Source: Pseudobutyrivibrio ruminis CF1b (GTDB lineage: Bacteria > Bacillota > Clostridia > Lachnospirales > Lachnospiraceae). From it: 64,000 bases of DNA. The translations under genes were made by a program, and so were the position numbers. Every line of letters starts with the position of its first letter. Positions within the stretch are counted from its first letter, which is position 1. The notes below the pieces were generated by a model. It saw nothing but the letters and a program-made list of their open reading frames with translations, made no database searches and was not told the origin of the DNA. The stretch lies in assembly GCF_000424005.1 (NCBI RefSeq), contig NZ_AUJB01000009.1, positions 124,001 to 188,000 of the forward strand, in the 5' to 3' direction. Positions 1 through 64,000 of the stretch are shown piece by piece.

Positions 1-1296
1 CCAAAAGGTATTGAAGACAGGTACGAAGTTATTCGAACACTGCAGGAGACAGCAGCTACCGCAGTTTTACTTGTCCGTTACAAACCGATAGGAGCATTGA
101 GGATTCTCAAGGCTATTCACAAGGCCCATCCCGATGTATACAGCATCCTATCCGAATCAAATCTTTTACAAGGGATAAAATCATCCCAAATACCCACAAT
201 TTTTGAAGTAGAAGATACAGAAGAAATTACATATTTGGTTGAAGAATATGTAGAGGGAATATCTCTACGGGAGTATTTGTCCGAAACCAAATTACCAACT
301 GAAAAGCTTTTATACATAGCAATTGAGCTTTGTAAGATTGTAGAAACCTTACATACGGCAGGGAGTGAGCCTGTGCTATACAGGGATATGAAGCCTGAAC
401 ACGTTTTTATGGAAGGTGATACAGTTAGATTGATAGATTTTGGCATTTCTATAAGAAAGTCTGAATCCGGTAACGCAAAGCCGCTAGGTACAAAAGGCTG
501 GGCAGCGCCAGAACAATTAAAAGGCGACTACCTTGATGAACGTTGTGATGTTTATGGCGTTGGCAAGGTTATTGGTTTCATGCAAATGAATAGTTATGCT
601 AATGATGATTTTAGGATTAAACAGATTGTAGATCTTGCAACAGAGCCGGATGTCAGTAAGAGGATTAGTTCTATTACTGAGTTGAAAGGGTTGTTGGAAA
701 ATATACAAGTAAATCGAGTTAATGATAAAGTCGGAAAAAGGCATCTCGATAAGAGAATCGCAGTAATAGGCGGAAGTCATGCTGTCGGCACGACCCGCAT
801 AGCTATATCCTTATGCCGGTTTTTCAATAAAAGGAAAATCGATTGCTATTACAAGGATAATGAAAAAAACACAGTCCGAAAAATTTGGATGAATCTAAAG
901 AATACCAAGCTACAAAAGGGTGTTTTATACCACGAAAATTTCAGGGGCCTGTTTGAATACGGAGAGGCTGTTGAAAAACAAAACCCTCCTGAAGGTATTA
1001 GAGTGATTGACTGCGGAACTAACAAATCTATACCGATGGGGACAGATATTATTATTTATGTCACCGCAGGTGCACCATGGCAGCAGGATGAAGAATTACC
1101 AGAGTGGATTAAGGATGACAGAGTATATGTCATTTCAAATTTCTCTGACAAACTACAAAGTATCCTGTTGGCAAAGAGCTTAAAAAAGAAAGTATACAGG
1201 TATCCGATAGTTAACAGATTAGATATTTCAAAGGATGAGGAAAATGTTTTTTCGGCGATTTTTAAGAATGAAAAAGATTTTATTATTGGTCAATAA
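1..1296 (+). CDS. Ser/Thr protein kinase fused to degenerate CpaE-like ATPase domain (5' end outside window)
   Basis: The reading frame is open from base 1, so the N-terminus lies outside the window. The first half is a eukaryotic-type kinase domain: catalytic loop YRDMKPEH, metal-binding DFG in LIDFG, and an APEQ segment for APE. The glycine-rich loop is poorly conserved. The second half (from about base 756) begins IAVIGGSHAVGTTRIAIS, the position of a MinD/CpaE Walker A, but without the usual GK(S/T) lysine, so ATP hydrolysis there is doubtful. Clostridial Tad pilus loci often hold such kinases, so a role in assembling or regulating a surface pilus is inferred. It is followed by a second CpaE-like gene overlapping its end. 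I am confident of the kinase fold, less so of the second domain. Confidence 0.8.
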   Translation, partial: PKGIEDRYEVIRTLQETAATAVLLVRYKPIGALRILKAIHKAHPDVYSILSESNLLQGIKSSQIPTIFEVEDTEEITYLVEEYVEGISLREYLSETKLPTEKLLYIAIELCKIVETLHTAGSEPVLYRDMKPEHVFMEGDTVRLIDFGISIRKSESGNAKPLGTKGWAAPEQLKGDYLDERCDVYGVGKVIGFMQMNSYANDDFRIKQIVDLATEPDVSKRISSITELKGLLENIQVNRVNDKVGKRHLDKRIAVIGGSHAVGTTRIAISLCRFFNKRKIDCYYKDNEKNTVRKIWMNLKNTKLQKGVLYHENFRGLFEYGEAVEKQNPPEGIRVIDCGTNKSIPMGTDIIIYVTAGAPWQQDEELPEWIKDDRVYVISNFSDKLQSILLAKSLKKKVYRYPIVNRLDISKDEENVFSAIFKNEKDFIIGQ

Positions 1297-1903
1297 TAAA
1301 AAATATAAAAATAACAAAAACAAAACAAAAAAGAAAATATGCGTGGTCGGGGTTTCTCCTAATGTTGGAGTCACTCATCTAAGCCTGGCATTGGCTAATT
1401 TTTTACATTCAGTTCTGGGTAAAAAAGTTATTTACGTGGAGCTTGCAGAGAATAGCCAGCTACTAAGTATAGTAGGAATGAAGCAGGTTAGAGTAGGAGA
1501 TTTTTTAGCATACGAGTATAAGGGAGTTAAGTATATTCTTAGCGATGATATCAATGCTATTAGGAATCTAATGCTTACTGAAAATGCCTGGTTTGTTGTA
1601 GACATAGCCAATCTGAATGAAGAAACACAGACCATATTTACCAATTGCAATAATAGAATCGTAATAGGGTCTTTGAGCCCATGGTGTCAAAGAGAGTACT
1701 ATGAGTTTATAGATAATTTAGGATTATTAGAATACGACACAAGTCAAATGACATATATAAAAATAAATAAGAATAAAACGAATCAAATCGTGTCTGATTT
1801 CAATAGCCATGCAAATAGTACAATCAAGGAAATGCCAATAATCAACGACCCTTTTTCATTAGAAGAAGAAAATTTCAAGGATTTAATGAATCTAGTCAGG
1901 TAG
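1244..1903 (+). CDS. CpaE/MinD-like ATPase-fold protein
   Basis: The protein of about 219 residues starts with a lysine/asparagine-rich stretch followed by ICVVGVSPNVGVTHLSLA, which matches the P-loop position of the MinD/CpaE/ParA family but lacks the GKT lysine. The motif VVDIAN fits the DxxG-type switch region. CpaE/TadZ proteins localise Tad pilus machinery at the cell pole. The start is uncertain: ATG at 1244 has AAAGGA 8 bases upstream; ATGs at 1235 and 1268 are in frame. It overlaps the end of the kinase-fusion gene, indicating translational coupling. It may be a partner of the degenerate domain in the kinase. Downstream no further pilus gene follows, only about 170 bases without a credible ORF and a terminator. 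Confidence 0.65.
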   Translation: MFFRRFLRMKKILLLVNNKKYKNNKNKTKKKICVVGVSPNVGVTHLSLALANFLHSVLGKKVIYVELAENSQLLSIVGMKQVRVGDFLAYEYKGVKYILSDDINAIRNLMLTENAWFVVDIANLNEETQTIFTNCNNRIVIGSLSPWCQREYYEFIDNLGLLEYDTSQMTYIKINKNKTNQIVSDFNSHANSTIKEMPIINDPFSLEEENFKDLMNLVR

Positions 1904-2068
1904 CTGCAGAAAGGAGCTGTGGAGTAAAAAAGTAAATAGAAACCACATAGGAAGTGTCAGTATCACGGATACTTCGGGCATTACGAAAAAAGTACAAATA
2001 GTCCCATTATACTAATGAGGTAAAAGAGAATAAGGGATTATGTTTAGGATGTAGAAAGTGGTTATTTT

Positions 2069-2092
2069 AGAGCGGTTCGGCCGCTCTTTTTT
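2069..2092 (+). terminator. Intrinsic terminator of the kinase operon
   Basis: A perfect 7-bp stem AGAGCGG/CCGCTCT with a TTCGG loop is followed by six T. The 165 bases between the CpaE-like gene and this hairpin contain no credible ORF, ribosome binding site or known RNA motif that I can recognise. Confidence 0.9.
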
Positions 2093-2191
2093 AATGCCTA
2101 AATACTACTCAGAAAACCTTATAAAGTGGAATTTGATGGTCTGTTTTGTTATACTTTACAAGGAATACTAGATATAAAAGAGGGAAATGCT

Positions 2192-3922
2192 ATGAGCTAC
2201 CGTAAGAGAAAAAGAAGAAGAGGGATACCTAGAGGGTATGTTTATATTGTCCTGGCAGTTTTTGCTATGGCTTTGCTTGTGGGAGGAATTGCTTACATTA
2301 AAAAATATGCACCTACAAAGGAGCATATGGAGCTTGCAGATTATTTTACTGTAAGTCATGAAAATGAGGCTGCAGTTATCCTGGATGGAGAATATAAGGA
2401 AGTTCCTGAGGATGGAGCTTTTGGATATGCAGTAGTCAATGAAGGAATTCCTTATCTTGAAATTGGATTTGTTAAGGATTTTTTGGATGATGGTTATGTT
2501 TATGATCCATCTGAAATTACCCTTAGATATGCTACAGATACAGAGATTTACTCAGCTACATTGGGAAGCAGCGATTATACAGTAGACAAGAATAATCAGA
2601 GCCTTGGCCATTCTGTTCTTGTGGCACAGGATGAGACTGTTTATATTGCTGTAGATTATTTAAATCTTCTTACAGATTTTAAGAGCGAGTATTTTGCAGA
2701 GCCAAACCGTGTATTTATCACCACATTAGGTACAGAACAGGATACAGCAACTGTAAAGCGTAAGAATCAGATTCGAAAACTTAACGGTCCTAAGAGCCCA
2801 GTCCTTGAAGATGTGACAAAGGGTGAGAAAATATATGTTCTCAGAAACACTGGAAAGTGGAGCTTTGTAATCTCAGAAAAAGGTGTCATGGGTTACATCA
2901 AAAACCGTGCATTTTCTATCAACGGAACAGAGAAAGTGGAGGCACAGCTTCCAAAGCGTGAGTACAAGCACATTTCTGCAGGAAGTGACATTTCACTTCT
3001 TTGGCATCAGGTGACATCACAGGCAGCAAACGGTGATATAGCAAATGTCCTTGCAAACTCAGGAAATGTAAAGGTGATTTCACCTACATGGTTCCACCTC
3101 AGTGACAATAAGGGCGGTATCGCATCAATTGCCAGCAGCAATTATGTAAATCTTTGCCATTCAAATAACGTACAGGTTTGGGGCCTTATTAGTAATCTTG
3201 AGGATCCAAATGTAGATACAACAACAGTACTTAACACAACATCAGCAAGAGATAATCTTGTTAACAACCTTATAGCTCAGGCTATCACACATGGCCTTGA
3301 TGGAATTAATGTGGATATCGAGCAGCTTGCAGGAGCAGCTGGAGACGGATATATCCAGTTTATTAAAGAGCTTTCTATCAAGTGTGAGAAGAATGACATT
3401 ATCCTTTCAGTAGATAATTATGTTCCTACTGCATCATCAGGTGTTTACAACAGAAGCGAGCAGGCTAAATATGCAGATTATGTTGTAATCATGGGATACG
3501 ATGAGCACTATAGTGGAAGCGAAGAAGCAGGTTCAGTTGCTTCTCTTGGCTGGGTAGACCAGGGTGTGGCAGCTACACTTGATGAAGTTCCAGCAGAGCA
3601 GGTTATTCTTGGAATGCCTTTCTACTGCAGAGTTTGGGAAGTTAAATCAGACGGTAGCATCAGCAGCACAGCTTATGGAATGAATGCAATCCAGAGCTAT
3701 CTTAAGACAAATGGTGTATCAACAGCATGGGATGATAATGCTGGACAGTATTACGGTGAATATACAAAAGGTGATGTAACTTACAAAATTTGGGTAGAAG
3801 ATGAGACTTCTATCGAAGAAAAGCTAAAAGTTATGGACAAATACAACCTTGCAGGCGCAGCTTTCTGGAAGAAAGGATTTGACAGCACAGGTGTATGGAA
3901 CATAATTGCAAAATACATGTAA
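2192..3922 (+). CDS. Membrane-anchored SH3/GH18 cell-wall glycosidase
   Basis: The 576-residue protein has a basic cytoplasmic N-terminus (RKRKRRR), one membrane anchor (YVYIVLAVFAMALLVGG), a copper-amine-oxidase-N-like or spacer region, an SH3-like module (around residues 210-280, including GKWSFVISEKGVMGYI) and a C-terminal glycoside hydrolase 18 domain. The GH18 catalytic segment is DGINVDIE, with the acid Glu and the second Asp present and Asn at the first D position, as in YaaH-type spore-cortex hydrolases. The GH18 signatures YVVIMGYDEHY and AAFWKKGFD are also visible. It probably cleaves beta-1,4 bonds at N-acetylglucosamine in peptidoglycan. ATG 2192 is chosen over an upstream in-frame ATG (2126) because AAGAGGGA lies just before it and the basic-anchor topology then starts correctly. 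Confidence 0.85.
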   Translation: MSYRKRKRRRGIPRGYVYIVLAVFAMALLVGGIAYIKKYAPTKEHMELADYFTVSHENEAAVILDGEYKEVPEDGAFGYAVVNEGIPYLEIGFVKDFLDDGYVYDPSEITLRYATDTEIYSATLGSSDYTVDKNNQSLGHSVLVAQDETVYIAVDYLNLLTDFKSEYFAEPNRVFITTLGTEQDTATVKRKNQIRKLNGPKSPVLEDVTKGEKIYVLRNTGKWSFVISEKGVMGYIKNRAFSINGTEKVEAQLPKREYKHISAGSDISLLWHQVTSQAANGDIANVLANSGNVKVISPTWFHLSDNKGGIASIASSNYVNLCHSNNVQVWGLISNLEDPNVDTTTVLNTTSARDNLVNNLIAQAITHGLDGINVDIEQLAGAAGDGYIQFIKELSIKCEKNDIILSVDNYVPTASSGVYNRSEQAKYADYVVIMGYDEHYSGSEEAGSVASLGWVDQGVAATLDEVPAEQVILGMPFYCRVWEVKSDGSISSTAYGMNAIQSYLKTNGVSTAWDDNAGQYYGEYTKGDVTYKIWVEDETSIEEKLKVMDKYNLAGAAFWKKGFDSTGVWNIIAKYM

Positions 3923-3992
3923 AAAGCTGTGAAAGACACAAAAAAATCATATTTTTCCGCATAAATACGGGTGTTTCACATGGTTAAAAAGA

Positions 3993-4020
3993 TTGTGTTC
4001 TAAGGGAAAAGTGTTATAAT
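3993..4020 (+). promoter_or_regulatory. SigA promoter of sua5, apparently leaderless
   Basis: TTGTGT (3993-3998), a 16-bp spacer and a perfect TATAAT (4015-4020) form a good housekeeping promoter. A start site 6-8 bases after the -10 box falls at about 4027-4028, the same place as the first ATG of the downstream gene (4028). No ribosome binding site precedes that ATG. Confidence 0.7.
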
Positions 4021-4027
4021 TTTGAGT

Positions 4028-5089
4028 ATGATTACTAGGATTATGGATGTTTCTGAGGAGCCAATCAATATAGAACATATCAGAGAGGCTTCTGAGATTT
4101 TGAAAAATGGCGGTTTGGTAGCATTTCCAACCGAAACAGTATACGGATTAGGCGGAGACGCAACCGACAAAGAAGCCTCTAGAAAGATATATCAGGCAAA
4201 GGGTCGTCCATCGGATAACCCTTTAATTGTACATATAGCTAAATTTGAACAGATAGAACAGATTACAAAAGATTTACCTGAGACAGCTAAGAAGCTGGCA
4301 GATGCATTTTGGCCAGGACCACTTACAATGGTCTGCAATAAAAACGAAGTTATACCATACGAGACAACAGGGGGTCTTGATACAGTAGCAGTCAGAATGC
4401 CAAACAATCCAGTAGCACTTGCTCTTATCCAGGAGAGCGGATGCATGATAGCGGCACCAAGTGCCAACACATCAGGCAGACCTAGCCCTACAAAGGCTAG
4501 TCATGTATACGAGGATTTATCAGGAAAGATCGAAGCAATATTAGATGGCGGAACAGTAGATATAGGGTTGGAATCCACCATCGTTGATTTAACAGAGGAT
4601 GTAGTGACTATCCTTCGACCAGGTTATATCAATATGGATATGCTAAAAGAGGTTGTTGGAGAGGTGAGAATGGATCCGGGCATTGTCTACAACGACAAAG
4701 GCACAACAGGGGGTGCAAAGCCTAAGGCTCCAGGAATGAGATATAAGCACTACGCACCAAAGGGCGATTTAACAATCGTCTCAGGTGAAGAAGAGAAAGT
4801 TATTTCCACTATCAATGAACTTACAGCTGAGGCTGAAAAAGACGGAAAGAAGGTCGGTATTATTGCCACATCTGCAACTGCGGGCAGATATGGGTGGGGA
4901 CAGGTACTGGTCATCGGTGACAGAGAAGAAGAGCAGAGCATTGCTCACAATCTCTATGATATCCTCAGACAGTTTGATGAGTTGGATGTAGATATAATTT
5001 ATTCAGAAAGCTTTGCTACACCAAAGATGGGGCAGGCGATTATGAACAGGCTGCTTAAAGCAGCAGGCCAGAAGACCATAGAGGTCTAG
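4028..5089 (+). CDS. sua5: L-threonylcarbamoyladenylate synthase (Sua5 type)
   Basis: The enzyme makes threonylcarbamoyl-AMP from threonine, bicarbonate and ATP, the first step of the universal t6A37 modification of ANN-decoding tRNAs. The YrdC domain shows GGLVAFPTETVYGLGGDA, the KGRPSDNPLIVHI segment and PSANTSGRPSPT. A C-terminal Sua5 domain follows a linker with APGMRYKHYAPKG, giving about 353 residues, the usual length for the two-domain Sua5 form rather than short TsaC. The start is TTG 4022 or ATG 4028; with TATAAT ending at 4020 and no Shine-Dalgarno, leaderless initiation at 4028 seems most likely. ATG 4043 is possible but its AGGA is only two bases away. Confidence 0.93.
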   Translation: MITRIMDVSEEPINIEHIREASEILKNGGLVAFPTETVYGLGGDATDKEASRKIYQAKGRPSDNPLIVHIAKFEQIEQITKDLPETAKKLADAFWPGPLTMVCNKNEVIPYETTGGLDTVAVRMPNNPVALALIQESGCMIAAPSANTSGRPSPTKASHVYEDLSGKIEAILDGGTVDIGLESTIVDLTEDVVTILRPGYINMDMLKEVVGEVRMDPGIVYNDKGTTGGAKPKAPGMRYKHYAPKGDLTIVSGEEEKVISTINELTAEAEKDGKKVGIIATSATAGRYGWGQVLVIGDREEEQSIAHNLYDILRQFDELDVDIIYSESFATPKMGQAIMNRLLKAAGQKTIEV

Positions 5090-5117
5090 GCTGGAGGGAT
5101 TTTTTGGGAGAATAAAA

Positions 5118-5570
5118 ATGAATAACATTAACAGAGTGATTTTTGCGTCAGGTAGCGGGACGTCCAGGTCGCCTATGGCGACAGCGATTTTCCACAGCTT
5201 CCCGCATAGCCGACCGATTATTTGCGAATCCAGGGGATTAATAGTTCAGTTTCCTGAGCCGCTAAATCAAAAAGCGGAAGCCGTACTTATCAGTAATGGT
5301 ATAGAGCTAAAGGATTACTCATCGAAACAGTTGCAGGAATCGGATTTTTCCGAGAACACACTGGTGATTACGATGGAGGAAACCCAAAGGCAGAAGATAT
5401 TAAGTGAATATACAAATGCCACCGAGGAGAACACCAGACTTCTCAACGAGCTCGTGGGGGACGAGCTTGAAGTTATGGATCCTTATGGTGGTTCAGTGCA
5501 AACCTACGGTTTGTGTTACGAAGTTTTGAAGGTATCGATTGAGAAATTAATAAAGTTACTAGAAACATAA
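5118..5570 (+). CDS. Low-molecular-weight protein tyrosine phosphatase fold, catalytic Cys replaced by Ser
   Basis: The 150-residue protein has the fold and length of low-molecular-weight PTPs/arsenate reductases. The phosphate loop near the N-terminus reads FASGSGTSRSPMA, so the CX5R motif is S11-X5-R17: the nucleophilic cysteine is serine, while Arg17 and the following SPMA are kept. The general-acid loop (MDPYGG) retains its Asp-Pro. It may bind phosphotyrosine or phosphoarginine without hydrolysing it, or act by another mechanism. It lies between sua5 and the dCMP deaminase gene with short gaps, so it is probably cotranscribed. Similar Ser-containing members may exist in Lachnospiraceae; that is recollection, not verified here. 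Confidence 0.75.
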   Translation: MNNINRVIFASGSGTSRSPMATAIFHSFPHSRPIICESRGLIVQFPEPLNQKAEAVLISNGIELKDYSSKQLQESDFSENTLVITMEETQRQKILSEYTNATEENTRLLNELVGDELEVMDPYGGSVQTYGLCYEVLKVSIEKLIKLLET

Positions 5571-5596
5571 GGCACAAATGTATTGGAGGAGAGACC

Positions 5597-6082
5597 ATGA
5601 GTGACAAGAGACTAGATTATATTAGCTGGGATGAATACTTTATGGGCGTTGCAGTATTATCGGGTATGAGATCTAAAGACCCAAACACACAAGTTGGAGC
5701 ATGTATTGTAAGCCAGGATAACAAGATTCTTTCTATGGGCTACAATGGTTTTCCAAATGGTTGTTCAGATGACGAGTTCCCTTGGGCAAGAACAGGGGAC
5801 CCTCTGGAAAATAAATATTTCTATACAACACACAGCGAGCTTAATGCGATTTTGAACTACAGGGGTGGTTCACTTGAGGGCTCAAAGCTGTATGTGTCAC
5901 TTTTCCCATGTAATGAATGCGCCAAGGCTATCATTCAGTCTGGCATCAAAACTATCATCTACGATAGTGATAAATATGAAAATACACCTTCGGTTATTGC
6001 ATCAAAGAGAATGTTAAGAGCTGCGGGTGTTGAGTTCCGTCAATATGAGCACACCGGTAGAGAGATTTCTATTACGCTCTAA
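5597..6082 (+). CDS. dCMP deaminase
   Basis: The zinc-dependent deaminase converts dCMP to dUMP, feeding thymidylate synthesis. Zinc ligands and the catalytic Glu are visible as HSELNAI (HxE) and PCNECAK (PCxxC). DPNTQVGACIV is the substrate-binding beginning of the fold. The length (161 residues) is typical for the ComEB/dCMP deaminase group. The start has TTGGAGGAGAG before ATG. It sits immediately before the atp operon genes, with only 20 bases to the next start, so read-through transcription into the ATP synthase genes is possible. Confidence 0.93.
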   Translation: MSDKRLDYISWDEYFMGVAVLSGMRSKDPNTQVGACIVSQDNKILSMGYNGFPNGCSDDEFPWARTGDPLENKYFYTTHSELNAILNYRGGSLEGSKLYVSLFPCNECAKAIIQSGIKTIIYDSDKYENTPSVIASKRMLRAAGVEFRQYEHTGREISITL

Positions 6083-6102
6083 TGCCGGAATAAGGAGCAT
6101 CA

Positions 6103-6405
6103 ATGAGGGACAGAAGAAAAACTAATAGTGAAGTGGCTAATTCTTTAGTAATGGTCCTTCAATTTGGAATTAATGTAATAGTGCCAATCCTGCTTTGCAC
6201 GGTAGTTGGAACCTTTATCTCGACAAAAACAGGGATAAAGGGTTTTTCCATAGCAGGAATTCTAATAGGTATATTAGCAGCTTTTAATGGAGCTTACCGG
6301 TCGGTAAAGGGGTACCTGAAAAACGAGGAATCTCCAGGACAGCGGGCGAGACGACTGGAGGAGGAAGCTCTTAAGGAGAAGAAAAGCGAAAGCTCAGGGG
6401 AATAA
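6103..6405 (+). CDS. AtpZ/AtpI-family small membrane protein
   Basis: The protein has 100 residues, two membrane segments (about residues 14-37 and 45-65) and a charged, lysine/glutamate-rich C-terminus. Its position directly upstream of an AtpI-like gene and atpB, size and two-helix layout fit AtpZ-like proteins, which assist ATP synthase c-ring assembly or Mg2+/Ca2+ uptake in other Firmicutes. No catalytic motif is expected. The assignment rests mostly on position and topology. Confidence 0.65.
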   Translation: MRDRRKTNSEVANSLVMVLQFGINVIVPILLCTVVGTFISTKTGIKGFSIAGILIGILAAFNGAYRSVKGYLKNEESPGQRARRLEEEALKEKKSESSGE

Positions 6406-6422
6406 TTGAATAAGGATATGAC

Positions 6423-6821
6423 ATGATTAAATGGATGAAGCGACTAAATCAGGCCCTTCCGGGTTTGGTTTTAGGAATACTAGCATACGGACTACTTGTT
6501 GAGCTGATTGGAGTTTGGTTTGTCAGCGATAAAATCAGATACACAACTGGTCTTTTGATTGGAATTGGATGCGCGGTAGGTATGGCCATTCACATTTCAA
6601 TGATTATCGAAGAGTCAGTAAGAATTGGCGAGGGACACGAAAAGTATCTGTCCTTCAAGTCAGTTATGCGATACCTGGTTTTGTGTGCAATTATGATTAC
6701 GATGGCGTTTTTTAACTTAGGAAATATGTTTACGGCGCTCATCGGTGTTCTTGGGCTCAAGGTTAGTGCATACGCACAGCCTTTGCTAATAAAGATTTAT
6801 CTAGGCATTAAGCATAGATAG
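6423..6821 (+). CDS. AtpI-like (ATP synthase protein I) membrane protein
   Basis: The 132-residue protein has four predicted membrane helices (about residues 12-34, 41-60, 80-98 and 102-120) with short basic loops. It lies between the AtpZ-like gene and atpB, where Firmicutes usually encode AtpI, a chaperone for c-ring oligomerisation. Sequence divergence is large in this family, so the name depends on context and topology. Confidence 0.65.
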   Translation: MIKWMKRLNQALPGLVLGILAYGLLVELIGVWFVSDKIRYTTGLLIGIGCAVGMAIHISMIIEESVRIGEGHEKYLSFKSVMRYLVLCAIMITMAFFNLGNMFTALIGVLGLKVSAYAQPLLIKIYLGIKHR

Positions 6822-6859
6822 AGGATGAATTTAGAAAACTTTATAAAGGAGGTGAAAGT

Positions 6860-7588
6860 GTGACAGAAGGAATTTTGCTGGCCTCAAGCGATACTGTGGA
6901 CATGATAAAAGGCTTGTTCAAGTACGAAGTGTTTGGACAGGAGGTTTGGATTACAACCTCTCATGTTTGCATTTTAATCGTCTGGCTTTCATTGGTGCTC
7001 TTTTCTATCATTGCCAATAGGAAGCTGAAGCACGCCACTGAAGTTCCTGATACCTTCCAAAGCATCCTGGAGCTCGTTGTCGGGTTACTGGATTCTGTAG
7101 TGGAAGGAAGTATGGGTAAGCACGCACCAGTGTTTGCAAACTGGATTTGTACCATTTTCTGTTTCATTTTGGTATCTAACTTATCCGGTTTAGTTGGCCT
7201 AAGACCACCAACAGCCGATTACGGTACAACACTGGCACTTGCATTAATTACCTTTGTTTGCATCCATGTAGTAAAGGTAAGGCATCAGAGTGCAAAGGAC
7301 ATTTGGATTGACAAATGTTCACCACTGCCACCATGGTTGCCTATCTGGCTGCCAATCAACGTGATTTCTGATATAGCGGTACCTATATCTATGTCACTGC
7401 GTTTGTTTGCAAACGTTCTTTCAGGAACTATCATTATGGGTCTTGTTTATGGATTGCTAGGAAAATTTGCATTAGTATGGCCTGCAGCATTGCATGTATA
7501 CTTTGATATTTTCTCAGGTGCAATTCAGACCTACGTATTCTGTATGTTAACTATGACATACATAACCCAGTCTTATGGGGATTCTTAA
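6860..7588 (+). CDS. atpB: F-type ATP synthase subunit a
   Basis: This is the membrane stator subunit that forms the ion half-channels against the c-ring. The conserved penultimate helix contains the essential arginine in SMSLRLFANVLSGTIIMGL, and the last helix contains IQTYVFCMLTMTYI. Five or six membrane segments fit 242 residues. The start codon is GTG, preceded by a near-perfect AAAGGAGGTGA. It is the first core gene in the order a-c-b-delta-alpha-gamma-beta-epsilon. Confidence 0.96.
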   Translation: MTEGILLASSDTVDMIKGLFKYEVFGQEVWITTSHVCILIVWLSLVLFSIIANRKLKHATEVPDTFQSILELVVGLLDSVVEGSMGKHAPVFANWICTIFCFILVSNLSGLVGLRPPTADYGTTLALALITFVCIHVVKVRHQSAKDIWIDKCSPLPPWLPIWLPINVISDIAVPISMSLRLFANVLSGTIIMGLVYGLLGKFALVWPAALHVYFDIFSGAIQTYVFCMLTMTYITQSYGDS

Positions 7589-7595
7589 AATTTAA

Positions 7596-7880
<285 letters not shown>

Positions 7881-7923
7881 TTTACACTAGGAAGAAATAT
7901 TATAAAAAGGAGGGCTAAAAGTT

Positions 7924-8439
7924 TTGGAAAGACTATTTGACTTGGACTTTCAATTGCTTAATGATGCTGCGCTTTTAGCCATTGCAGTATTCTTCCTATT
8001 CCTTATAATGTCAAACCTCTTGTTCAATCCAGCAAGAAAGCTGTTGAAGGACAGAAAGGATGGCATTGCAAAGGATATTGCAGATGCAAAGAAAGATAAG
8101 GAAGAGGCAGAAAAGCTAAAGGCGGAATATGAAGCAAAGCTTAGAGATATCGGAAAAGAGAAAGACGAAATCTTAAGCGAAGCAAGAGCAAAGGCCTTGA
8201 AGAATGAAACCAAGATTGTTAACGAAGCCAAGGAAGAAGCAGCAGCTATCGTAGCAAGAGCTAACGAAGAAGCTGAGCTTGAGAAGAAGAAGGTTGCTGA
8301 TGATGTTAAGCAGGAAATGATTTCTGTAGCCGCTCTCATGGCACAGAAGGTTGTAGCTGCAAACATTGACACAACAATTCAGAACACCTTGGTTGAGCAA
8401 ACTCTTAAGGAAATGGGTGAAAACACATGGCTAAATTAG
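7924..8439 (+). CDS. atpF: F-type ATP synthase subunit b
   Basis: The peripheral-stalk subunit has one N-terminal membrane helix (about residues 14-32) followed by a long charged coiled coil of Lys/Glu/Ala heptads to the C-terminus, 171 residues in all. Initiation is at TTG 7924, preceded by AAAGGAGGGC. Its end overlaps the atpH start by 13 bases, which indicates coupled translation. Confidence 0.94.
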   Translation: MERLFDLDFQLLNDAALLAIAVFFLFLIMSNLLFNPARKLLKDRKDGIAKDIADAKKDKEEAEKLKAEYEAKLRDIGKEKDEILSEARAKALKNETKIVNEAKEEAAAIVARANEEAELEKKKVADDVKQEMISVAALMAQKVVAANIDTTIQNTLVEQTLKEMGENTWLN

Positions 8440-8993
8440 TCTCAAACGTATATGGTGATGCGTTGTTTGAGCTAGCCGTGGAAACAGGAAAGGTCGACGA
8501 CTTCTTAAATGAAGCCCAAGGGGTTATAGAGGTTGTTAAATCAAATGACGGCTTTTCTCAAATGATGAATCATCCAAAGATCAATAAAGAAGAAAAGCTT
8601 CAGATAATCGACGACGTTTTCAAAGGCAGAGTAAGTAATGAGATGGTTGGACTTCTTCGCATGCTTGAGGAGAAGGACCACATTAAGGATACAGTTGAAG
8701 TACTTAACTACTTCATCGACAGGGTTTACGATTTCAAGAAAATCGGACGTGCCTTTGTATCAACACCTTTCGAGCTTACTGATGCACAGAAATCAGAGGT
8801 CGAGAAGCGTTTACTCCAAACTACTGAGTACAGTTCATTTGTAATGGACTATACAGTAGACCCTGATTTAATCGGGGGTATGGTAATTCGCATTAAAGAT
8901 AGAGTTATTGACAGTTCTGTCAAAACTCAGATTAGTAAATTGTCACACGAGTTATCAAATATTCAATTGAAAGTAGGTGAATGCGCTCCATGA
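8427..8993 (+). CDS. atpH: F-type ATP synthase subunit delta
   Basis: This OSCP-type subunit joins F1 to the b stalk. The N-terminal helical bundle begins [13 protein letters not shown], and the C-terminal beta region holds the family signature [18 protein letters not shown]. Length of 188 residues is normal. It overlaps atpF upstream, and its TGA overlaps the preferred ATG of atpA (ATGA). Confidence 0.95.
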
Positions 8994-10495
8994 ATTTAAA
9001 ACCAGAAGAGATTAGCTCGGTTATTAAAGAGCAAATGAAACGCTATGCAGCGCAGCTTGACGTGGCAGACGTAGGAACTGTTATTCAGGTTGCCGATGGA
9101 ATTGCACGTATTCACGGATTACAGAACGCTATGCAGGGCGAACTATTAGAGTTCCCTGGCGAAGTTTATGGCATGGTCTTAAACCTTGAGGAAGACAATG
9201 TTGGTTGTGTTCTCTTAGGAAACGATAAGAACATCAACGAAGGTGATCAGGTAAAGACAACTGGTCGTGTTGTTGAGGTTCCTGTTGGTGACGCAATGCT
9301 TGGACGTGTAGTTAATGCACTTGGACAGCCTATCGATGGTAAGGGACCTATTGAGACAACAAAGTTCCGTCCAATCGAGCGTGTTGCTTCAGGCGTTATC
9401 TCTCGTAAATCCGTAGATACTCCGCTGCAGACAGGTATTAAAGCTATCGATTCCATGATCCCTATTGGACGTGGACAGCGTGAGCTTATTATCGGTGATA
9501 GACAGACTGGAAAGACTGCTATCGCTATCGATACAATCATTAATCAGAAGGGACAGGGCGTAAAGTGTATTTACGTTGCAATTGGCCAGAAGGCTTCTAC
9601 AGTTGCAGCCCTTGTTAAAACATTAGAAGAATATGGTGCTATGAGCTGGACAACAGTAGTTGCAGCTACAGCATCAGAGCTTGCACCACTTCAGTATATC
9701 GCTCCTTACTCAGGATGCGCTATCGGTGAGGAGTGGATGGAGAATGGACAGGACGTTCTCATCATCTATGATGATTTGAGTAAGCATGCTACTGCATACC
9801 GTACACTGTCATTACTTCTTCGTCGTCCACCAGGACGTGAGGCTTACCCAGGTGATGTATTCTACTTACACTCAAGACTTCTTGAGCGTGCAGCTAGACT
9901 TTCAGATAAGCTGGGTGGCGGTTCTCTTACCGCACTTCCAATCATTGAGACACAGGCAGGCGATGTATCTGCATACATCCCTACAAACGTTATCTCAATT
10001 ACTGATGGTCAGATTTATCTTGAGACAGAAGCTTTCAACGCAGGTTTCAGACCAGCCGTTAACGCCGGTCTTTCAGTATCCCGTGTAGGTGGTTCTGCTC
10101 AGATTAAGGCTATGAAGAAAATCGCAGCTCCTATCCGTGTAGAGCTTGCTCAGTATCGTGAGCTTGCAGCTTTCGCACAGTTTGGTTCAGAGCTTGATGC
10201 CGATACAGCTGAGAAGCTGGCACAGGGTGAAAGAATCAAGGAGATGTTAAAGCAGCCACAATATGCTCCAATGCCAGTAGAGTATCAGATTATGATTATC
10301 TATGCTGCTACTAAGAAGTATTTGCTTGATATTCCAACAGCAGATATTCAGGCTTTCGAGAAGGCATTGTTTGATCTTGTTGATACCAAGTATCCAGAGA
10401 TTCCTGAGGCTATTAAGACTACTAAGGTTCTCGAGGATGACATGGAACAGAAGCTAATTAAGGCTATCGAGGAGTGTAAAAAGACATACAAGTAA
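8990..10495 (+). CDS. atpA: F-type ATP synthase subunit alpha
   Basis: This regulatory nucleotide-binding subunit has Walker [10 protein letters not shown], the Arg-finger region of the [10 protein letters not shown] segment, and the DDLSKHA motif typical of alpha. ATG 8990 is preferred to the in-frame ATG 8981: it forms an ATGA overlap with atpH and has AGGTGA about nine bases upstream, whereas 8981 abuts that site. The product is 501 residues, normal length. Confidence 0.97.
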
Positions 10496-10510
10496 GGAGG
10501 GTGATCTGTT

Positions 10511-11377
10511 ATGGCCTCAATGAGAGACATAAAAAGAAGAAAACAGAGTGTTAGCAGCACTCAGCAGATCACTAAGGCCATGAAGCTTGTATCTACAGTA
10601 AAGCTCCAGAAGGCTCGCTCTAAGGCAGAGCAGACTACACCGTATTTCAACGCAATGTACAATACGATTTGTAGTATGCTTGCCAAGGCAGGAGCAGTTA
10701 ACAATAAATACCTTAGAGACAATGGTTCTGATAAGATTGGCGTAATCGTCATCACATCTAACCGTGGTCTTGCAGGTGGATACAATTCTAATATTGTAAA
10801 GATGATAACTGGTTCTGAACTTAAGGCTGAGGATGTGAAGCTTTACGTAATAGGACATAAGGGTGGTGACAGCCTTGCTCATAAGGGTTACACCATAGAG
10901 AAGGATTACTCTCCAGTAATGGAGGCACCTACCTATGCAGATGCTATGGCTATTTGCAAGGATGTCCTTGAAGCATATTCAAGCGGGGAAATCGGACAGA
11001 TTTACCTTGTTTATACACACTTCAAAAATACAGTTAGCCAGATTCCTAAGCTTATGAAGCTGCTTCCTGCAGAAATTGCAGAAGAGGATGTTGAGGCAGC
11101 AAAGAGTTCCGGCGCAGAGGCTCTTATGAATTTTGAGCCAAATGAGGAGGAAGCTCTTGATCTCATCGTTCCTAAGTATGTAACTTCACTTGTTTATGGC
11201 GCATTAGTAGAAGCTGTTGCTTCAGAAAATGGTGCCAGAATGCAGGCGATGGATTCAGCTACAAATAACGCAGAGGAAATCATTAGTGATCTATCATTAA
11301 AATACAATCGTGCCCGCCAGGGATCAATTACTCAGGAGCTTACCGAGATTATCGCTGGTGCAGAGGCGCTTTCGTAA
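10511..11377 (+). CDS. atpG: F-type ATP synthase subunit gamma
   Basis: The central rotor shaft of 288 residues has the conserved N-terminal helix (DIKRRKQSVSSTQQITKAMK) and the C-terminal helix (NGARMQAMDSATNNAEE). The middle domain begins VITSNRGLAGGYN, a family hallmark. The start follows AAGGAGGGTGATCTG. It is in the expected position between atpA and atpD. Confidence 0.97.
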   Translation: MASMRDIKRRKQSVSSTQQITKAMKLVSTVKLQKARSKAEQTTPYFNAMYNTICSMLAKAGAVNNKYLRDNGSDKIGVIVITSNRGLAGGYNSNIVKMITGSELKAEDVKLYVIGHKGGDSLAHKGYTIEKDYSPVMEAPTYADAMAICKDVLEAYSSGEIGQIYLVYTHFKNTVSQIPKLMKLLPAEIAEEDVEAAKSSGAEALMNFEPNEEEALDLIVPKYVTSLVYGALVEAVASENGARMQAMDSATNNAEEIISDLSLKYNRARQGSITQELTEIIAGAEALS

Positions 11378-11381
11378 TTAA

Positions 11382-12797
<1,416 letters not shown>

Positions 12798-12807
12798 GAG
12801 GTGGCTT

Positions 12808-13209
12808 ATGGCAGATAACACCTTTAAAGTTTCAATCATAACGCCTGAGCGGACCTTTTATGAAGGAGAGGCGACAATGGTTGAATTTAATACAGTCGAG
12901 GGACAAATAGGAGTGCTTCCAAAGCATATCCCTTTGACTACTGTTATTGCGCCGGGCATTTGTACAATCCATGAGGCAGAGTCTGAGAAAAAGGCTGCAG
13001 TGCACGCAGGCTTAGCTGAGGTTCTGCCTGACAAGGTAACCTTACTTGCTGAAATAGCTGAGTGGCCAGATGAGATTGATTTGGAAAGAGCCCGCAGCGC
13101 CGAAGACAGAGCTAGAGAGCGCTTGGCAAACAAGGACGACGGAATCGATGTGCTGAGAGCTGAGATAGCATTAAAGAAGGCTTTGGTACGCCAGGATCTT
13201 AAAGCCTAA
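12808..13209 (+). CDS. atpC: F-type ATP synthase subunit epsilon
   Basis: The 133-residue subunit has the N-terminal beta sandwich (VSIITPERTFYEGEATMVEFNT; GQIGVLPKHIPL) and a C-terminal helical hairpin rich in Arg/Ala/Glu. It couples rotation to F1 and can inhibit hydrolysis. The start follows TAGGAGGTGGCTT, ten bases after atpD. Confidence 0.95.
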   Translation: MADNTFKVSIITPERTFYEGEATMVEFNTVEGQIGVLPKHIPLTTVIAPGICTIHEAESEKKAAVHAGLAEVLPDKVTLLAEIAEWPDEIDLERARSAEDRARERLANKDDGIDVLRAEIALKKALVRQDLKA

Positions 13210-13249
13210 TTAAAGAAAGATTACTAGTAATAAGGGGAGGTAGGACACC

Positions 13250-13480
13250 ATGTTAGATGCTGATACAAGGCGAGATATTGAAGAACTGAAAAGACAGTTG
13301 AAATATTATGAGGACCAGGAAGAAAGCTTGCTAAAGGAACTTGACACCATCCGTGCCCGAAAGACGGACGTCAAGGATAAGCTTAAGGTCCTAAGCGATG
13401 ACGATAAGTACCAGTCTGACATGCTGGCTATGGTCTATCAGCAGAGGCATGGTAAGCCTGCAGCCAAACCAGAAGAATAA
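13250..13480 (+). CDS. Small charged coiled-coil protein at the end of the atp operon
   Basis: The 76-residue protein has no recognised domain. Nearly its whole length is charged helix with heptad-like Leu/Ile spacing (residues about 5-55), followed by a basic Pro/Ala-rich tail. It follows atpC by 40 bases with a strong GGGGAGGTAGG site and precedes the operon terminator, so it is cotranscribed with ATP synthase. A regulatory or assembly role is only suggested by position. Confidence 0.7.
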   Translation: MLDADTRRDIEELKRQLKYYEDQEESLLKELDTIRARKTDVKDKLKVLSDDDKYQSDMLAMVYQQRHGKPAAKPEE

Positions 13481-13497
13481 TTATTCAAAAATGAATG

Positions 13498-13525
13498 TGG
13501 CGCCGCAAATTGCGGCGCCATTTTT
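13498..13525 (+). terminator. Terminator of the ATP synthase operon
   Basis: A perfect 10-bp GC-rich stem TGGCGCCGCA/TGCGGCGCCA with a 3-base loop AAT is followed by TTTTT. It isolates the atp operon from the peptide locus downstream. Confidence 0.96.
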
Positions 13526-13533
13526 GTTATCTA

Positions 13534-13563
13534 ACCGCTTACTCTTAAAAAAGTACCACTCAC
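13534..13563 (+). promoter_or_regulatory. Candidate LytTR (AgrA-like) double binding site before the micro-ORF
   Basis: Two 9-bp direct repeats, ACCGCTTAC (13534-13542) and ACCACTCAC (13555-13563), start 21 bp apart, the spacing used by LytTR response regulators to bind one helix face. The block 13531-13583 aligns without gaps to 16353-16405 ahead of the radical-SAM operon, including a shared tail TCC(C/A)AAAATGAAAAAA. The adjacent response regulator gene is the obvious candidate binder. Binding itself is inference. Confidence 0.6.
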
Positions 13564-13634
13564 TCCCAAAATGAAAAAATAAGCTAAAAATTATTAATAT
13601 ATAGATAAATCAAATTCGAAGGAGGTAATTACTA

Positions 13635-13676
13635 ATGGATATTTTTTGGGGAATATTCGCTGGCGGCGGACATTAA
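13635..13676 (+). CDS. 13-residue micro-ORF MDIFWGIFAGGGH
   Basis: ATG at 13635 is preceded by GAAGGAGGTAA with a 9-base spacing, among the strongest ribosome binding sites of the window. It encodes MDIFWGIFAGGGH and stops at TAA (13674-13676). It lies just below the candidate LytTR double site, so it is the first ORF of a putatively regulated transcript next to an Agr-like sensor/regulator pair. The following 131-codon ORF is in the same reading frame after two codons, so this could instead be the start of a longer gene interrupted by a nonsense codon, or a leader peptide coupling translation. Possible roles are a peptide signal, leader peptide or small bioactive peptide; none is proven. Confidence 0.5.
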   Translation: MDIFWGIFAGGGH

Positions 13677-13682
13677 AGGGGG

Positions 13683-14078
13683 GTGTTCATAATCAGAATA
13701 CAAGAATATGAAGAATTGAATTTCACATACACACATAAGATACAGTGTTCCTCACGAGATTTTATTGAAGAAGTTCAAAAGAACCAGGATAAATTCAATT
13801 CGGATATATTGATAATTGTTGACTCAGAACAGGCAGAGATATATTACAACGACAACAGAAAGAAGGACTTAAAAAATATAAATGTATGGCCAGCGAAGAA
13901 AGTACGAATTGAAAGTAATATCTCTGAGTTCAAGTCAAAATTGCAGGAACTTGATACTGTGTTAGACAGTAATAGGATCGAAAATCAGAAAAGATACTGC
14001 ATAATAAAGTTGATTAGGTTCGACGATAATTTTCTGATTATGGACGTATACTTAAAAACAAAAGAGCGTGTTTTATAA
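13683..14078 (+). CDS. Unknown cytoplasmic protein downstream of the micro-ORF
   Basis: The 131-residue product has no recognised domain, no signal peptide and no membrane helix. It is hydrophilic with alternating short beta-like (ILIIVDSE, YCIIKLIRF, FLIMDVYLK) and charged helical stretches. The only standard start is GTG 13683, which overlaps its own GGGGGG Shine-Dalgarno, so initiation is unusual. Re-initiation after the micro-ORF or an ATA/ATC start at 13689/13692 are alternatives. It shares the reading frame of the micro-ORF, separated by TAA AGG GGG. It precedes a terminator and the sensor-kinase gene. Function unknown; perhaps immunity, or processing or transport of a peptide signal. 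Confidence 0.55.
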   Translation: MFIIRIQEYEELNFTYTHKIQCSSRDFIEEVQKNQDKFNSDILIIVDSEQAEIYYNDNRKKDLKNINVWPAKKVRIESNISEFKSKLQELDTVLDSNRIENQKRYCIIKLIRFDDNFLIMDVYLKTKERVL

Positions 14079-14084
14079 AAAAGA

Positions 14085-14146
14085 AAATTCCTAATTTACA
14101 TGGTTGTATTTCATGCAGATACATATGTAATATTAGGGATTTTTTA
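14085..14146 (+). terminator. Terminator after the micro-ORF transcript
   Basis: AAAATTCCTAATTTACAT (14085-14102) pairs with ATGTAATATTAGGGATT (14124-14140) with one bulged base and one G-T pair. A run of T follows to 14146. It separates the micro-ORF unit from the two-component genes. Confidence 0.75.
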
Positions 14147-14225
14147 TAAAAAAAGTGCTAGTAAACATTAGGTAAAATATAGTAAAAAAGTATATTAATA
14201 TATTTAATACAAGAACAGAGTATTA

Positions 14226-14234
14226 TGCTATAAT
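14226..14234 (+). promoter_or_regulatory. Extended -10 promoter of the two-component operon
   Basis: TGCTATAAT is an extended -10 element (TGnTATAAT) 31 bases before the preferred start of the kinase gene. No clear -35 hexamer is visible at 17 bp, as extended -10 promoters tolerate. Confidence 0.55.
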
Positions 14235-14265
14235 CTAAGAATTATATGGATTAATGGAGACAGAA

Positions 14266-15555
14266 ATGACTATTTTTTGTATTTTAATTCTTTGGTCTTT
14301 ACTTGAATTTGTTAACTCGTACATCATAGTTAACTATATATTGGAATTAGGGAAAATAAAGAAAAGCAATATCGCTATTTGCCTTAGAATGGCAGTATTT
14401 TGGGCAGTCGTCATAGGTTATGGAATAGTAATTGAATCAAATTCTAAATCCATACTTCTGACCTCATTGCTAACAATATTTATGTATATAAAATCCGGTA
14501 TTGCATTGAGCTCTTTCTTCGATATGAAAGTAAAGCATATATCTCTGATTGCTTTTTTTGTTGGTATCGTATCATTTGTAGGAACCAATATTTTACTGTG
14601 GTTACCGTTTATACCTATAGATATGGGATCGGGATTTCTGAAGGAACTGATTTCAGAAATGTTGTTTGCCATAGTTTTATCGATATTAATGGTTTTGAGA
14701 AGAAATAATCTTCTTAAGATCTATATAGTGGAATTATCTGTAGCTGATAATTTAATTGCCATAATAATACTGTTTTCAATGGGCGTGGTTGAAAGTTATT
14801 TGTATCACACCAATGCTATTTCGTTAAGAATAAAGACAGTAATTGTCTTAGCTATACTTGCAAACGTAATTATGCTGGTAAGAACTCTTTTGATAGTTCG
14901 AAAAAAGAAAGCTGTAGAAACTATCAATATTTTGTTGGAAGAGCAGATAGGAAGAGTTACAGAGTACTACAACGATTTAATCGAGAAAGATGGACAGGCA
15001 AGGAAATTCAGACATGATATTAAGAATCTCCTTATAGTGCTCCATCAGATGATCTTGGAAAATCAAAACGATAAGGCAGTAAAGTACATAGAAGAACTGT
15101 TTGAAATATGTAACAGTTCAAAGGCAAAATTCGATACAGGAAACATAATGGCCGACGCTATCTTAAATGAGAAGAGTGTCAGGGCCGAGCAAAAGGGAAT
15201 AGAGATTAAAATAGATGGCTTTATCCCTTCTGAAAAGATTAACGACGTGGATATGGTAGTAGTACTTTCAAATATTCTGGATAACGCTATAGAAGCCTGT
15301 GAAAAGCTTCAGGGCGAAAAGACTATTTTTCTACATTCAGTCTATAGAAAAAATATTTGGGTTTTAAATGCTGAAAATCCAAGCAACCCGGTTTATCCAA
15401 AAAATAATGAGATTGCTACAACAAAAGACGAAAAGGAAATCCATGGATTTGGTCTGTCAAATATAGAAAGAACTGTCAAAAAATATGATGGAAAAATGAC
15501 CTTGAAATATGAAGACGGTAAGTTTATAAATTCAGTTACATTTATGTTTGACTGA
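14266..15555 (+). CDS. AgrC-like GHKL sensor histidine kinase
   Basis: The N-terminal half has about six hydrophobic helices (residues 1-205), the peptide-sensing layout of AgrC-type receptors. The cytoplasmic half carries the phosphoacceptor motif FRHDIKNLL, the N box DNAIEACE and a G box GFGLSNIERTV, typical of the GHKL/HPK10 group that partners LytTR regulators. ATG 14266 is preferred over 14254 because TGGAGACA lies just before it. The response regulator follows after 14 bases. No AgrB-type peptidase or AgrD-like precursor is recognised nearby, so the activating ligand may be the micro-ORF peptide, the RiPP product, or something else. Confidence 0.88.
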   Translation: MTIFCILILWSLLEFVNSYIIVNYILELGKIKKSNIAICLRMAVFWAVVIGYGIVIESNSKSILLTSLLTIFMYIKSGIALSSFFDMKVKHISLIAFFVGIVSFVGTNILLWLPFIPIDMGSGFLKELISEMLFAIVLSILMVLRRNNLLKIYIVELSVADNLIAIIILFSMGVVESYLYHTNAISLRIKTVIVLAILANVIMLVRTLLIVRKKKAVETINILLEEQIGRVTEYYNDLIEKDGQARKFRHDIKNLLIVLHQMILENQNDKAVKYIEELFEICNSSKAKFDTGNIMADAILNEKSVRAEQKGIEIKIDGFIPSEKINDVDMVVVLSNILDNAIEACEKLQGEKTIFLHSVYRKNIWVLNAENPSNPVYPKNNEIATTKDEKEIHGFGLSNIERTVKKYDGKMTLKYEDGKFINSVTFMFD

Positions 15556-15569
15556 TATAGGAGAATAAT

Positions 15570-16280
15570 ATGATAAAAATTGCGATATGTGATGATTCAG
15601 AATATATGAGAAAGCAGACTGATGATTTGCTTTTAAAGTATTCATTGGAAAAGAATCTGGATTATAGTGTAAAACAATTTGATAATGGCGAAGCTTTGCT
15701 TGAGGAAATCGATAGTTTTAATCTGATATTTTTAGATTATCAGTTTGAGGGCAAAGGTGCCGACGGAATGACAATAGCAAAAGAAATAAGAAAGAAAAAC
15801 TCAGATGTTACTATCATCTTTCTTTCAAGCTATACAAATGTAGTCTTTGAGGCCTTTGAGGTGTCAGCCTTTAGATTCCTTATTAAGCCATTGAGCGAGG
15901 AAAGCCTTTACACAACAATGGATGACTATATGAAAAGCATACAGTCGGACAAGACAATTCTTATTAAGGTGGATGGAACAAACCACATTATTTACGAGAG
16001 TCAGATTACATATATAGAAGCTAATGGTAAAAAGGCCATTATTCATCTGGCAAATGATTCAGAGCCAATAGAGGTGAATGAAACCTTATCAGATGTTGAA
16101 GAAAAGATTACTGAGAATTGTTTTAATCGCTGCCATAAGTCATTCGTGGTAAATATGAAGTATATCGATTCCTTCTGTCATACAGATATTATCCTGACAA
16201 ATAAAGAGTCAGTAATGGTCAGCAGACAAAAATATAAGTCATTTTGCGATGCTTACGCAGAATATATATCGAATAATTAA
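15570..16280 (+). CDS. AgrA-like LytTR response regulator
   Basis: The receiver domain has the acidic pair CDDS, phosphoacceptor Asp in LIFLDYQF, the Ser of FLSSYT and Lys of LIKPLS. The C-terminal LytTR DNA-binding domain starts near residue 130 (ILIKVDGTNHIIYESQITYIEANGK region) and ends in the family pattern FNRCHKSFVVNMKYI. LytTR proteins bind paired 9-bp repeats 21 bp apart; two such candidate sites flank this gene pair (13534-13563 and 16356-16385). It is followed by a strong terminator, then the radical-SAM operon. Confidence 0.92.
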   Translation: MIKIAICDDSEYMRKQTDDLLLKYSLEKNLDYSVKQFDNGEALLEEIDSFNLIFLDYQFEGKGADGMTIAKEIRKKNSDVTIIFLSSYTNVVFEAFEVSAFRFLIKPLSEESLYTTMDDYMKSIQSDKTILIKVDGTNHIIYESQITYIEANGKKAIIHLANDSEPIEVNETLSDVEEKITENCFNRCHKSFVVNMKYIDSFCHTDIILTNKESVMVSRQKYKSFCDAYAEYISNN

Positions 16281-16295
16281 ATACCAAACAGGTCA

Positions 16296-16335
16296 AAAAC
16301 TGGAGTGAATGGTTACCGTTCACTCCAGTTTTTTT
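16296..16335 (+). terminator. Terminator of the two-component operon
   Basis: A 14-bp stem AAAACTGGAGTGAA/TTCACTCCAGTTTT with a 9-base loop is followed by a T run. It lies upstream of the second LytTR-like site, so the radical-SAM operon has its own promoter. Confidence 0.95.
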
Positions 16336-16355
16336 GTTAAAAAGTAAAAACAATA

Positions 16356-16385
16356 GCCGTTTATAACCAAAGGAGTGCTATACAG
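16356..16385 (+). promoter_or_regulatory. Candidate LytTR double site before the radical-SAM operon
   Basis: GCCGTTTAT (16356-16364) matches the first repeat of the upstream site well. The second half at 16377-16385 (GCTATACAG) is weaker, in the same 21-bp register. The surrounding block aligns gaplessly to 13531-13583, with conserved TA-CCG-TTA, AAA--AGT and TCC-AAAATGAAAAAA. This indicates common control of both transcripts, probably by the neighbouring LytTR regulator. Confidence 0.55.
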
Positions 16386-16446
16386 TCCAAAAATGAAAAA
16401 AAAGATAAATACATGAGAAAATAAGTACAACAAAGGAGGAAATGAC

Positions 16447-17832
16447 ATGGGAAGCGGTTACGTCGTAGAAGGTATTATAAGACCTGAAAAATTTGGCGGG
16501 ATTTATTACGAGAGAGACAGATTAGTTATCGAGATGTTAAATTCCGTTGGATATGAAATCTTGAAGCTACTTAAAGAAGATAAGAACGAAGCAGAGATTG
16601 TAGAAGCTCTCAAGAACGAATATGGAGTTGAAGAAGACATTATTAAAAATGATGTGAAAGCCTTTATTGAATATTTGCTAAAAAGCAAATATATCCGTTC
16701 AGAAAAGGAAGTAGTGTCAGAGCAAACCGAAACAAAGAAGACAGCTAATACAGCAACAATGTTTAGCAATAAAGATTTTGTTTTGGGAATGGAGCCATAT
16801 GAACTGGCTACTCCACTGAAGGTACTTTTAGAGCTAACTTATTCTTGTAACTTAAGATGCATTCACTGTTTCGCAGATGCAGATTACTGTACAAAGATTG
16901 AGAATCATAATAATGAGCTTGGTTATGAAGACTGGTGCAAGGTCATTGATAACATCGTGAAAAACAATGTATTCGAAATTCTTCTTTCTGGTGGCGAGGC
17001 GACAATGCGAAAGGATCTCTTCAAAATTGCTGAATATATTCAGTCGAAGGGAAGAAGCTACAGTTTATTAACTAACGCCACATTAATTGATGAAGAAAAG
17101 GCAAAGATGCTGAAGCGTACAGGATGTGCAAAGGTAGAAAGTAATCTGGATGGTTACGATGCAGAAACATACGAAAGCTTCAGAGGTGTAAAGGGTTCTT
17201 TTGATAAGACAGTTAAAGGAATTCAAGCCTGCCTTAACGAAGGCATTCCAGTGCGATGCAATGTTATGGAAACAAAGGTCACTGTATTTAATCTGAAAAA
17301 GATTGTAGACAAGGCCTATGAAATCGGCGTCAGAGAAGTATGCGTAATTCCACTTGAAAATGGTGGTAGAGCAAAGACTAACGATAAGTTGGCATTTGGC
17401 GAACAGGATCAGGAAAAACTATTGGAGTTCTACAAAGATGTTAATGAATGGTTTGATGAGAAATATAAAGATACTGATATGGTTCTCTTCACACCTAATC
17501 TCTTTAACAGGGGAGAGGGTCGATTTACAAAGCTGTTCGATATTGCAAATATCATGCCTAGATGTGGTGCCGGCCTTATTCATTGCACTATTAATCCATA
17601 CGGAATCGTAAAGATGTGCCCATCAGACGAGTCCCTACTTGTCAGAGAGAACAATAGCGCTGTGACACATGATTTAGGAGAAATCTGGAGAAATTCAAGA
17701 GTACTTAAGAATGTTAGAAGTTCTAATTTTAAGAAGTGCGTTCATTGCGATAGCGAATGTAACAGACAGTGCCCTATTACACGTACAGAGTTAGAGGGCT
17801 CATATGAATATGAGTGTGAAAAGGGAGCGTAG
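16447..17832 (+). CDS. PqqD-fused radical SAM/SPASM peptide maturase
   Basis: The 461-residue enzyme begins with a PqqD-like RiPP recognition domain (residues about 1-85, starting YVVEGIIRPEKFGGIYYE). The radical SAM domain has the 4Fe-4S motif C134-X3-C138-X2-C141 (SCNLRCIHC) and the SAM-binding glycine motif LLSGGEAT. The SPASM tail has many cysteines (CGAGLIHC near residue 373; FKKCVHCDSECNRQC near the end) to hold auxiliary clusters. Such enzymes form C-S, C-C or C-O crosslinks or epimerise residues in a peptide. It is first in an operon ending in a candidate precursor peptide. The ribosome binding site is AAAGGAGGAAA. Confidence 0.92.
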   Translation: MGSGYVVEGIIRPEKFGGIYYERDRLVIEMLNSVGYEILKLLKEDKNEAEIVEALKNEYGVEEDIIKNDVKAFIEYLLKSKYIRSEKEVVSEQTETKKTANTATMFSNKDFVLGMEPYELATPLKVLLELTYSCNLRCIHCFADADYCTKIENHNNELGYEDWCKVIDNIVKNNVFEILLSGGEATMRKDLFKIAEYIQSKGRSYSLLTNATLIDEEKAKMLKRTGCAKVESNLDGYDAETYESFRGVKGSFDKTVKGIQACLNEGIPVRCNVMETKVTVFNLKKIVDKAYEIGVREVCVIPLENGGRAKTNDKLAFGEQDQEKLLEFYKDVNEWFDEKYKDTDMVLFTPNLFNRGEGRFTKLFDIANIMPRCGAGLIHCTINPYGIVKMCPSDESLLVRENNSAVTHDLGEIWRNSRVLKNVRSSNFKKCVHCDSECNRQCPITRTELEGSYEYECEKGA

Positions 17833-17835
17833 AAC

Positions 17836-18861
17836 ATGGGAAGAATTTTATTAGAAAAGGATTTATCAGAATATCTAAAAATAGATTGTGATAAGGTCGC
17901 TTTTGACCTCCCTGACAAATTTGTAGCACCAATATCCCTTATTTGGGAGATTACAGGAAAATGCAATTCAAATTGTGTTTATTGTTCTGGATCTTTCCCA
18001 ATAAAGGTTGTAGAGCTTTCCAAAAAGGAAAAAATTGAGTTGGCTAAGGAAATCTGCAACATGGGTGTGTTTATGATTTGTCTGTCTGGCGGAGAGCCAC
18101 TCACAAATGAAGATTTGCTGGATATTGTTCCTATATTTTTAGAGAACAACGTTGATGTAATGGTTTGTACTTCAGGATACATGATCGATTACAAGATTCT
18201 TGATGAATTATTGAAGATGGGAAGAATTGCTTTCAACATTTCTATCGATTCTGTAAGAGAAAGTATAAACGACTATCAGCGAGGAAGAAATGGTGCTTAT
18301 GATGCAGCTATAAATCTGGTGGACTACATCAGAAAAAATGAAAGGGTACCATCATTTATCAGTATAGAAGCAGTAGCCACAAAGAAAAACTATACCTATA
18401 TGGCAGAGTTGGTGAAGTTCTTCAATGAGAAATACGGAATCAATGAGGTGAGAATTCAGCCTGTAGTAACAATGAATACAAAGGTTGTAGAGAAGGGACT
18501 TGAGATTCATCAGGAAGAATTCCAGGAATGCCAGAAGGCAGTTAATGATTTCATCGAGGAATACAATGCCAAGATGAATGTTGATGAAAGGACTGTAAAT
18601 ACCTGCGTCAGATTTATTAATCAGTTCAAGCTTATTGAGACTGGTTTGAAAACAGGTAGAACATGGGGCGGTGTAATTACACCAGAGGGTAATTTCCTGC
18701 TTAGCGTTTATCTGCCAGAAAATCTTGGAAATGTATATCAGAAAGGCAGTTTTAAGCAGTCCTGGGATAAGAAATTTGCAAATGCATGGCTTGATGTAAG
18801 AAAGAAAAGCGAAATTACAAGTCTTAACAGTGTTTACGATATTAAAAAATTATATGTATAA
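17836..18861 (+). CDS. Radical SAM enzyme with cysteine-poor SPASM-like tail (1)
   Basis: The 341-residue protein has the radical SAM cluster motif C43-X3-C47-X2-C50 (KCNSNCVYC) and CLSGGEPL for SAM. The C-terminal part keeps the SPASM/twitch layout (VITPEGNFLLSVYLPENLGNV) but the cysteines normally placed there are absent apart from one (NTCVRF). It starts three bases after the previous gene. It probably modifies the same peptide; whether it carries an auxiliary cluster is doubtful. The C-terminus ends YDIKKLYV, resembling the end of the next protein (TSRLYVS), which suggests duplication. Confidence 0.85.
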   Translation: MGRILLEKDLSEYLKIDCDKVAFDLPDKFVAPISLIWEITGKCNSNCVYCSGSFPIKVVELSKKEKIELAKEICNMGVFMICLSGGEPLTNEDLLDIVPIFLENNVDVMVCTSGYMIDYKILDELLKMGRIAFNISIDSVRESINDYQRGRNGAYDAAINLVDYIRKNERVPSFISIEAVATKKNYTYMAELVKFFNEKYGINEVRIQPVVTMNTKVVEKGLEIHQEEFQECQKAVNDFIEEYNAKMNVDERTVNTCVRFINQFKLIETGLKTGRTWGGVITPEGNFLLSVYLPENLGNVYQKGSFKQSWDKKFANAWLDVRKKSEITSLNSVYDIKKLYV

Positions 18862-18873
18862 AGGAGTAAATGT

Positions 18874-19896
18874 ATGAAGAAATTTATTAATTTATTTGGT
18901 GAAACAAATACCAAAAAGGACATCATGGATGTGGCAGAAGACTTTGGCGATTTGATCGAAGCAAAACTGATTCCTGAAGGCGGCTTTGATGCTCCTCTCT
19001 ACGTTATGTGGGAGTTAACAAGCAAGTGCCCAAACCAGTGTATGTACTGCTACAATGATTCTCATTTCAAGAGAGAGAACGAGCTTAGCCGTAAGAGAAA
19101 GTTCGAGATTGCAGACAGCTTAATTAAGGCAAAGGTTTTCCAGGTATGTTTAACAGGTGGTGAGCCTACATGCTGCCCAGAGTATTTCGATTTAATGAGA
19201 TACCTTAGAACAAATGGAATTGAAATCGGAACAATCCTCAGTGGCGCTAATTTAGATAAGCAGAAGATTAGAAAGATTGCTCAGTACATCGATATGGTTC
19301 AGATCAGTTTGGACGGTTCACGCGCTGAGATTCACGATAAGGTAAGACAGAGAGAGGGTTCATTTGATGAAGCTGTATTTGCAATCAAGGAGTTTGTAGC
19401 CCTTGGAAAGCAGGTAAAGGTTTCATTTGCAACAACTAAGTACAACATTGATGATTTTGCAAATACTGCAGAGCTTTGTGCAAAGCTTGGTGTTAGTTCA
19501 TTAAGAACTCAGAGATTATCTGTTTCAGGAAGAGTAAAGGGTAAGGAAGACGCAATCTACGCTTCAGAGGAGCAGTTTGAGAAGCTTGAGGAGTACATCA
19601 ACTCCAAGAAGGCTCCATTAATGATCGAATACAGAAGTCCATCTGAGCACGTAGAGTTCGGTATCAAGAATGGATTTGCAACAGTAATGAGAATTAACTC
19701 AGAGGGCTTGGTAGGTATCACACCATACATCGATGTATTCTTCGGTGATTTAAAAGAGGAATCATTCACAGAGGCTTGGAACAAGATGAAGATTGGCTGG
19801 CACAATGAGAAGATGCTTGATCTTGCAAAGGTTATGAATGAAAGAGAAAACGGCACATTATTAGATCCATTAACAAGCAGATTATATGTTTCATAA
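18874..19896 (+). CDS. Radical SAM enzyme with cysteine-poor SPASM-like tail (2)
   Basis: This 340-residue paralogue of the preceding protein has C52-X3-C56-X2-C59 (KCPNQCMYC) and CLTGGEPTC. The C-terminal region (INSEGLVGITPYIDVFFGDL) again occupies the SPASM position without cysteines. Together with the first enzyme this makes three radical SAM proteins acting in one pathway. Codon use is notably rich in favoured codons compared with the genes before it, perhaps meaning higher expression. It has the AAAGGAGTAAATGT ribosome binding site. Confidence 0.85.
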   Translation: MKKFINLFGETNTKKDIMDVAEDFGDLIEAKLIPEGGFDAPLYVMWELTSKCPNQCMYCYNDSHFKRENELSRKRKFEIADSLIKAKVFQVCLTGGEPTCCPEYFDLMRYLRTNGIEIGTILSGANLDKQKIRKIAQYIDMVQISLDGSRAEIHDKVRQREGSFDEAVFAIKEFVALGKQVKVSFATTKYNIDDFANTAELCAKLGVSSLRTQRLSVSGRVKGKEDAIYASEEQFEKLEEYINSKKAPLMIEYRSPSEHVEFGIKNGFATVMRINSEGLVGITPYIDVFFGDLKEESFTEAWNKMKIGWHNEKMLDLAKVMNERENGTLLDPLTSRLYVS

Positions 19897-19915
19897 ATAT
19901 TAGGAGGAAAGAAAA

Positions 19916-20194
19916 ATGTATACAAACGAAGTACCAAAGTTATTAAACATCAAGTGGAGATATGAAGGAGAAGGAAAGTTCATCATTTATCAGCACCCAA
20001 TTACAGGAATGTTAGATATTTTGAACCCAGTAGCAAGTATCATTTTTGCTAACTGTAACGGCAAGAATACTGTTGAGGAGATTTGTCACATTATCAAGGA
20101 TACTTTCACAGGTGTAGATGAGAAGATCATTAGCAATGATGTAGACCAGTTCATTAATTACCTTAAGAAGGAAGAAATTCTGTTTTTAGTTTAA
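19916..20194 (+). CDS. Free-standing PqqD-like RiPP recognition protein
   Basis: The 92-residue product has the winged-helix PqqD pattern: beta strand pair (FIIYQHPITGMLDILNP), a helix containing ASIIFANCNGKNTVEEIC, and a C-terminal helix ending in NYLKKEEILFLV. PqqD proteins bind the leader of a RiPP precursor and present it to the radical SAM enzyme. The YxxP motif in the candidate precursor at 24330 is the kind of leader signal recognised by such domains in lasso peptides. TTAGGAGGAAAG precedes the start. Confidence 0.85.
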   Translation: MYTNEVPKLLNIKWRYEGEGKFIIYQHPITGMLDILNPVASIIFANCNGKNTVEEICHIIKDTFTGVDEKIISNDVDQFINYLKKEEILFLV

Positions 20195-20205
20195 AAGGAG
20201 ATAGC

Positions 20206-20676
20206 ATGGAGTACAAAAACTTTTTGGAATGCGACATGGACAGTGTATGTGAGTTTATCCTCGATAATCATAGAAACAATCAGCAGGTTGTTTCTATGTA
20301 CACCTTCAGTCGTATGGTAAGCGAGAGATTAAGAGGAAATATTGAGACAGGAATTGCCTGTATTGCAGATGGAAAGGTTGTAGGTGTAATCACAGCTATT
20401 ACAGCTAACAAGCAAAACTATTGGGCCATTGGCGTCCTTTATGTAGATGAGGAATACAGAAATAAAGGCATTGCAAAGAGTCTTGTTGAAGAGCTTGAAA
20501 AATCTATAGCAGAGAATTGCCACAGTAACTTCAAAGTAAACATTTCTGTTAACAAGAGCAATGAGCCAATAGCAAAAGTATTTGATTACAAGGATTACCT
20601 GGTTGAAGGATGTATTAAGGGACTTGTATCAGAGGATGACATGGTAATCATGGGAAAAATACGTCAGGTAGTATGA
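20206..20676 (+). CDS. GNAT-family N-acetyltransferase
   Basis: The 156-residue protein has GNAT motif A (VDEEYRNKGIAKSLVEEL) with the acetyl-CoA pyrophosphate loop R-x-x-G-x-A. In this operon it could acetylate the mature peptide, its precursor, or provide self-protection; the substrate cannot be read from sequence. It starts 12 bases after the PqqD gene with AAAGGAGATAGC. Confidence 0.85.
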   Translation: MEYKNFLECDMDSVCEFILDNHRNNQQVVSMYTFSRMVSERLRGNIETGIACIADGKVVGVITAITANKQNYWAIGVLYVDEEYRNKGIAKSLVEELEKSIAENCHSNFKVNISVNKSNEPIAKVFDYKDYLVEGCIKGLVSEDDMVIMGKIRQVV

Positions 20677-20686
20677 GGAAATAACA

Positions 20687-20881
20687 ATGATTAGTTCAAG
20701 TGTAATAAAGCTAATATTACCTTTGCTTATCTTTAACATTGTTTTAATCGTGGTATCTCTCAGGGATATCTTCAGGAATGGAAAATTCAAACACGGCAAT
20801 AAAGCAATGTGGATTGTACTGGTAATATTTGTACAAATTCTGGGACCATTAAGCTATTTCTTGATTGGCAGGGATGATTAA
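20687..20881 (+). CDS. Small two-helix membrane protein (PLDc_N-like)
   Basis: The 64-residue protein has two membrane helices (about residues 5-25 and 40-60) joined by a basic loop, and ends GPLSYFLIGRDD. That layout and the final G-P-x-x-Y-x-x-x-GR pattern match the PLDc_N domain found as small immunity-type or ABC-associated membrane proteins in bacteriocin loci. It precedes an ABC ATPase gene by one base and is probably part of the same immunity/export unit. Confidence 0.75.
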   Translation: MISSSVIKLILPLLIFNIVLIVVSLRDIFRNGKFKHGNKAMWIVLVIFVQILGPLSYFLIGRDD

Positions 20882-20882
20882 T

Positions 20883-21797
20883 ATGACGAACGCAAATTAC
20901 GTTTTAGAAGTAAAAAATCTAAGTAAAAACTTCAAAGAAAAGAAGGTAATAGATAACGCATCTTTTGCCATTAACAGAAATTCCATTGTTGGAATTATTG
21001 GTAAGAATGGTGCCGGAAAGACAACCCTGATGCGAATGATAATGGGATTTCTTAAGGCGGATAAGGGTGAAATAACAGTCGATGGAGAGACGGTATCTTT
21101 CGGTGAAACAAGCGGGAAAATAGCTTTCATGTCCGATGTGCCTGTTTTCTACGATTACATGACTGCATATGAATACATGAAGTTTGTGGCCGAGCTAAAG
21201 GGAATTGAAAAAACAAAAATTAGCGATGTCATTTCAAAGTACTTGGATGCGGTAGGATTGTTGGAAAGCAAGGACAAAAAAATCGGCGGATTTTCCAGAG
21301 GCATGCGCCAAAGATTAGGCATAGCACAGTGTTTAATCGGAAATCCCAGCATAATCATTTTTGATGAGCCTATGTCTGCATTGGATCCAGGAGGACGTGC
21401 TGAAGTAATAGAAATCATGAAGCGCATAAAAGAAAGAACCAGCATACTTCTATCTACACACCTGGTTTCTGATATCGAAAAGCTTTGTGATGATGTAATC
21501 ATTTTGGAAAATGGTGAAACCAAAAAAATGGAAAAGGATAGAAGAGAAAATCTTTTTGGTAAAAGCAAAATGATAGAGATTTCTTTTGACTTCCAGCAGG
21601 AAGATGAAATGAATCTGTTGGAAGAAAAGCTGAAAAACATGGGGGCGGAATGTAAGAAAAATGGAAACGAGCTCTATGTAATTGATTCAAACAATATTTT
21701 CCTGAAGGAAATATATACCTATTTCTCAAAAGAAAGTTCATTACACTATCCAGTTTCCATACGTAGTCTTTCCACAAATGTTGAGGATCTGATATAG
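20883..21797 (+). CDS. ABC transporter ATP-binding protein (1)
   Basis: Walker A GKNGAGKTT, signature FSRGMRQRLG, Walker B IIIFDEPMSALDP and the H-loop STHLV are intact. Its C-terminal extension of about 80 residues is typical of bacitracin/lantibiotic-type exporters (BcrA/LanF). ATG 20883 is chosen with AGGGATGATT upstream; TTG 20865 and ATG 20874 are alternatives. Its partner is the permease gene directly downstream. Confidence 0.93.
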   Translation: MTNANYVLEVKNLSKNFKEKKVIDNASFAINRNSIVGIIGKNGAGKTTLMRMIMGFLKADKGEITVDGETVSFGETSGKIAFMSDVPVFYDYMTAYEYMKFVAELKGIEKTKISDVISKYLDAVGLLESKDKKIGGFSRGMRQRLGIAQCLIGNPSIIIFDEPMSALDPGGRAEVIEIMKRIKERTSILLSTHLVSDIEKLCDDVIILENGETKKMEKDRRENLFGKSKMIEISFDFQQEDEMNLLEEKLKNMGAECKKNGNELYVIDSNNIFLKEIYTYFSKESSLHYPVSIRSLSTNVEDLI

Positions 21798-21805
21798 GAG
21801 TAAAA

Positions 21806-22582
21806 ATGTTGAGGAACATGGCAACCATAATAAAAAAAGAGTTAATAGAATCAATAAGAAAATACCGTTTATTCATTCTGATGGCAGTGTTCATTTTTAT
21901 CGGATTTATGTCACCTATTGGTACTAAATATCTGGGAGAAATAATGTCTATGTTGCTTCCAGAGGGATATGAAATAAAGGTGAGACAAGCCTCAGAAGTA
22001 GAAGCGTATTTTCAGTTTTTCAAGAACATCTCCCAGTTGGGAATGGTGGTTTTCATAGTGGTAAGTTCTGGGCTGATGGCAGATGAATTCGAAAAGAAAA
22101 CAATAGTATGTCTTCTTACAAAAGGTGTAAGCAGAAGCAAAATCATAATAAGCAAATTTATTGCTGGCGCATTAGAGCTTTTGTTTTGCTACATAACAGC
22201 AGTTATTATTTTCCGTTATTACACAGGAGTGTTTTGGAGCAACCAGGTGGAGATAGCAACACTACTGTATTCAAACCTAATAGTCTTTGAATACGGTTTA
22301 CTAATCCTTGGTCTCAACATATTCCTGGGTACCAAATTTGGAACGAAACTAGCTACGGTTACCAGCTGTATATTCATTAACATTCTTCAGATATTAATGA
22401 GTATTCATCCAACTATAGCAAAGTATCTTCCAGTTTCCCTGCTGAGCAATTGTGTATATATCGTTGAGCAGAAGAAGACTGTTTCGGACACCGTTGCAGC
22501 AGTGGTTATATCAATGTTAATAACGATTCTTTTGTTAGTGATTTCTATAAAAGCTTTTAAAGAAAAGGAAATAGAACAGTAA
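21806..22582 (+). CDS. ABC-2 type transporter permease (1)
   Basis: The 258-residue protein has six membrane helices: one near residues 22-42, a pair around 75-95 and 115-140, and three in the C-terminal half. The short cytoplasmic motif DEFEKKTIVCLLTKGVSRSKII is characteristic of ABC-2 permeases. It pairs with the ATPase at 20883 and overlaps the next start by one base (TAATG). Likely exports the peptide or gives immunity. Confidence 0.88.
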   Translation: MLRNMATIIKKELIESIRKYRLFILMAVFIFIGFMSPIGTKYLGEIMSMLLPEGYEIKVRQASEVEAYFQFFKNISQLGMVVFIVVSSGLMADEFEKKTIVCLLTKGVSRSKIIISKFIAGALELLFCYITAVIIFRYYTGVFWSNQVEIATLLYSNLIVFEYGLLILGLNIFLGTKFGTKLATVTSCIFINILQILMSIHPTIAKYLPVSLLSNCVYIVEQKKTVSDTVAAVVISMLITILLLVISIKAFKEKEIEQ

Positions 22583-23502
22583 TGAATGATAAGACATTTG
22601 CCATAAAGATTGATGGCGTTACAAAAAGATTTGACCAGAAGGTAGCAGTAAACAACCTTTCACTTACTGTAAATTCTGGAGAAATATTCGGATTTTTGGG
22701 TCCCAATGGAGCAGGTAAAACCACTCTGGTAAAAATGATGAATGGAATACTTACTCCTAATGAAGGAATCATAAGTATTGAGGGAATCAATCCTTTCGAG
22801 AAGCCTGCAGTAGCCCATAGATACATGGGAACCCTGACAGAGACAGCAAACATGTATGAGTATATGACTGGCGAGGAAAACCTTTATTTCTACGGAAGTG
22901 TATTCGGCATGGATAAGGCGGTTCTGAAAGACAGAATCGAAGAACTTCTGGAGGCAGTTGACCTACTGGATGACAAGGATAAGAAAGTGGGAGATTACTC
23001 AACAGGAATGAAGAAAAGACTGGCCCTTGCCAGAGCAATCATTCATTATCCTAAGCTTGTTATTTTGGATGAGCCAACATCTGGTTTAGATCCTGAAAAC
23101 GCCAGGAAGATTAATAGCTTAATAAAAGAATATGTGGCTACAAACAATGCAACAGTATTCATTTGTACCCACCAGCTCCGTTATGCTCAGGATATTTGCG
23201 ACAGATATGGATTCATTAATAAAGGACATATTATTTGTACAGGAACACTTTCAGAATTAATAGAGAAGAACAGTTTCTCTAATAACATACATTTAAAAGC
23301 AAAATTAGGATGCCCTAATAAATTGCTGGATCAGTTTAAAATCCAGGAGGAAATCTATCAAATTCCTTTTACTGATGAGGAAGAGATAGCAGAGTTAATA
23401 AAGTCAGTTGTAGTAGATGGAGGAAAAGTATATGAGGCACGACTAAAGAGGCCAACCTTAGAGGACGTATATTTTTCGTTGTTGAATGAGGAGGCATCAT
23501 GA
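22582..23502 (+). CDS. ABC transporter ATP-binding protein (2)
   Basis: Walker A GPNGAGKTT, signature YSTGMKKRLA, Walker B LVILDEPTSGLDP and an H-loop region CTHQLR are present in 306 residues. It is distinct from the first ATPase of the operon. Its TGA overlaps the ATG of the following permease. Confidence 0.93.
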   Translation: MNDKTFAIKIDGVTKRFDQKVAVNNLSLTVNSGEIFGFLGPNGAGKTTLVKMMNGILTPNEGIISIEGINPFEKPAVAHRYMGTLTETANMYEYMTGEENLYFYGSVFGMDKAVLKDRIEELLEAVDLLDDKDKKVGDYSTGMKKRLALARAIIHYPKLVILDEPTSGLDPENARKINSLIKEYVATNNATVFICTHQLRYAQDICDRYGFINKGHIICTGTLSELIEKNSFSNNIHLKAKLGCPNKLLDQFKIQEEIYQIPFTDEEEIAELIKSVVVDGGKVYEARLKRPTLEDVYFSLLNEEAS

Positions 23503-24284
23503 GTAAGAGCGTATTGGCAATAATTATAAAAGATCTTAAATACATATTAAGAAGCAAGCAGCTAATAGCATTGATGTTGTTAGTGCCCTTGGTATTAACA
23601 GTAATTATGCCGTCGATTTTCGTGATTGCAATCAGCAATTTACAGGTGAACATGGAGGACTTCAAAGCCATCATAGAAAAGGTGGTTGGAAAAGAAAATG
23701 TGGAACTGGCATATCAAAAACAACTAATTATCAGCTACTTTTTGAATAATATACTTCCAGTATTTTTCATGTTGATACCTACGATGATGTCGACGATTAT
23801 TTCATCAAATTCATTTATAGGTGAGAGGGAAAAACACACCTTAGAAACCTTATATTATTCACCGATTAAGGTGAGAGATATATTCATAGCAAAAAATGTA
23901 GTTTCAATCTGTCTAAGTATGATTCTAAACTTTGCAGTATTCATAGTAATGACAGTAATCATAAATATAGTTCTGTTGGCTGTAGGAATGCCAGCATTCA
24001 TACCAGGATTAAAATGGCTGATTGTAATTTTATGTACAAGCCTGGCTATCACAATTATATCCACCGGTATTGTAGTTAGTAAATCAAATAAATCAGATTC
24101 AGTTGAAGAAGCACAGCAATCTGCCGTATTTATTATTCTTCCGATTATTGGCTTGGTAGTGGGTCAGTTTACAGGTTTCATAATGATTAGCAAACTTATA
24201 CTAGCCATTGCCAGTTTAATATTCTTAATAATTTCAGTTATGGTTTTGAAATTATTATCTAATAAAAATGATTATTATGCTTAA
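23499..24284 (+). CDS. ABC-2 type transporter permease (2)
   Basis: The 261-residue protein has six membrane helices. The second cytoplasmic loop (SFIGEREKHTLETLYYSPI) is the conserved ABC-2/NatB-type motif. It pairs with the ATPase at 22582 (ATGA overlap). With the other pair, the locus has two separate transporters, a frequent division between export and self-immunity in peptide clusters. Confidence 0.9.
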   Translation: MSKSVLAIIIKDLKYILRSKQLIALMLLVPLVLTVIMPSIFVIAISNLQVNMEDFKAIIEKVVGKENVELAYQKQLIISYFLNNILPVFFMLIPTMMSTIISSNSFIGEREKHTLETLYYSPIKVRDIFIAKNVVSICLSMILNFAVFIVMTVIINIVLLAVGMPAFIPGLKWLIVILCTSLAITIISTGIVVSKSNKSDSVEEAQQSAVFIILPIIGLVVGQFTGFIMISKLILAIASLIFLIISVMVLKLLSNKNDYYA

Positions 24285-24329
24285 TGAAAATTAGGCATTA
24301 ATAATAAATATTTTAAAGGGAGGAGGGCA

Positions 24330-24461
24330 ATGATTATGAAGCAGGAATACACTTCACCAGCTAGTTTACGTTTATCAAGCGTAGACAACGAGTACGGAGC
24401 AGCTATCGGTGCTGTAGTACTTTGGGTAATTGGTGCTGTTTTCGGTTGGTTAGCAACCTAA
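24330..24461 (+). CDS. Candidate RiPP precursor peptide (43 residues)
   Basis: ATG 24330 (alternative 24336) follows AAAGGGAGGAGGGC, a very strong ribosome binding site. The leader-like part holds Y7-T-S-P10 and L13 (YxxPxxL), the motif recognised by PqqD-type domains in lasso peptides, then SSVDNEYG. The tail from residue 23 is uncharged, hydrophobic and rich in Gly/Ala with W32, F38 and W40. It has two GxxxG motifs (G23/G27 and G35/G39) and ends WLAT. There is no Cys, so a thioether sactipeptide is excluded. Its place as last gene of the radical-SAM operon, before a terminator, supports the precursor call. No double-Gly cleavage site is visible. Confidence 0.75.
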   Translation: MIMKQEYTSPASLRLSSVDNEYGAAIGAVVLWVIGAVFGWLAT

Positions 24462-24508
24462 AATTAGTATTAATTAATCATTGGGTTGTTAAATAACTCC
24501 CAAAAGAA

Positions 24509-24543
24509 AAAGGAGTGAAATCATAAGATTTCGCTCCTTTTTT
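24509..24543 (+). terminator. Terminator of the RiPP operon (bidirectional with greA)
   Basis: AAAGGAGTGAAATC pairs with GATTTCGCTCCTTT (one G-T pair) around ATAA, followed by six T. On the minus strand the same stem is followed by T-rich sequence, so it can also end greA transcription. Confidence 0.92.
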
Positions 24544-24548
24544 AGTGT

Positions 24549-25052
24549 TTAGTATCTCTTTATCTGATCATCTTCATCAGTAGTGGAATTATCGATTTTA
24601 CGAATCTCTACTTCATAAGAGTAATCGTCGTTTACCTTTACCATGGCCTTGTCACCAACGTGTTTTCCACGTATGGCTGCGCCTAAAGGTGATTCGATAG
24701 AAATCAGACCCTTAAGGGAATTTCCACGAATTGAAGTGACAAGCTTGTAGGTTTCTTCACAGTCATCCTCTGGGATGTAGATGGTAACAGTGTTGTTAAT
24801 ACCAACCTCATCCTCAGCGCTTGTGTCATCAACCACCTCAGCAAACTTAAGCATCTTCTCTAAGTAACGGATGCGGCTGTCGTTCATATTCTTGGCACGC
24901 TTGGCCTCGTGATACTCAAAATTCTCGGAAAGGTCGCCCTGCGCACGTGTCTCCTTAACCTCTTCCAAAAGTTTTGGACGGATAACAAGCTTACGCTCAT
25001 CTATTTCTGCCTGGATTTTATCAATATCCCCCTGGGTAAGTCTTTCGCCCAT
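24549..25052 (-). CDS. greA: Transcript cleavage factor GreA
   Basis: The 167-residue protein has the GreA N-terminal coiled coil with the acidic tip region (EVKETRAQGDLSENFEYHEAKRAK) and a C-terminal FKBP-like domain (SPLGAAIRGKHVGD). GreA stimulates cleavage of backtracked RNA in RNA polymerase. The start at 25052 has GGAGGAAACACT upstream; an upstream extension in the same frame is not credible. It ends with an Asp/Glu-rich tail. It is the only minus-strand gene in the left three-quarters of the window. Confidence 0.95.
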   Translation of the reverse strand: MGERLTQGDIDKIQAEIDERKLVIRPKLLEEVKETRAQGDLSENFEYHEAKRAKNMNDSRIRYLEKMLKFAEVVDDTSAEDEVGINNTVTIYIPEDDCEETYKLVTSIRGNSLKGLISIESPLGAAIRGKHVGDKAMVKVNDDYSYEVEIRKIDNSTTDEDDQIKRY

Positions 25053-25172
25053 AGTGTTTCCTCCATTCATAAATATAAAATAATAATAAAGAATTGAAAG
25101 TTTAAATGCAAATATAGACAATTAAGTGTAATATAGTAGAGGAAAAAATATTCAGATTTAAAGGGACTAATA

Positions 25173-26207
25173 ATGAACAAAGCAGTAGCAAAAAAGATAT
25201 TTTGGATGTGCTTTACCTTGGCCTTGTCAATCCTTACTATTTGGGCATTGTTAAAGCAGAACCAAAGCATGTCGATTGAACAATTATTTAAACTTATAAT
25301 GAGCGCAGATAAAAAGTGGATGATAGCAGCCATTTTATCCGCATTTAGTTATGTTATTTTTGAAGCTATAGCACTTTGTTCCATTTTAAATTCTATATCT
25401 CACGAAAAATCCTTTAAAAGAGGATTGCTCTATAGTACTTCAGACGTATATTTTTCTGCAATAACTCCTTCGGCAACAGGTGGACAGCCTGCCAGCGCAT
25501 TTTTCATGGTAAGAGATGGAATTCCAGGTGGAGTAACATCGGCAGCTCTTGTTTTAAATCTTATGATGTACAATGCTGCCATAGTTTTCCTGGGCGTCAT
25601 TGCCATTATCATTGCCCCCAGAAGCTTTTTTGATTTTAAATTATCTTCAAAAATACTTATAGGACTTGGGTTTGTGGGACTTACCCTGCTATCACTGGTT
25701 TTCCTTTCCATGCTGAGGGGTGGAGAGAGAATTTTTAGAGTAATTAGACGTTTTCTCAAGTTCCTCCATTCAAGAAAAGTATTTCATCGCCTGGATTCTA
25801 AACTTGAAAGATTGGATAAAATCGAGCGGGACTACGAGAACTGCTCTGTAATGATTGCCGGAAAAAGAGGAATCATGATAAAAGCATTCTTCTGGAATGT
25901 GATTCAAAGAGCATCGCAGATTATAGTACCAGCCCTGGTTTTCATAGCCACTGGAGGAGATGGAAAACTATGGTCACTGCTATTTTCAAAGCAATGTCTG
26001 ATTACAATCGGCTATAATTATGTTCCAATTCCAGGAGCATTAGGTATTGCTGATTATTTGATGATTGATGGTTTTTCTAGTATTATGTCTAAGGACATGG
26101 CATTTAATCTTGATATGATTAGCCGTGGACTTACATTCTACGTTTGCGTCACAATTAGTGGTTTGATTACCTTAATAGGATATTTGAAAGGAAGAAAGAA
26201 AAAATGA
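25173..26207 (+). CDS. YbhN/AglD-type flippase-like membrane protein (UPF0104)
   Basis: The 344-residue protein has about eight membrane helices and the lysylphosphatidylglycerol synthase transmembrane-family pattern: ITPSATGGQPASAFFM and the C-terminal segment IPGALGIADYLMIDGF. MprF homologues use this region to flip lipids; here no aminoacyl-transferase domain is attached. It overlaps the phosphatidylserine synthase gene by four bases (ATGA), so a role in phospholipid handling with the next two genes is likely. Confidence 0.85.
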   Translation: MNKAVAKKIFWMCFTLALSILTIWALLKQNQSMSIEQLFKLIMSADKKWMIAAILSAFSYVIFEAIALCSILNSISHEKSFKRGLLYSTSDVYFSAITPSATGGQPASAFFMVRDGIPGGVTSAALVLNLMMYNAAIVFLGVIAIIIAPRSFFDFKLSSKILIGLGFVGLTLLSLVFLSMLRGGERIFRVIRRFLKFLHSRKVFHRLDSKLERLDKIERDYENCSVMIAGKRGIMIKAFFWNVIQRASQIIVPALVFIATGGDGKLWSLLFSKQCLITIGYNYVPIPGALGIADYLMIDGFSSIMSKDMAFNLDMISRGLTFYVCVTISGLITLIGYLKGRKKK

Positions 26208-26896
26208 TAGGGGTTTACGACTATACAGTAATTTTGACATATTTATCTACTATTTCAGGTGTTGTTGGAATCATCGTTACAATGACAGGAATTGGCCATC
26301 CATATTGCGGAACATTATTCTTAATGCTCTCAGGATTGCTTGATGGTTTTGATGGAAAGGTAGCCCGCACAAAGAAGGATAGAACAGAGATGGAGAAGGA
26401 GTTCGGCATCCAGATTGATTCTCTTTCAGATTTGATTTGTTTTGGTGTGCTTCCAGCATCTATCGGTGTTGCACAGCTAAGAGTTAGCGGTATCCTTACA
26501 GATTTAGGAAGAAATGTAGAGAGACCAGAACACTACTCAATGATTCTTCTGTTGATTTCTATTGCAGCATTTTATGTACTTGCAGCTCTTATTCGTTTGG
26601 CTTATTTCAATGCAACTACAGATGAGAGAGCAGAGGAAGCAAAGATTAAAGGTAAGGCTTATTTCACAGGACTTCCTGTTACTACAGCAGCTTTGATTTT
26701 CCCTCTCACTCTTGTGATTCATTGGTTTACAAGAGCTGATTTAACAGTCTTTTATTTCTGGTTAATGTTTATTGTAGCTATTCTGTTTGTTGGAAATTTC
26801 AAGGTTCCAAAGCCTAACAAGAAACAGTTTGCTGTGATTATACTTATTGGATTTGTTGAGCTTATAGGCACATTATTAATTCTGTTTTATGAGTAG
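26204..26896 (+). CDS. pssA: CDP-diacylglycerol-serine O-phosphatidyltransferase
   Basis: The CDP-alcohol phosphotransferase motif is visible as DGFDGKVART followed by GIQIDSLSD (DGxxAR...GxxxDxxxD). There are six to seven membrane helices in 230 residues. The enzyme makes phosphatidylserine from CDP-diacylglycerol and serine. The decarboxylase gene follows and overlaps by eight bases, so substrate identity (serine) is well supported by context. Confidence 0.9.
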   Translation: MIGVYDYTVILTYLSTISGVVGIIVTMTGIGHPYCGTLFLMLSGLLDGFDGKVARTKKDRTEMEKEFGIQIDSLSDLICFGVLPASIGVAQLRVSGILTDLGRNVERPEHYSMILLLISIAAFYVLAALIRLAYFNATTDERAEEAKIKGKAYFTGLPVTTAALIFPLTLVIHWFTRADLTVFYFWLMFIVAILFVGNFKVPKPNKKQFAVIILIGFVELIGTLLILFYE

Positions 26897-27725
26897 AAAT
26901 ATGAGTGGATTACAATTTTTATACAATACAAAGTTGGGGCGAATAATACTTCGCCCTTTATTATTAAAACCAGTATCTGATTTTTCAGGCTGGCTCCTTG
27001 ATTCTAAAGCATCCAAGTGCATTATTAGTGGGTTTGCAAAATCAAATGGAATCAAAATGGAGGATTATATCTTAGATGATATTAACTGTTTCAATGATTT
27101 CTTCTGTCGAAGAATAAAGCCGGAGCTGAGACCGCTTGATATGGAGGAAGCCCACCTAATGTCACCATGCGATGGTCTGCTGAAGGTTTACCCTATTTCA
27201 GATGATTTGGTGCTTCCAGTAAAGCAGAGTAAGTTTACAATTTCTGATTTACTTAAGGACAAAGAGCTAGCCAAAGAGTTTGACGGTGGATATTGTCTGG
27301 TCTACAGACTGTGTGTAAACCATTATCACAGGTATGCATACTTTGAGTCAGGGGAGAAATCGCAGGATGTGGTGATTCCAGGCCTATATCACACAGTGCA
27401 GCCTGTAGCCTTAGAAGCTGGTCCTGTTTTTGTAGAAAATAGCCGCCAGTACACAGTATTAAGCACCAAAAATTTCGGAAAATGTGTCCAGATGGAAGTG
27501 GGAGCCATGTTAGTTGGTAGAATAGTCAACAACCAGCCTAAGGCAGGGCCTGTTACCCGTGGTCAGGAAAAGGGACATTTCGAATATGGTGGCTCTACTA
27601 TCATTGTGCTTGTACCAAAAGGGGTAGCAAATATTGATAAAAAACTCCTTGAGGCTTCAGCTGTTGGAGAAGAAACTCCAGTAGTCATGGGTCAGACCAT
27701 AGGGAATATAGAATTTAACCAATGA
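26889..27725 (+). CDS. psd: Phosphatidylserine decarboxylase proenzyme
   Basis: The 278-residue proenzyme contains FEYGGSTIIVLVPKG near the C-terminus; the Gly-Ser cleavage site yields the pyruvoyl group from Ser. The catalytic acid region reads LMSPCDGLLKVYP and the histidine region YRLCVNHYHRYAYFESG. It converts phosphatidylserine to phosphatidylethanolamine. ATG 26889 overlaps pssA; ATG 26901 is an alternative start. Confidence 0.93.
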   Translation: MSRNMSGLQFLYNTKLGRIILRPLLLKPVSDFSGWLLDSKASKCIISGFAKSNGIKMEDYILDDINCFNDFFCRRIKPELRPLDMEEAHLMSPCDGLLKVYPISDDLVLPVKQSKFTISDLLKDKELAKEFDGGYCLVYRLCVNHYHRYAYFESGEKSQDVVIPGLYHTVQPVALEAGPVFVENSRQYTVLSTKNFGKCVQMEVGAMLVGRIVNNQPKAGPVTRGQEKGHFEYGGSTIIVLVPKGVANIDKKLLEASAVGEETPVVMGQTIGNIEFNQ

Positions 27726-27774
27726 AAATGATATAGTAAGTACAGGGTATTATGTAGAAAATGGGGTTAAAATC

Positions 27775-29037
27775 ATGGTTAAAGAAAAGTTTACACAATT
27801 AGAAGAAACAGTACTTGAAAAAATCGACGGCCTTGATGTAAGAGACAAGCTGTTTGAACGAAGTTTTAATCACTCTGATATAGAGCGCAATCGCTTTATG
27901 CTAAAGGGTGCATTGGCATCGGAGGGCTATGACTGGTGGTGGCACAGCTTCACAGGTCATAACAAAAAGACTGGCGAAGAAAAAGCTTTCTTTATCGAGT
28001 TTTTTACAGTTAATCCTGAACTGGGAGGAGATGAGCCAGTATTTGGCCAGTTGCCAGCTAACAAGAAAAATGGTGTTAAGCCATCTTATGTGATGATAAA
28101 AGCAGGTTGCTGGGGTGAGAATGCAAGACAGCTTCACAGATTTTTTGGCTGGAAGCAGGTCAACATAAAAGAAGATGCACCATTCCAGATTAGCGCAGAT
28201 AATTGTTTCCTTTCAGAGAGCCGTACACTTGGTAAGGTGGAGGTTTCAGCAGAAGATGCAGCAGCTCATCCTGAGTGGATGTGCGATGCAGGAAAGATGG
28301 TTTGGGACCTTAACATAGAAAAGAACATAGCCTTTAATGTAGGCTATGGTGCCAGCTGGGCATCAAGAGAGCTGGATGCTTTCGAGATGTTCTGGCATGC
28401 AGAGGGAATGAAGACCTTCTATAATGGTTCAGTTATCCTGGATGGCGAGGAATATATCGTAGATAAGGATTCCTGCTACGGATATGCTGATAAGAACTGG
28501 GGTAAGGATTTCACATCACCATGGGTGTGGCTTGCCAGCTCACATTTAAAGAGCAAGATTTCAGGTCAGTGGCTTGAAAATACAGCATTTGATATCGGTG
28601 GTGGTCGTCCAAAGATTAGAACAGGTCAGACCTTTGATAATGTTATCTTAGGTGCCATGTGGTATGAGGGAGAGCCTTACGAGTTCAATTTCTCTAGATT
28701 CTGGACTCTCACCAAGACAAAGTTTTATTGCCATGAGGGAGATGATGAAATCACCTGGCAGGTAGAGCAGGAGACACCTCTGGCAAAGATGATAGCGGAG
28801 ATTTCATGTCAGAAAAAAGACATGTTGCTCATAAATTACGAAGCGCCAAACGGCGAGAAGCTTCACAATCGCCTCTGGAATGGAGGTAACGGAAAGGGCG
28901 AAATAAAGCTCTATAAAAAAATATTAAAGACCAAAGATACCGACTCAGAGAAAAAGGCTGAGTTTAAATGGGAATTGGTTGATGATATGGAAGCGTACAA
29001 CATCGGCTGTGAGTACGGTGAGTACGACAAGAAATAA
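27775..29037 (+). CDS. Tocopherol-cyclase-like (lipocalin-type) protein
   Basis: The 420-residue protein resembles the tocopherol cyclase superfamily: an N-terminal strand NRFMLKGALASEGYDWWWHSFT and the hallmark YADKNWGKDFTSPWVWLASSH in the middle. Bacterial members are not tied to vitamin E synthesis, and no other tocopherol gene is seen here. No signal peptide or membrane helix is visible. It sits after the PE-synthesis genes, so a hydrophobic ligand is plausible but unproven. Confidence 0.75.
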   Translation: MVKEKFTQLEETVLEKIDGLDVRDKLFERSFNHSDIERNRFMLKGALASEGYDWWWHSFTGHNKKTGEEKAFFIEFFTVNPELGGDEPVFGQLPANKKNGVKPSYVMIKAGCWGENARQLHRFFGWKQVNIKEDAPFQISADNCFLSESRTLGKVEVSAEDAAAHPEWMCDAGKMVWDLNIEKNIAFNVGYGASWASRELDAFEMFWHAEGMKTFYNGSVILDGEEYIVDKDSCYGYADKNWGKDFTSPWVWLASSHLKSKISGQWLENTAFDIGGGRPKIRTGQTFDNVILGAMWYEGEPYEFNFSRFWTLTKTKFYCHEGDDEITWQVEQETPLAKMIAEISCQKKDMLLINYEAPNGEKLHNRLWNGGNGKGEIKLYKKILKTKDTDSEKKAEFKWELVDDMEAYNIGCEYGEYDKK

Positions 29038-29059
29038 GCATTAGTTAGGAGATTTTAAA

Positions 29060-30496
29060 ATGGCAGTATTAAGCAATTGTAAGCCAGAGAGAGTATTTCA
29101 TTACTTTGAGGAGATTTGTAACATCCCTCATCCAAGTTATCACGAGGAAAAGATTAGTGCATACCTTGTAAATTTCGCAAAGGAACACAATCTTGAATAT
29201 TACACAGACGAACTTTACAACGTAATCATGATTAAGGAAGCATCTGAGGGTATGGAGAATGTAGCTCCAATTATCCTTCAGGGACACATGGACATGGTTG
29301 CAGAGCAGGATCCTGACTGCACAAAGGACATGCTTACAGAAGGTCTTGATCTTGAGGTTGTTGACGGATACGTTACAGCAAAGGGCACTACACTTGGTGG
29401 TGACGACGGTATCGCTGTAGCTATGGCACTTGCTCTTTTAGAGGATGAGACACTTAAGCACCCACGTCTTGAGGTTATCATCACAGTTTCTGAGGAAGTT
29501 GGTATGGAAGGTGCAGCAGGCATCGATGTATCAATGATCAAAGGACGCAAGCTTTTAAACCTTGACTCTGAGGAAGAGGGCCATTTCCTTGCAGGTTGCG
29601 CAGGCGGATGCAGAATGGAGCTTGAGTACCCAGCTAAGAAGGAGCAGGTTAAGGGAAATCTTGTTTCAGTAGAGATTAACGATTGTACAGGTGGTCACTC
29701 TGGTACAGAGATCGACAAGGGCCGTGCAAACGCCACACTTATGGTTAATAGAATGCTTGCAGCAGCTGCAGAGGTTGCTGATGTTCAGCTTGTAGATTTC
29801 GTTGGTGGTACAAAGGACAATGCCATCCCACGTGCTACATCAGCTAAGGTTGTTACAACAGCAGAGGCTGTAAAGGCTATGGAGGCAGAGGCTGCAGCTA
29901 TCAAGAATGAGTTCGCAGTTACAGATCCAGAGATGAAGATTGATATTAAGAGCCAGGGAGAGGCTTCAGTAGAGGCTGTCAGCGCAGCAGATACAAAGAG
30001 AATGATTCAGCTTCTTTCTTGCATGCCAGACGGCGTACAGGCTATGAGCCACGATATTGAGGGCCTCGTTGAGACATCACTCAACCTTGGTATTCTTAAG
30101 CTCACAGAAGATGGACTTAACTTCTCATGCGCACTTAGAAGCTCAGTAGACAGCGCTAAGACAGCTCTTATGAGAAAGGTTTCTATGGTAGGAAATGCAT
30201 TTGGTTGCAAGATTTCTACTCACGGTCAGTACCCAGCATGGGAGTACAAGAGAGATTCAAGCTTCAGAGATGAGCTTGTTGCTCTTTACGAAGAGATGAC
30301 AGGAGAGAAGGCATTAGTTGAGACTCTTCACGCAGGTGTTGAGTGTGGTCTTCTTGCTTCAAAGCTTCCAGGACTTGATGCAGTTTCAATCGGTCCAGAG
30401 ATGCATGATATTCATACTCCAAAGGAGCGCCTTGGTATTGCTTCTACAGAGAGAATTTACAACTATGTAAGACGAGTTATTGAGACTAGTAAATAA
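29060..30496 (+). CDS. pepD: PepD-type cytosolic aminoacyl-histidine dipeptidase
   Basis: This M20 metallopeptidase has 478 residues. Metal ligands appear in ILQGHMDMV (His, with the Asp after), TLGGDDGIA, SEEVGMEGA (catalytic Glu and metal Glu) and LDSEEEG; HAGVECG and the final His in GPEMHDIHTPKE complete the site. It hydrolyses Xaa-His and other dipeptides. The gene is rich in favoured codons, indicating high expression. Confidence 0.94.
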   Translation: MAVLSNCKPERVFHYFEEICNIPHPSYHEEKISAYLVNFAKEHNLEYYTDELYNVIMIKEASEGMENVAPIILQGHMDMVAEQDPDCTKDMLTEGLDLEVVDGYVTAKGTTLGGDDGIAVAMALALLEDETLKHPRLEVIITVSEEVGMEGAAGIDVSMIKGRKLLNLDSEEEGHFLAGCAGGCRMELEYPAKKEQVKGNLVSVEINDCTGGHSGTEIDKGRANATLMVNRMLAAAAEVADVQLVDFVGGTKDNAIPRATSAKVVTTAEAVKAMEAEAAAIKNEFAVTDPEMKIDIKSQGEASVEAVSAADTKRMIQLLSCMPDGVQAMSHDIEGLVETSLNLGILKLTEDGLNFSCALRSSVDSAKTALMRKVSMVGNAFGCKISTHGQYPAWEYKRDSSFRDELVALYEEMTGEKALVETLHAGVECGLLASKLPGLDAVSIGPEMHDIHTPKERLGIASTERIYNYVRRVIETSK

Positions 30497-30532
30497 TTAA
30501 ATAGGATTTTTTCTTAGGGAAGGAGAAGGACT

Positions 30533-31606
30533 ATGCTTAGAATCGGAATGCTTACAAGTGGTGGCGATTGTCAGGCACTGAACGCTGCAATGCGTGGTGT
30601 TGTAAAAGGCTTGGCAGCAAATGTTAAGGATCTTGAGGTATACGGATTCTTCAACGGTTACAAAGGTCTTATCTACGGAGACTACAGACTTCTTACCAAC
30701 CAGGATTTCTCAGGTATTCTTACCCGCGGTGGTACAATCCTTGGTTCCAGCCGTCAGCCATTCAAGCTTATGCGTGAGCCTGACGAGAATGGTCTTGATA
30801 AGGTAGAGGCAATGAAATCCAACTACTACAAGCTGAATCTTCAGTGCCTTGTTATCCTTGGTGGAAATGGTACACAGAAGACTGCAAACCTTCTTAGAGA
30901 AGAGGGCTTGAACATAATCCATCTTCCAAAGACTATCGATAATGATATTTACGGCACTGATTTGACCTTTGGTTTCCAGAGTGCCATTGATATTGCATGT
31001 AATACAATCGACTGCATCCATACCACAGCATCTTCACACAGCCGTGTGTTTATCGTAGAGGTTATGGGACATAAGGTAGGCTGGCTTACACTTTATGCTG
31101 GCGTGGCTTCCGGTGCTGATATTATCCTTCTTCCTGAGATTCCTTACGATATCAAGAAGGTAATAAAGGCTATAAATAAACGTGCCGAGGAAGGCAAGGG
31201 CTTTACTATCCTTGCTGTTGCCGAGGGTGCTATTTCAAAGGAAGACGCAAAGCTTTCCAAGAAGGAATATAAGAAAAAGCTTGAATCTTCAAAGTACCCA
31301 TCAGTTTCCTATGAGATTGCAGACCGCATCCAGAAGGAGACAGGTATCGAGGCGCGTGTTACAGTTCCTGGTCACATGCAGCGAGGCGGCAGCCCAGATC
31401 CATACGACAGAGTACTTTGTACACGTCTTGGTTCTGCAGCAGCTCAGGCTATTATGGACGGTGACTTTGGAAATATGATTGCCATGGTAAATGGTAAGAC
31501 AAAGAGAGTTCCACTTGAGGAAGTGGCTGGCAAGCTTAAGGTTGTAGACCCTGATTGCCAGATGATTCAGGAAGCTAAGAGAATCGGTATTAGCTTCGGT
31601 GACTAA
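30533..31606 (+). CDS. pfkA: 6-phosphofructokinase (atypical substrate-site signature)
   Basis: The enzyme of 357 residues phosphorylates fructose 6-phosphate. It has the N-terminal loop MLTSGGDCQALNA, catalytic PKTIDNDI and substrate loop GHMQRGGSPD. At the phosphoryl-donor site the motif is GGNG (Asn112, Gly113) rather than GGDG of ATP-PFK or GGDD of PPi-PFK, with Lys in PKTIDND as in PPi enzymes. Donor specificity (ATP versus PPi) is thus not safely read from sequence; Gly113 favours ATP. This combination is, to my knowledge, common in clostridia. Confidence 0.92.
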   Translation: MLRIGMLTSGGDCQALNAAMRGVVKGLAANVKDLEVYGFFNGYKGLIYGDYRLLTNQDFSGILTRGGTILGSSRQPFKLMREPDENGLDKVEAMKSNYYKLNLQCLVILGGNGTQKTANLLREEGLNIIHLPKTIDNDIYGTDLTFGFQSAIDIACNTIDCIHTTASSHSRVFIVEVMGHKVGWLTLYAGVASGADIILLPEIPYDIKKVIKAINKRAEEGKGFTILAVAEGAISKEDAKLSKKEYKKKLESSKYPSVSYEIADRIQKETGIEARVTVPGHMQRGGSPDPYDRVLCTRLGSAAAQAIMDGDFGNMIAMVNGKTKRVPLEEVAGKLKVVDPDCQMIQEAKRIGISFGD

Positions 31607-31630
31607 ATATAAAACAGGCAGGTAATTGTT

Positions 31631-33226
31631 ATGTCCTACATGGCATTATATCGAAAGTTCAGACCACAGACATTTGATGATGTTAAGGGTCAGGACCACA
31701 TCGTTACAACACTTCAAAATCAAATAAAAAGCGACCGTATAGGACATGCATATCTGTTTACAGGTACACGAGGAACAGGTAAGACTACCATCGCAAAGAT
31801 TCTTGCCCGTACTATCAACTGCGAGAATCCGGTAAATGGCTGTCCTTGTATGGAATGTCAGACCTGCAAGTCTATTACAGCTGGCAATTCCATGAACGTA
31901 ATAGAAATGGATGCTGCATCAAACAATGGTGTAGATAGCATCAGACAGATTGTAGAGGAGGTGGCATATCCTCCTACAGAGGGCAAATATAAGGTTTACA
32001 TCATCGATGAGGTACATATGCTATCCACTGGAGCCTTCAATGCCCTTCTTAAGACACTTGAGGAGCCACCTTCTTATGTTGTGTTTATTTTGGCTACTAC
32101 TGAGGTCCACAAGATTCCAATCACCATCCTCAGCCGTTGCCAGAGATATGATTTCCACCGTATTTCCATCGACACTATCGCAGCACGTCTGCAGGAGCTG
32201 ATGGTAAAGGAGGGAATAGAGGTAGAGGAAAAGGCTATTCGTTATATCGCCAAGGCCGCTGATGGTTCAATGCGAGACGGATTAAGTCTTTTGGATCAGT
32301 GTATTGCATTTTACATTGGCCAGACCCTCACCTACGACAATGTACTTAAGGTTCTTGGAGCTATCGATACAGAGGTGTTCTCAAGACTCCTTAGAAATAT
32401 TATTGATGGAAATGTTACTTCAGCCATCACTATCCTTGAGGAGATTATCACTCAGGGACGAGATTTGAATCAGTTTGTTGTAGATTTTACATGGTATCTC
32501 CGAAACCTGATGCTTATTAAGAGTTCAGAAGATATGGAAGATGCCCTTGAAATGTCATCAGATAATCTTGCACTTCTCAAGGAAGAGGCCAAGATGGTTG
32601 ACACAGAGGTGTTAATGCGATACATTCAAGTTCTGTCTGCGCTTTCTAACGATATTAAGTATGCAAGCCAGAAGAGAGTATTGATTGAGATTGCATTGAT
32701 TAAGCTTTGCAAGCCTCAGATGGAGCCAGACATTTCAGCACTTAATAACAGAATGGTTAATCTGGAAAAGAAGGTAGAGGAAGGTGTGCCAGTAGTTATG
32801 GCAGCCCCACAGCAGGTTCAGACAGGCGCTACACCCAGTGCAGCTCCTGTAAAAAAGGAGCCACTACCAGCAGCAGTTCCAGAAGAGGTTAAGAAGATTG
32901 CCCAGAGCTGGGGTTCAGTGATGGGAAAGCTTCCTGTAAACATTAAGATGTACCTGAAGGAGGTTACCACAGTCACCACCAACGAATCAGGAGATTTGGT
33001 GTTGATTTTTGACCAGCCTGAAGGTTCAGGAAGAATGGGTGGAGATTTTGTTAACCGCCCAGAAGTATTAGCAGAGATTTCAGCTGTCATTGAGCAGATG
33101 CTTCAAAAGACAGTGAATATAAAGGTAGAAATTAATTCCAGCGGAGTCAGCTCGCAGAACACTAAGACAGATGTGAGAGATTTCTTCGCAAGTGTAGGAA
33201 TTGAGATTGAACAAGACGAAGATTAG
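31631..33226 (+). CDS. dnaX: DNA polymerase III subunits gamma/tau
   Basis: This clamp-loader ATPase of 531 residues has Walker A GTRGTGKTT, a four-Cys zinc module (CENPVNGCPCMECQTC), Walker B IDEVHML and sensor SRCQRYDF. The C-terminal tau region is shorter than in E. coli. It is followed by ybaB and recR, the classic dnaX-ybaB-recR cluster. Confidence 0.96.
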   Translation: MSYMALYRKFRPQTFDDVKGQDHIVTTLQNQIKSDRIGHAYLFTGTRGTGKTTIAKILARTINCENPVNGCPCMECQTCKSITAGNSMNVIEMDAASNNGVDSIRQIVEEVAYPPTEGKYKVYIIDEVHMLSTGAFNALLKTLEEPPSYVVFILATTEVHKIPITILSRCQRYDFHRISIDTIAARLQELMVKEGIEVEEKAIRYIAKAADGSMRDGLSLLDQCIAFYIGQTLTYDNVLKVLGAIDTEVFSRLLRNIIDGNVTSAITILEEIITQGRDLNQFVVDFTWYLRNLMLIKSSEDMEDALEMSSDNLALLKEEAKMVDTEVLMRYIQVLSALSNDIKYASQKRVLIEIALIKLCKPQMEPDISALNNRMVNLEKKVEEGVPVVMAAPQQVQTGATPSAAPVKKEPLPAAVPEEVKKIAQSWGSVMGKLPVNIKMYLKEVTTVTTNESGDLVLIFDQPEGSGRMGGDFVNRPEVLAEISAVIEQMLQKTVNIKVEINSSGVSSQNTKTDVRDFFASVGIEIEQDED

Positions 33227-33240
33227 GAGGAATAGAAGAT

Positions 33241-33579
33241 ATGGGTAAAGGAAGAGGCGGATTTCCAGGCGGCGGTATGCCAGGTAACATGAGCCAGCTT
33301 ATGAAGCAGGCACAGCGTATGCAGCGTCAGATGGAGGAAGCTCAGGCACAGCTTGAGGAGACTGAGATGACAGGTACTGCAGGTGGCGGTGTTGTTGAGG
33401 TTACAGTTTCAGGTAAGAAGGAAATCACAAAGATTAAGATTGATCCAGAAGCAGTTGATCCAGATGATGTTGAGATGCTTGAGGATCTTGTAATGGCTGC
33501 AGCAAACGAGGCACTTCGTAAGGTTGATGAGATTAGCGCAGCTTCTATGTCTAAATTTACTGGTGGATTAGGACTTTAA
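33241..33579 (+). CDS. ybaB: YbaB/EbfC nucleoid-associated protein
   Basis: The 112-residue DNA-binding dimer protein has a Gly/Met-rich N-terminus, the long helix QRMQRQMEEAQAQLEE and the signature GGGVVEVTVSGKKEI. The AGGAGGAATAGAAG ribosome binding site precedes it. It lies between dnaX and recR as in most bacteria. Confidence 0.96.
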   Translation: MGKGRGGFPGGGMPGNMSQLMKQAQRMQRQMEEAQAQLEETEMTGTAGGGVVEVTVSGKKEITKIKIDPEAVDPDDVEMLEDLVMAAANEALRKVDEISAASMSKFTGGLGL

Positions 33580-33582
33580 TTA

Positions 33583-34182
33583 ATGGAATATTACAGCAAA
33601 GAAATTAGCAACTTAATAGCGGAGCTAAGTGATTTGCCTAGCATTGGAAGTAAGTCAGCCCAGCGGCTGGCTTTCCATATATTAGGAATGGACGAGGACA
33701 AGGTAAATGATTTGGCCAATGCCATTATTCAGGCCAGAAAAAATGTCCGTTACTGCAAGGAGTGTTTCACTCTCACAGACGACGAGCTTTGTCCGATATG
33801 CTCTAATCCAAAGCGAAACAAAAATATTATAATGGTTGTGGAGGACACCAGAGACCTGGCTGCTTACGAGAAGACAGGAAAGTTTGAAGGTGTGTATCAC
33901 GTTCTTCACGGAGCCATTTCTCCTATGGCGGGAATCGGCCCTGGAGATATTAAGCTGAAAGAACTTATGGTTCGCCTGCAGCAGAATGATGTGGAGGAGG
34001 TTATCGTAGCCACCAATTCATCTCTTGAGGGTGAGACCACAGCGGCCTACATTAGCAAGCTTATTAAGCCAACGGGAATTCGTGTAAGCCGTATTGCTTC
34101 TGGTGTTCCAGTAGGCGGAAACCTTGAATATATCGATGAAGTTACTCTTCTTCGCGCTTTAGACGGAAGAACGGAATTGTAG
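33583..34182 (+). CDS. recR: Recombination mediator RecR
   Basis: The 199-residue protein has the helix-hairpin-helix LSDLPSIGSKSAQRLAFH, a four-Cys zinc finger (CKECFTLTDDELCPIC) and a Toprim domain (IMVVEDTRDLAAYE; GGNLEYIDEVTL). It loads RecA at gaps with RecF/RecO. It starts three bases after ybaB stops, so translation is coupled. A terminator follows. Confidence 0.97.
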   Translation: MEYYSKEISNLIAELSDLPSIGSKSAQRLAFHILGMDEDKVNDLANAIIQARKNVRYCKECFTLTDDELCPICSNPKRNKNIIMVVEDTRDLAAYEKTGKFEGVYHVLHGAISPMAGIGPGDIKLKELMVRLQQNDVEEVIVATNSSLEGETTAAYISKLIKPTGIRVSRIASGVPVGGNLEYIDEVTLLRALDGRTEL

Positions 34183-34197
34183 AAAATGTTTAAAATC

Positions 34198-34222
34198 AGT
34201 ACTCCTCAGGGAGTACTTTTTT
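34198..34222 (+). terminator. Terminator after recR
   Basis: AGTACTCC pairs with GGAGTACT around a four-base loop, followed by seven or eight T. Confidence 0.92.
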
Positions 34223-34286
34223 TATAGTTTTTTAAGGATAATCGTAGTATGATATCGAAATCTTATGTTTTGTAGAAAGGAATACT

Positions 34287-35915
34287 ATGTTTTTAAATAG
34301 GTATGAAATTCATGAAAGAGGGGATAAGGTTTCTTTTAGAGATAGCAGAGTAGCCTGGGTTTATATCCTTATCTTTTTGTTATTTGGTGGACTTACAATT
34401 TTATTTGCAATACTAAGCGGCGTTGGACACTATGATGATTTTTCTGCAACGGTGCTTATTATTTTTTTTGGAGTTATTATTACCTGCTTATTCGTTTCCT
34501 GTTGCGAAGTAAAATTTGTTGTCACACCTGAATATATATCAGCAAAATACGGATTGATTGGCCGTAAGTTCAAATTTAACAATGTTGATATATGTTATGT
34601 AAATTCAGAGAGATATATCACCCTGATGGATGAAAAGGGCAGGGAACTTACTTTAAATTTACAACATCTTCCAGAAGAAGCAGGAGACTATGTTACAAGA
34701 GCTGCCAGAGAAAATCAGGTTAAAGTTAGAAGTATAGGTTTGTTTGAATCCAACGAAAATACAACTAACAATAGCTATAATTTCAAACTCGTTCAGAAGG
34801 CCTATGTCTTAGGAATAGTAATGTTTATCGGTTTTATTCTGGCCATTGATATTCCTTTAACAGAAGTCTTAATTGAGGGTGTTGAGGATCAGGGCACGTT
34901 TATACTAGTTCTTGTAATTATGATTGCTAACACTGCATTTTGGCTATTTTTCATTCTTAGATATACACAATTTATTTATATTAACGGCCAGGAGATTGAA
35001 ATCCGAGGACTGATAAGAAAGCCTCGTGTATTTAACGTAAAAGATATTTCATACGTATACACACACGAGAATAAATACAATACAAAAGCCGGTTCCTATC
35101 AGGTGGAGGAAATGGACATCTATGTTGATGGCGAACTTGTAAAGATTCCATCTCGTATTGGCAGAGGCTACAAAAAATATGATATGTTTGTAGCATTTCT
35201 TCAGGATAACGGTGTTCCATTTTCACTTACAAAGGATGAAAAGATTACCTATAAAGAGGTTGAAGAGAAAAGCCAGCAGGAGATTCCAGAGTTATTAAAT
35301 CTCGATGAGCATGCCTTTACTTGTGATGATAATTACATAATTGAAAATGGTATTTTCCAGGGAATGAAGCTTGAGGAGGAACCTGAAGAAGAAATAGATT
35401 ATTCAGATTACCATAAGGGCATAAAGAGGTTTTTAGTATTTGCAAAATTGTTCCATGTATTAGGTCAAATTTCCTTGATTATAGCTATGATAGCTTTAAA
35501 GGCAGACCTTCTAAGTTTCTTACAGGCAATAATTATACCGGGTTCATGTTATTTACTGCTATTTATATTTGCGACCTTATGTGATTTATATTGTTATTCT
35601 GTAATCACAAAGGATGCATCTTGCTATCCGGCTACAGTGTTTAGCGCATATCAGATAGAAGATGATTTGACTGTTTTTTATGCCTATAACGCAGGCTCAA
35701 CTGTAAGGGTAGCAGAACCATATGAGGCAAATAAAAAGCTGGATTATTATTTAAAACGATATGGTGAACCTACTTATATTTGGTCTAACTTTGAGAAGGC
35801 ACCAGTCTTTATCGAAGGGGATGTTGACGGTCCAAAAGGCAAGGGCAAGTACGTAGGTAAGCTGATTCTTTTAATCACGATATTATTCCTGTTATTAGCA
35901 GTTTTCTTTGGCTAG
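34287..35915 (+). CDS. Large membrane protein of unknown function
   Basis: The 542-residue protein has about eight hydrophobic helices in pairs (near residues 22-45, 50-75, 165-190, 200-225, 365-420 and at the C-terminus). The soluble regions between helices have short beta-strand repeats (FVVTPEYISAKYGLIGRKFKF; YINGQEIEIRGLIRKPRVF) that resemble bacterial PH-like modules, a guess from pattern only. It has its own transcription unit between two terminators. I do not recognise a family. Confidence 0.8.
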   Translation: MFLNRYEIHERGDKVSFRDSRVAWVYILIFLLFGGLTILFAILSGVGHYDDFSATVLIIFFGVIITCLFVSCCEVKFVVTPEYISAKYGLIGRKFKFNNVDICYVNSERYITLMDEKGRELTLNLQHLPEEAGDYVTRAARENQVKVRSIGLFESNENTTNNSYNFKLVQKAYVLGIVMFIGFILAIDIPLTEVLIEGVEDQGTFILVLVIMIANTAFWLFFILRYTQFIYINGQEIEIRGLIRKPRVFNVKDISYVYTHENKYNTKAGSYQVEEMDIYVDGELVKIPSRIGRGYKKYDMFVAFLQDNGVPFSLTKDEKITYKEVEEKSQQEIPELLNLDEHAFTCDDNYIIENGIFQGMKLEEEPEEEIDYSDYHKGIKRFLVFAKLFHVLGQISLIIAMIALKADLLSFLQAIIIPGSCYLLLFIFATLCDLYCYSVITKDASCYPATVFSAYQIEDDLTVFYAYNAGSTVRVAEPYEANKKLDYYLKRYGEPTYIWSNFEKAPVFIEGDVDGPKGKGKYVGKLILLITILFLLLAVFFG

Positions 35916-35929
35916 GAAATCTAAAAGAG

Positions 35930-35970
35930 GATTACTCTTTCCTTTTATGGGAGGGGGTAATCTTTTTTTT
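35930..35970 (+). terminator. Terminator after the large membrane protein
   Basis: A 13-bp stem with several G-T pairs (GATTACTCTTTCC with GGAGGGGGTAATC) is followed by eight T. Confidence 0.85.
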
Positions 35971-36021
35971 ATGTCCGTCCGAAATATAAGATGTAAGCAC
36001 AAAATACCCTGGAGGAACTAT

Positions 36022-38958
36022 ATGCAAATAGAAGGACTCAAGGTAACGGATTACATCAAAACAGAAGGTGCAAGCGACCAGCTTATGGGCGTAGGAACCA
36101 GTGGTATCAAGGACGATAAAAAACCAAATTTAAATAAAGAGCTTAAGGCATTGTCGGTGGATAATGCTTACTATAACAATAAAGGAGTCATGACTGATGA
36201 AGATTTCGCTAAGGAAGTGAATGAAGCATCAGCTCTTGGCATGTCTACAGTTGATAAGATTAAAAACGTGGAGAGAGCCTGGGATGAAGAGGCTACTGCA
36301 AAAACCAGGGAAGATGGTCATGACCCAATGGATATGGAGCCTGAGACTCTTATTACAGTTGTAGACGAAATAAAGATGAATTTAGCAAAGGCAGGAGCAG
36401 ACGTCTCTAAAATGGGAGGTCTCTCTGATGCTGAGATAGAAGCAATGTCTGGCTCAATTGCACAGGCAGTTGCTATGACAAAGGGCCTTTCAGATACACT
36501 TCCTGAGGAGGTACAGGCCTATCTTGTAAAAAATGAATTGGAGCCAACCATCACCAATATTTACAACGCAACATATTCGGCGCCAGCCAAGGCTCCAGAA
36601 GAGAGTAATGATGAAGATATCATTAGTCTCATTGAATTAGTAGAGGGTAAAGTACATTCACTTATAGAAGAAATTGAAAGTGAAGATTTTAGGTTTGCGC
36701 GAAACCCTGTGCCGCCGGTTGAATTAAAGAACATGGTGGCGACCATGTTAAAGCAAGATGTTCCTGTAACTAAGGAGCATCTTGAGTACATGGTTCAGTT
36801 GGAGCAGTATGAAAAACCATCGGAAGAAAATATCGTAAATGCGATATCAGATATTTTAGCTGAAGGAAAAGAGCCGACAGAAGCATACTTAATCGAAGGT
36901 TATTCTCTAATGGATCAGGCTAAGAAGACCTTTGAAGAAGTAATGAGAATGGATGTTAATGATTTGGCATCTGTTACTGCTCAGCGCCAGCTTACAGAGA
37001 TTCAGCTTACCATGACGGTGGAAGCCACATTTACAATGATGAAAAATGGCATCTCCGTAAATACCAATGATCTCTCAGATTTGTTGGACAAGCTTAAGCT
37101 TCAGGAGACAAATCTTCTTCAGATATTAATGAAGGACAAAACAGGTGAGAAGACAGATTCCAATGTAAGTCTTTTCAAGGAAGTTATGAATGAGATGGCG
37201 GAAATTCAGTCCGCTCCAGCAGCTGCTTTTGGAAGATTTTCAAATATTGGAATGGAAACCTTCTCCTATGTTCACGAAGTCAGCGTATCAGTTACTGCTG
37301 AATATTCCCGCATGGAAATGACATATGAAGCTGTTGGCACAGAGGTAAGAAAAGACCTTGGCGACAGCATTAATAAGGCGTTCCAGAATGTGGATGATAT
37401 TTTGGCAGACCTTGATATAGAGGCTACAGAGTCCAGCCAGAAGGCAGTAAGAATATTGGCATACAATCAGATGGAAATTACCCAAGAGTCTGTTACTTCC
37501 ATGAAGGCCCAGACTGAGCTTGTGAACCGTACATTTAAGAGTATGACTCCGGCAGTTGTTTCTGAAATGATAAAGCGAGGAAACAACCCACTTGATATGA
37601 CCATGAATGACCTTAAAGAGATGGCCGAGAATATCAAGGCTGAGATGGGAAGTACATCTGATGAGGAAAGCTACGCAAAATTCCTTTGGAAGGCTGAACA
37701 TAATTCTGAAATCAGTGCTGAAGAACGTGAAGCATATGTGGGTGTGTACAGACTTCTTCACCAAGTGGAAAAGTCTGATGGCGCAGCCATAGGAGCGTTG
37801 ATAAGTCAGGGTACAGAGGTAACTCTTAGAAATCTCATGACAGCAGTGCGTTCAAGCAAGCACACTGGCAAGGAATATGAAGTAAGCGATAAATATGGCT
37901 CCCTTGATGAAATGGTTGTAAGGGATTTGTCCATCACAGAGCAGGTTGAAAAAGTATTCCTTACTAATAGATGTAGAGATGCTAAGGAAGCAATGACTCC
38001 ATCCAAGATGCATATTCTGGGTGAAGAGAACATTTTAGGAATGAACCCTGATGAATTTGCAGCAGCGATGGAGGCAGAGGCTGTTTCTACAGACACTTCT
38101 GCAGACAAGCTTCAGGAGCAGGCGTACAATCAGTATCTTACAAGTCAGCTTAAGGAAGCATTGTCAGCCAGCCAGGAAGTGGAATCTGTATTGCAGCAGT
38201 TTAATATTCCAACAACTGCAAATATGATTAACGCAGTCCAGGCTTTGATGCAGAATAATTCTACTGTAATCAAGGATTTATATGGCAGAGCGGCAAAGCA
38301 GGAAGATATGACAATAGAAGATCTGATTAATCTTACATTAGAAAGATTTGATGAGGCATGTCATAGTCCAAAAGCCATGAAGGAGGCTGAGGAAGCCCTT
38401 GGTGATTTGGCCGAAAGAGTCATGAAATCAATGGTAGAAATGGAAGATGTTCGTACTGTTGATTTGGAAAATATGAAGCTTGTGATTCAGCAGGCAAAGG
38501 CCATTCAGGAGATGGCAAATAGCGGAGAGACCTATCATATTCCAATGATGATAGATAACGAAGTGGGCAATATGAATCTTCGAATCGTCAGAGGTGTGGA
38601 AGAGACAGGTCTGGTTAAGATGGCCATTTATCTGCAGTCTACAGGAACTATCGAAACCACCTTCCGATATGAGGCACAGGAAGTTACTGCAAATGTAGAA
38701 TGTGACACTGCAGAAATGCGAGACAGATTAGCAGGTCTTGCAGATTCAATTTCTGAAAAAATGAAGGCTGAAACAGGATTTAGCTTTAGCTTCTCATTTA
38801 CCCGCGAATCAGGAATATCTGTAAATGATGTTTACAACTGGGAGCTTGGAAATTTCCAGGTAGCAGAAGCAAATGAAAATGAAAAAAATGAAATTCAGAC
38901 AGAGTCCCTATATAGCATAGCCAGAAGCTATTTAAGTGTTATAGGAGAAATGTTCTGA
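36022..38958 (+). CDS. Large FliK-like flagellar protein
   Basis: The 979-residue protein is acidic and almost entirely helical, with many Asp/Glu/Ala/Met repeats. The last 130 residues change character and match the pattern of FliK hook-length-control C-domains: NEVGNMNLRIVRG, then VKMAIYLQSTGTIETTFRYEA and TAEMRDRLAGLADSI. It lies just upstream of flagellin and FliS, supporting a flagellar role such as hook-length control or secretion gating. ATG 36022 is chosen because CTGGAGGAACTAT precedes it; an upstream in-frame ATG at 35908 crosses the terminator. Confidence 0.7.
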   Translation: MQIEGLKVTDYIKTEGASDQLMGVGTSGIKDDKKPNLNKELKALSVDNAYYNNKGVMTDEDFAKEVNEASALGMSTVDKIKNVERAWDEEATAKTREDGHDPMDMEPETLITVVDEIKMNLAKAGADVSKMGGLSDAEIEAMSGSIAQAVAMTKGLSDTLPEEVQAYLVKNELEPTITNIYNATYSAPAKAPEESNDEDIISLIELVEGKVHSLIEEIESEDFRFARNPVPPVELKNMVATMLKQDVPVTKEHLEYMVQLEQYEKPSEENIVNAISDILAEGKEPTEAYLIEGYSLMDQAKKTFEEVMRMDVNDLASVTAQRQLTEIQLTMTVEATFTMMKNGISVNTNDLSDLLDKLKLQETNLLQILMKDKTGEKTDSNVSLFKEVMNEMAEIQSAPAAAFGRFSNIGMETFSYVHEVSVSVTAEYSRMEMTYEAVGTEVRKDLGDSINKAFQNVDDILADLDIEATESSQKAVRILAYNQMEITQESVTSMKAQTELVNRTFKSMTPAVVSEMIKRGNNPLDMTMNDLKEMAENIKAEMGSTSDEESYAKFLWKAEHNSEISAEEREAYVGVYRLLHQVEKSDGAAIGALISQGTEVTLRNLMTAVRSSKHTGKEYEVSDKYGSLDEMVVRDLSITEQVEKVFLTNRCRDAKEAMTPSKMHILGEENILGMNPDEFAAAMEAEAVSTDTSADKLQEQAYNQYLTSQLKEALSASQEVESVLQQFNIPTTANMINAVQALMQNNSTVIKDLYGRAAKQEDMTIEDLINLTLERFDEACHSPKAMKEAEEALGDLAERVMKSMVEMEDVRTVDLENMKLVIQQAKAIQEMANSGETYHIPMMIDNEVGNMNLRIVRGVEETGLVKMAIYLQSTGTIETTFRYEAQEVTANVECDTAEMRDRLAGLADSISEKMKAETGFSFSFSFTRESGISVNDVYNWELGNFQVAEANENEKNEIQTESLYSIARSYLSVIGEMF

Positions 38959-38970
38959 TAAATGTTCGGT

Positions 38971-38995
38971 TAATTATTAACGGATAGGACCGATA
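38971..38995 (+). promoter_or_regulatory. SigD (sigma-28)-like promoter of flagellin
   Basis: TAAT (38971-38974), about 15 bases, then CCGATA (38990-38995) resembles the flagellar sigma-28 consensus TAAA-N15-GCCGATAA. It lies 90 bases before the flagellin start. The leader contains no recognised RNA motif. Confidence 0.55.
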
Positions 38996-39084
38996 TTAAA
39001 ATTGTAAGGACAGGGATGATCTTTATCAATTAAAAAATACACCGCACGGATGCTAGACTTTTGTTACGGCTTTAGGAGGCGACT

Positions 39085-40761
39085 ATGAGAATCAACAATA
39101 ACATGTCAGCGGTGATTACAAACAACAAACTTCTTGGTACCGAAGGTTCCCTCTCAGATGTAATGGAAAAGTTAAGCTCGGGCTTCAACATTAATCATGC
39201 ATCAGACAATCCTTCTGGAATTGCCATTGCAGGTAAAATGCAGGCTCAGATCGATGGACTTGACCAGGCATCTACAAATGGTTCCGACGGTATTTCTGTT
39301 TTACAGACAGCTGAAGGTGCTCTGAACGAAGTAACAGATATGATTCAGAGAATGAGAGAGCTTTCAATTCAGGCTGCTAATGGAACAAACTCAGACGAAG
39401 AACGTGAAGCAATTCAAAAGGAGATTGAATCTCTTTTATCAGAAATTGACAGAGTATCACAGACAACAGAATTTAATAAGATTAATCTTTTAGATGGTTC
39501 CCTTGATTGTAGAACCTATGCTAATAACTGTACCAGAGTAGCTACATCAAACGGCGTGCCGGCAGGTATCTATCAGCTTAGAGTAGACAAGGCAGCCAAG
39601 CGTGCTGTAAGTTCTACATCATTATCAGGAGAATATGAATTTGACGAGGTATTTGATAATACTTACACAGAAGTAAAAACCACAACACATGTAAAAACAG
39701 GTAAATTTTCTGGTGGATTTAACTTCAAGGAGTTAATTGATAATACTGAGTGGAAGACTACCGAAGTAGATTATTCTGATCCAGAAAAAATAGTTACTAC
39801 GGTAAAAGAGGGTGACGGCCTTGGAATCTCAGGATCAATCTCAATAAACGGTTATCCAGTAACTTTCGCACAGGGAGCATCTGGTGAGACAGTATACGGA
39901 ATGCTTCGTGAAGCCTGCGAAAAAGGTGGAGCAGTAATAACTGATTTTGATGACCCTGAAGGATTGAGGATTTCTTCTTACAAATATGGTGCAGACGCTG
40001 AATTAGAGATTGAGTTTTCCAGCGTTGAATTCGCAAGAGCACTTGGTTTTTATAATGATGGCGGCGATGAAGTGTTGAATACAGATGAGGCAGGAACAGT
40101 TCTTCCGAGAATTGCAGACACAGGAGAGGATGCAGTAATAGTTCTCTTCCAGAATAATAAAGATGACGCAGGCAACACTGTAGAATCATTATTTGGTACT
40201 CAGTCTACATATAAGACAGACGGAAGAAGAGTCATCGTATCAGATACAAAAGGATTCGAGATGTCCTTCCTTTTAGACGATGGATTCCAAAAAGACGGAG
40301 TTGATCCATCTGACCCGACAGGTCAGACTGTATATGACGGATTAATTACCTTTAACGTAACAGATATCGGCTCAATGGCATTGCAGGTAGGTGCAAATGA
40401 AGGCCAGAGCATGAAGGTTAGAATCGCATCAGTAAGTACAGAGTTTATGTACATTGATGATGTGGATGTTACAAGAGCAGAGGGCCCAGAGGATGCGATG
40501 GATGCTCTCGAGGAAGCGTTAAGCTACGTTACATCAGTACGTTCTCAGCTTGGTGCTTACGAAAACAGATTGGAGCATACCACTAAATCTTTGGATGCCA
40601 CCGAAGAAAATATGACATCTGCCATTTCTCGAATCGAGGATGCCGACATGGCAACAACAATGGTTGAATATACAAAGTTAAATGTGTTGGAACAGGCAGG
40701 TGTATCGGCGCTGGCACAGGCTAACGAGTTACCTCAGTTGGCACTCCAGTTATTACAGTAG
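39085..40761 (+). CDS. Flagellin
   Basis: The 558-residue flagellin has canonical D0/D1 termini: N-terminal MRINNNMSAVITNNKLLG and the D1 segment IQRMRELSIQAANGTNS; C-terminal ENRLEHTTKSLDATEEN and ANELPQLALQLLQ, the assembly end. Residues about 150-460 form an enlarged, variable surface region with Asp/Gly-rich loops. It forms the filament after export by the flagellar type III system. It has GGAGGCGACT upstream, a sigma-28-like promoter, and is followed by its chaperone. Confidence 0.96.
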   Translation: MRINNNMSAVITNNKLLGTEGSLSDVMEKLSSGFNINHASDNPSGIAIAGKMQAQIDGLDQASTNGSDGISVLQTAEGALNEVTDMIQRMRELSIQAANGTNSDEEREAIQKEIESLLSEIDRVSQTTEFNKINLLDGSLDCRTYANNCTRVATSNGVPAGIYQLRVDKAAKRAVSSTSLSGEYEFDEVFDNTYTEVKTTTHVKTGKFSGGFNFKELIDNTEWKTTEVDYSDPEKIVTTVKEGDGLGISGSISINGYPVTFAQGASGETVYGMLREACEKGGAVITDFDDPEGLRISSYKYGADAELEIEFSSVEFARALGFYNDGGDEVLNTDEAGTVLPRIADTGEDAVIVLFQNNKDDAGNTVESLFGTQSTYKTDGRRVIVSDTKGFEMSFLLDDGFQKDGVDPSDPTGQTVYDGLITFNVTDIGSMALQVGANEGQSMKVRIASVSTEFMYIDDVDVTRAEGPEDAMDALEEALSYVTSVRSQLGAYENRLEHTTKSLDATEENMTSAISRIEDADMATTMVEYTKLNVLEQAGVSALAQANELPQLALQLLQ

Positions 40762-40831
40762 TAAGGTATATCATCCTTAGCCAAAGATTCATTTTCTACC
40801 TTGGATATGCACTTAATAGGAGAAATAGTAA

Positions 40832-41308
40832 ATGAACAGAGATAAGATTTCAGCTTTTACCTTGAAAATAGCATCCAGCAATGGCAGCGGATTAATATCA
40901 ATTCTTTATGATATCTATAATGAATATGAGACTGAAGCGCTGGATAAATTTGCAGCTGGCCAAGTGGATGAAGCAATAGTTGCACTGAAGAAGTGTGCTG
41001 ATGTGGTCAACCACCTCCAGAGAGATTTAAATTTTGAATATAAGGTAAGTTCAAATCTGTACGCGCTATACGATTATGTACAGCGAAATGTATCCAAATC
41101 CATATATAAGGCAAACTCCGAAGGATTATTAGAGGCTAAAAGAGTCATGGATGAATTAGGTATTGCGTTTGACCAAGTGGCTAAGAAAGATTCTTCCGCG
41201 CCTATAATGCGGAATACACAGTATGTTAGAGCTGGTGTTACCTATGGAAGGGAGGCACTAAATGAGAGCTTAATGGGTAATCAAACCAGCCGTGGTTTTT
41301 GGGCATAA
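40832..41308 (+). CDS. fliS: Flagellin export chaperone FliS
   Basis: The 158-residue all-helical protein has FliS features: the N-terminal GLISILYDIYNEYETEALDK and DLNFEYKVSSNLYALYDYV, and a C-terminal flexible tail. FliS binds the C-terminal D0 of flagellin and prevents premature polymerisation. It follows flagellin by 70 bases and a terminator follows. Confidence 0.87.
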   Translation: MNRDKISAFTLKIASSNGSGLISILYDIYNEYETEALDKFAAGQVDEAIVALKKCADVVNHLQRDLNFEYKVSSNLYALYDYVQRNVSKSIYKANSEGLLEAKRVMDELGIAFDQVAKKDSSAPIMRNTQYVRAGVTYGREALNESLMGNQTSRGFWA

Positions 41309-41327
41309 TTCAAAGTAAATATTATAG

Positions 41328-41361
41328 AAAAAGAGATTTCCGTAACAGGGAATCTCTTTTT
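41328..41361 (+). terminator. Terminator after fliS
   Basis: A stem of AAAAAGAGATTTCC with GGGAATCTCTTTTT around GTAACA, ending in T. Its A-rich 5' arm suggests it could work in both directions. Confidence 0.9.
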
Positions 41362-41538
41362 TAATGTTTAGTTATAAAAAGTATCATGAGAATTATACAA
41401 CAGGTTGAGATTTATACCTCGTTTGTGTATTAACATCTGACAAAAAAACAAAATGTAAATTTGTACAAATATTTTTATAGCGTGAAATGCTATGTTACTT
41501 CGGATCGCCAGGACCTATAATTCCAAATCGAAACGGAG

Positions 41539-41970
41539 GTGAAGAAAACGAAGACGTTTTTTACGTGGAGCATTTTGACCGTGGCTAATCTATTTGACGC
41601 CAGGGATTACAAAGTTCCAAATGAGCTGATCATCCTGGGATACGCTGCAGGACTTTTCCTGAATATACAGAACTTCCAGTTGATCGGGGTAGTTCTTTTC
41701 ATAATAAAGGCTGCATTGCCCATCCTTATACTATATCTGCTGTATAGAGTTAAGGGCATAGGGTCTGGCGACATCAAACTATTTTCTGTGATGAGTACTC
41801 TTGTGGGTTTTGAGTACACAACAGATGTGATGGTTGCCTCAGTGATGCTTGCTGGCATCGCCGTGCTTGGTCTTTTCCTATATGAGAAGGGCATCAATTT
41901 AAAGAGAAGATTACACTATTCTTTTTATATAACGGCTGCGTTTTTTTTACTACAAATAATAAATGATTAA
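41539..41970 (+). CDS. Prepilin peptidase (CpaA/TadV type)
   Basis: The 143-residue membrane protease has the two catalytic aspartates of the prepilin peptidase family: Asp in FDARDYKVPNELI and Asp in GIGSGDIKLFSVM (GxGD). It cleaves the leader of Flp-type prepilins. The start is odd: GTG 41539 lies inside the Shine-Dalgarno GGAGGTGA, whereas at the ideal 8-base spacing is an in-frame ACG (41548), where ATG is expected. It begins the Tad operon. Confidence 0.85.
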   Translation: MKKTKTFFTWSILTVANLFDARDYKVPNELIILGYAAGLFLNIQNFQLIGVVLFIIKAALPILILYLLYRVKGIGSGDIKLFSVMSTLVGFEYTTDVMVASVMLAGIAVLGLFLYEKGINLKRRLHYSFYITAAFFLLQIIND

Positions 41971-41990
41971 AAAGAATGGAGTAGATAACA

Positions 41991-42995
41991 ATGAAAAATT
42001 TGGAAATCGCATTATGTGATCTTGATTCAAATTATGTTTTAAAATTCGCCAATCGTTTAATGATGAAAGCAAATGTGGGCGTTCATATTTTTACAACACC
42101 AGAAGGTTTCTTTTCAGATGAAACAGATTTTGATGTTGCAATTATGACAGAGGAGTTTGAGGAAATCTCGGGATTCCGCCCTAAGGGAATGATTGGACAT
42201 AAATACTTCCTTACCGAGGATTCGGCAAATGTGACGGATGATTTCATTTATAAGTTCCAGGCTGTGGATAAGATTTTAGATGAAATCACAGAATTAAAGG
42301 AAGTCACAAAAAGCGGTATTAGTAAGAAAAATTCTAATGAAAAATCTAAGCTTATTGGAGTGTATTCTCCAGTAAATCATGAATTGCAGCTGCCATTTTC
42401 CATGGCGCTGGGTCAGGCATACAGAACAGGTGGAAAAGTTCTGTTCGTGGATCTGGAAGAGATTTCTATAATGCCAAATCTTATTGGCAAAAATTGTGAA
42501 AGGAATCTTATGGATCTTCTTTATCTATTAAATACTAATGCTGAAGATATGGAAGATAGTTTATCCGAATATGTTCGAAGCTTTATGGGCTTTGATTATA
42601 TTGAGCCATTTTGGAATCCAAATGAAATCAGTGAAATCGATGAGGATACTTGGGACAGGTTCTTCGAGATGCTTGTGAAGACTGATTATGATGTAGTGGT
42701 TGTTCTTTTTGGAAGAGCTATCAATGGATTTGCCAGATATATAGAGAGGTTGAACAGACTTTTCGTTCTAGGAAGACCAGGTGATTATTTCAAAAAGGGC
42801 CAGGAAAACTTTTTAGATTATCTTGATAGGATTAAAGCGAATATTTCGGTAGAAAATGTAATTTTACCTATGTCTGCAGGAAATCTTTCTGACGGTACAT
42901 ACCAGTTAGAAGAGCTGCTCCAAGGTAACCTGGGAGTATTTGTAAGGAAACTGATGAACAGCAATGAGAGAAATGTTTTAGAAAATTATGGCTAA
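41991..42995 (+). CDS. TadZ/CpaE-like pilus localisation protein with degenerate P-loop
   Basis: The 334-residue protein has an N-terminal receiver-like domain (residues about 1-95) and a MinD/ParA-fold domain starting SKLIGVYSPVNHELQLPFSMAL, where the KGGxGKT Walker A is lost. This layout is typical of TadZ in clostridial Tad loci. VLFVDLEE retains the Walker-B-like strand. Its end overlaps tadA by eight bases. Confidence 0.8.
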   Translation: MKNLEIALCDLDSNYVLKFANRLMMKANVGVHIFTTPEGFFSDETDFDVAIMTEEFEEISGFRPKGMIGHKYFLTEDSANVTDDFIYKFQAVDKILDEITELKEVTKSGISKKNSNEKSKLIGVYSPVNHELQLPFSMALGQAYRTGGKVLFVDLEEISIMPNLIGKNCERNLMDLLYLLNTNAEDMEDSLSEYVRSFMGFDYIEPFWNPNEISEIDEDTWDRFFEMLVKTDYDVVVVLFGRAINGFARYIERLNRLFVLGRPGDYFKKGQENFLDYLDRIKANISVENVILPMSAGNLSDGTYQLEELLQGNLGVFVRKLMNSNERNVLENYG

Positions 42996-44196
42996 CATAG
43001 AAGAGCAGGTACGTATAGAGGTAATGAATGAAATTGACTTATCCTATGACGTTACCGATGAGGAAATATTAAAGCTAATAAAAGAAAAAATCATGGAGAA
43101 ATCAAAATCCTTTCCAATTTCACTGAGCCAGCGTCAGACGATAGAAAATCATGTTTTCAATTCTCTACGCAAGCTGGACGTACTGGAAGATTTATTAGCT
43201 GATGAGGAAATTACTGAAATTATGATAAATGGGCCGGACAATATTTTTATTGAGAAGAATGGGCAGGTTATTCATTCAGATGAGAAGTTTTCATCGGAAG
43301 AAAAGCTCAATGACATCATCCAAAGTATTGTGGCCCAGAGCAACAAAATCGTAAATGAGTCAAACCCAATCGTGGACTCCCGTCTACCGGATGGGTCACG
43401 TATAAACATAGTTTTAAAGCCCGCTGCGGTGGATCACAGCATTCTTTCCATAAGAAAGTTCCCAAAGGAACAGATGACTATGGAGAGGCTTAAGAATTTT
43501 GGCTCAATCGATGAGGAGCAAATTGATTTTTTGAAAAAGCTGGTAGAAAGTGGCTACAACATTTTTGTATCAGGTGGAACGGGAAGTGGTAAGACATCAT
43601 TTCTAAATGCACTTGGGGAATTTATCCCTAAAGATGAGAGAGTGATAACCATAGAAGATTCTGCTGAGTTACAGCTTAAGAATGTAGAAAATCTGGTTCG
43701 CCTGGAGGCAAGGAATGCGAATCTCGAGGGAAAAAATGAGATTAGTATAAGGGATTTGTTGAAATCCAGTCTGCGTATGAGACCAGATCGCATAGTAGTT
43801 GGAGAATGTAGAGGAGCCGAGGCTTTAGAAATGCTTCAGGCATTTAACACAGGGCACGATGGCAGCCTTTCTACTGGACACAGCAATTCCTGCAAAGATA
43901 TGTTGTCCCGACTTGAAACAATGGTACTTATGGGAGCGGAGATTCCACTTCCAGCAATCAGACAACAGATTGCATCAGGTATAGATATCATTGTCCAGCT
44001 GGGAAGACTCAGGGACAAGAGCCGAAAACTGCTGGAAATATCAGAAGTGGCAGGTATCGAGGCAGGAGAAATAAAGCTAAACCCCCTGTACAGATTCAGG
44101 GAAATAAATGAAGAAAATGGAAGGATAAAAGGTCAATGGGAAAAAGTAGGCAGTTTGATGCATACAGAAAAATTATTGGCAAGCGGCAAAGCATAA
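42988..44196 (+). CDS. tadA: Tad secretion ATPase TadA/CpaF
   Basis: The hexameric assembly ATPase of 402 residues has Walker A SGGTGSGKTSF, the Asp box ERVITIEDSAEL, Walker B RPDRIVVGECRG and the His box TGHDGSLSTGH. It drives pilus polymerisation. Its C-terminal 60 bases overlap the tadB start, indicating coupled translation. Confidence 0.95.
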   Translation: MANIEEQVRIEVMNEIDLSYDVTDEEILKLIKEKIMEKSKSFPISLSQRQTIENHVFNSLRKLDVLEDLLADEEITEIMINGPDNIFIEKNGQVIHSDEKFSSEEKLNDIIQSIVAQSNKIVNESNPIVDSRLPDGSRINIVLKPAAVDHSILSIRKFPKEQMTMERLKNFGSIDEEQIDFLKKLVESGYNIFVSGGTGSGKTSFLNALGEFIPKDERVITIEDSAELQLKNVENLVRLEARNANLEGKNEISIRDLLKSSLRMRPDRIVVGECRGAEALEMLQAFNTGHDGSLSTGHSNSCKDMLSRLETMVLMGAEIPLPAIRQQIASGIDIIVQLGRLRDKSRKLLEISEVAGIEAGEIKLNPLYRFREINEENGRIKGQWEKVGSLMHTEKLLASGKA

Positions 44197-44891
44197 TTCC
44201 CTGGATTCAGGGAGCTGGAATAACAATTGCTATTGCATTTCTTTTTTATCGATCTTTCTTTGGAATTTTTTCAGGAATACTGATTATCCCATTTTGGTTA
44301 AAACTTAAATCAGAGGAATACAAAACTCAGCTTCAGGGAAAAATGGAGGCGGAGTTTAAGGAGTTTATGATGCTGATTGTGGCCGGTCTGCAAACAGGAT
44401 ATTCCCTTGAAAGAGCATTAAGACAATCTGAGGAAGAGCTAAAGAAGCTATATCCCCAGGGCTCAATATTGGAGTCTTCCGTGCATATTATGAATCAGAA
44501 AATTGCAATGAATATGCAGGTGGAAAAAGCTTTTGATGAATTTGCAAAAGCAACTGGTCTTGATGAAGCTGTCAGCTTGTCTGAAATCATATCTTTTGCG
44601 AAAAGATGTGGTGGCGATTATGGAAGACATATTCGTGAGACAGCCCTAAAGATTGAGGACAACATTGCTGTTAAGCAGGAAATACAGACAATCACAACTG
44701 AGAAAAGACTTGAGCTAAAAGTGATGTGTGTCATGCCCATGTTGATATTGACCTATATTTCATTGACGTCGGCTGGTTTTATCGAGCCATTATATGGGAA
44801 TCTTTTAGGAATTTTACTAATGAGTGGATGCCTTGTGGCATACGGATTCCTGATAGTTTTAGGTAGAAAAATAATTGATATTAAGGTCTGA
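44136..44891 (+). CDS. tadB: Tad inner-membrane protein TadB
   Basis: This type II secretion F-domain protein of 251 residues has two N-terminal hydrophobic helices, the cytoplasmic helical domain (VAGLQTGYSLERALRQSEEEL) and two C-terminal helices. It forms the inner-membrane platform with TadC. Confidence 0.88.
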   Translation: MGKSRQFDAYRKIIGKRQSIIPWIQGAGITIAIAFLFYRSFFGIFSGILIIPFWLKLKSEEYKTQLQGKMEAEFKEFMMLIVAGLQTGYSLERALRQSEEELKKLYPQGSILESSVHIMNQKIAMNMQVEKAFDEFAKATGLDEAVSLSEIISFAKRCGGDYGRHIRETALKIEDNIAVKQEIQTITTEKRLELKVMCVMPMLILTYISLTSAGFIEPLYGNLLGILLMSGCLVAYGFLIVLGRKIIDIKV

Positions 44892-44914
44892 AGAGAAATG
44901 GGAGGCGGGATGTC

Positions 44915-46141
44915 TTGCAAAAGAGTCATGATTTAACAAAAAAAGAATTTATAGAAATATTAGCGGTCACAACATTTTTGGGACTGGGAATATTAGTTTA
45001 TGACTTCGTAAATACGAATTTAGAATTTAACGGGGTCATAGAAAGAAATGAAGCAGGCACAGGGAGTATTTCAGAGGACCTACAGTTGGAATTTTTAGAT
45101 CAAAAGAAGGAATTTGAAGTAGAGGTGTCTGATAGAAGGCTTTCAGAAAAGGAAATAGAAAAGAGCTTTGATAAGGCTGTTAAAGAAATTGAGGAAACCT
45201 ATCTGGGGCAGAACGAATCAGCTAATAACGTCACATATGACCTTGTCCTGGGAACAGAATATGTGGATGGTTTGATTGAGGCAAGCTGGAAATTATCTCC
45301 CTATGGAATTATTTCCAGAGATGGAAAGCTAAAGGTAGAAAACATTCCAGAAGGTGGAGAAATAGTAGACGTGCAATGCACTCTTTACTATGAGGAGGCG
45401 GAAAGAATATACAGCTTTGACCTGATGGTTAACCGCAAAGGAATGGATACCTTAGATGGCCAGCTCGAGGCAATAAACAGGACAGTCAAAGAGACAGATG
45501 AAAGTACTCGTGAAAATGCAAAGTATAAACTTCCAAAGGAAATTTCCGGAATGGATTTAACCTGGAAGAAAAAGATGAATTACAGAGGTCTTCAGATTAT
45601 TTTGCTGGGACTTCTTACGGTAGCAGGACTGGCTATAGGAAAAAAACAGGATGATAAGAAAGCCAGACAAATGCACATAGAAGAACTTGAAAAAGATTAT
45701 CCGCAGATTGTGAGCCAGTTGTCCATTTTAATGGGAGCTGGAATGAGTTTTAGAAAAGCTCTGGAAAGAATCACAGGTAAGTATGTGCTTTCTTTAAAGC
45801 AGGGTGAAAAACAAAAGGCAGGCTACGAAGAGTTATTGAAAACATATAGAAAAATAGCCGATGGCCGAGGGGAAATACAGGCTCTTGAGGAGCTGGGAAA
45901 GAGTTGTGAATGCAAAGAGTACAGAAAGCTTTCCATGCTGTTGGTACAGAATTTAAGAAAGGGCTCAAGGGATCTTTTGGATTCATTGGAAAAGGAAGAA
46001 AAATATGCCTTTGAAATGAGAAAGCAAAGAGCAGTTAGAGCCGGAGAGGAAGCGTCTACAAAGCTTCTTATACCAATGGGCGGAATGCTTTTTATAGTGA
46101 TAGTGGTGCTGGTGGTTCCAGCGATAATGCAGATTAATTAA
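44915..46141 (+). CDS. tadC: Tad inner-membrane protein TadC-like, with N-terminal extension
   Basis: The 408-residue protein has the GspF/TadC domain in its C-terminal half (YPQIVSQLSILMGAGMSFRKALERI) and membrane helices near residues 14-32, 225-243 and at the end. The N-terminal ~200 residues form an extracytoplasmic beta-rich domain (YEEAERIYSFDLMVNRKG) unusual for TadC, as far as I know characteristic of Lachnospiraceae members. Start TTG 44915 follows GGGAGGCGGG. Confidence 0.8.
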   Translation: MQKSHDLTKKEFIEILAVTTFLGLGILVYDFVNTNLEFNGVIERNEAGTGSISEDLQLEFLDQKKEFEVEVSDRRLSEKEIEKSFDKAVKEIEETYLGQNESANNVTYDLVLGTEYVDGLIEASWKLSPYGIISRDGKLKVENIPEGGEIVDVQCTLYYEEAERIYSFDLMVNRKGMDTLDGQLEAINRTVKETDESTRENAKYKLPKEISGMDLTWKKKMNYRGLQIILLGLLTVAGLAIGKKQDDKKARQMHIEELEKDYPQIVSQLSILMGAGMSFRKALERITGKYVLSLKQGEKQKAGYEELLKTYRKIADGRGEIQALEELGKSCECKEYRKLSMLLVQNLRKGSRDLLDSLEKEEKYAFEMRKQRAVRAGEEASTKLLIPMGGMLFIVIVVLVVPAIMQIN

Positions 46142-46156
46142 AGAGAGGAATTAAAA

Positions 46157-46309
46157 ATGAAGAATTTAATGATGAATGTAAAGAATAAGATGGTTGAATT
46201 TTGGAATGAGGAAGATGGAATCGGCACAGTGGAGATGATCCTTATCCTGGTTGGAATCTGTATAGCCGATAAAAGCCGCATTTTATGTGGAAATTTTAGA
46301 TGTATATGA
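46157..46309 (+). pseudogene. Truncated Flp-type pilin gene
   Basis: ATG 46157 follows AGAGAGGAATT. The first 31 residues match clostridial Flp pilins: EFWNEEDGIGTVEMILIL, with the processing-site Gly and Glu+5 of the prepilin. After LVG the sequence loses the rest of the hydrophobic helix and turns into ICIADKSRILCGNFRCI then stop, 50 residues in all. The break at about 46256-46265 coincides with the change from Tad genes to accessory DNA. A 17-codon open tail in another frame (AAFYVEILDVYEKSIM, ending TAA 46323-46325) looks like the 3' end of a different gene. Confidence 0.55.
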
Positions 46310-46360
46310 GAAAAGTATTATGTAATGATAGGTCTAGTTTTTTTAGAAAAGGTAAAAATA

Positions 46361-46684
46361 ATGTTTACAGAATTTGATGAGTTCCTTTTGACATGCGGAT
46401 ATTTTAAGATAAGAAATTGGAATATAGATAGTGCCGAGGTGATAAGTATAGATTCAGGGCACTATTGGATTATAAAGAAATTTGATAAGGAAGGGTACCC
46501 GGGGCTGGTATTGTATCATAGCCATGATGGAAGATTATATCATGTACATTTCTGCTATAAGGATCAGGATATAGCTCCAGCGGTATCAGAGATTATGAGT
46601 CACGATAGGTATCAGAAGAAGAAATTGAAGCTTAGGAACAGAATTACAAAGGTATCGAATAGAGAGCTCATGATGGCCCTTTAA
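46361..46684 (+). CDS. Unknown small protein
   Basis: The 108-residue cytoplasmic protein has no recognised domain. It contains a His/Tyr-rich centre (DSGHYWIIKKF; YHSHDGRLYHVHFCYKD) and a basic C-terminus. ATG 46361 follows AGGTAAAAATA; an in-frame ATG at 46325 is possible but lacks a site. It is the first complete gene of the accessory region. Confidence 0.6.
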   Translation: MFTEFDEFLLTCGYFKIRNWNIDSAEVISIDSGHYWIIKKFDKEGYPGLVLYHSHDGRLYHVHFCYKDQDIAPAVSEIMSHDRYQKKKLKLRNRITKVSNRELMMAL

Positions 46685-46756
46685 TAGGCGAGGTTTAATG
46701 GACAGGTAAGATGCAATAATACAATTAAGGCGGCATAGGTGATAGGAGAGACGCTT

Positions 46757-46978
46757 ATGTGCAAATATTGTGATAATCATGAGGATTACTATGAAGGAAG
46801 TTTATTGACAGCTAAGATTGAGCTTGGATTTGGTGGGGATGAATATATATGGGTTTTGATTGACCCGGATACAAAGAAACTTGGAATTGTAGTGCTTAAC
46901 CCAAGGACTTCGGAACAACGAGAGTCTTTTATCAAAGTCAACTATTGTCCAATTTGTGGAAGAAGAATAAAGAAGTAG
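46757..46978 (+). CDS. Small zinc-ribbon-like protein
   Basis: The 73-residue protein begins MCKYCDN and ends YCPICGRRIKK, two CxxC knuckles separated by about 60 residues; a zinc ribbon is likely. Such small plasmid/phage proteins are of unknown role. ATG 46757 is chosen because TAGGAGAGACGC lies before it. A terminator follows about 50 bases downstream. Confidence 0.7.
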   Translation: MCKYCDNHEDYYEGSLLTAKIELGFGGDEYIWVLIDPDTKKLGIVVLNPRTSEQRESFIKVNYCPICGRRIKK

Positions 46979-47026
46979 CTGATTAACATTGATTACAGCC
47001 TATGCTGTCGTGGGAAGAGATATGTG

Positions 47027-47061
47027 TGAGCCAAGGCAAATTGCCCTGGCTCATTTTTTTT
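47027..47061 (+). terminator. Terminator with CCAAG/CCTGG mismatch (copy 1)
   Basis: TGAGCCAAGGCAA pairs with TTGCCCTGGCTCA except for one A-C mismatch, followed by eight T. Related hairpins occur at 47878 and 48822. Confidence 0.9.
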
Positions 47062-47083
47062 AGGGGGTTCTTAAAAAAATGTG

Positions 47084-47114
47084 TTGACTCCTACGTTACG
47101 TAATAGTTTATGGT
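47084..47114 (+). promoter_or_regulatory. MerR-type promoter with 19-bp spacer and dyad
   Basis: TTGACT (47084-47089) and TATGGT (47109-47114) are separated by 19 bp, the over-long spacing that MerR regulators untwist. A dyad TACGT-T-ACGTA (47092-47102), extended by ACT and AGT on the outside, sits in the spacer. This indicates autoregulation of the gene that follows. Confidence 0.75.
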
Positions 47115-47142
47115 ATAGTTACACGTGAAGGAGATGAGAGCC

Positions 47143-47871
47143 ATGATGACAGTAAATGAAGTAAGTAAGCTGACAGGAGTGAGTATACGCACCTTGCAGT
47201 ATTATGACAAAATTGGACTTTTTAAGCCGGCAGAGTATACGGAGTCCGGGTACAGACTGTATGACGATGCAGCACTGGAAAAATTGCAGCAGATTTTACT
47301 GTTTCGGGAGCTGGAGTTTCCGTTAAAAGATATAAAGGATATTATAACCAGATCTGATTTTGACAAAAGTAAAGCACTGGATCAGCAGATAGGGCTTTTG
47401 GAACTAAAGAAAGAGCATATCGAAAATCTGATCGAGATGTGCAAAGGATTAAAACTGAGAGGAGTGAGACATTTGGATTTTACAGCATTTGATTCTAGCA
47501 AGCTCGATGAGTATGCTAAAAGAGCAAAAGAGCAGTGGGGCAAGACCCCTGAGTATAAGGAATTTGAAGAAAAGAATAAGAACAGATCAAAGAGCGATGA
47601 AGAGCATATGATGGCTGATTTCATGAAGATCTTTGAGGAGTTTGGTGGCTTGAAGGATAAGGCTCCTGCCACGGTTGAGGTACAGGATCAGGTAAAGAAA
47701 CTTCAGAGCTTTATAACTGAGCATTTTTATAAGTGTTCAAACGAGATCCTTTCAAGCCTTGGAAAGATGTATGCCGGAGGCGGTGAGTTTACGGATAACA
47801 TCAATAAGATGGGGGGAGAAGGAACTGCAGAGTTTGTTTTTGAAGCTATAAAGGTATATTGCGGAAAATAA
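47143..47871 (+). CDS. TipA-like MerR-family transcriptional activator
   Basis: The 242-residue protein has a MerR winged helix (TVNEVSKLTGVSIRTLQYYDKIGLF), a dimer coiled coil and a C-terminal TipAS domain (about residues 115-240; YAKRAKEQWGKTPEYKEFEEK) that in Streptomyces binds thiopeptide antibiotics. It probably activates its own 19-bp-spacer promoter on binding a ligand. ATG 47143 follows GAAGGAGATGAGAGCC. No resistance pump is adjacent. Confidence 0.92.
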   Translation: MMTVNEVSKLTGVSIRTLQYYDKIGLFKPAEYTESGYRLYDDAALEKLQQILLFRELEFPLKDIKDIITRSDFDKSKALDQQIGLLELKKEHIENLIEMCKGLKLRGVRHLDFTAFDSSKLDEYAKRAKEQWGKTPEYKEFEEKNKNRSKSDEEHMMADFMKIFEEFGGLKDKAPATVEVQDQVKKLQSFITEHFYKCSNEILSSLGKMYAGGGEFTDNINKMGGEGTAEFVFEAIKVYCGK

Positions 47872-47877
47872 TGTGGC

Positions 47878-47917
47878 TGCGCCAAGAGACTTTGTTCTCC
47901 TGGCGCATATCTTTTTT
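47878..47917 (+). terminator. Terminator with CCAAG/CCTGG mismatch (copy 2)
   Basis: TGCGCCAAGAGA pairs with TCTCCTGGCGCA around CTTTGT, with one A-C mismatch, and T residues follow. Confidence 0.9.
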
Positions 47918-48010
47918 ATTAGCTATGTTCAATGGAAAAAATCATTTGAAAATATAGAGAAAATTGTGGTATTTTAAAATCTGAAAATTAAACAGAGAAA
48001 CATAAACGAC

Positions 48011-48102
48011 ACATGTAGTGCATAGCACGTAAATCTGATCACGGTACGTATGTTAGAACATATCAAGCCGTTTTAGATAATGCTATGGCTACATGTTTTT
48101 TT
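48011..48102 (+). ncRNA. Structured leader RNA ending in a terminator-like helix
   Basis: ACATGTAG/CTACATGT (48011-48018 with 48089-48096) and GCATAGC/GCTATG form a long outer helix enclosing two more paired segments: ACGG with CCGT, and TATGT with ACATA around TAGA. Seven T follow, and the ribosome binding site of the next gene lies 10 bases beyond. This is the shape of a riboswitch or attenuator whose closing helix is itself the terminator. I do not recognise a known class. Confidence 0.5.
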
Positions 48103-48123
48103 ATGTCAAAGGGAGGATAACTA

Positions 48124-48816
48124 ATGCCGAGAAATCAATTTCAAAGAATGATCTTCGCCCTACTTACAGTAATTATTACTGTACATGGGTATGTGTTTTA
48201 CAGCTTATACGTTGTAAACGGGAAACTACTTATGGAGATAACAGGGGCAGATAGTGTGCTTGGAGCTATTAAAACTCAGGGTGGCGTGTATATGTTTGGA
48301 AGGATGCTTCCTATATGGGCCGTTGTAATTGTGGAGTTCTGCTTTGCGTATGCCTTGGAGTGCCTTGTGGGAAGCCCTATGTCCTTTAAGATGGCATGCA
48401 GGATGTTTGACCCTAAGAATAATCATCCAATGATATTTGAAACAGCTATCATTTCATGTACTGTTCTTATCATGTGCCCGGCAATGAGCTTTATTGCTGC
48501 ATTTTTGTATTATCCATATTATAACGGGTTTAATGTCTTTACACTTCTTGCAAACTGGGTAGAGCTTGTATGTCATAACTTTCCGTTTGCATTCTTTTCA
48601 CAAGTATTCTTTATACAGCCCTTTGTCAGATGGGCATTTGGAAAGCTCTTTGCAAAAGACATAGCTGCCAGAAACAAGAATGCATCTGCGGAGCGTCCTA
48701 AAGATGAGACAGAAGCAATCGCGGACATCTTTAAGAGAATGGATGAAATTCAGGAAAGACTTGAACACGAAAGAAGACAGAGAAAGAAGCTTGCTGAGAA
48801 ATTGAATAACCAGTAA
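48124..48816 (+). CDS. Four-helix membrane protein (possibly DUF2798-like)
   Basis: The 230-residue protein has four membrane helices, arranged as two similar pairs: FALLTVIITVHGYVFYSLYV with PIWAVVIVEFCFAYALECLVG, and TAIISCTVLIMCPAMSFIA with a helix near residue 155. This internal duplication resembles DUF2798 proteins. A cytoplasmic coiled-coil tail (IQERLEHERRQRKKLAEKL) follows. The gene stands behind a structured leader and ends at a terminator, so it is separately regulated. Confidence 0.7.
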   Translation: MPRNQFQRMIFALLTVIITVHGYVFYSLYVVNGKLLMEITGADSVLGAIKTQGGVYMFGRMLPIWAVVIVEFCFAYALECLVGSPMSFKMACRMFDPKNNHPMIFETAIISCTVLIMCPAMSFIAAFLYYPYYNGFNVFTLLANWVELVCHNFPFAFFSQVFFIQPFVRWAFGKLFAKDIAARNKNASAERPKDETEAIADIFKRMDEIQERLEHERRQRKKLAEKLNNQ

Positions 48817-48821
48817 TGTAA

Positions 48822-48852
48822 ATGAGCCAAGAGACTTGTTCTCCTGGCTCAT
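48822..48852. terminator. Bidirectional terminator with CCAAG/CCTGG mismatch (copy 3)
   Basis: ATGAGCCAAGAGA pairs with TCTCCTGGCTCAT except for one A-C mismatch. It lies between two converging genes and probably serves both. Confidence 0.8.
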
Positions 48853-48857
48853 AATTT

Positions 48858-49166
48858 TTAGAAACTATCAAGAAATGAGAGAGCTGCATCAAAGGCGGCT
48901 TCCTCTGTTTTTGTATCCTCTTTTGGAGAGGTATCTGTATTTGGGGAAGATAGCGTAAGCTTTCCGGAAAGTCTTTCTGCTATAAGGTCAGCCAATTTCT
49001 CAGCATCATTTGGTGCAGGGTCCTCATTTATAAGGTGGCGTACCGCTTCAATTACCATGTGGCTTTCGGAACGGTAGCCGTATTTCTTATAGTCTGTAAT
49101 GGCATCGTATACAGCAAGATCTGAAAGAGTGTCCTGAAAACGAACGGTCTTCCTTTTGACGTTCAT
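48858..49166 (-). CDS. ParR-like ribbon-helix-helix partition adaptor
   Basis: The 102-residue protein has an N-terminal ribbon-helix-helix pattern (KTVRFQDTLSDLAVYDAITDYKKYG then SHMVIEAVRHLI) and an acidic, Thr/Ser-rich C-terminus ending AALSFLDSF, which could contact the actin filament. It overlaps the end of the ParM-like gene by one base (TAATG). In plasmids ParR binds the centromere parC and the ParM filament tip. Confidence 0.7.
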   Translation of the reverse strand: MNVKRKTVRFQDTLSDLAVYDAITDYKKYGYRSESHMVIEAVRHLINEDPAPNDAEKLADLIAERLSGKLTLSSPNTDTSPKEDTKTEEAAFDAALSFLDSF

Positions 49167-50071
49167 TACCTGCCTCCCATCTTATGACGGATAAGTTCCT
49201 CATATCCTTTGGCATTGATAGATACATCATCAAGGATGAGGGCATTTTTCTTATCTGCCTCGGAGAGGAAGTGCTTCATGATGGTTGCCCCGCCTCCGAT
49301 AAAGATAAACTGGGTAAGGTCAGAGTTAAAGTTTAAGGCTCTGATCTGATCCATGAGGTTTGTAGCATAGGATGTAAGACCTGTCTTTATGATATCAAGG
49401 TAGTCTTTAGGGATATCGCTTGTTCCGTAGATCATGACTTCCTTGATGGTGGTTTCATCAGCTTCCTGCCCGAGGTTCTGACGAAGAGCTTCGTTGATGT
49501 CATTCATGCAGGTGATAGTTCCAAGTGGAAGTGACTTACATCTTGTCTGATCAGGGATAAATTCTGTCAGAGGCAGAATATCCACTGTCCAGGAGCCGAT
49601 ATCAATGACAAGGGCTGATTTGTGGAAGTCTTTCATGAAAGAAACAATCCCGGCATATCCTTGAGGGAATACATCAACGGAAAGAAGTGTCACAGAGTAC
49701 TGCACATCTTCATATTTGAAAATAAGGCGGCGGTTTTTGGTGTAGTATTCCACAAAGTCTTTTTTCTCTGCACCCATACGGGTAAGGGGAACACCCACAC
49801 CAAGATGTACGTCTGCAACAGTGGTGCCGGTCTTTTTAAGTTCCTCAGCGATAGCTGCCATTGTAAGGACTCTCATGTTTTCATCCTCTGTCTTTGATTT
49901 CTGTACGGATACTTTGCCGTTTCCGATTGCATAAAAGCCCTCTGTGGTTTCAATTACCCTTGTAGCAAGGGGCGGTTTTCCGGGGAGTTTCTTTACTCCT
50001 GAAGAAAAACAGTTGTGTGATGTCTTGGTATTTCCGTATCCTACATCTACTCCGATTACATATGCTGCCAT
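49166..50071 (-). CDS. ParM/StbA-like actin ATPase
   Basis: The 301-residue actin-fold ATPase has phosphate-1 motif VIGVDVGYGNTKT, phosphate-2 motif ALVIDIGSWTVDI and the adenosine motif FIFIGGGATIM. It resembles plasmid segregation filaments rather than MreB. It lies 22 bases after a recombinase-operon gene on the same strand, with an AAGGAGGATT site. A clear upstream parC repeat array is not visible. Confidence 0.87.
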   Translation of the reverse strand: MAAYVIGVDVGYGNTKTSHNCFSSGVKKLPGKPPLATRVIETTEGFYAIGNGKVSVQKSKTEDENMRVLTMAAIAEELKKTGTTVADVHLGVGVPLTRMGAEKKDFVEYYTKNRRLIFKYEDVQYSVTLLSVDVFPQGYAGIVSFMKDFHKSALVIDIGSWTVDILPLTEFIPDQTRCKSLPLGTITCMNDINEALRQNLGQEADETTIKEVMIYGTSDIPKDYLDIIKTGLTSYATNLMDQIRALNFNSDLTQFIFIGGGATIMKHFLSEADKKNALILDDVSINAKGYEELIRHKMGGR

Positions 50072-50093
50072 AGTTTAAAATCCTCCTTGTAAA

Positions 50094-50486
50094 TTAAAGT
50101 TTTTCAATAAGTGCAAAATCAACATCGTTTTGTTTCTCGTCCTGAAGCCTTTTAAGAGCAAAGGCAAGCTGGCTTTTTTCCATGCGCAGGCGGTCAATCT
50201 CGTCTTTTTGCATTTTCACAGTTTCTTTAAGGGCTTCATTTAAGGTCTTGTCCCTGCGGGAGGATAAGATTTTTCCTTCCTGAGACTTAAGGGCTTTCAT
50301 AAGTTCATCATTTACCTGTTCGTTTTTATAGAAAAATGATCTTGAAAGTCCAGTAAGCTTGGTAAGTTCAACGATTGATATGTGTTCGTTTGCTTTTACC
50401 ATGCGTCTTATAGTGTCAATTGCGAGGATCTTCTTTTCCTCTGATAGCTTCTTATTTGCAAGAAGCATGTTGTCGTAGTTGTTCAT
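50094..50486 (-). CDS. TnpC-like transposition accessory protein
   Basis: The 130-residue protein has an N-terminal helix-turn-helix (ISIVELTKLTGLSRSFFYKN) and a C-terminal coiled coil (MQKDEIDRLRMEKSQLAFAL). In size, position and pattern it matches TnpC of Tn554-type elements, which guides orientation and efficiency of insertion. ATG 50486 overlaps the stop of the integrase upstream (TAATG); an in-frame ATG at 50498 directly abuts the ribosome binding site. Confidence 0.75.
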   Translation of the reverse strand: MNNYDNMLLANKKLSEEKKILAIDTIRRMVKANEHISIVELTKLTGLSRSFFYKNEQVNDELMKALKSQEGKILSSRRDKTLNEALKETVKMQKDEIDRLRMEKSQLAFALKRLQDEKQNDVDFALIEKL

Positions 50487-51973
50487 TATTCCATCCATCC
50501 TTTCTTAAATTTTTTGATTTTTTCATTACGTTTGTCGATTACAGGCTTTGTGCTTTCTGCTAAGGTCTTAGGACTCATCTGCCTGTAATATGCCACACTG
50601 CTTATGGACTTGTGCCCAAGAAGAGCTGCTATTGTTGCATCATCAGCAAAGAGGTCACAAAGGTGTTTTCCGTATGTATGCCTTAGAAGATGCGTTCCAA
50701 CAGTAAAGGGCTTTCCGTTATCATCAAGCAGGTCAAGGGTCTGTACCATAGTTCTAAAGCGGTAGGAAAGAGAAGCATATGTCAGGGGCTTTGTGGGATC
50801 CTTGTCTGAGACAAAGATATAATCACAATCGCCGTATATACTTGCAGTTTCCTCTATGCTGGCTTTAAGGAGCGAGCATAGTTCTTCATTGATAGTCTTT
50901 TCATAGGTATTTCCGGTTTTGGGCTGGCATATCTTTACGTGTGGCTTTTCTCCAAAGAAGACATTTTCCTTTTTTAGCGTCATGGTATCGGATATACGAA
51001 GCCCTAAAAGCTCATGGATTAGCAGGAGCCTTGCAGTCTGCTTATCAAGGAGCTTATAGCCTGCGTGGAGTCTTTGCAGCTCTGCATCAGAGTAGCTTTT
51101 GTATATGGTTCTTTTGTGCTTAGAAAAGTCACTTTTTAGGAAAATTCCTTTTAGGTTGTCATAGGAGTATAGCTTTCCAACCACGATAAAGATGCTTTTT
51201 AGGGCAGACAGTTCTGTCCTGTAGTCCTTTTTACGTTTTGATTCAAGGTAGAGGTATGACAGGTATTCCTCTAAAAGTTCCCGGCTAAAGTCCTTTAAGG
51301 ATATGATCTCCGGGAAAGATTTTTGTAAAAATTCAGAGAGAAAATTTACTGCCATGATTTCCACAGATACATAGCTTACAGAGCGTCTTTTTAAGTGATA
51401 TAGAGCGGCATCTTTGATTTCTTTTTTTATGTCCTCTTGCCTGATCTTTGAGAAGTTTATCTGTTTTCTTTCCTTGATAGGGGAGTCCCGTACAGGGAAA
51501 GGAAGCGATTCTAACTTCCAGATATCATTTTCAAGTGAAAAGCCTTCATCTTCCTTTGGAAGAAAGTAATTATAGGCTGCTCTTAAGTAGTAAAACATTG
51601 GGTTATCTGCCCTATAGGTTTTTCCAAGCTCGGACCGGTACTTTTCATAGGAAAGTCTTTCTTCGTTCATGAGAAGATATACACGGAGCCGCCTTTCTAT
51701 GTCCTTAAGAGGAAGGTCTGTAAGGTGCTCTATTTCCGGAAAGGTATCAGTAATAAAGTCAGCAAAATTATGAAAGTTTGTTTGCTCGCTACGCAGGGAG
51801 AGATAGGATATCTTTTCTGCCCTGTCATATATAAAGGCGGCAAAGTCATTTCTTATATCTGTAGGTGGGAGCCTTGATAAATCAAAGGCATGCTTTGGTG
51901 CGTAAAGGCTATGTTTTCTTTGATCCGGTGTTAAATTCCTGTAACAGGGCAGATCCTTAAAATACAGTTTCAT
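50486..51973 (-). CDS. Tyrosine recombinase (third of trio)
   Basis: The 495-residue integrase has catalytic Arg in HELLGLRISDTM, the HxxR box HLLRHTYGKH, LGHKSISSV and the nucleophile Tyr in AYYRQM. Its long N-terminal domain (over 250 residues) would be the DNA-binding part. Its ATG overlaps the stop of the 629-residue recombinase (ATGA). It has no counterpart in classical Tn554, which has only two recombinases. Confidence 0.88.
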   Translation of the reverse strand: MKLYFKDLPCYRNLTPDQRKHSLYAPKHAFDLSRLPPTDIRNDFAAFIYDRAEKISYLSLRSEQTNFHNFADFITDTFPEIEHLTDLPLKDIERRLRVYLLMNEERLSYEKYRSELGKTYRADNPMFYYLRAAYNYFLPKEDEGFSLENDIWKLESLPFPVRDSPIKERKQINFSKIRQEDIKKEIKDAALYHLKRRSVSYVSVEIMAVNFLSEFLQKSFPEIISLKDFSRELLEEYLSYLYLESKRKKDYRTELSALKSIFIVVGKLYSYDNLKGIFLKSDFSKHKRTIYKSYSDAELQRLHAGYKLLDKQTARLLLIHELLGLRISDTMTLKKENVFFGEKPHVKICQPKTGNTYEKTINEELCSLLKASIEETASIYGDCDYIFVSDKDPTKPLTYASLSYRFRTMVQTLDLLDDNGKPFTVGTHLLRHTYGKHLCDLFADDATIAALLGHKSISSVAYYRQMSPKTLAESTKPVIDKRNEKIKKFKKGWME

Positions 51974-53859
51974 TCGATGTGGTTCTCCTTAAAATATTCC
52001 TCCTGTAAAAGGTCGATGCGACCCGGCAGGTGGTCAATGTACTGCTTTGTCATATCATCCCTAGTGTGTCCAAGGTAAGCTCTTGTGGTGCCAAGGGGAG
52101 CTCCAGACATATGAAGGTCTGTAGCTATGGTGTGGCGATAGTCATGGGACTTAAAATCTATGTCCTTTGTTTCTTCATATAGAAGGAGCTGAGCCTTCAT
52201 CTGTTTTACAAAAGTAGCTGCCTGGTAAGGCTTATTCTTGTCTTTGCATGAAGGGAAGATAAATTCTGACCCGGAATCATCTTCTGTTATGTGGCGTCTT
52301 AAGAGCCTTGATACTTCTTCCGGTATCGGTATCTGCTTGTCAGAGCGCAATTTATATTGGTAAATCTTAAGCCAAAAGGCTCCATTATCAGAAAAGAGGG
52401 CGTCTTTTCTTAGGGAGCAGACCTCATTGATACGAAGCCCTGTGGAATAGAGGGTTAAGTACATAAGACCAAGGGTTTCGGGGAAGTCGGAAAGTACTGT
52501 AAAAATCTGATCAATCGTTTCTTCTTCAACAGTCCTGTCATGATGTAGATATCTTGCCTTTTTATAGAAGTAGTCAAAAGGAAACGATGGGATCAAAAGC
52601 TTTTCTCTGACGGAAAGCGTGGTCAGAAAAAAGGAAAGCATGGTGAGCGTCCTGTTATAGGTTTCCGGTCTAAGGTCCTGAGAGTCTTTGTATTCTATGA
52701 AGCCTTCAATGTCCGAATATGATAGTTCGGATAGGGAACTGTGCTTTTCTTCAAGGTATTTGGTAAATTCTTTAGCTCCGTAGTATTTTTCAAGTAATGA
52801 CTGCATAGAGTACTTGGGCGATAGTACAAGCAGATATTTCATGTAGTGCTGCAGGATTTCTCTGTGCTCATAGGAAACGTCTCCAAAGTTAAAGCACTCA
52901 ATTCCTCGTGTAGGGTTTGCTCTTTCAGATAATGAGAATCTTTCAAGGAACCAGAGTGTTGCTGTAAAGTCTGGCTTACTATCTGAAAGAAATAAAAATC
53001 GTCTGGCCCTGTATAAAACCTGTGGAGCATTTTTTGATATCGCATCCATGTTTTTTTCAAGGAAAGCATGAAAATCAGATACTTCCTTGTCTGTTATATG
53101 TTTTAAGTCCTGAATACCGGCACTAACGCAGTACTTATAGAGATAGTAAAGGGGCGTTATGAAGTGCTGGATCATGTAGTGGTTTTTTCGATCCTTAATC
53201 TGTGAAAGGTCAAAAAGCAGGACTTTGTAAATTTGTTTTTTTACAGTCACAGATGCAGGCAGTGAAAAGTCAAAGTAAAGAAATTCCTTGCGCGCTGTGT
53301 AGTAAAGCCTCTCTGCAATGTAGGGATCCGGGAAGTATCCAAGAAAGAGGAGCCTATTTTCATAGGGCGGTGTTCTTCGGATGGTGATCTTTTTTATTTC
53401 TGATAAAACCATCTGGTCTAAGGCTTTTAAGTATTCCGAGTGCTTTGCCGGAACAGAAAGAGCAAGGTAATCATCATATAAAGCCCTTGTATCTGCTGTG
53501 ATTTCAGAAAAGCTTTCTATGCCGGACACCATAAGAAAGGTAAGACATTTTCTGCCACGGGCTGTTTCAGCAAAGGATGATACGGTAAGCGGATGTCCAT
53601 TTTCTTTCATGTAAGCAAAATAGACGGTCTCAAGGTCTCCTTTGTATGCTGAATACTGTTTTGGTGAGAAAGCAAATTCATGACGGACAGTGGTAATAAA
53701 GGCTTTTAGGGTATTAACAGAAATTTCTGAAAGGGATGAAAAGCCAAGCGATGACAAAAATGAGTATAAGAAGTCAACCCTTTTGCCTAAAACAGAAGGC
53801 GAGAGGGTAATTTCTTCATATAATGAACTTTCGCTTTCGACTAACTTAAGTAGAGCCAT
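51970..53859 (-). CDS. TnpB-like tyrosine recombinase
   Basis: At 629 residues it has the size of TnpB of Tn554 (630). Catalytic residues are Arg in LYSTGLRINEVCSL, HDYRHTIA, YLGHTRDD and Tyr in KQYIDHLP. The ribosome binding site AAAGGA favours ATG 53859 over 53865. It is second of three recombinases read in the same direction, with 133 non-coding bases to the first. Confidence 0.9.
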   Translation of the reverse strand: MALLKLVESESSLYEEITLSPSVLGKRVDFLYSFLSSLGFSSLSEISVNTLKAFITTVRHEFAFSPKQYSAYKGDLETVYFAYMKENGHPLTVSSFAETARGRKCLTFLMVSGIESFSEITADTRALYDDYLALSVPAKHSEYLKALDQMVLSEIKKITIRRTPPYENRLLFLGYFPDPYIAERLYYTARKEFLYFDFSLPASVTVKKQIYKVLLFDLSQIKDRKNHYMIQHFITPLYYLYKYCVSAGIQDLKHITDKEVSDFHAFLEKNMDAISKNAPQVLYRARRFLFLSDSKPDFTATLWFLERFSLSERANPTRGIECFNFGDVSYEHREILQHYMKYLLVLSPKYSMQSLLEKYYGAKEFTKYLEEKHSSLSELSYSDIEGFIEYKDSQDLRPETYNRTLTMLSFFLTTLSVREKLLIPSFPFDYFYKKARYLHHDRTVEEETIDQIFTVLSDFPETLGLMYLTLYSTGLRINEVCSLRKDALFSDNGAFWLKIYQYKLRSDKQIPIPEEVSRLLRRHITEDDSGSEFIFPSCKDKNKPYQAATFVKQMKAQLLLYEETKDIDFKSHDYRHTIATDLHMSGAPLGTTRAYLGHTRDDMTKQYIDHLPGRIDLLQEEYFKENHIE

Positions 53860-53998
53860 AGTCATTCCTTTCTTAAACCTTAAGGGTTTTATCCATTTTC
53901 CTCTTAGGTGCTAAAAGTCCTTTTTTGGAGCCTTGTCAAGTCAGTAAGATGTTTTGGCAGGTGGCTTTACAAGGCAGAGAAAAAGGATAAACTTGTCG

Positions 53999-55105
53999 CT
54001 ACAGGAAATCGGAGATATTAACGCCTTCAGTAGCTTTTTTAAGGTAAAGATCCTGGGCATCTTCGATTTCGCGCGGTGATACATGCAGGTAGTTTTCTGT
54101 GGTTGCAATGTTTTTGTGTCCTAAAGCCTTGGAGATTTCAACAATCGCCCAGTTTGCTTTGCGCCTTTCATCCGCAAAATAGTGGCGGAGCATATGGTTT
54201 GTTACATGCAAGCCGCAGCGTCTGCCGATGGTTTCAAGTGATGAATAAAACGTATTTGCCGTTAGAGGTGTACCCCTCGTTTTTCCATGCAGGACAATAA
54301 AGAGATAATCTGTTTTCTCAAAAAGATCCGCATTCTCCGATAGATAAACATTTAATAGGGAGAACAGGGCATCTGATATTTTCATGTAACGTTCTTCTGC
54401 ATTTTTTGCGTAGGCGCGGTTTTGGTTCGCATCACGATATCTTACAAAGATGCGTTTTTTCTCATAATCAATGTCCTCCGTATATCTGATTCCAAGTGCC
54501 TCACCGATACGAAGTCCTGTTTCCTCTAAGAGCATGAGAAGGAGTTTATCCCTATTGTTGTTACAGGCGGCCAAAATCTTTTGAACATCTTCTTTTGTGG
54601 CAATCCGGGCATTATGTTCATTTTTCTTAAGGTACCCATCATAGGTAAGAAAAGAAGAACTTACTGTTGTGCCCACAGGTGTTACATATGAAAAGTTTCT
54701 GTCATCAAGCACTGATAAAAATGGAACCTCGCCATTTCTGTGCAGGAAGTTGTATAGTCCGAATACTGCCTGCAAATATGAGTTGGCGGTATTGTTTTTT
54801 ACCTCTTTGTAGGAACCTGTGTGAGAGCCGCTTTTTACATACATTAAAAAGTCGTAAAAGTGCTCTGACTGTTCTGCGAACTTCATAGAAGCCACGGAAT
54901 TTAATGTCAGGTCTCTGTCATAGAGAAAATCCATGTAATACGGAAGGATTCTTGCAATGCGAAGGATTGTGTTGTGAGCTCTGTTTTGCATGACCTTGTG
55001 CTTTAAGTATCTGGTGCATTGTGGCTCAATCTGTCCCGTTTCGGAATCTTTTACATAGAAGTATGTTTTTCTGCCTTTTTTGGCCTGACCATATATATAT
55101 TTCAT
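53999..55105 (-). CDS. TnpA-like tyrosine recombinase
   Basis: The 368-residue protein matches the size of TnpA of Tn554 (361). The catalytic set is complete: Arg in LEETGLRIGEALGI, HMLRHYFADERR, ALGHKNIATT and Tyr in ENYLHV. It is first in the minus-strand recombinase group; upstream lies a 318-base AT-rich region with dyads. Its translation start has AAAGGAGAAATC some 12 bases before ATG. Confidence 0.9.
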   Translation of the reverse strand: MKYIYGQAKKGRKTYFYVKDSETGQIEPQCTRYLKHKVMQNRAHNTILRIARILPYYMDFLYDRDLTLNSVASMKFAEQSEHFYDFLMYVKSGSHTGSYKEVKNNTANSYLQAVFGLYNFLHRNGEVPFLSVLDDRNFSYVTPVGTTVSSSFLTYDGYLKKNEHNARIATKEDVQKILAACNNNRDKLLLMLLEETGLRIGEALGIRYTEDIDYEKKRIFVRYRDANQNRAYAKNAEERYMKISDALFSLLNVYLSENADLFEKTDYLFIVLHGKTRGTPLTANTFYSSLETIGRRCGLHVTNHMLRHYFADERRKANWAIVEISKALGHKNIATTENYLHVSPREIEDAQDLYLKKATEGVNISDFL

Positions 55106-55226
55106 GTGTCCTGATTTCTCCTTTCATCAGATATGTGGGACATAAAACACGTAATCCGTAACGGGAAATACAATTTTTGTGTAAAAAATTCTAAATCACA
55201 AGAGAGCATAACTTGAAACACATAAA

Positions 55227-55254
55227 ATATGCTCTAAACAATAATAAAGCATAT
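55227..55254. repeat. Dyad copy 1: 10-bp arms with 8-bp spacer
   Basis: ATATGCTCTA (55227-55236) and TAAAGCATAT (55245-55254) are inverted with one mismatch around an 8-base spacer. Confidence 0.8.
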
Positions 55255-55278
55255 AGAGCAGTATATGTCAATAGGGAA

Positions 55279-55306
55279 ATATGCTTTAGAGTGAAATAGA
55301 GCATAT
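55279..55306. repeat. Dyad copy 2: 10-bp arms with 8-bp spacer
   Basis: ATATGCTTTA (55279-55288) and TAGAGCATAT (55297-55306) are inverted around an 8-base spacer. The centre is 52 bp from that of copy 1, five helical turns. Spacer sequences of the copies differ. Confidence 0.8.
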
Positions 55307-55423
55307 TATGTTAAATGATAATTAATATAATAAATCAACATAAAGCACATTATTCTTGAAAACGACTGTGCTTTATAGTAAAATACAATCTGTACTATTG
55401 TGCTATTTTAAGAGGAATGCTTA

Positions 55424-56134
55424 ATGCGTAGAAAAGAGTTAACAGACTATCCTTTTAATAAAGAGATGTTCAGGGAAGTGATCATAAAGGCAAGAGGAGA
55501 TAGGAGCCAGGCAACCTTTTGTGAAGAGTGCGGGCTTTCTTACGCCTATATGAACCGGTATGCAAATGCAAAGAATGAGGATGCACCGACTATCAGCACC
55601 TTAAAGAAGATTGCACTTGCAACCAGGGCAGTTTCATATGAAGAGCTGCTGAACGCTGCAGGCTATAATGCAGAGAAATATAAGGATGACAGGCCTGTAG
55701 GCGTGGCAAGAAAAGATTTCTTTCATCCGGTATTTCTTGGAATGGCGAACAGTAACTATGACTGGCGGATTGAATCCAAGGGATATCAGAATAACGAGCC
55801 TTTTGAGATCATCATAGAAAGAAATGAAGTAAATAAGTGGTTCTTTGTGCCTGTAACAAAAGCGGATATCACAAAGGATGAGATCCAGAGCATCATCATG
55901 AACCAGCCGAAGTTTACGCCCGGAAGCAAGGTAAGTTTTGTGACAGATGATGCAGGTATCTTTGAAACATTAAAGGCAATCGAGCTTCCTTTAATCTCCC
56001 TGTATATATCTGTAGTAAGGGTACTGGGGCAGGAGATCATAGATGAAGTGAGCATAAAGACCAGCATCAGTACGGATATTACGATAAAAAATGAAGACAA
56101 TATACGTCCATTTGCCATAGGAGAGAACCAATGA
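55424..56134 (+). CDS. XRE-like HTH regulator with C-terminal sensor domain
   Basis: The 236-residue protein has an N-terminal helix-turn-helix (SQATFCEECGLSYAYMNRYAN) with a Cro/CI-like pattern, then a domain of about 130 residues of unknown kind with strand pairs. It begins after AAGAGGAATGC and the dyads upstream are possible operators. It overlaps the nitroreductase gene by four bases (ATGA). Acts probably as repressor or activator of the element. Confidence 0.75.
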   Translation: MRRKELTDYPFNKEMFREVIIKARGDRSQATFCEECGLSYAYMNRYANAKNEDAPTISTLKKIALATRAVSYEELLNAAGYNAEKYKDDRPVGVARKDFFHPVFLGMANSNYDWRIESKGYQNNEPFEIIIERNEVNKWFFVPVTKADITKDEIQSIIMNQPKFTPGSKVSFVTDDAGIFETLKAIELPLISLYISVVRVLGQEIIDEVSIKTSISTDITIKNEDNIRPFAIGENQ

Positions 56135-56790
56135 GTGAGATAGATGCTATCAAAGAAAGACATTCCGTAAGAAATTATGAAGCAAAAAAGATTGAAGCTG
56201 ATAAGGTCGAAAAGATCAGAGCTAAGATTGAAGAGCTTAACAAGGAAGGGAATCTTCATTTGCAATTTATGGAGGATGCCGGAAAGACCTATAATAAGCT
56301 CTTTAACAAAGTTGCAGGGCTTGGATCTGCACCGAGTGTTATTGCCTGTGTAGGAATCGATGATGAAACTTTGGAGCAGAGAGTTGGGTACTATGGAGAA
56401 AAGCTTGTGCTTTTCATACAGGAGCTTGGACTTAATACCTGTTGGGCAGGAACTTTTAACCAGAAAAATATCGGCGCTGAAGTCGGGAACAACAAAAAGC
56501 TTGTCATCAGTATTGCCGTAGGATATGGGAAAGATAAGGGTAAGCCCCATAAGTCAAAGAGTCCTGAGCAGGTAATTGAAGCAAAGGGTGATAGGCCCTA
56601 TTGGTTTAATAAAGGCGTTGATATGGCACTTTTAGCACCTACCGCTATCAACCAGCAGAAGTTTACAATCCGACTAAATGAGGATGAAAGTGTGGATTTC
56701 GTGGATAAGGGCGGCATATTTAGCCAGGTAGATCTCGGCATTGTAAGATGTCATTTTGAAATAGGAGCAGAGAAAAGCTTTCCGATTTAA
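56131..56790 (+). CDS. TM1586-type nitroreductase-fold protein
   Basis: The 219-residue protein has the FMN-binding opening IKERHSVRNYEAKKIE and the middle segment LFIQELGLNTCWAGTFN, as in the putative TM nitroreductase group. It probably reduces with FMN and NAD(P)H; its natural substrate is unknown. It shares an operon with the regulator and the PLD-type protein. Confidence 0.82.
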   Translation: MSEIDAIKERHSVRNYEAKKIEADKVEKIRAKIEELNKEGNLHLQFMEDAGKTYNKLFNKVAGLGSAPSVIACVGIDDETLEQRVGYYGEKLVLFIQELGLNTCWAGTFNQKNIGAEVGNNKKLVISIAVGYGKDKGKPHKSKSPEQVIEAKGDRPYWFNKGVDMALLAPTAINQQKFTIRLNEDESVDFVDKGGIFSQVDLGIVRCHFEIGAEKSFPI

Positions 56791-56802
56791 GGATGTGATG
56801 GT

Positions 56803-57822
56803 ATGAATGTGGAAATTACATGGAATGGTGGCTTTAATCATAAAGAGGAACTTTTAGCGTTGGCTGAAAAGTCAGATACATTTTATCTGGTATCACCTTT
56901 CTTGGCTCCTGATATAGAGAAGATCATTGAGGAAATGTCAACCATAAAGAATCTTTATGTGTACACAAACATAGATGGCTTTGACATGGGCGTAGAAATC
57001 ATAGAGGCTTTATCAAGGCTCCAGAAGTACTGCGAGAAGGAAAACATTTCTCTTAATATGTTTTATGACGACGGGTTACACGGGAAAGTTTATCTCTTTT
57101 ATAAGGGAGAAAAGGCAACAGGATTTGTCACCGCCTCAGCAAATTTTACAACAAAGGGACTTACTAAGAATATTGAGTACGGCATTTTAATAGAGGATGA
57201 AACTCTCCAAAATGAAATGCTTAAGAATGTGAGAAACAATGTTGCACATACACTTTCAGCGGCATATCTGTCTTACCTTTATGGGAAGGCACAGGAGTTT
57301 AAGAAGAAGCATCCAAAGCAAGAAAAACCGTCATTTAAATCTGCAAAGTTTGTGCGGTCTGAAAAGACAAAGGAAACAAGGTACTTTCTTAAGACAATCG
57401 GGAGAGATGGAAAGCCTCATCCTAAGAAGCCATTTGTGGATGATGTGAAGCTTGGATTCAAAAAAGCCACATATCATAAAGGTGATGTTATGGTGATTCA
57501 TGCCAAAGAGCATGGCTTAGTAGTGGGAATTTATATGGTACTCGAAGATATACCTGAGGAATATACAGAAGATACATGGGATAAATGGCCATATAAATAT
57601 ATGCTTCGTTGTCTGACACCGGATTTTAGTAAGAAATGGTGGCAGGAAGAAATAAAAACATTAGAATTGCCAGAGGATTTTATAATACACCGTCTGCATG
57701 AAGAAGATCATGTGACCATGCGAGGGAAAGATAATTTGAATGCCATCAGCTATGGAAGTCCGTTCCAGCTCACAAAGGAATTTGCAGATTATGTGCTTAA
57801 AAGACTAAATGAGACGTTATGA
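56803..57822 (+). CDS. PLD-type nuclease with C-terminal EVE/PUA-like region
   Basis: The 339-residue protein has one HKD-type motif (residues about 86-115: LHGKVYLFYKG then TASANFTTKGL), as in dimeric restriction nucleases such as BfiI and NgoFVII. The C-terminal ~150 residues contain KGDVMVIHAKEHGLVVGIYMV, a pattern like EVE/PUA-class base-reading domains. This combination suggests a modification-dependent nuclease. The domain call for the C-terminus is tentative. It lies beside the type I restriction genes. Confidence 0.65.
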   Translation: MNVEITWNGGFNHKEELLALAEKSDTFYLVSPFLAPDIEKIIEEMSTIKNLYVYTNIDGFDMGVEIIEALSRLQKYCEKENISLNMFYDDGLHGKVYLFYKGEKATGFVTASANFTTKGLTKNIEYGILIEDETLQNEMLKNVRNNVAHTLSAAYLSYLYGKAQEFKKKHPKQEKPSFKSAKFVRSEKTKETRYFLKTIGRDGKPHPKKPFVDDVKLGFKKATYHKGDVMVIHAKEHGLVVGIYMVLEDIPEEYTEDTWDKWPYKYMLRCLTPDFSKKWWQEEIKTLELPEDFIIHRLHEEDHVTMRGKDNLNAISYGSPFQLTKEFADYVLKRLNETL

Positions 57823-57917
57823 GTCCGTTTTTTAGGACACCCTATCTGCTACCATTACAGTAGAAACATAAAACACATGTAAAATCATGGGTCAGTGTAC
57901 CTAACTGGAGGTAAGCT

Positions 57918-58073
57918 ATGGGAATATTTGAAGATGAGGATGATGCAATTGACGATTTTTTCATGATGGAAATGCTGGACGAAGAAGAAAAGAACGATAG
58001 GAAGAAAAAAGGGAAGGACAAAGGTCCGGATAAGGATAAAGACAAGAAAAAAGGATTGTTCGGAATCTTTTAA
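57918..58073 (+). CDS. Small acidic-then-basic protein (51 residues)
   Basis: ATG 57918 follows CTGGAGGTAAGC. The N-terminal half is acidic (MGIFEDEDDAIDDFF) and the C-terminal half is a lysine-rich stretch of K/D/G ending GLFGIF. No family is recognised. It lies nine bases before the next ORF, suggesting an operon with 58082-59671. Confidence 0.6.
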   Translation: MGIFEDEDDAIDDFFMMEMLDEEEKNDRKKKGKDKGPDKDKDKKKGLFGIF

Positions 58074-58081
58074 GGGAGTAT

Positions 58082-58519
58082 ATGAGATCGAAACCATTAA
58101 ACGCGGGAACAATAGGAATAGCTATATTTAACCTCTTTGCAGCATTTATATACAGTATAGCTATTGTAGACAAACTGCATATTGAAGGTGGGATAAGGAT
58201 ACCGGTGCAGATTGCATTTATTATCATCTTTGGAATTTTGGAATTTATTCCAAAGATAGTAATAATTCCGGCAGGAGCCGCAGGGTTTATGAATTGCTTT
58301 ACTGCATGGAGTTTGCTTGCGCATATAGGACATCCGATTGTAAGGATAATTCTTAGGATAGCTGCAATCGTAGTCTTTATACTTCTTGAGCTTTCACTGT
58401 TTACAGACGTGACACTTGAAGGAAGGGATGAAAGCAGACCGCCTACAATACAGCAGATTAAAGCAAGCGGATATAAGAAATACACCAAAGATGGTGTTAC
58501 ATCATACAGGAAAGAATAA
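58082..58519 (+). CDS. Small membrane protein of unknown function
   Basis: The 145-residue protein has four helices (residues about 11-30, 40-60, 62-82, 95-115) and a C-terminal cytoplasmic tail with GYKKYTKDGVTSYRK. It starts after AAGGGAGTAT. It ends one base before the next start. No family recognised. Confidence 0.7.
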   Translation: MRSKPLNAGTIGIAIFNLFAAFIYSIAIVDKLHIEGGIRIPVQIAFIIIFGILEFIPKIVIIPAGAAGFMNCFTAWSLLAHIGHPIVRIILRIAAIVVFILLELSLFTDVTLEGRDESRPPTIQQIKASGYKKYTKDGVTSYRKE

Positions 58520-59671
58520 ATGGAGTTAAAAAGTGAGAAGGTCTTCTATGAAAGAGAAGTAAATGAAGCCCTTATGGATGCGGACTGTGAATGTATTCTT
58601 TGGGGAGAAGATTTTTATGATATGAAGATTGTCCTGTATCCTAAGAAGATTTCAGCGATACCGGGCTATGAAGATATAAAGAAAAGTCTTGTTAATGCAG
58701 CACTTGTGTATTTCGACTTTTCAAGTGAAAACTATATAAAGTCAAGCATTGTAAGATTCGACTGGGACAGGCAGATAGTCTATATAGCAGAAGGAAACTT
58801 TAATGCCATATGGAAGTTCTTTCAGAAAAGCGTTGACCTTGGAATCAGAATCCAAAAAGAAAACGGAAATGAGGTTCCGGTAGATCAGAAGGAAGACATT
58901 GTTGATCTTACGCTTCTTGAAAGAAAAGGAAGTAAGCCTGTTATAAGTAAAGGGCAGCTTACATATATAGCCAGGGAAGTTTCTGAAGACGAAAAGAAGG
59001 CGCTTGGAAGAAAACAGAGCCTTTTGGATAATCAGAAGTATAAATTTTACTATGCTGCAGGCGGTGATGTGTATCATGACAGAGACTGCGAGTGCATAAA
59101 AGCAATTGCGCCTGAGAGCTTTGAGGCATCTGATATCGTGCCGGAGGGCATGAGACCATGTAAAAAGTGCAAGAGGAAAATGTACTTAAGGGCAGCGTGT
59201 AGCCCATATGTAAAACAGATACCGCAAGTAGATCTGCTTCTGACTAGAGGCGGAATCATGGACTTTCACCTTGAAAAGTTTGCTTTTGAGGAAGGGCTTA
59301 AGTTTCGTATTGATACAGCAGGAGAGCTAACTGTAAAGGGTAAGGAAGATACCTGGATCATTAAGGGCTTTGATAAAAACTTCCTGTCCTTATGGCATAA
59401 CAATTATGTAAAGACAGCTCCAAGAGAGCGGTATATAACCCAAGGCTTTCATAATCAGAAGCTTGACGGAAAGAAGCTTTATTCCATGCTTGAATATATT
59501 TGTGGGTATACCTTCGACAAGCATCTTGAAGCAGAGGACAGAGCTGAGCAGGCAAGAATTGAAGAACAAAGAGCTGAGGAAGCAAGGATAAAGAGAGAAA
59601 AGAGCCTTATTGGTCGTATTGAGGCATTATTTAGAAATATTTTTAGTTGGAAGAGTAAAAGAAACAAATAA
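58520..59671 (+). CDS. Unknown protein with Ada-like zinc module
   Basis: The 383-residue protein has a central module YHDRDCECIKAIAP followed by RPCKKCKRKMY, resembling the H-x3-C / PCKxC pattern of metal-binding Ada-like modules. It ends with an Arg/Glu-rich coiled coil (EDRAEQARIEEQRAEEARIK). It is cotranscribed with the two preceding small genes. The rest is unfamiliar. Confidence 0.7.
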   Translation: MELKSEKVFYEREVNEALMDADCECILWGEDFYDMKIVLYPKKISAIPGYEDIKKSLVNAALVYFDFSSENYIKSSIVRFDWDRQIVYIAEGNFNAIWKFFQKSVDLGIRIQKENGNEVPVDQKEDIVDLTLLERKGSKPVISKGQLTYIAREVSEDEKKALGRKQSLLDNQKYKFYYAAGGDVYHDRDCECIKAIAPESFEASDIVPEGMRPCKKCKRKMYLRAACSPYVKQIPQVDLLLTRGGIMDFHLEKFAFEEGLKFRIDTAGELTVKGKEDTWIIKGFDKNFLSLWHNNYVKTAPRERYITQGFHNQKLDGKKLYSMLEYICGYTFDKHLEAEDRAEQARIEEQRAEEARIKREKSLIGRIEALFRNIFSWKSKRNK

Positions 59672-59692
59672 TAAGCAAAGGTGGAACAAAAA

Positions 59693-62290
59693 ATGATTAC
59701 ATCAGATGAGATCAAAAGAAGACTGTGGAATGGAGCAAATCAGCTTAGAGGCTCAATGGATGCCAGCCGTTATAAAGATTATATGCTTGGTCTTATGTTT
59801 TATAAGTTTTTGAGTGATAAAACATTGCAAGCCTTTAAATCGGTTTCAAAATCATCTGCTATAGGCATGGAATTAGTCAAGTACTATGCTGATAATGTAA
59901 AGGCTGTTCAAAAAGATAATGCAGGGATAGCAGATAATAAGGTGTTGAATCTTGTAAAAGACTATTTGGGATACTATGTACAGCCGGATCAGTTATACCA
60001 ATCTTGGATAAATGACATCAATAATGGTGAATTTGAATTAGAAAAAATATCTGATTCATTAAATAGCTTTGAAAGAAATGTTGACGCACAAAAGGATAAT
60101 GATGATTTTAAGGGATTGTTTTCAAATCTTGATCTCACTGATACAGCTTTAGGAAGCACATTAAAACAGAGAAGCGATAATATAAAAGAACTAATCCTTC
60201 TTTTTGCAGATCTAGATATGGTTGAACTTCAAGAAAATGACATTCTGGGAGACGCATATGAGTACTTGATTGGCATGTTTGCTATGGAATCAGGTAAGAA
60301 GGCTGGTGAATTCTATACACCACATTATGTGTCAGAAGTAATTGCACAGATTGCAGCAAAGTGTGCCAAGATTTCTTCGATTTATGACCCAGCTGTTGGA
60401 TCTGGCTCGTTGTTATTGACTGTTAAAGGACATCTTTCCGAAGAAGATAAAAAGAATCTCCATTATTACAGACAAGAGAAGAATACAGCTACATATAACC
60501 TGACACGTATGAATCTTCTGCTCCATGGTATTCGACCTAATAAAATTGATATTAAAAATGGAGATACATTGGCGGAAGATTGGCCAGAAGATCCTAATAG
60601 ACCGGGAGAAGGGATACTCTTTGATGCGGTAGTTATGAATCCTCCGTATTCGCTAAAAAACTGGAACAGTTCAAAGATAAAGGGATCAGATCCAAGATTT
60701 GAATTTGTTGACGGTATTCTTCCTCCTGATAACAAAGGAGATTATGCATTCCTCTTACATGGATTGTACCATTTGAATAGAGATGGAGGCATAATGGGTA
60801 TTGTTCTTCCGCATGGAGTTCTCTTTAGAGGAGCTGCCGAAGGCGATATAAGAAAAACACTTATAGATAAAGACTGTATTGATGCAGTAATTGGACTACC
60901 GGCAGGCATGTTCACAAATACAGGTATTCCAGTAATAGTAATGATATTGCGCAAAGATCGTAAATTCGATGAGCCTGTACTTATAATTGATGCGTCCAAT
61001 GGGTACTCAAAGCAGGGAAAGCAAAACGTTCTTAGAGAACGTGATATTGCAAGGATAGTAGACACATACCTAGAAAGAAAAGAAGAAAAGGGCTTTTCAC
61101 ATGTTGCAACGAAAAAAGAGATTATTGAGAATGACTATAATCTAAATATTCCGAGGTATGTTGATAGTACTGTAGATACGATTGCAGAAGATGTGGATGG
61201 ACATTTGTTCGGAGGGATTCCAGAGAGTAACATTGCAAATTTAACTGTTTTGAATTCTAGCGTCCCAGAAATAATAAAGAATACATTTTCAACTTTAAGA
61301 CCTGGATATTTGAAAATGGAATGTGCACCAGCTGATTTTGAGAAACAAGTCATCAATTCTGAAACGGTCACACTTAAATCCGATAAGCTTAAGAAGGAAA
61401 TTGATGAATATATTGAGAAGTATTGGAATGAAATAAAAGAGATTTCTCAAAGTGACGGTAGTGAAGCGATAGCAAAAATCAAGGATGATATGCTGAACGA
61501 AATTAAAGCTATTTTGAGTGCCTATTCATTTGTAGATATATATGAAGGGTATCAAGTAGTGGCAGATATATGGAAAGATTCGCTTAGTCATGATGCTGGA
61601 ATTATTGGAGAAAAGGGGTTTTATGAAGCAGGAAGGACTCGGGTTCCCAATATGGTAACTAAAGGGTCTGGAGATAAAAAACATGAAGAACAAGATGGAT
61701 TCATAGGTGCGATTGTTCCAAATGAGCTAATTGAGAGAATTCTGTTTAAGGAAGAATTAGAGGAAATCAATCGAATTGAGACCAAAATAGCCGAGGTTGA
61801 TTCTGAGATTGCAGAAATAACAGATTTTGCTGGAGATGAATCTAACGAAGATTACTCATGTTTTGCAGAATGCTTTAAGGATTCTGGGGATGAACTAGAC
61901 AGAAAGAAAGTGAAGGATGCGATAAAGTCGGCGGATAAGGGAAGCCAAGAAAGAAAACTTCTTGAAACATGTGAAAAACTATTTGCGGAAAAGGCCGAGA
62001 AATCTAAGATTCAAAAGCAAAAAGAAAAGGAATTAAAGGAAGCGGTTCAAGAACGAATACTTCTTCTTACAAATGAAGAGATTGATACTATTATGCATGA
62101 GAAGTGGTTTGGAGATGTAGAAGAAGAGATGACAAGGCTTATAGTCTTACCGCTGGCTAATGAAATAGAAATTGTAAAAGACCTTTACGACCGATACTCT
62201 GATACTTTAGACGATATAGAAAATCAAATTAGTGCTCTTACGCAGCAAATTGAAGATTTTCAGAAAGAGTTGGTGATTGTAAATGAATAG
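59693..62290 (+). CDS. hsdM: Type I restriction-modification methyltransferase subunit HsdM (long form)
   Basis: The N6-adenine methyltransferase has the HsdM N-terminal domain (RLWNGANQLRGSMDASRYKD), SAM motif I DPAVGSGSLLL and catalytic NPPYSLKNW. Its length, about 865 residues, is larger than the usual ~500 because of a C-terminal extension with coiled coils (ELEEINRIETKIAEVDSEI) and a second helical part. ATG 59693 is preferred (AAAGGTGGAAC upstream) over GTG 59681. Its end overlaps hsdS by eight bases. Confidence 0.93.
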   Translation: MITSDEIKRRLWNGANQLRGSMDASRYKDYMLGLMFYKFLSDKTLQAFKSVSKSSAIGMELVKYYADNVKAVQKDNAGIADNKVLNLVKDYLGYYVQPDQLYQSWINDINNGEFELEKISDSLNSFERNVDAQKDNDDFKGLFSNLDLTDTALGSTLKQRSDNIKELILLFADLDMVELQENDILGDAYEYLIGMFAMESGKKAGEFYTPHYVSEVIAQIAAKCAKISSIYDPAVGSGSLLLTVKGHLSEEDKKNLHYYRQEKNTATYNLTRMNLLLHGIRPNKIDIKNGDTLAEDWPEDPNRPGEGILFDAVVMNPPYSLKNWNSSKIKGSDPRFEFVDGILPPDNKGDYAFLLHGLYHLNRDGGIMGIVLPHGVLFRGAAEGDIRKTLIDKDCIDAVIGLPAGMFTNTGIPVIVMILRKDRKFDEPVLIIDASNGYSKQGKQNVLRERDIARIVDTYLERKEEKGFSHVATKKEIIENDYNLNIPRYVDSTVDTIAEDVDGHLFGGIPESNIANLTVLNSSVPEIIKNTFSTLRPGYLKMECAPADFEKQVINSETVTLKSDKLKKEIDEYIEKYWNEIKEISQSDGSEAIAKIKDDMLNEIKAILSAYSFVDIYEGYQVVADIWKDSLSHDAGIIGEKGFYEAGRTRVPNMVTKGSGDKKHEEQDGFIGAIVPNELIERILFKEELEEINRIETKIAEVDSEIAEITDFAGDESNEDYSCFAECFKDSGDELDRKKVKDAIKSADKGSQERKLLETCEKLFAEKAEKSKIQKQKEKELKEAVQERILLLTNEEIDTIMHEKWFGDVEEEMTRLIVLPLANEIEIVKDLYDRYSDTLDDIENQISALTQQIEDFQKELVIVNE

Positions 62291-63572
62291 AAAAAACACA
62301 CCAAAATTAAGATTTAAAGAGTTTGAAAAAGCTGACCCTTGGGAACAGCGTAAGCTAGGTGAAATATCTAATAAGGTAACTAAGAAAAATCAAGATGCTG
62401 TAGTTGATGAGGTATTCACAAATTCTGCAGAGTTTGGAATTATCTCTCAGAGAGACTTTTTTGAAAAAGATATTGCTAATGCCGAAAATATAGATGGATA
62501 TTATGTTGTGGAGCCAGATGATTTTGTGTATAACCCTCGTATTTCCGCAACAGCTCCATTTGGACCTATTAAAAGAAACAAGCTGGAAAGAACAGGAGCA
62601 ATGTCTCCGCTTTACTATGTATTTAGACCTTATGATATCGATTTAAGCTACTTGGAATGGTACTTTCAGACAACGTGTTGGCATTCATTTATGAGGTTTA
62701 ATGGGAACTCTGGTGCCCGTTCTGATAGATTTGCTATCACAGATAAAATCTTTAACGAGATGCCTATATCAATGCCACAAGATATAGTAGAGCAAAAGCT
62801 AATTGGAACATTTCTTACAAAGCTTGAATCCCTTATCACCCTTCATCAGCGTAAGTATGAAAAACTAAAAAAGGTAAAAAATGCATATCTTGATGAGATG
62901 TTTCCAAAAAATGGAGAAAGATTTCCAAAGCGAAGATTTCCGGGATTTACTGACCCTTGGGAACAGCGTAAGTTTGTTTCAGTCTTTGATGGATTGCAGA
63001 ATAATACCTTATCGAGAGCAGAATTGAACTATGAGAGCGGAACAATAAAGAATGTGCATTACGGTGATGTTCTGATAAAGTTTGGAGACTATATTGATGC
63101 CTCCCAAACTGAGCTGCCGTACATATCCGATGATGCAAAAGCTGATAAGTTTAAGAACTCATTTTTGCAAGATGGGGACATTATAATCGCAGATACAGCA
63201 GAGGATGATACTGTTGGCAAATGTACAGAAATACGGGGCTCCGAAGGAATGAAGCTCCTGTCTGGACTTCATACGATAGCTTGTCGTCCAAAGGAAAAAT
63301 ATGGTCCGATGTTCTTGGGATACTATATCAATTCTCCTGCATATCACAATCAGCTAAAACCGTTGATGCAGGGAATAAAAGTTACTTCAATTTCAAAGTC
63401 AGCTCTTCAAGATACGGATATGATTATTCCGAAATCCATAGATGAGCAGATTAAAATCGGGGAGTATTTTTCAAACCTCGACAACCTTATCACCCTTCAT
63501 CAGCGTGAGCTTGACAAACTTAAAAAACTTAAAGCAGCCTACCTTGATGCGATGTTTGTAGGAGGAAAATAA
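62283..63572 (+). CDS. hsdS: Type I restriction-modification specificity subunit HsdS
   Basis: The 429-residue subunit has two target-recognition domains, each followed by a conserved helical spacer. The repeated starts DPWEQRKLGE and DPWEQRKFVS and the spacer ends LITLHQRKYEKLKKVKNAYLDEMF and LITLHQR-ELDKLKKLKAAYLDAMF show the half-subunit duplication. The repeats are near-identical in DNA too, enabling recombination. It determines the bipartite DNA target of the complex. Confidence 0.94.
   Translation: MNRKNTPKLRFKEFEKADPWEQRKLGEISNKVTKKNQDAVVDEVFTNSAEFGIISQRDFFEKDIANAENIDGYYVVEPDDFVYNPRISATAPFGPIKRNKLERTGAMSPLYYVFRPYDIDLSYLEWYFQTTCWHSFMRFNGNSGARSDRFAITDKIFNEMPISMPQDIVEQKLIGTFLTKLESLITLHQRKYEKLKKVKNAYLDEMFPKNGERFPKRRFPGFTDPWEQRKFVSVFDGLQNNTLSRAELNYESGTIKNVHYGDVLIKFGDYIDASQTELPYISDDAKADKFKNSFLQDGDIIIADTAEDDTVGKCTEIRGSEGMKLLSGLHTIACRPKEKYGPMFLGYYINSPAYHNQLKPLMQGIKVTSISKSALQDTDMIIPKSIDEQIKIGEYFSNLDNLITLHQRELDKLKKLKAAYLDAMFVGGK
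62333..62972 (+). repeat. 22-base direct repeat framing the first HsdS TRD
   Basis: Positions 62333-62354 and 62951-62972 are identical over 22 bases, encoding DPWEQRK before each target-recognition domain. A second 22-base pair, 62831-62852 and 63485-63506, encodes the conserved TLHQR helix end after each. Both pairs are in-frame. Confidence 0.9.
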
Positions 63573-64000
63573 ATGAGCAATGCACCTAAAAATGCGACTG
63601 AAAAAGCATTTCAGGAAAACTTGGTAAATGAGTTACAGAAATATAGCTGGTCAGCTCCTGATGAATTAAATGGAAATCTACATAAGGTTACGGTGGAAAC
63701 TCTAATAGAGAATTGGCGTAGTGAACTGAACAGAATTAATAAAAATGTTCTGGAAGGTGTCCCACTTACAGATAATGAGTTTTCACAAGTGCTCTCACGT
63801 GTAAACCAAATTAACAACAGCTATGAAGCTGCAAAGATATTGGCTGCTGAAAATGGGAAAGGTAAAATTGATGGTATCTGGCGCGATGATAACCCGGAAG
63901 TAACAAAAAAACAAATTACACTTACAATTTATAGAAAAGCACAGGTGCTTGGCGGGGATTCTTCGTATCAAATTGCCAGAGAGGTCACTACAAAAAACAA
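63573..64000 (+). CDS. hsdR: Type I restriction subunit HsdR, N-terminal part (cut by window end)
   Basis: The open frame (142 codons to the edge) begins after GTAGGAGGAAAATAA, with its ATG immediately downstream of hsdS. The N-terminal pattern TEKAFQENLVNELQKYSW and the segment KKQITLTIYRKAQVLGGDSSYQIARE match the start of type I R subunits. Motor and nuclease motifs lie beyond the window, so identity rests on this part and on the hsdM-hsdS context. Confidence 0.82.
   Translation, partial: MSNAPKNATEKAFQENLVNELQKYSWSAPDELNGNLHKVTVETLIENWRSELNRINKNVLEGVPLTDNEFSQVLSRVNQINNSYEAAKILAAENGKGKIDGIWRDDNPEVTKKQITLTIYRKAQVLGGDSSYQIAREVTTKN

What the first reader, a model, noticed from the sequence alone, without database searches (positions are those of the whole stretch)
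16447..24461. Probable undescribed radical-SAM RiPP cluster with three maturases and two ABC transporters
Seen: ten genes in one direction with tiny gaps or overlaps, namely PqqD-fused radical SAM/SPASM, two further radical SAM proteins, free PqqD, GNAT, small membrane protein, ATPase-permease twice, then a short peptide gene with a strong ribosome binding site. Known: PqqD-type domains recruit RiPP leaders to radical SAM enzymes. Inferred: the peptide at 24330 is modified by the three enzymes. It lacks Cys, so it is not a sactipeptide or ranthipeptide, and the gene combination does not match any RiPP class I can name.
Basis: partly seen in the sequence, partly recalled or inferred. Interest (0 to 1): 0.85.

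Follow-up and report, generated by a model that had tools for sequence, protein, structure and literature searches.

The report
Possible ribosomal gramicidin-like peptide cluster
A rare gene cluster makes a small water-hating peptide together with three radical enzymes that probably rework it, perhaps by flipping every second building block into its mirror form so that it can make a pore in membranes; this is a prediction from sequences and needs a laboratory test.

Summary
In detail: 16447-24461 carries eleven same-direction genes (PqqD-fused radical SAM/SPASM, two more radical SAM enzymes, PqqD, GNAT, PLDc_N membrane protein, two ABC pairs, a 43-aa peptide). The peptide is a real gene and the likely substrate. 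The whole cluster recurs in Claveliimonas monacensis with the peptide as best-conserved product (18 synonymous, 4 amino-acid changes in 41 codons), and YxxP-leader precursors accompany the enzymes in [Clostridium] polysaccharolyticum and in another class. One relative keeps enzymes but lacks the precursor and half of rSAM1. No NCBIfam match shown reaches its cut-off. Proposed chemistry: rSAM3 lacks SPASM cysteines but has one invariant cysteine (9 of 9 sequences), as reported for PoyD-type epimerases. Core glycines and aromatics fall on opposite parities in the window family and in a related precursor (G762); another relative has Asn at nearly every second residue. This fits L/D-alternating beta-helix channels such as gramicidin A and polytheonamide. 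Best explanation: a PqqD-guided, radical-SAM-epimerised channel peptide. RiPP identity about 0.93; L/D alternation about 0.4. Against: nothing chemical was tested, a Collinsella relative breaks the parity rule, the window core contains an 8-residue repeat, and the nearest solved folds are not epimerases.

The parts
14254..15555 (+). AgrC-like sensor kinase (possible regulator, not shown to belong)
   Evidence: GHKL HATPase_c_5 E 2.4e-24; weak AgrC model match below cut-off
15570..16280 (+). LytTR response regulator (possible regulator)
   Evidence: LytTR E 2.5e-18 and Response_reg 1.3e-14; orthologs beside other gene clusters in 6 of 28 congeners
16447..17832 (+). rSAM1: radical SAM/SPASM enzyme with N-terminal PqqD domain
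   Evidence: SPASM Cys set conserved in A4
17836..18861 (+). rSAM2: radical SAM enzyme without conserved SPASM Cys
   Evidence: profile-related to rSAM3 over most of its length
18874..19896 (+). rSAM3: radical SAM enzyme without SPASM Cys; proposed epimerase, Cys92 proposed hydrogen donor
19916..20194 (+). free PqqD-type leader-binding protein
   Evidence: PqqD E 2.1e-10
20206..20676 (+). GNAT acetyltransferase
   Evidence: Acetyltransf_1 E 1.3e-11; relatives matched in L004 and L005 only
20687..20881 (+). small PLDc_N membrane protein, immunity candidate (inference)
   Evidence: PLDc_N E 1.9e-10; relatives in L004, L005, L014
20883..21797 (+). ABC ATPase 1
21806..22582 (+). ABC-2 permease 1
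   Evidence: ABC2_membrane_2 E 1.1e-12
22582..23502 (+). ABC ATPase 2
   Evidence: DrrA-type match below cut-off
23499..24284 (+). ABC-2 permease 2
   Evidence: ABC2_membrane_2 E 1.9e-11
24330..24461 (+). precursor peptide: YxxP leader and hydrophobic core
24405..24452 (+). two tandem 24-base copies inside the core (8-residue repeat)
24506..24543 (+). terminator-like hairpin

Best explanation
The locus makes a RiPP. Shown: a conserved short precursor with a YxxP leader and a hydrophobic core, encoded with PqqD leader-binding domains and radical SAM enzymes. Inferred: PqqD domains bind the leader and present the core to the radical SAM enzymes. rSAM3 takes alpha-hydrogens from the core and Cys92 returns a hydrogen on the other face, so that L residues become D at every second position; glycines sit in slots that would otherwise be D, aromatics in L slots. 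rSAM1, with its SPASM Cys set, makes an oxidative change not identified here; rSAM2 is accessory. After leader removal by a protease outside the cluster, the alternating core winds into a gramicidin-like beta-helix that acts as a membrane channel (bacteriocin), exported and resisted by the two ABC systems and the PLDc_N protein. Split confidence: RiPP with this precursor about 0.93; rSAM3 an epimerase about 0.5; the whole, an alternating L/D channel peptide, about 0.4.
For: Whole cluster in the same order in C. monacensis, peptide 88% identical against 42-77% for the other ten proteins; 18 synonymous and 4 amino-acid codon changes in 41 codons. Rearranged cluster with a 46% peptide in [C.] polysaccharolyticum. 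G1053 has two precursors with Y, P, A-I and W at the window's ungapped spacing (read off), beside rSAM1-like, rSAM3 and two PqqD genes. Cys92 is the only invariant Cys besides the cluster triad in nine rSAM3-type sequences 21-77% identical to the window's; it lies in strand 90-94 of the model. Cys at that place in 8 of 8 rSAM3-type and 1 of 24 SPASM-type radical SAM proteins of the loci held. PoyD-type epimerases are described as having only the radical SAM cluster plus RRE and one strictly conserved Cys, and PoyD as epimerising every second residue (PMC8326336, passages). Gly and aromatics segregate by parity in the same phase relative to the YxxP Tyr: shuffle p 0.011 window, 0.009 C. polysaccharolyticum, 0.009 G762; periods 3, 3.6 and 4 give p 0.15 or more for these three. 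Background of perfect segregation in hydrophobic segments 3 of 103 to 6 of 151. G621 has a YxxP precursor with Asn at nearly every second core residue beside an rSAM3-type enzyme, a PqqD-domain protein, a methyltransferase and a B12 radical SAM protein.
Confidence: 0.4

Rival explanations
1. A radical-SAM RiPP in which the enzymes make carbon-carbon or other crosslinks, desaturation or ring closure on Trp, Tyr, Val or Ile, without epimerisation; the core is then a constrained hydrophobic bacteriocin.
For: rSAM1 has the SPASM Cys set and resembles SkfB and PqqE; rSAM3 folds most like SkfB and SuiB. Valine cyclopropanation by a radical SAM-SPASM enzyme on repeats is known (PMC9062424, abstract and passages).
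Against: rSAM2 and rSAM3 lack the auxiliary-cluster Cys that such oxidative enzymes carry; does not explain the parity of Gly and aromatics, the alternating Asn in G621 or the invariant Cys92.
Confidence: 0.33
2. An alpha-helical membrane-active peptide (GxxxG-type helix pairing) with a few modified residues; the enzymes alter only one or two positions.
For: The window core has Gly spaced by four and eight; hydrophobic length fits one membrane helix.
Against: Gly spacings of two (C. polysaccharolyticum) and six (G762) break a period of four; shuffle tests at periods 3.6 and 4 are not significant (lowest p 0.15) while period 2 is.
Confidence: 0.17
3. The peptide is a signal (autoinducer) matured by the radical SAM enzymes and sensed by the upstream AgrC-like kinase and LytTR regulator.
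For: Kinase/regulator pair directly upstream; its orthologs in congeners stand beside other peptide-type or transporter genes.
Against: No relative of the pair was found in the L004 or L005 stretches fetched, and the pair occurs in 6 of 28 congeners, none of which has a clear peptide match; two ABC pairs and a PLDc_N protein fit export and self-protection better.
Confidence: 0.07

Closest known systems
Proteusins of polytheonamide type (PoyA, PoyD, B12 radical SAM methylases)
   Same: Hydrophobic or Asn-rich core proposed to alternate L and D; proposed epimerase with only the radical SAM cluster and one strictly conserved Cys; related loci L005, L014 and L024 add B12 radical SAM proteins.
   Different: YxxP leader of about 20 residues instead of a nitrile-hydratase-like one; PqqD free or fused to rSAM1, no PqqD match on rSAM3; core of about 20 residues in the window.
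Gramicidin A (non-ribosomal channel peptide; features recalled)
   Same: Short Gly/Ala/Val/Leu/Trp peptide with Trp on one parity and Gly on the other.
   Different: Made on the ribosome; D residues would have to come from a radical SAM enzyme.
Epipeptides (EpeX/YydF with EpeE/YydG)
   Same: Radical SAM epimerisation of a short secreted membrane-active peptide (PMC8326336, passages), if the proposal here is right.
Sactipeptides (SkfB, AlbA)
   Same: SkfB is the best-scoring solved protein by sequence for all three enzymes.
   Different: No Cys in the window-family precursors, so no thioether can form.
Lasso peptides
   Same: YxxP leader motif read by a PqqD-like domain.
   Different: No lasso cyclase or protease gene among the eleven.

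Membership tests
RiPP with radical SAM maturase and RRE | Ribosomal precursor kept together with modifying enzymes and an RRE | tested here: met
   Precursor in 4 of 5 loci with an rSAM3 ortholog (window, L004, L005, L016; not L013); PqqD in 5 of 5
RiPP with radical SAM maturase and RRE | Peptide is chemically modified | not testable with these tools
   needs mass spectrometry
Proteusin | Long nitrile-hydratase-like leader | tested here: not met
   leader about 20 aa; no Pfam family at E 0.1
Proteusin | Epimerase with only the radical SAM cluster | tested here: met
   beyond the triad only Cys92 (nine sequences) and, among five orthologs, Cys202 are invariant in rSAM3; whether it is an epimerase is not tested
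Proteusin | One strictly conserved catalytic Cys outside the triad | tested here: met
   Cys92 in 9 of 9; catalytic role not tested
Proteusin | C-terminal RRE on the epimerase | tested here: not met
   no PqqD match in rSAM3 at E 0.1; PqqD is free and fused to rSAM1
Proteusin | Sequence family of PoyD | tested here: inconclusive
   no PoyD model among the best 25 of 63 NCBIfam matches shown for rSAM3
L/D-alternating beta-helix channel peptide | Alternating D residues and channel activity | not testable with these tools
   indirect parity evidence only
Epipeptide | EpeE-type two-cluster epimerase | tested here: inconclusive
Sactipeptide / ranthipeptide | Core Cys that form thioethers | tested here: not met
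   no Cys in the window, L004, L005 and two L016 precursors
Lasso peptide | Cyclase and leader protease genes | tested here: not met
   none among the eleven genes by Pfam and NCBIfam
Streptide/PQQ-type crosslinked RiPP | C-C crosslink made by a SPASM enzyme | not testable with these tools
   rSAM1 has the Cys set; product unknown

The most novel reading that the evidence does not exclude
A new RiPP class, ribosomal gramicidins: L/D-alternating beta-helix channel peptides from YxxP-leader precursors, made by a separate family of radical SAM epimerases (SPASM cysteines lost, hydrogen-donor Cys three residues before GGEP) with PqqD-type proteins alongside, found in Lachnospiraceae, other Clostridia, another class of the phylum and Collinsella, and distinct from proteusin and epipeptide epimerases.
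Probability: 0.3. Interest if true: 0.88.

Novelty: new variant of a known kind. Interest (0 to 1): 0.72.

Why it matters
Alternating L/D peptides that form membrane channels are known from non-ribosomal gramicidin A and from polytheonamide-type proteusins. A short, leader-guided ribosomal route in anaerobic bacteria would mean that the architecture is reached with other enzymes as well. It would give an epimerase that can be tested on a 20-residue core in E. coli, a candidate class of bacteriocins, and a simple rule for finding more (YxxP leader, parity of Gly and aromatics, Cys three before GGEP).

Tried and rejected
Peptide in the own genome: one copy. Marginal peptide-profile matches in G314, G349 and G424 (E 0.083, 0.0098, 0.0091) were inspected in short loci and look like chance: no matching precursor and no radical SAM gene beside them. 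Viral contigs: no relative of rSAM3 or peptide; 52 loci found with the G762/G621 enzyme profile match only over part of the query at 23-37% identity and were not used as members. Phages: no match for rSAM3. Plasmids: 8 weak matches, of which 7 are annotated mycofactocin maturases and 1 has no annotation, and one Collinsella record with the enzyme type (the other 13 records were weaker matches and were not opened). I first read the PqqD-domain proteins of G621, G762 and Collinsella as PqqD-GNAT fusions; profile comparison gave probability 0.2, so I dropped it. The rSAM1 model had mean pLDDT 54.5 and was not searched. G799 (L056) has a YxxP peptide, PqqD and a SPASM-poor radical SAM protein, but its Cys is four, not three, before GGEP; its core was not scored because a Pro cut it to one residue; it is not counted as a member. 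G762's SPASM enzyme matches rSAM1 only over part of its length (27% over 188 columns).

Rows dropped: in the census, 1 of 38 proteins (four C-terminal Cys) fell between the groups; the loci in it came from rSAM3-profile searches, so it is no random sample; Collinsella was fetched later and is not in it. The first parity null (6 of 151) used all mechanical ORFs of 90 aa or more and left out seven duplicate loci; the second used non-overlapping ORFs of 120 aa or more, left out 22 duplicate loci and gave 3 of 103, 4 of 118 and 5 of 175 under three composition filters. In the specificity scan, 21 of 5060 small ORFs fit YxxP plus a hydrophobic tail: 7 precursors of this report (window, L004, L005, two of G1053, G762, G621), G799, and 13 others that look like chance; the Collinsella precursor did not fit, so the pattern alone proves little.

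Literature: searches listed no paper that by title or abstract start describes this cluster; lists were capped and subscription papers and preprint servers are mostly absent. PMC4289311 (RiPP mining in anaerobes) has no occurrence of polysaccharolyticum, PqqD, epimerase or proteusin in its main text. In PMC9062424 I looked up terms only.
Full report
What is there. The stretch 16447-24461 holds eleven genes on one strand, overlapping or at most 45 bases apart. Pfam finds PqqD and radical SAM domains and a sub-threshold SPASM in rSAM1, radical SAM in rSAM2 and rSAM3, a free PqqD, a GNAT, a PLDc_N membrane protein, and ABC ATPase and permease domains (second ATPase). Among the NCBIfam matches shown (best 25 per protein) none reaches its cut-off; the peptide matches nothing in Pfam or NCBIfam at E 0.1. 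A terminator-like hairpin follows the peptide.

The peptide is a gene and the likely substrate. In the window organism's genus 1 of 29 genomes has the peptide, its own, apart from one chance match. rSAM3 was found in 2 of 299 family genomes, one of them the window's own, and the peptide clearly in 1 of 397, with two chance matches. So the cluster is rare and patchy. In Claveliimonas monacensis (L004) all eleven genes recur in the same order; the peptide is 88% identical, the other ten proteins 42-77%. Over 41 codons the two peptide genes differ by 18 synonymous and 4 amino-acid changes. In [Clostridium] polysaccharolyticum (L005; apparently the same contig as G278, equal length 73,324) the genes are rearranged: a 46% peptide lies before rSAM1, and two B12-binding radical SAM proteins and a methyltransferase are added. 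G449, another Clostridia family, has rSAM2 and rSAM3 relatives, PqqD, B12 radical SAM, transporter and PLDc_N genes, but only the 3' part of rSAM1, and no peptide match in the genome at E 10. G1053, another class of the phylum, the only genome besides the window's own among 398, has PqqD, rSAM1-like, rSAM3 and PqqD genes and two precursors; no rSAM2 or GNAT relative was found in the fetched 35 kb.

Precursor anatomy. Counted from the Tyr of YxxP, both G1053 precursors carry P at +3, A-I at +18/+19 and W at +25 without gaps, as the window peptide does (read off; the automatic alignment puts gaps only after these columns). YxxP-like motifs are listed for several RRE groups including PqqD (PMC12710340, passages). 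In the window, C. monacensis and C. polysaccharolyticum cores the four Gly sit on one parity and the four aromatics on the other; in one G1053 core one Gly and three aromatics agree; in the other, two aromatics.

Wider enzyme family. A class-wide search with six rSAM3-type sequences gave 18 of 391 genomes at E 1e-38. Apart from the window, G449, G621, G762 and G799, the hits carry five or more C-terminal Cys, that is, ordinary SPASM enzymes. G621 (L024) has a YxxP precursor whose core has Asn at nearly every second residue (one Leu breaks the run), an rSAM3-type enzyme, a PqqD-domain protein, a methyltransferase and a B12 radical SAM protein. G762 (L055) has two rSAM3-type enzymes, a PqqD-domain protein, a SPASM radical SAM protein and a YxxP precursor with a long Gly/Ala/Val core. 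Profiles of the two groups align along most of their length.

The parity rule and its limits. I read the rule off the window family and then checked G762, whose sequence was already in view: its four Gly and four aromatics up to the first Pro segregate too, in the same phase relative to Tyr. Shuffle p: window 0.011, C. polysaccharolyticum 0.009, G762 0.009, G1053 0.12 and 0.47; at periods 3, 3.6 and 4 no core is significant, the lowest p being 0.15. Against hydrophobic segments of other proteins the background is 3 of 103, 4 of 118, 5 of 175 and 6 of 151, by filter, so each independent case is worth about 1 in 30. The window core contains a tandem 8-residue repeat, and its three family members are homologous, so they count about once. 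A Collinsella aerofaciens record (L112) has the enzyme type, a PqqD-domain protein and a YxxP precursor whose aromatics do not segregate: a clear exception.

Mechanism proposed (inferred). PqqD and the PqqD domain of rSAM1 bind the leader; rSAM3 flips alternate residues; rSAM1 adds an oxidative change; a protease elsewhere removes the leader; the alternating core forms a beta-helix channel. PMC8183687 (passages) states that alternating L and D residues give polytheonamide B the beta-spiral that lets it act as an ion channel; PMC5808125 (passages) gives 18 D residues in that 48-residue peptide. A 20-residue core would have to pair end to end to span a membrane, as gramicidin A does (recalled). 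The GNAT might cap the N-terminus; this is a guess. ABC ATPase 1 resembles lantibiotic self-protection and GldA types and ATPase 2 DrrA-type exporters, all below cut-offs.

Regulation. The upstream kinase and LytTR regulator are separated from the cluster by a hairpin. Orthologs of the regulator at E 1e-60 occur in 6 of 28 congeners, beside a lantibiotic dehydratase (L026), a radical SAM/SPASM protein (L030), ABC genes (L027, L028) or other genes (L029, L031). This suggests a module shared by different peptide clusters; it is not shown to control this one.

Verdict. A RiPP cluster without a named class in the libraries searched, with precursor and enzymes kept together in four genomes. The specific reading, a ribosomal gramicidin-like peptide made by a radical SAM epimerase, joins the enzyme, the precursor pattern and the Asn-alternating relative, but rests on sequence alone.

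Noticed in passing
L024 6781-6948 (-), G621: YxxP precursor with Asn at nearly every second core residue (polytheonamide-like) beside PqqD-domain, rSAM3-type, methyltransferase and B12 radical SAM genes; a subtilase gene (15710-16984) lies nearby.
   Followed up: partly
L055 5152-11541, G762: YxxP precursor with a long Gly/Ala/Val/Trp core; two inverted copies of one integrase-core transposase flank the rSAM3-PqqD-rSAM3 segment, so it may be mobile.
   Followed up: partly
L112 8072-10206, Collinsella aerofaciens record NZ_OY725717: PqqD-domain protein, rSAM3-type enzyme and a hydrophobic peptide; the annotated peptide start (10051) is internal to an ORF whose upstream ATG (10024) adds a YxxP leader. 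The 900-kb record is listed as a plasmid but carries rplS and glyS, so it looks chromosomal.
   Followed up: partly
L056 6912-8549 (-), G799: YxxP peptide, PqqD-like gene and a SPASM-poor radical SAM protein with Cys four before GGEP, beside ABC genes.
   Followed up: no
L013 11592-12047, G449: rSAM1 reduced to its 3' part and precursor missing although the other genes remain.
   Followed up: partly
L013 14548-15516: Radical SAM-like protein without the CxxxCxxC motif, possibly a pseudo-enzyme partner.
   Followed up: no
window 14254-16280: AgrC-like kinase and LytTR regulator whose orthologs in congeners stand beside different peptide-type or transporter genes.
   Followed up: partly
window 13683-14078: 131-aa protein of family DUF5975 (E 1.5e-08) just before the kinase gene.
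   Followed up: no
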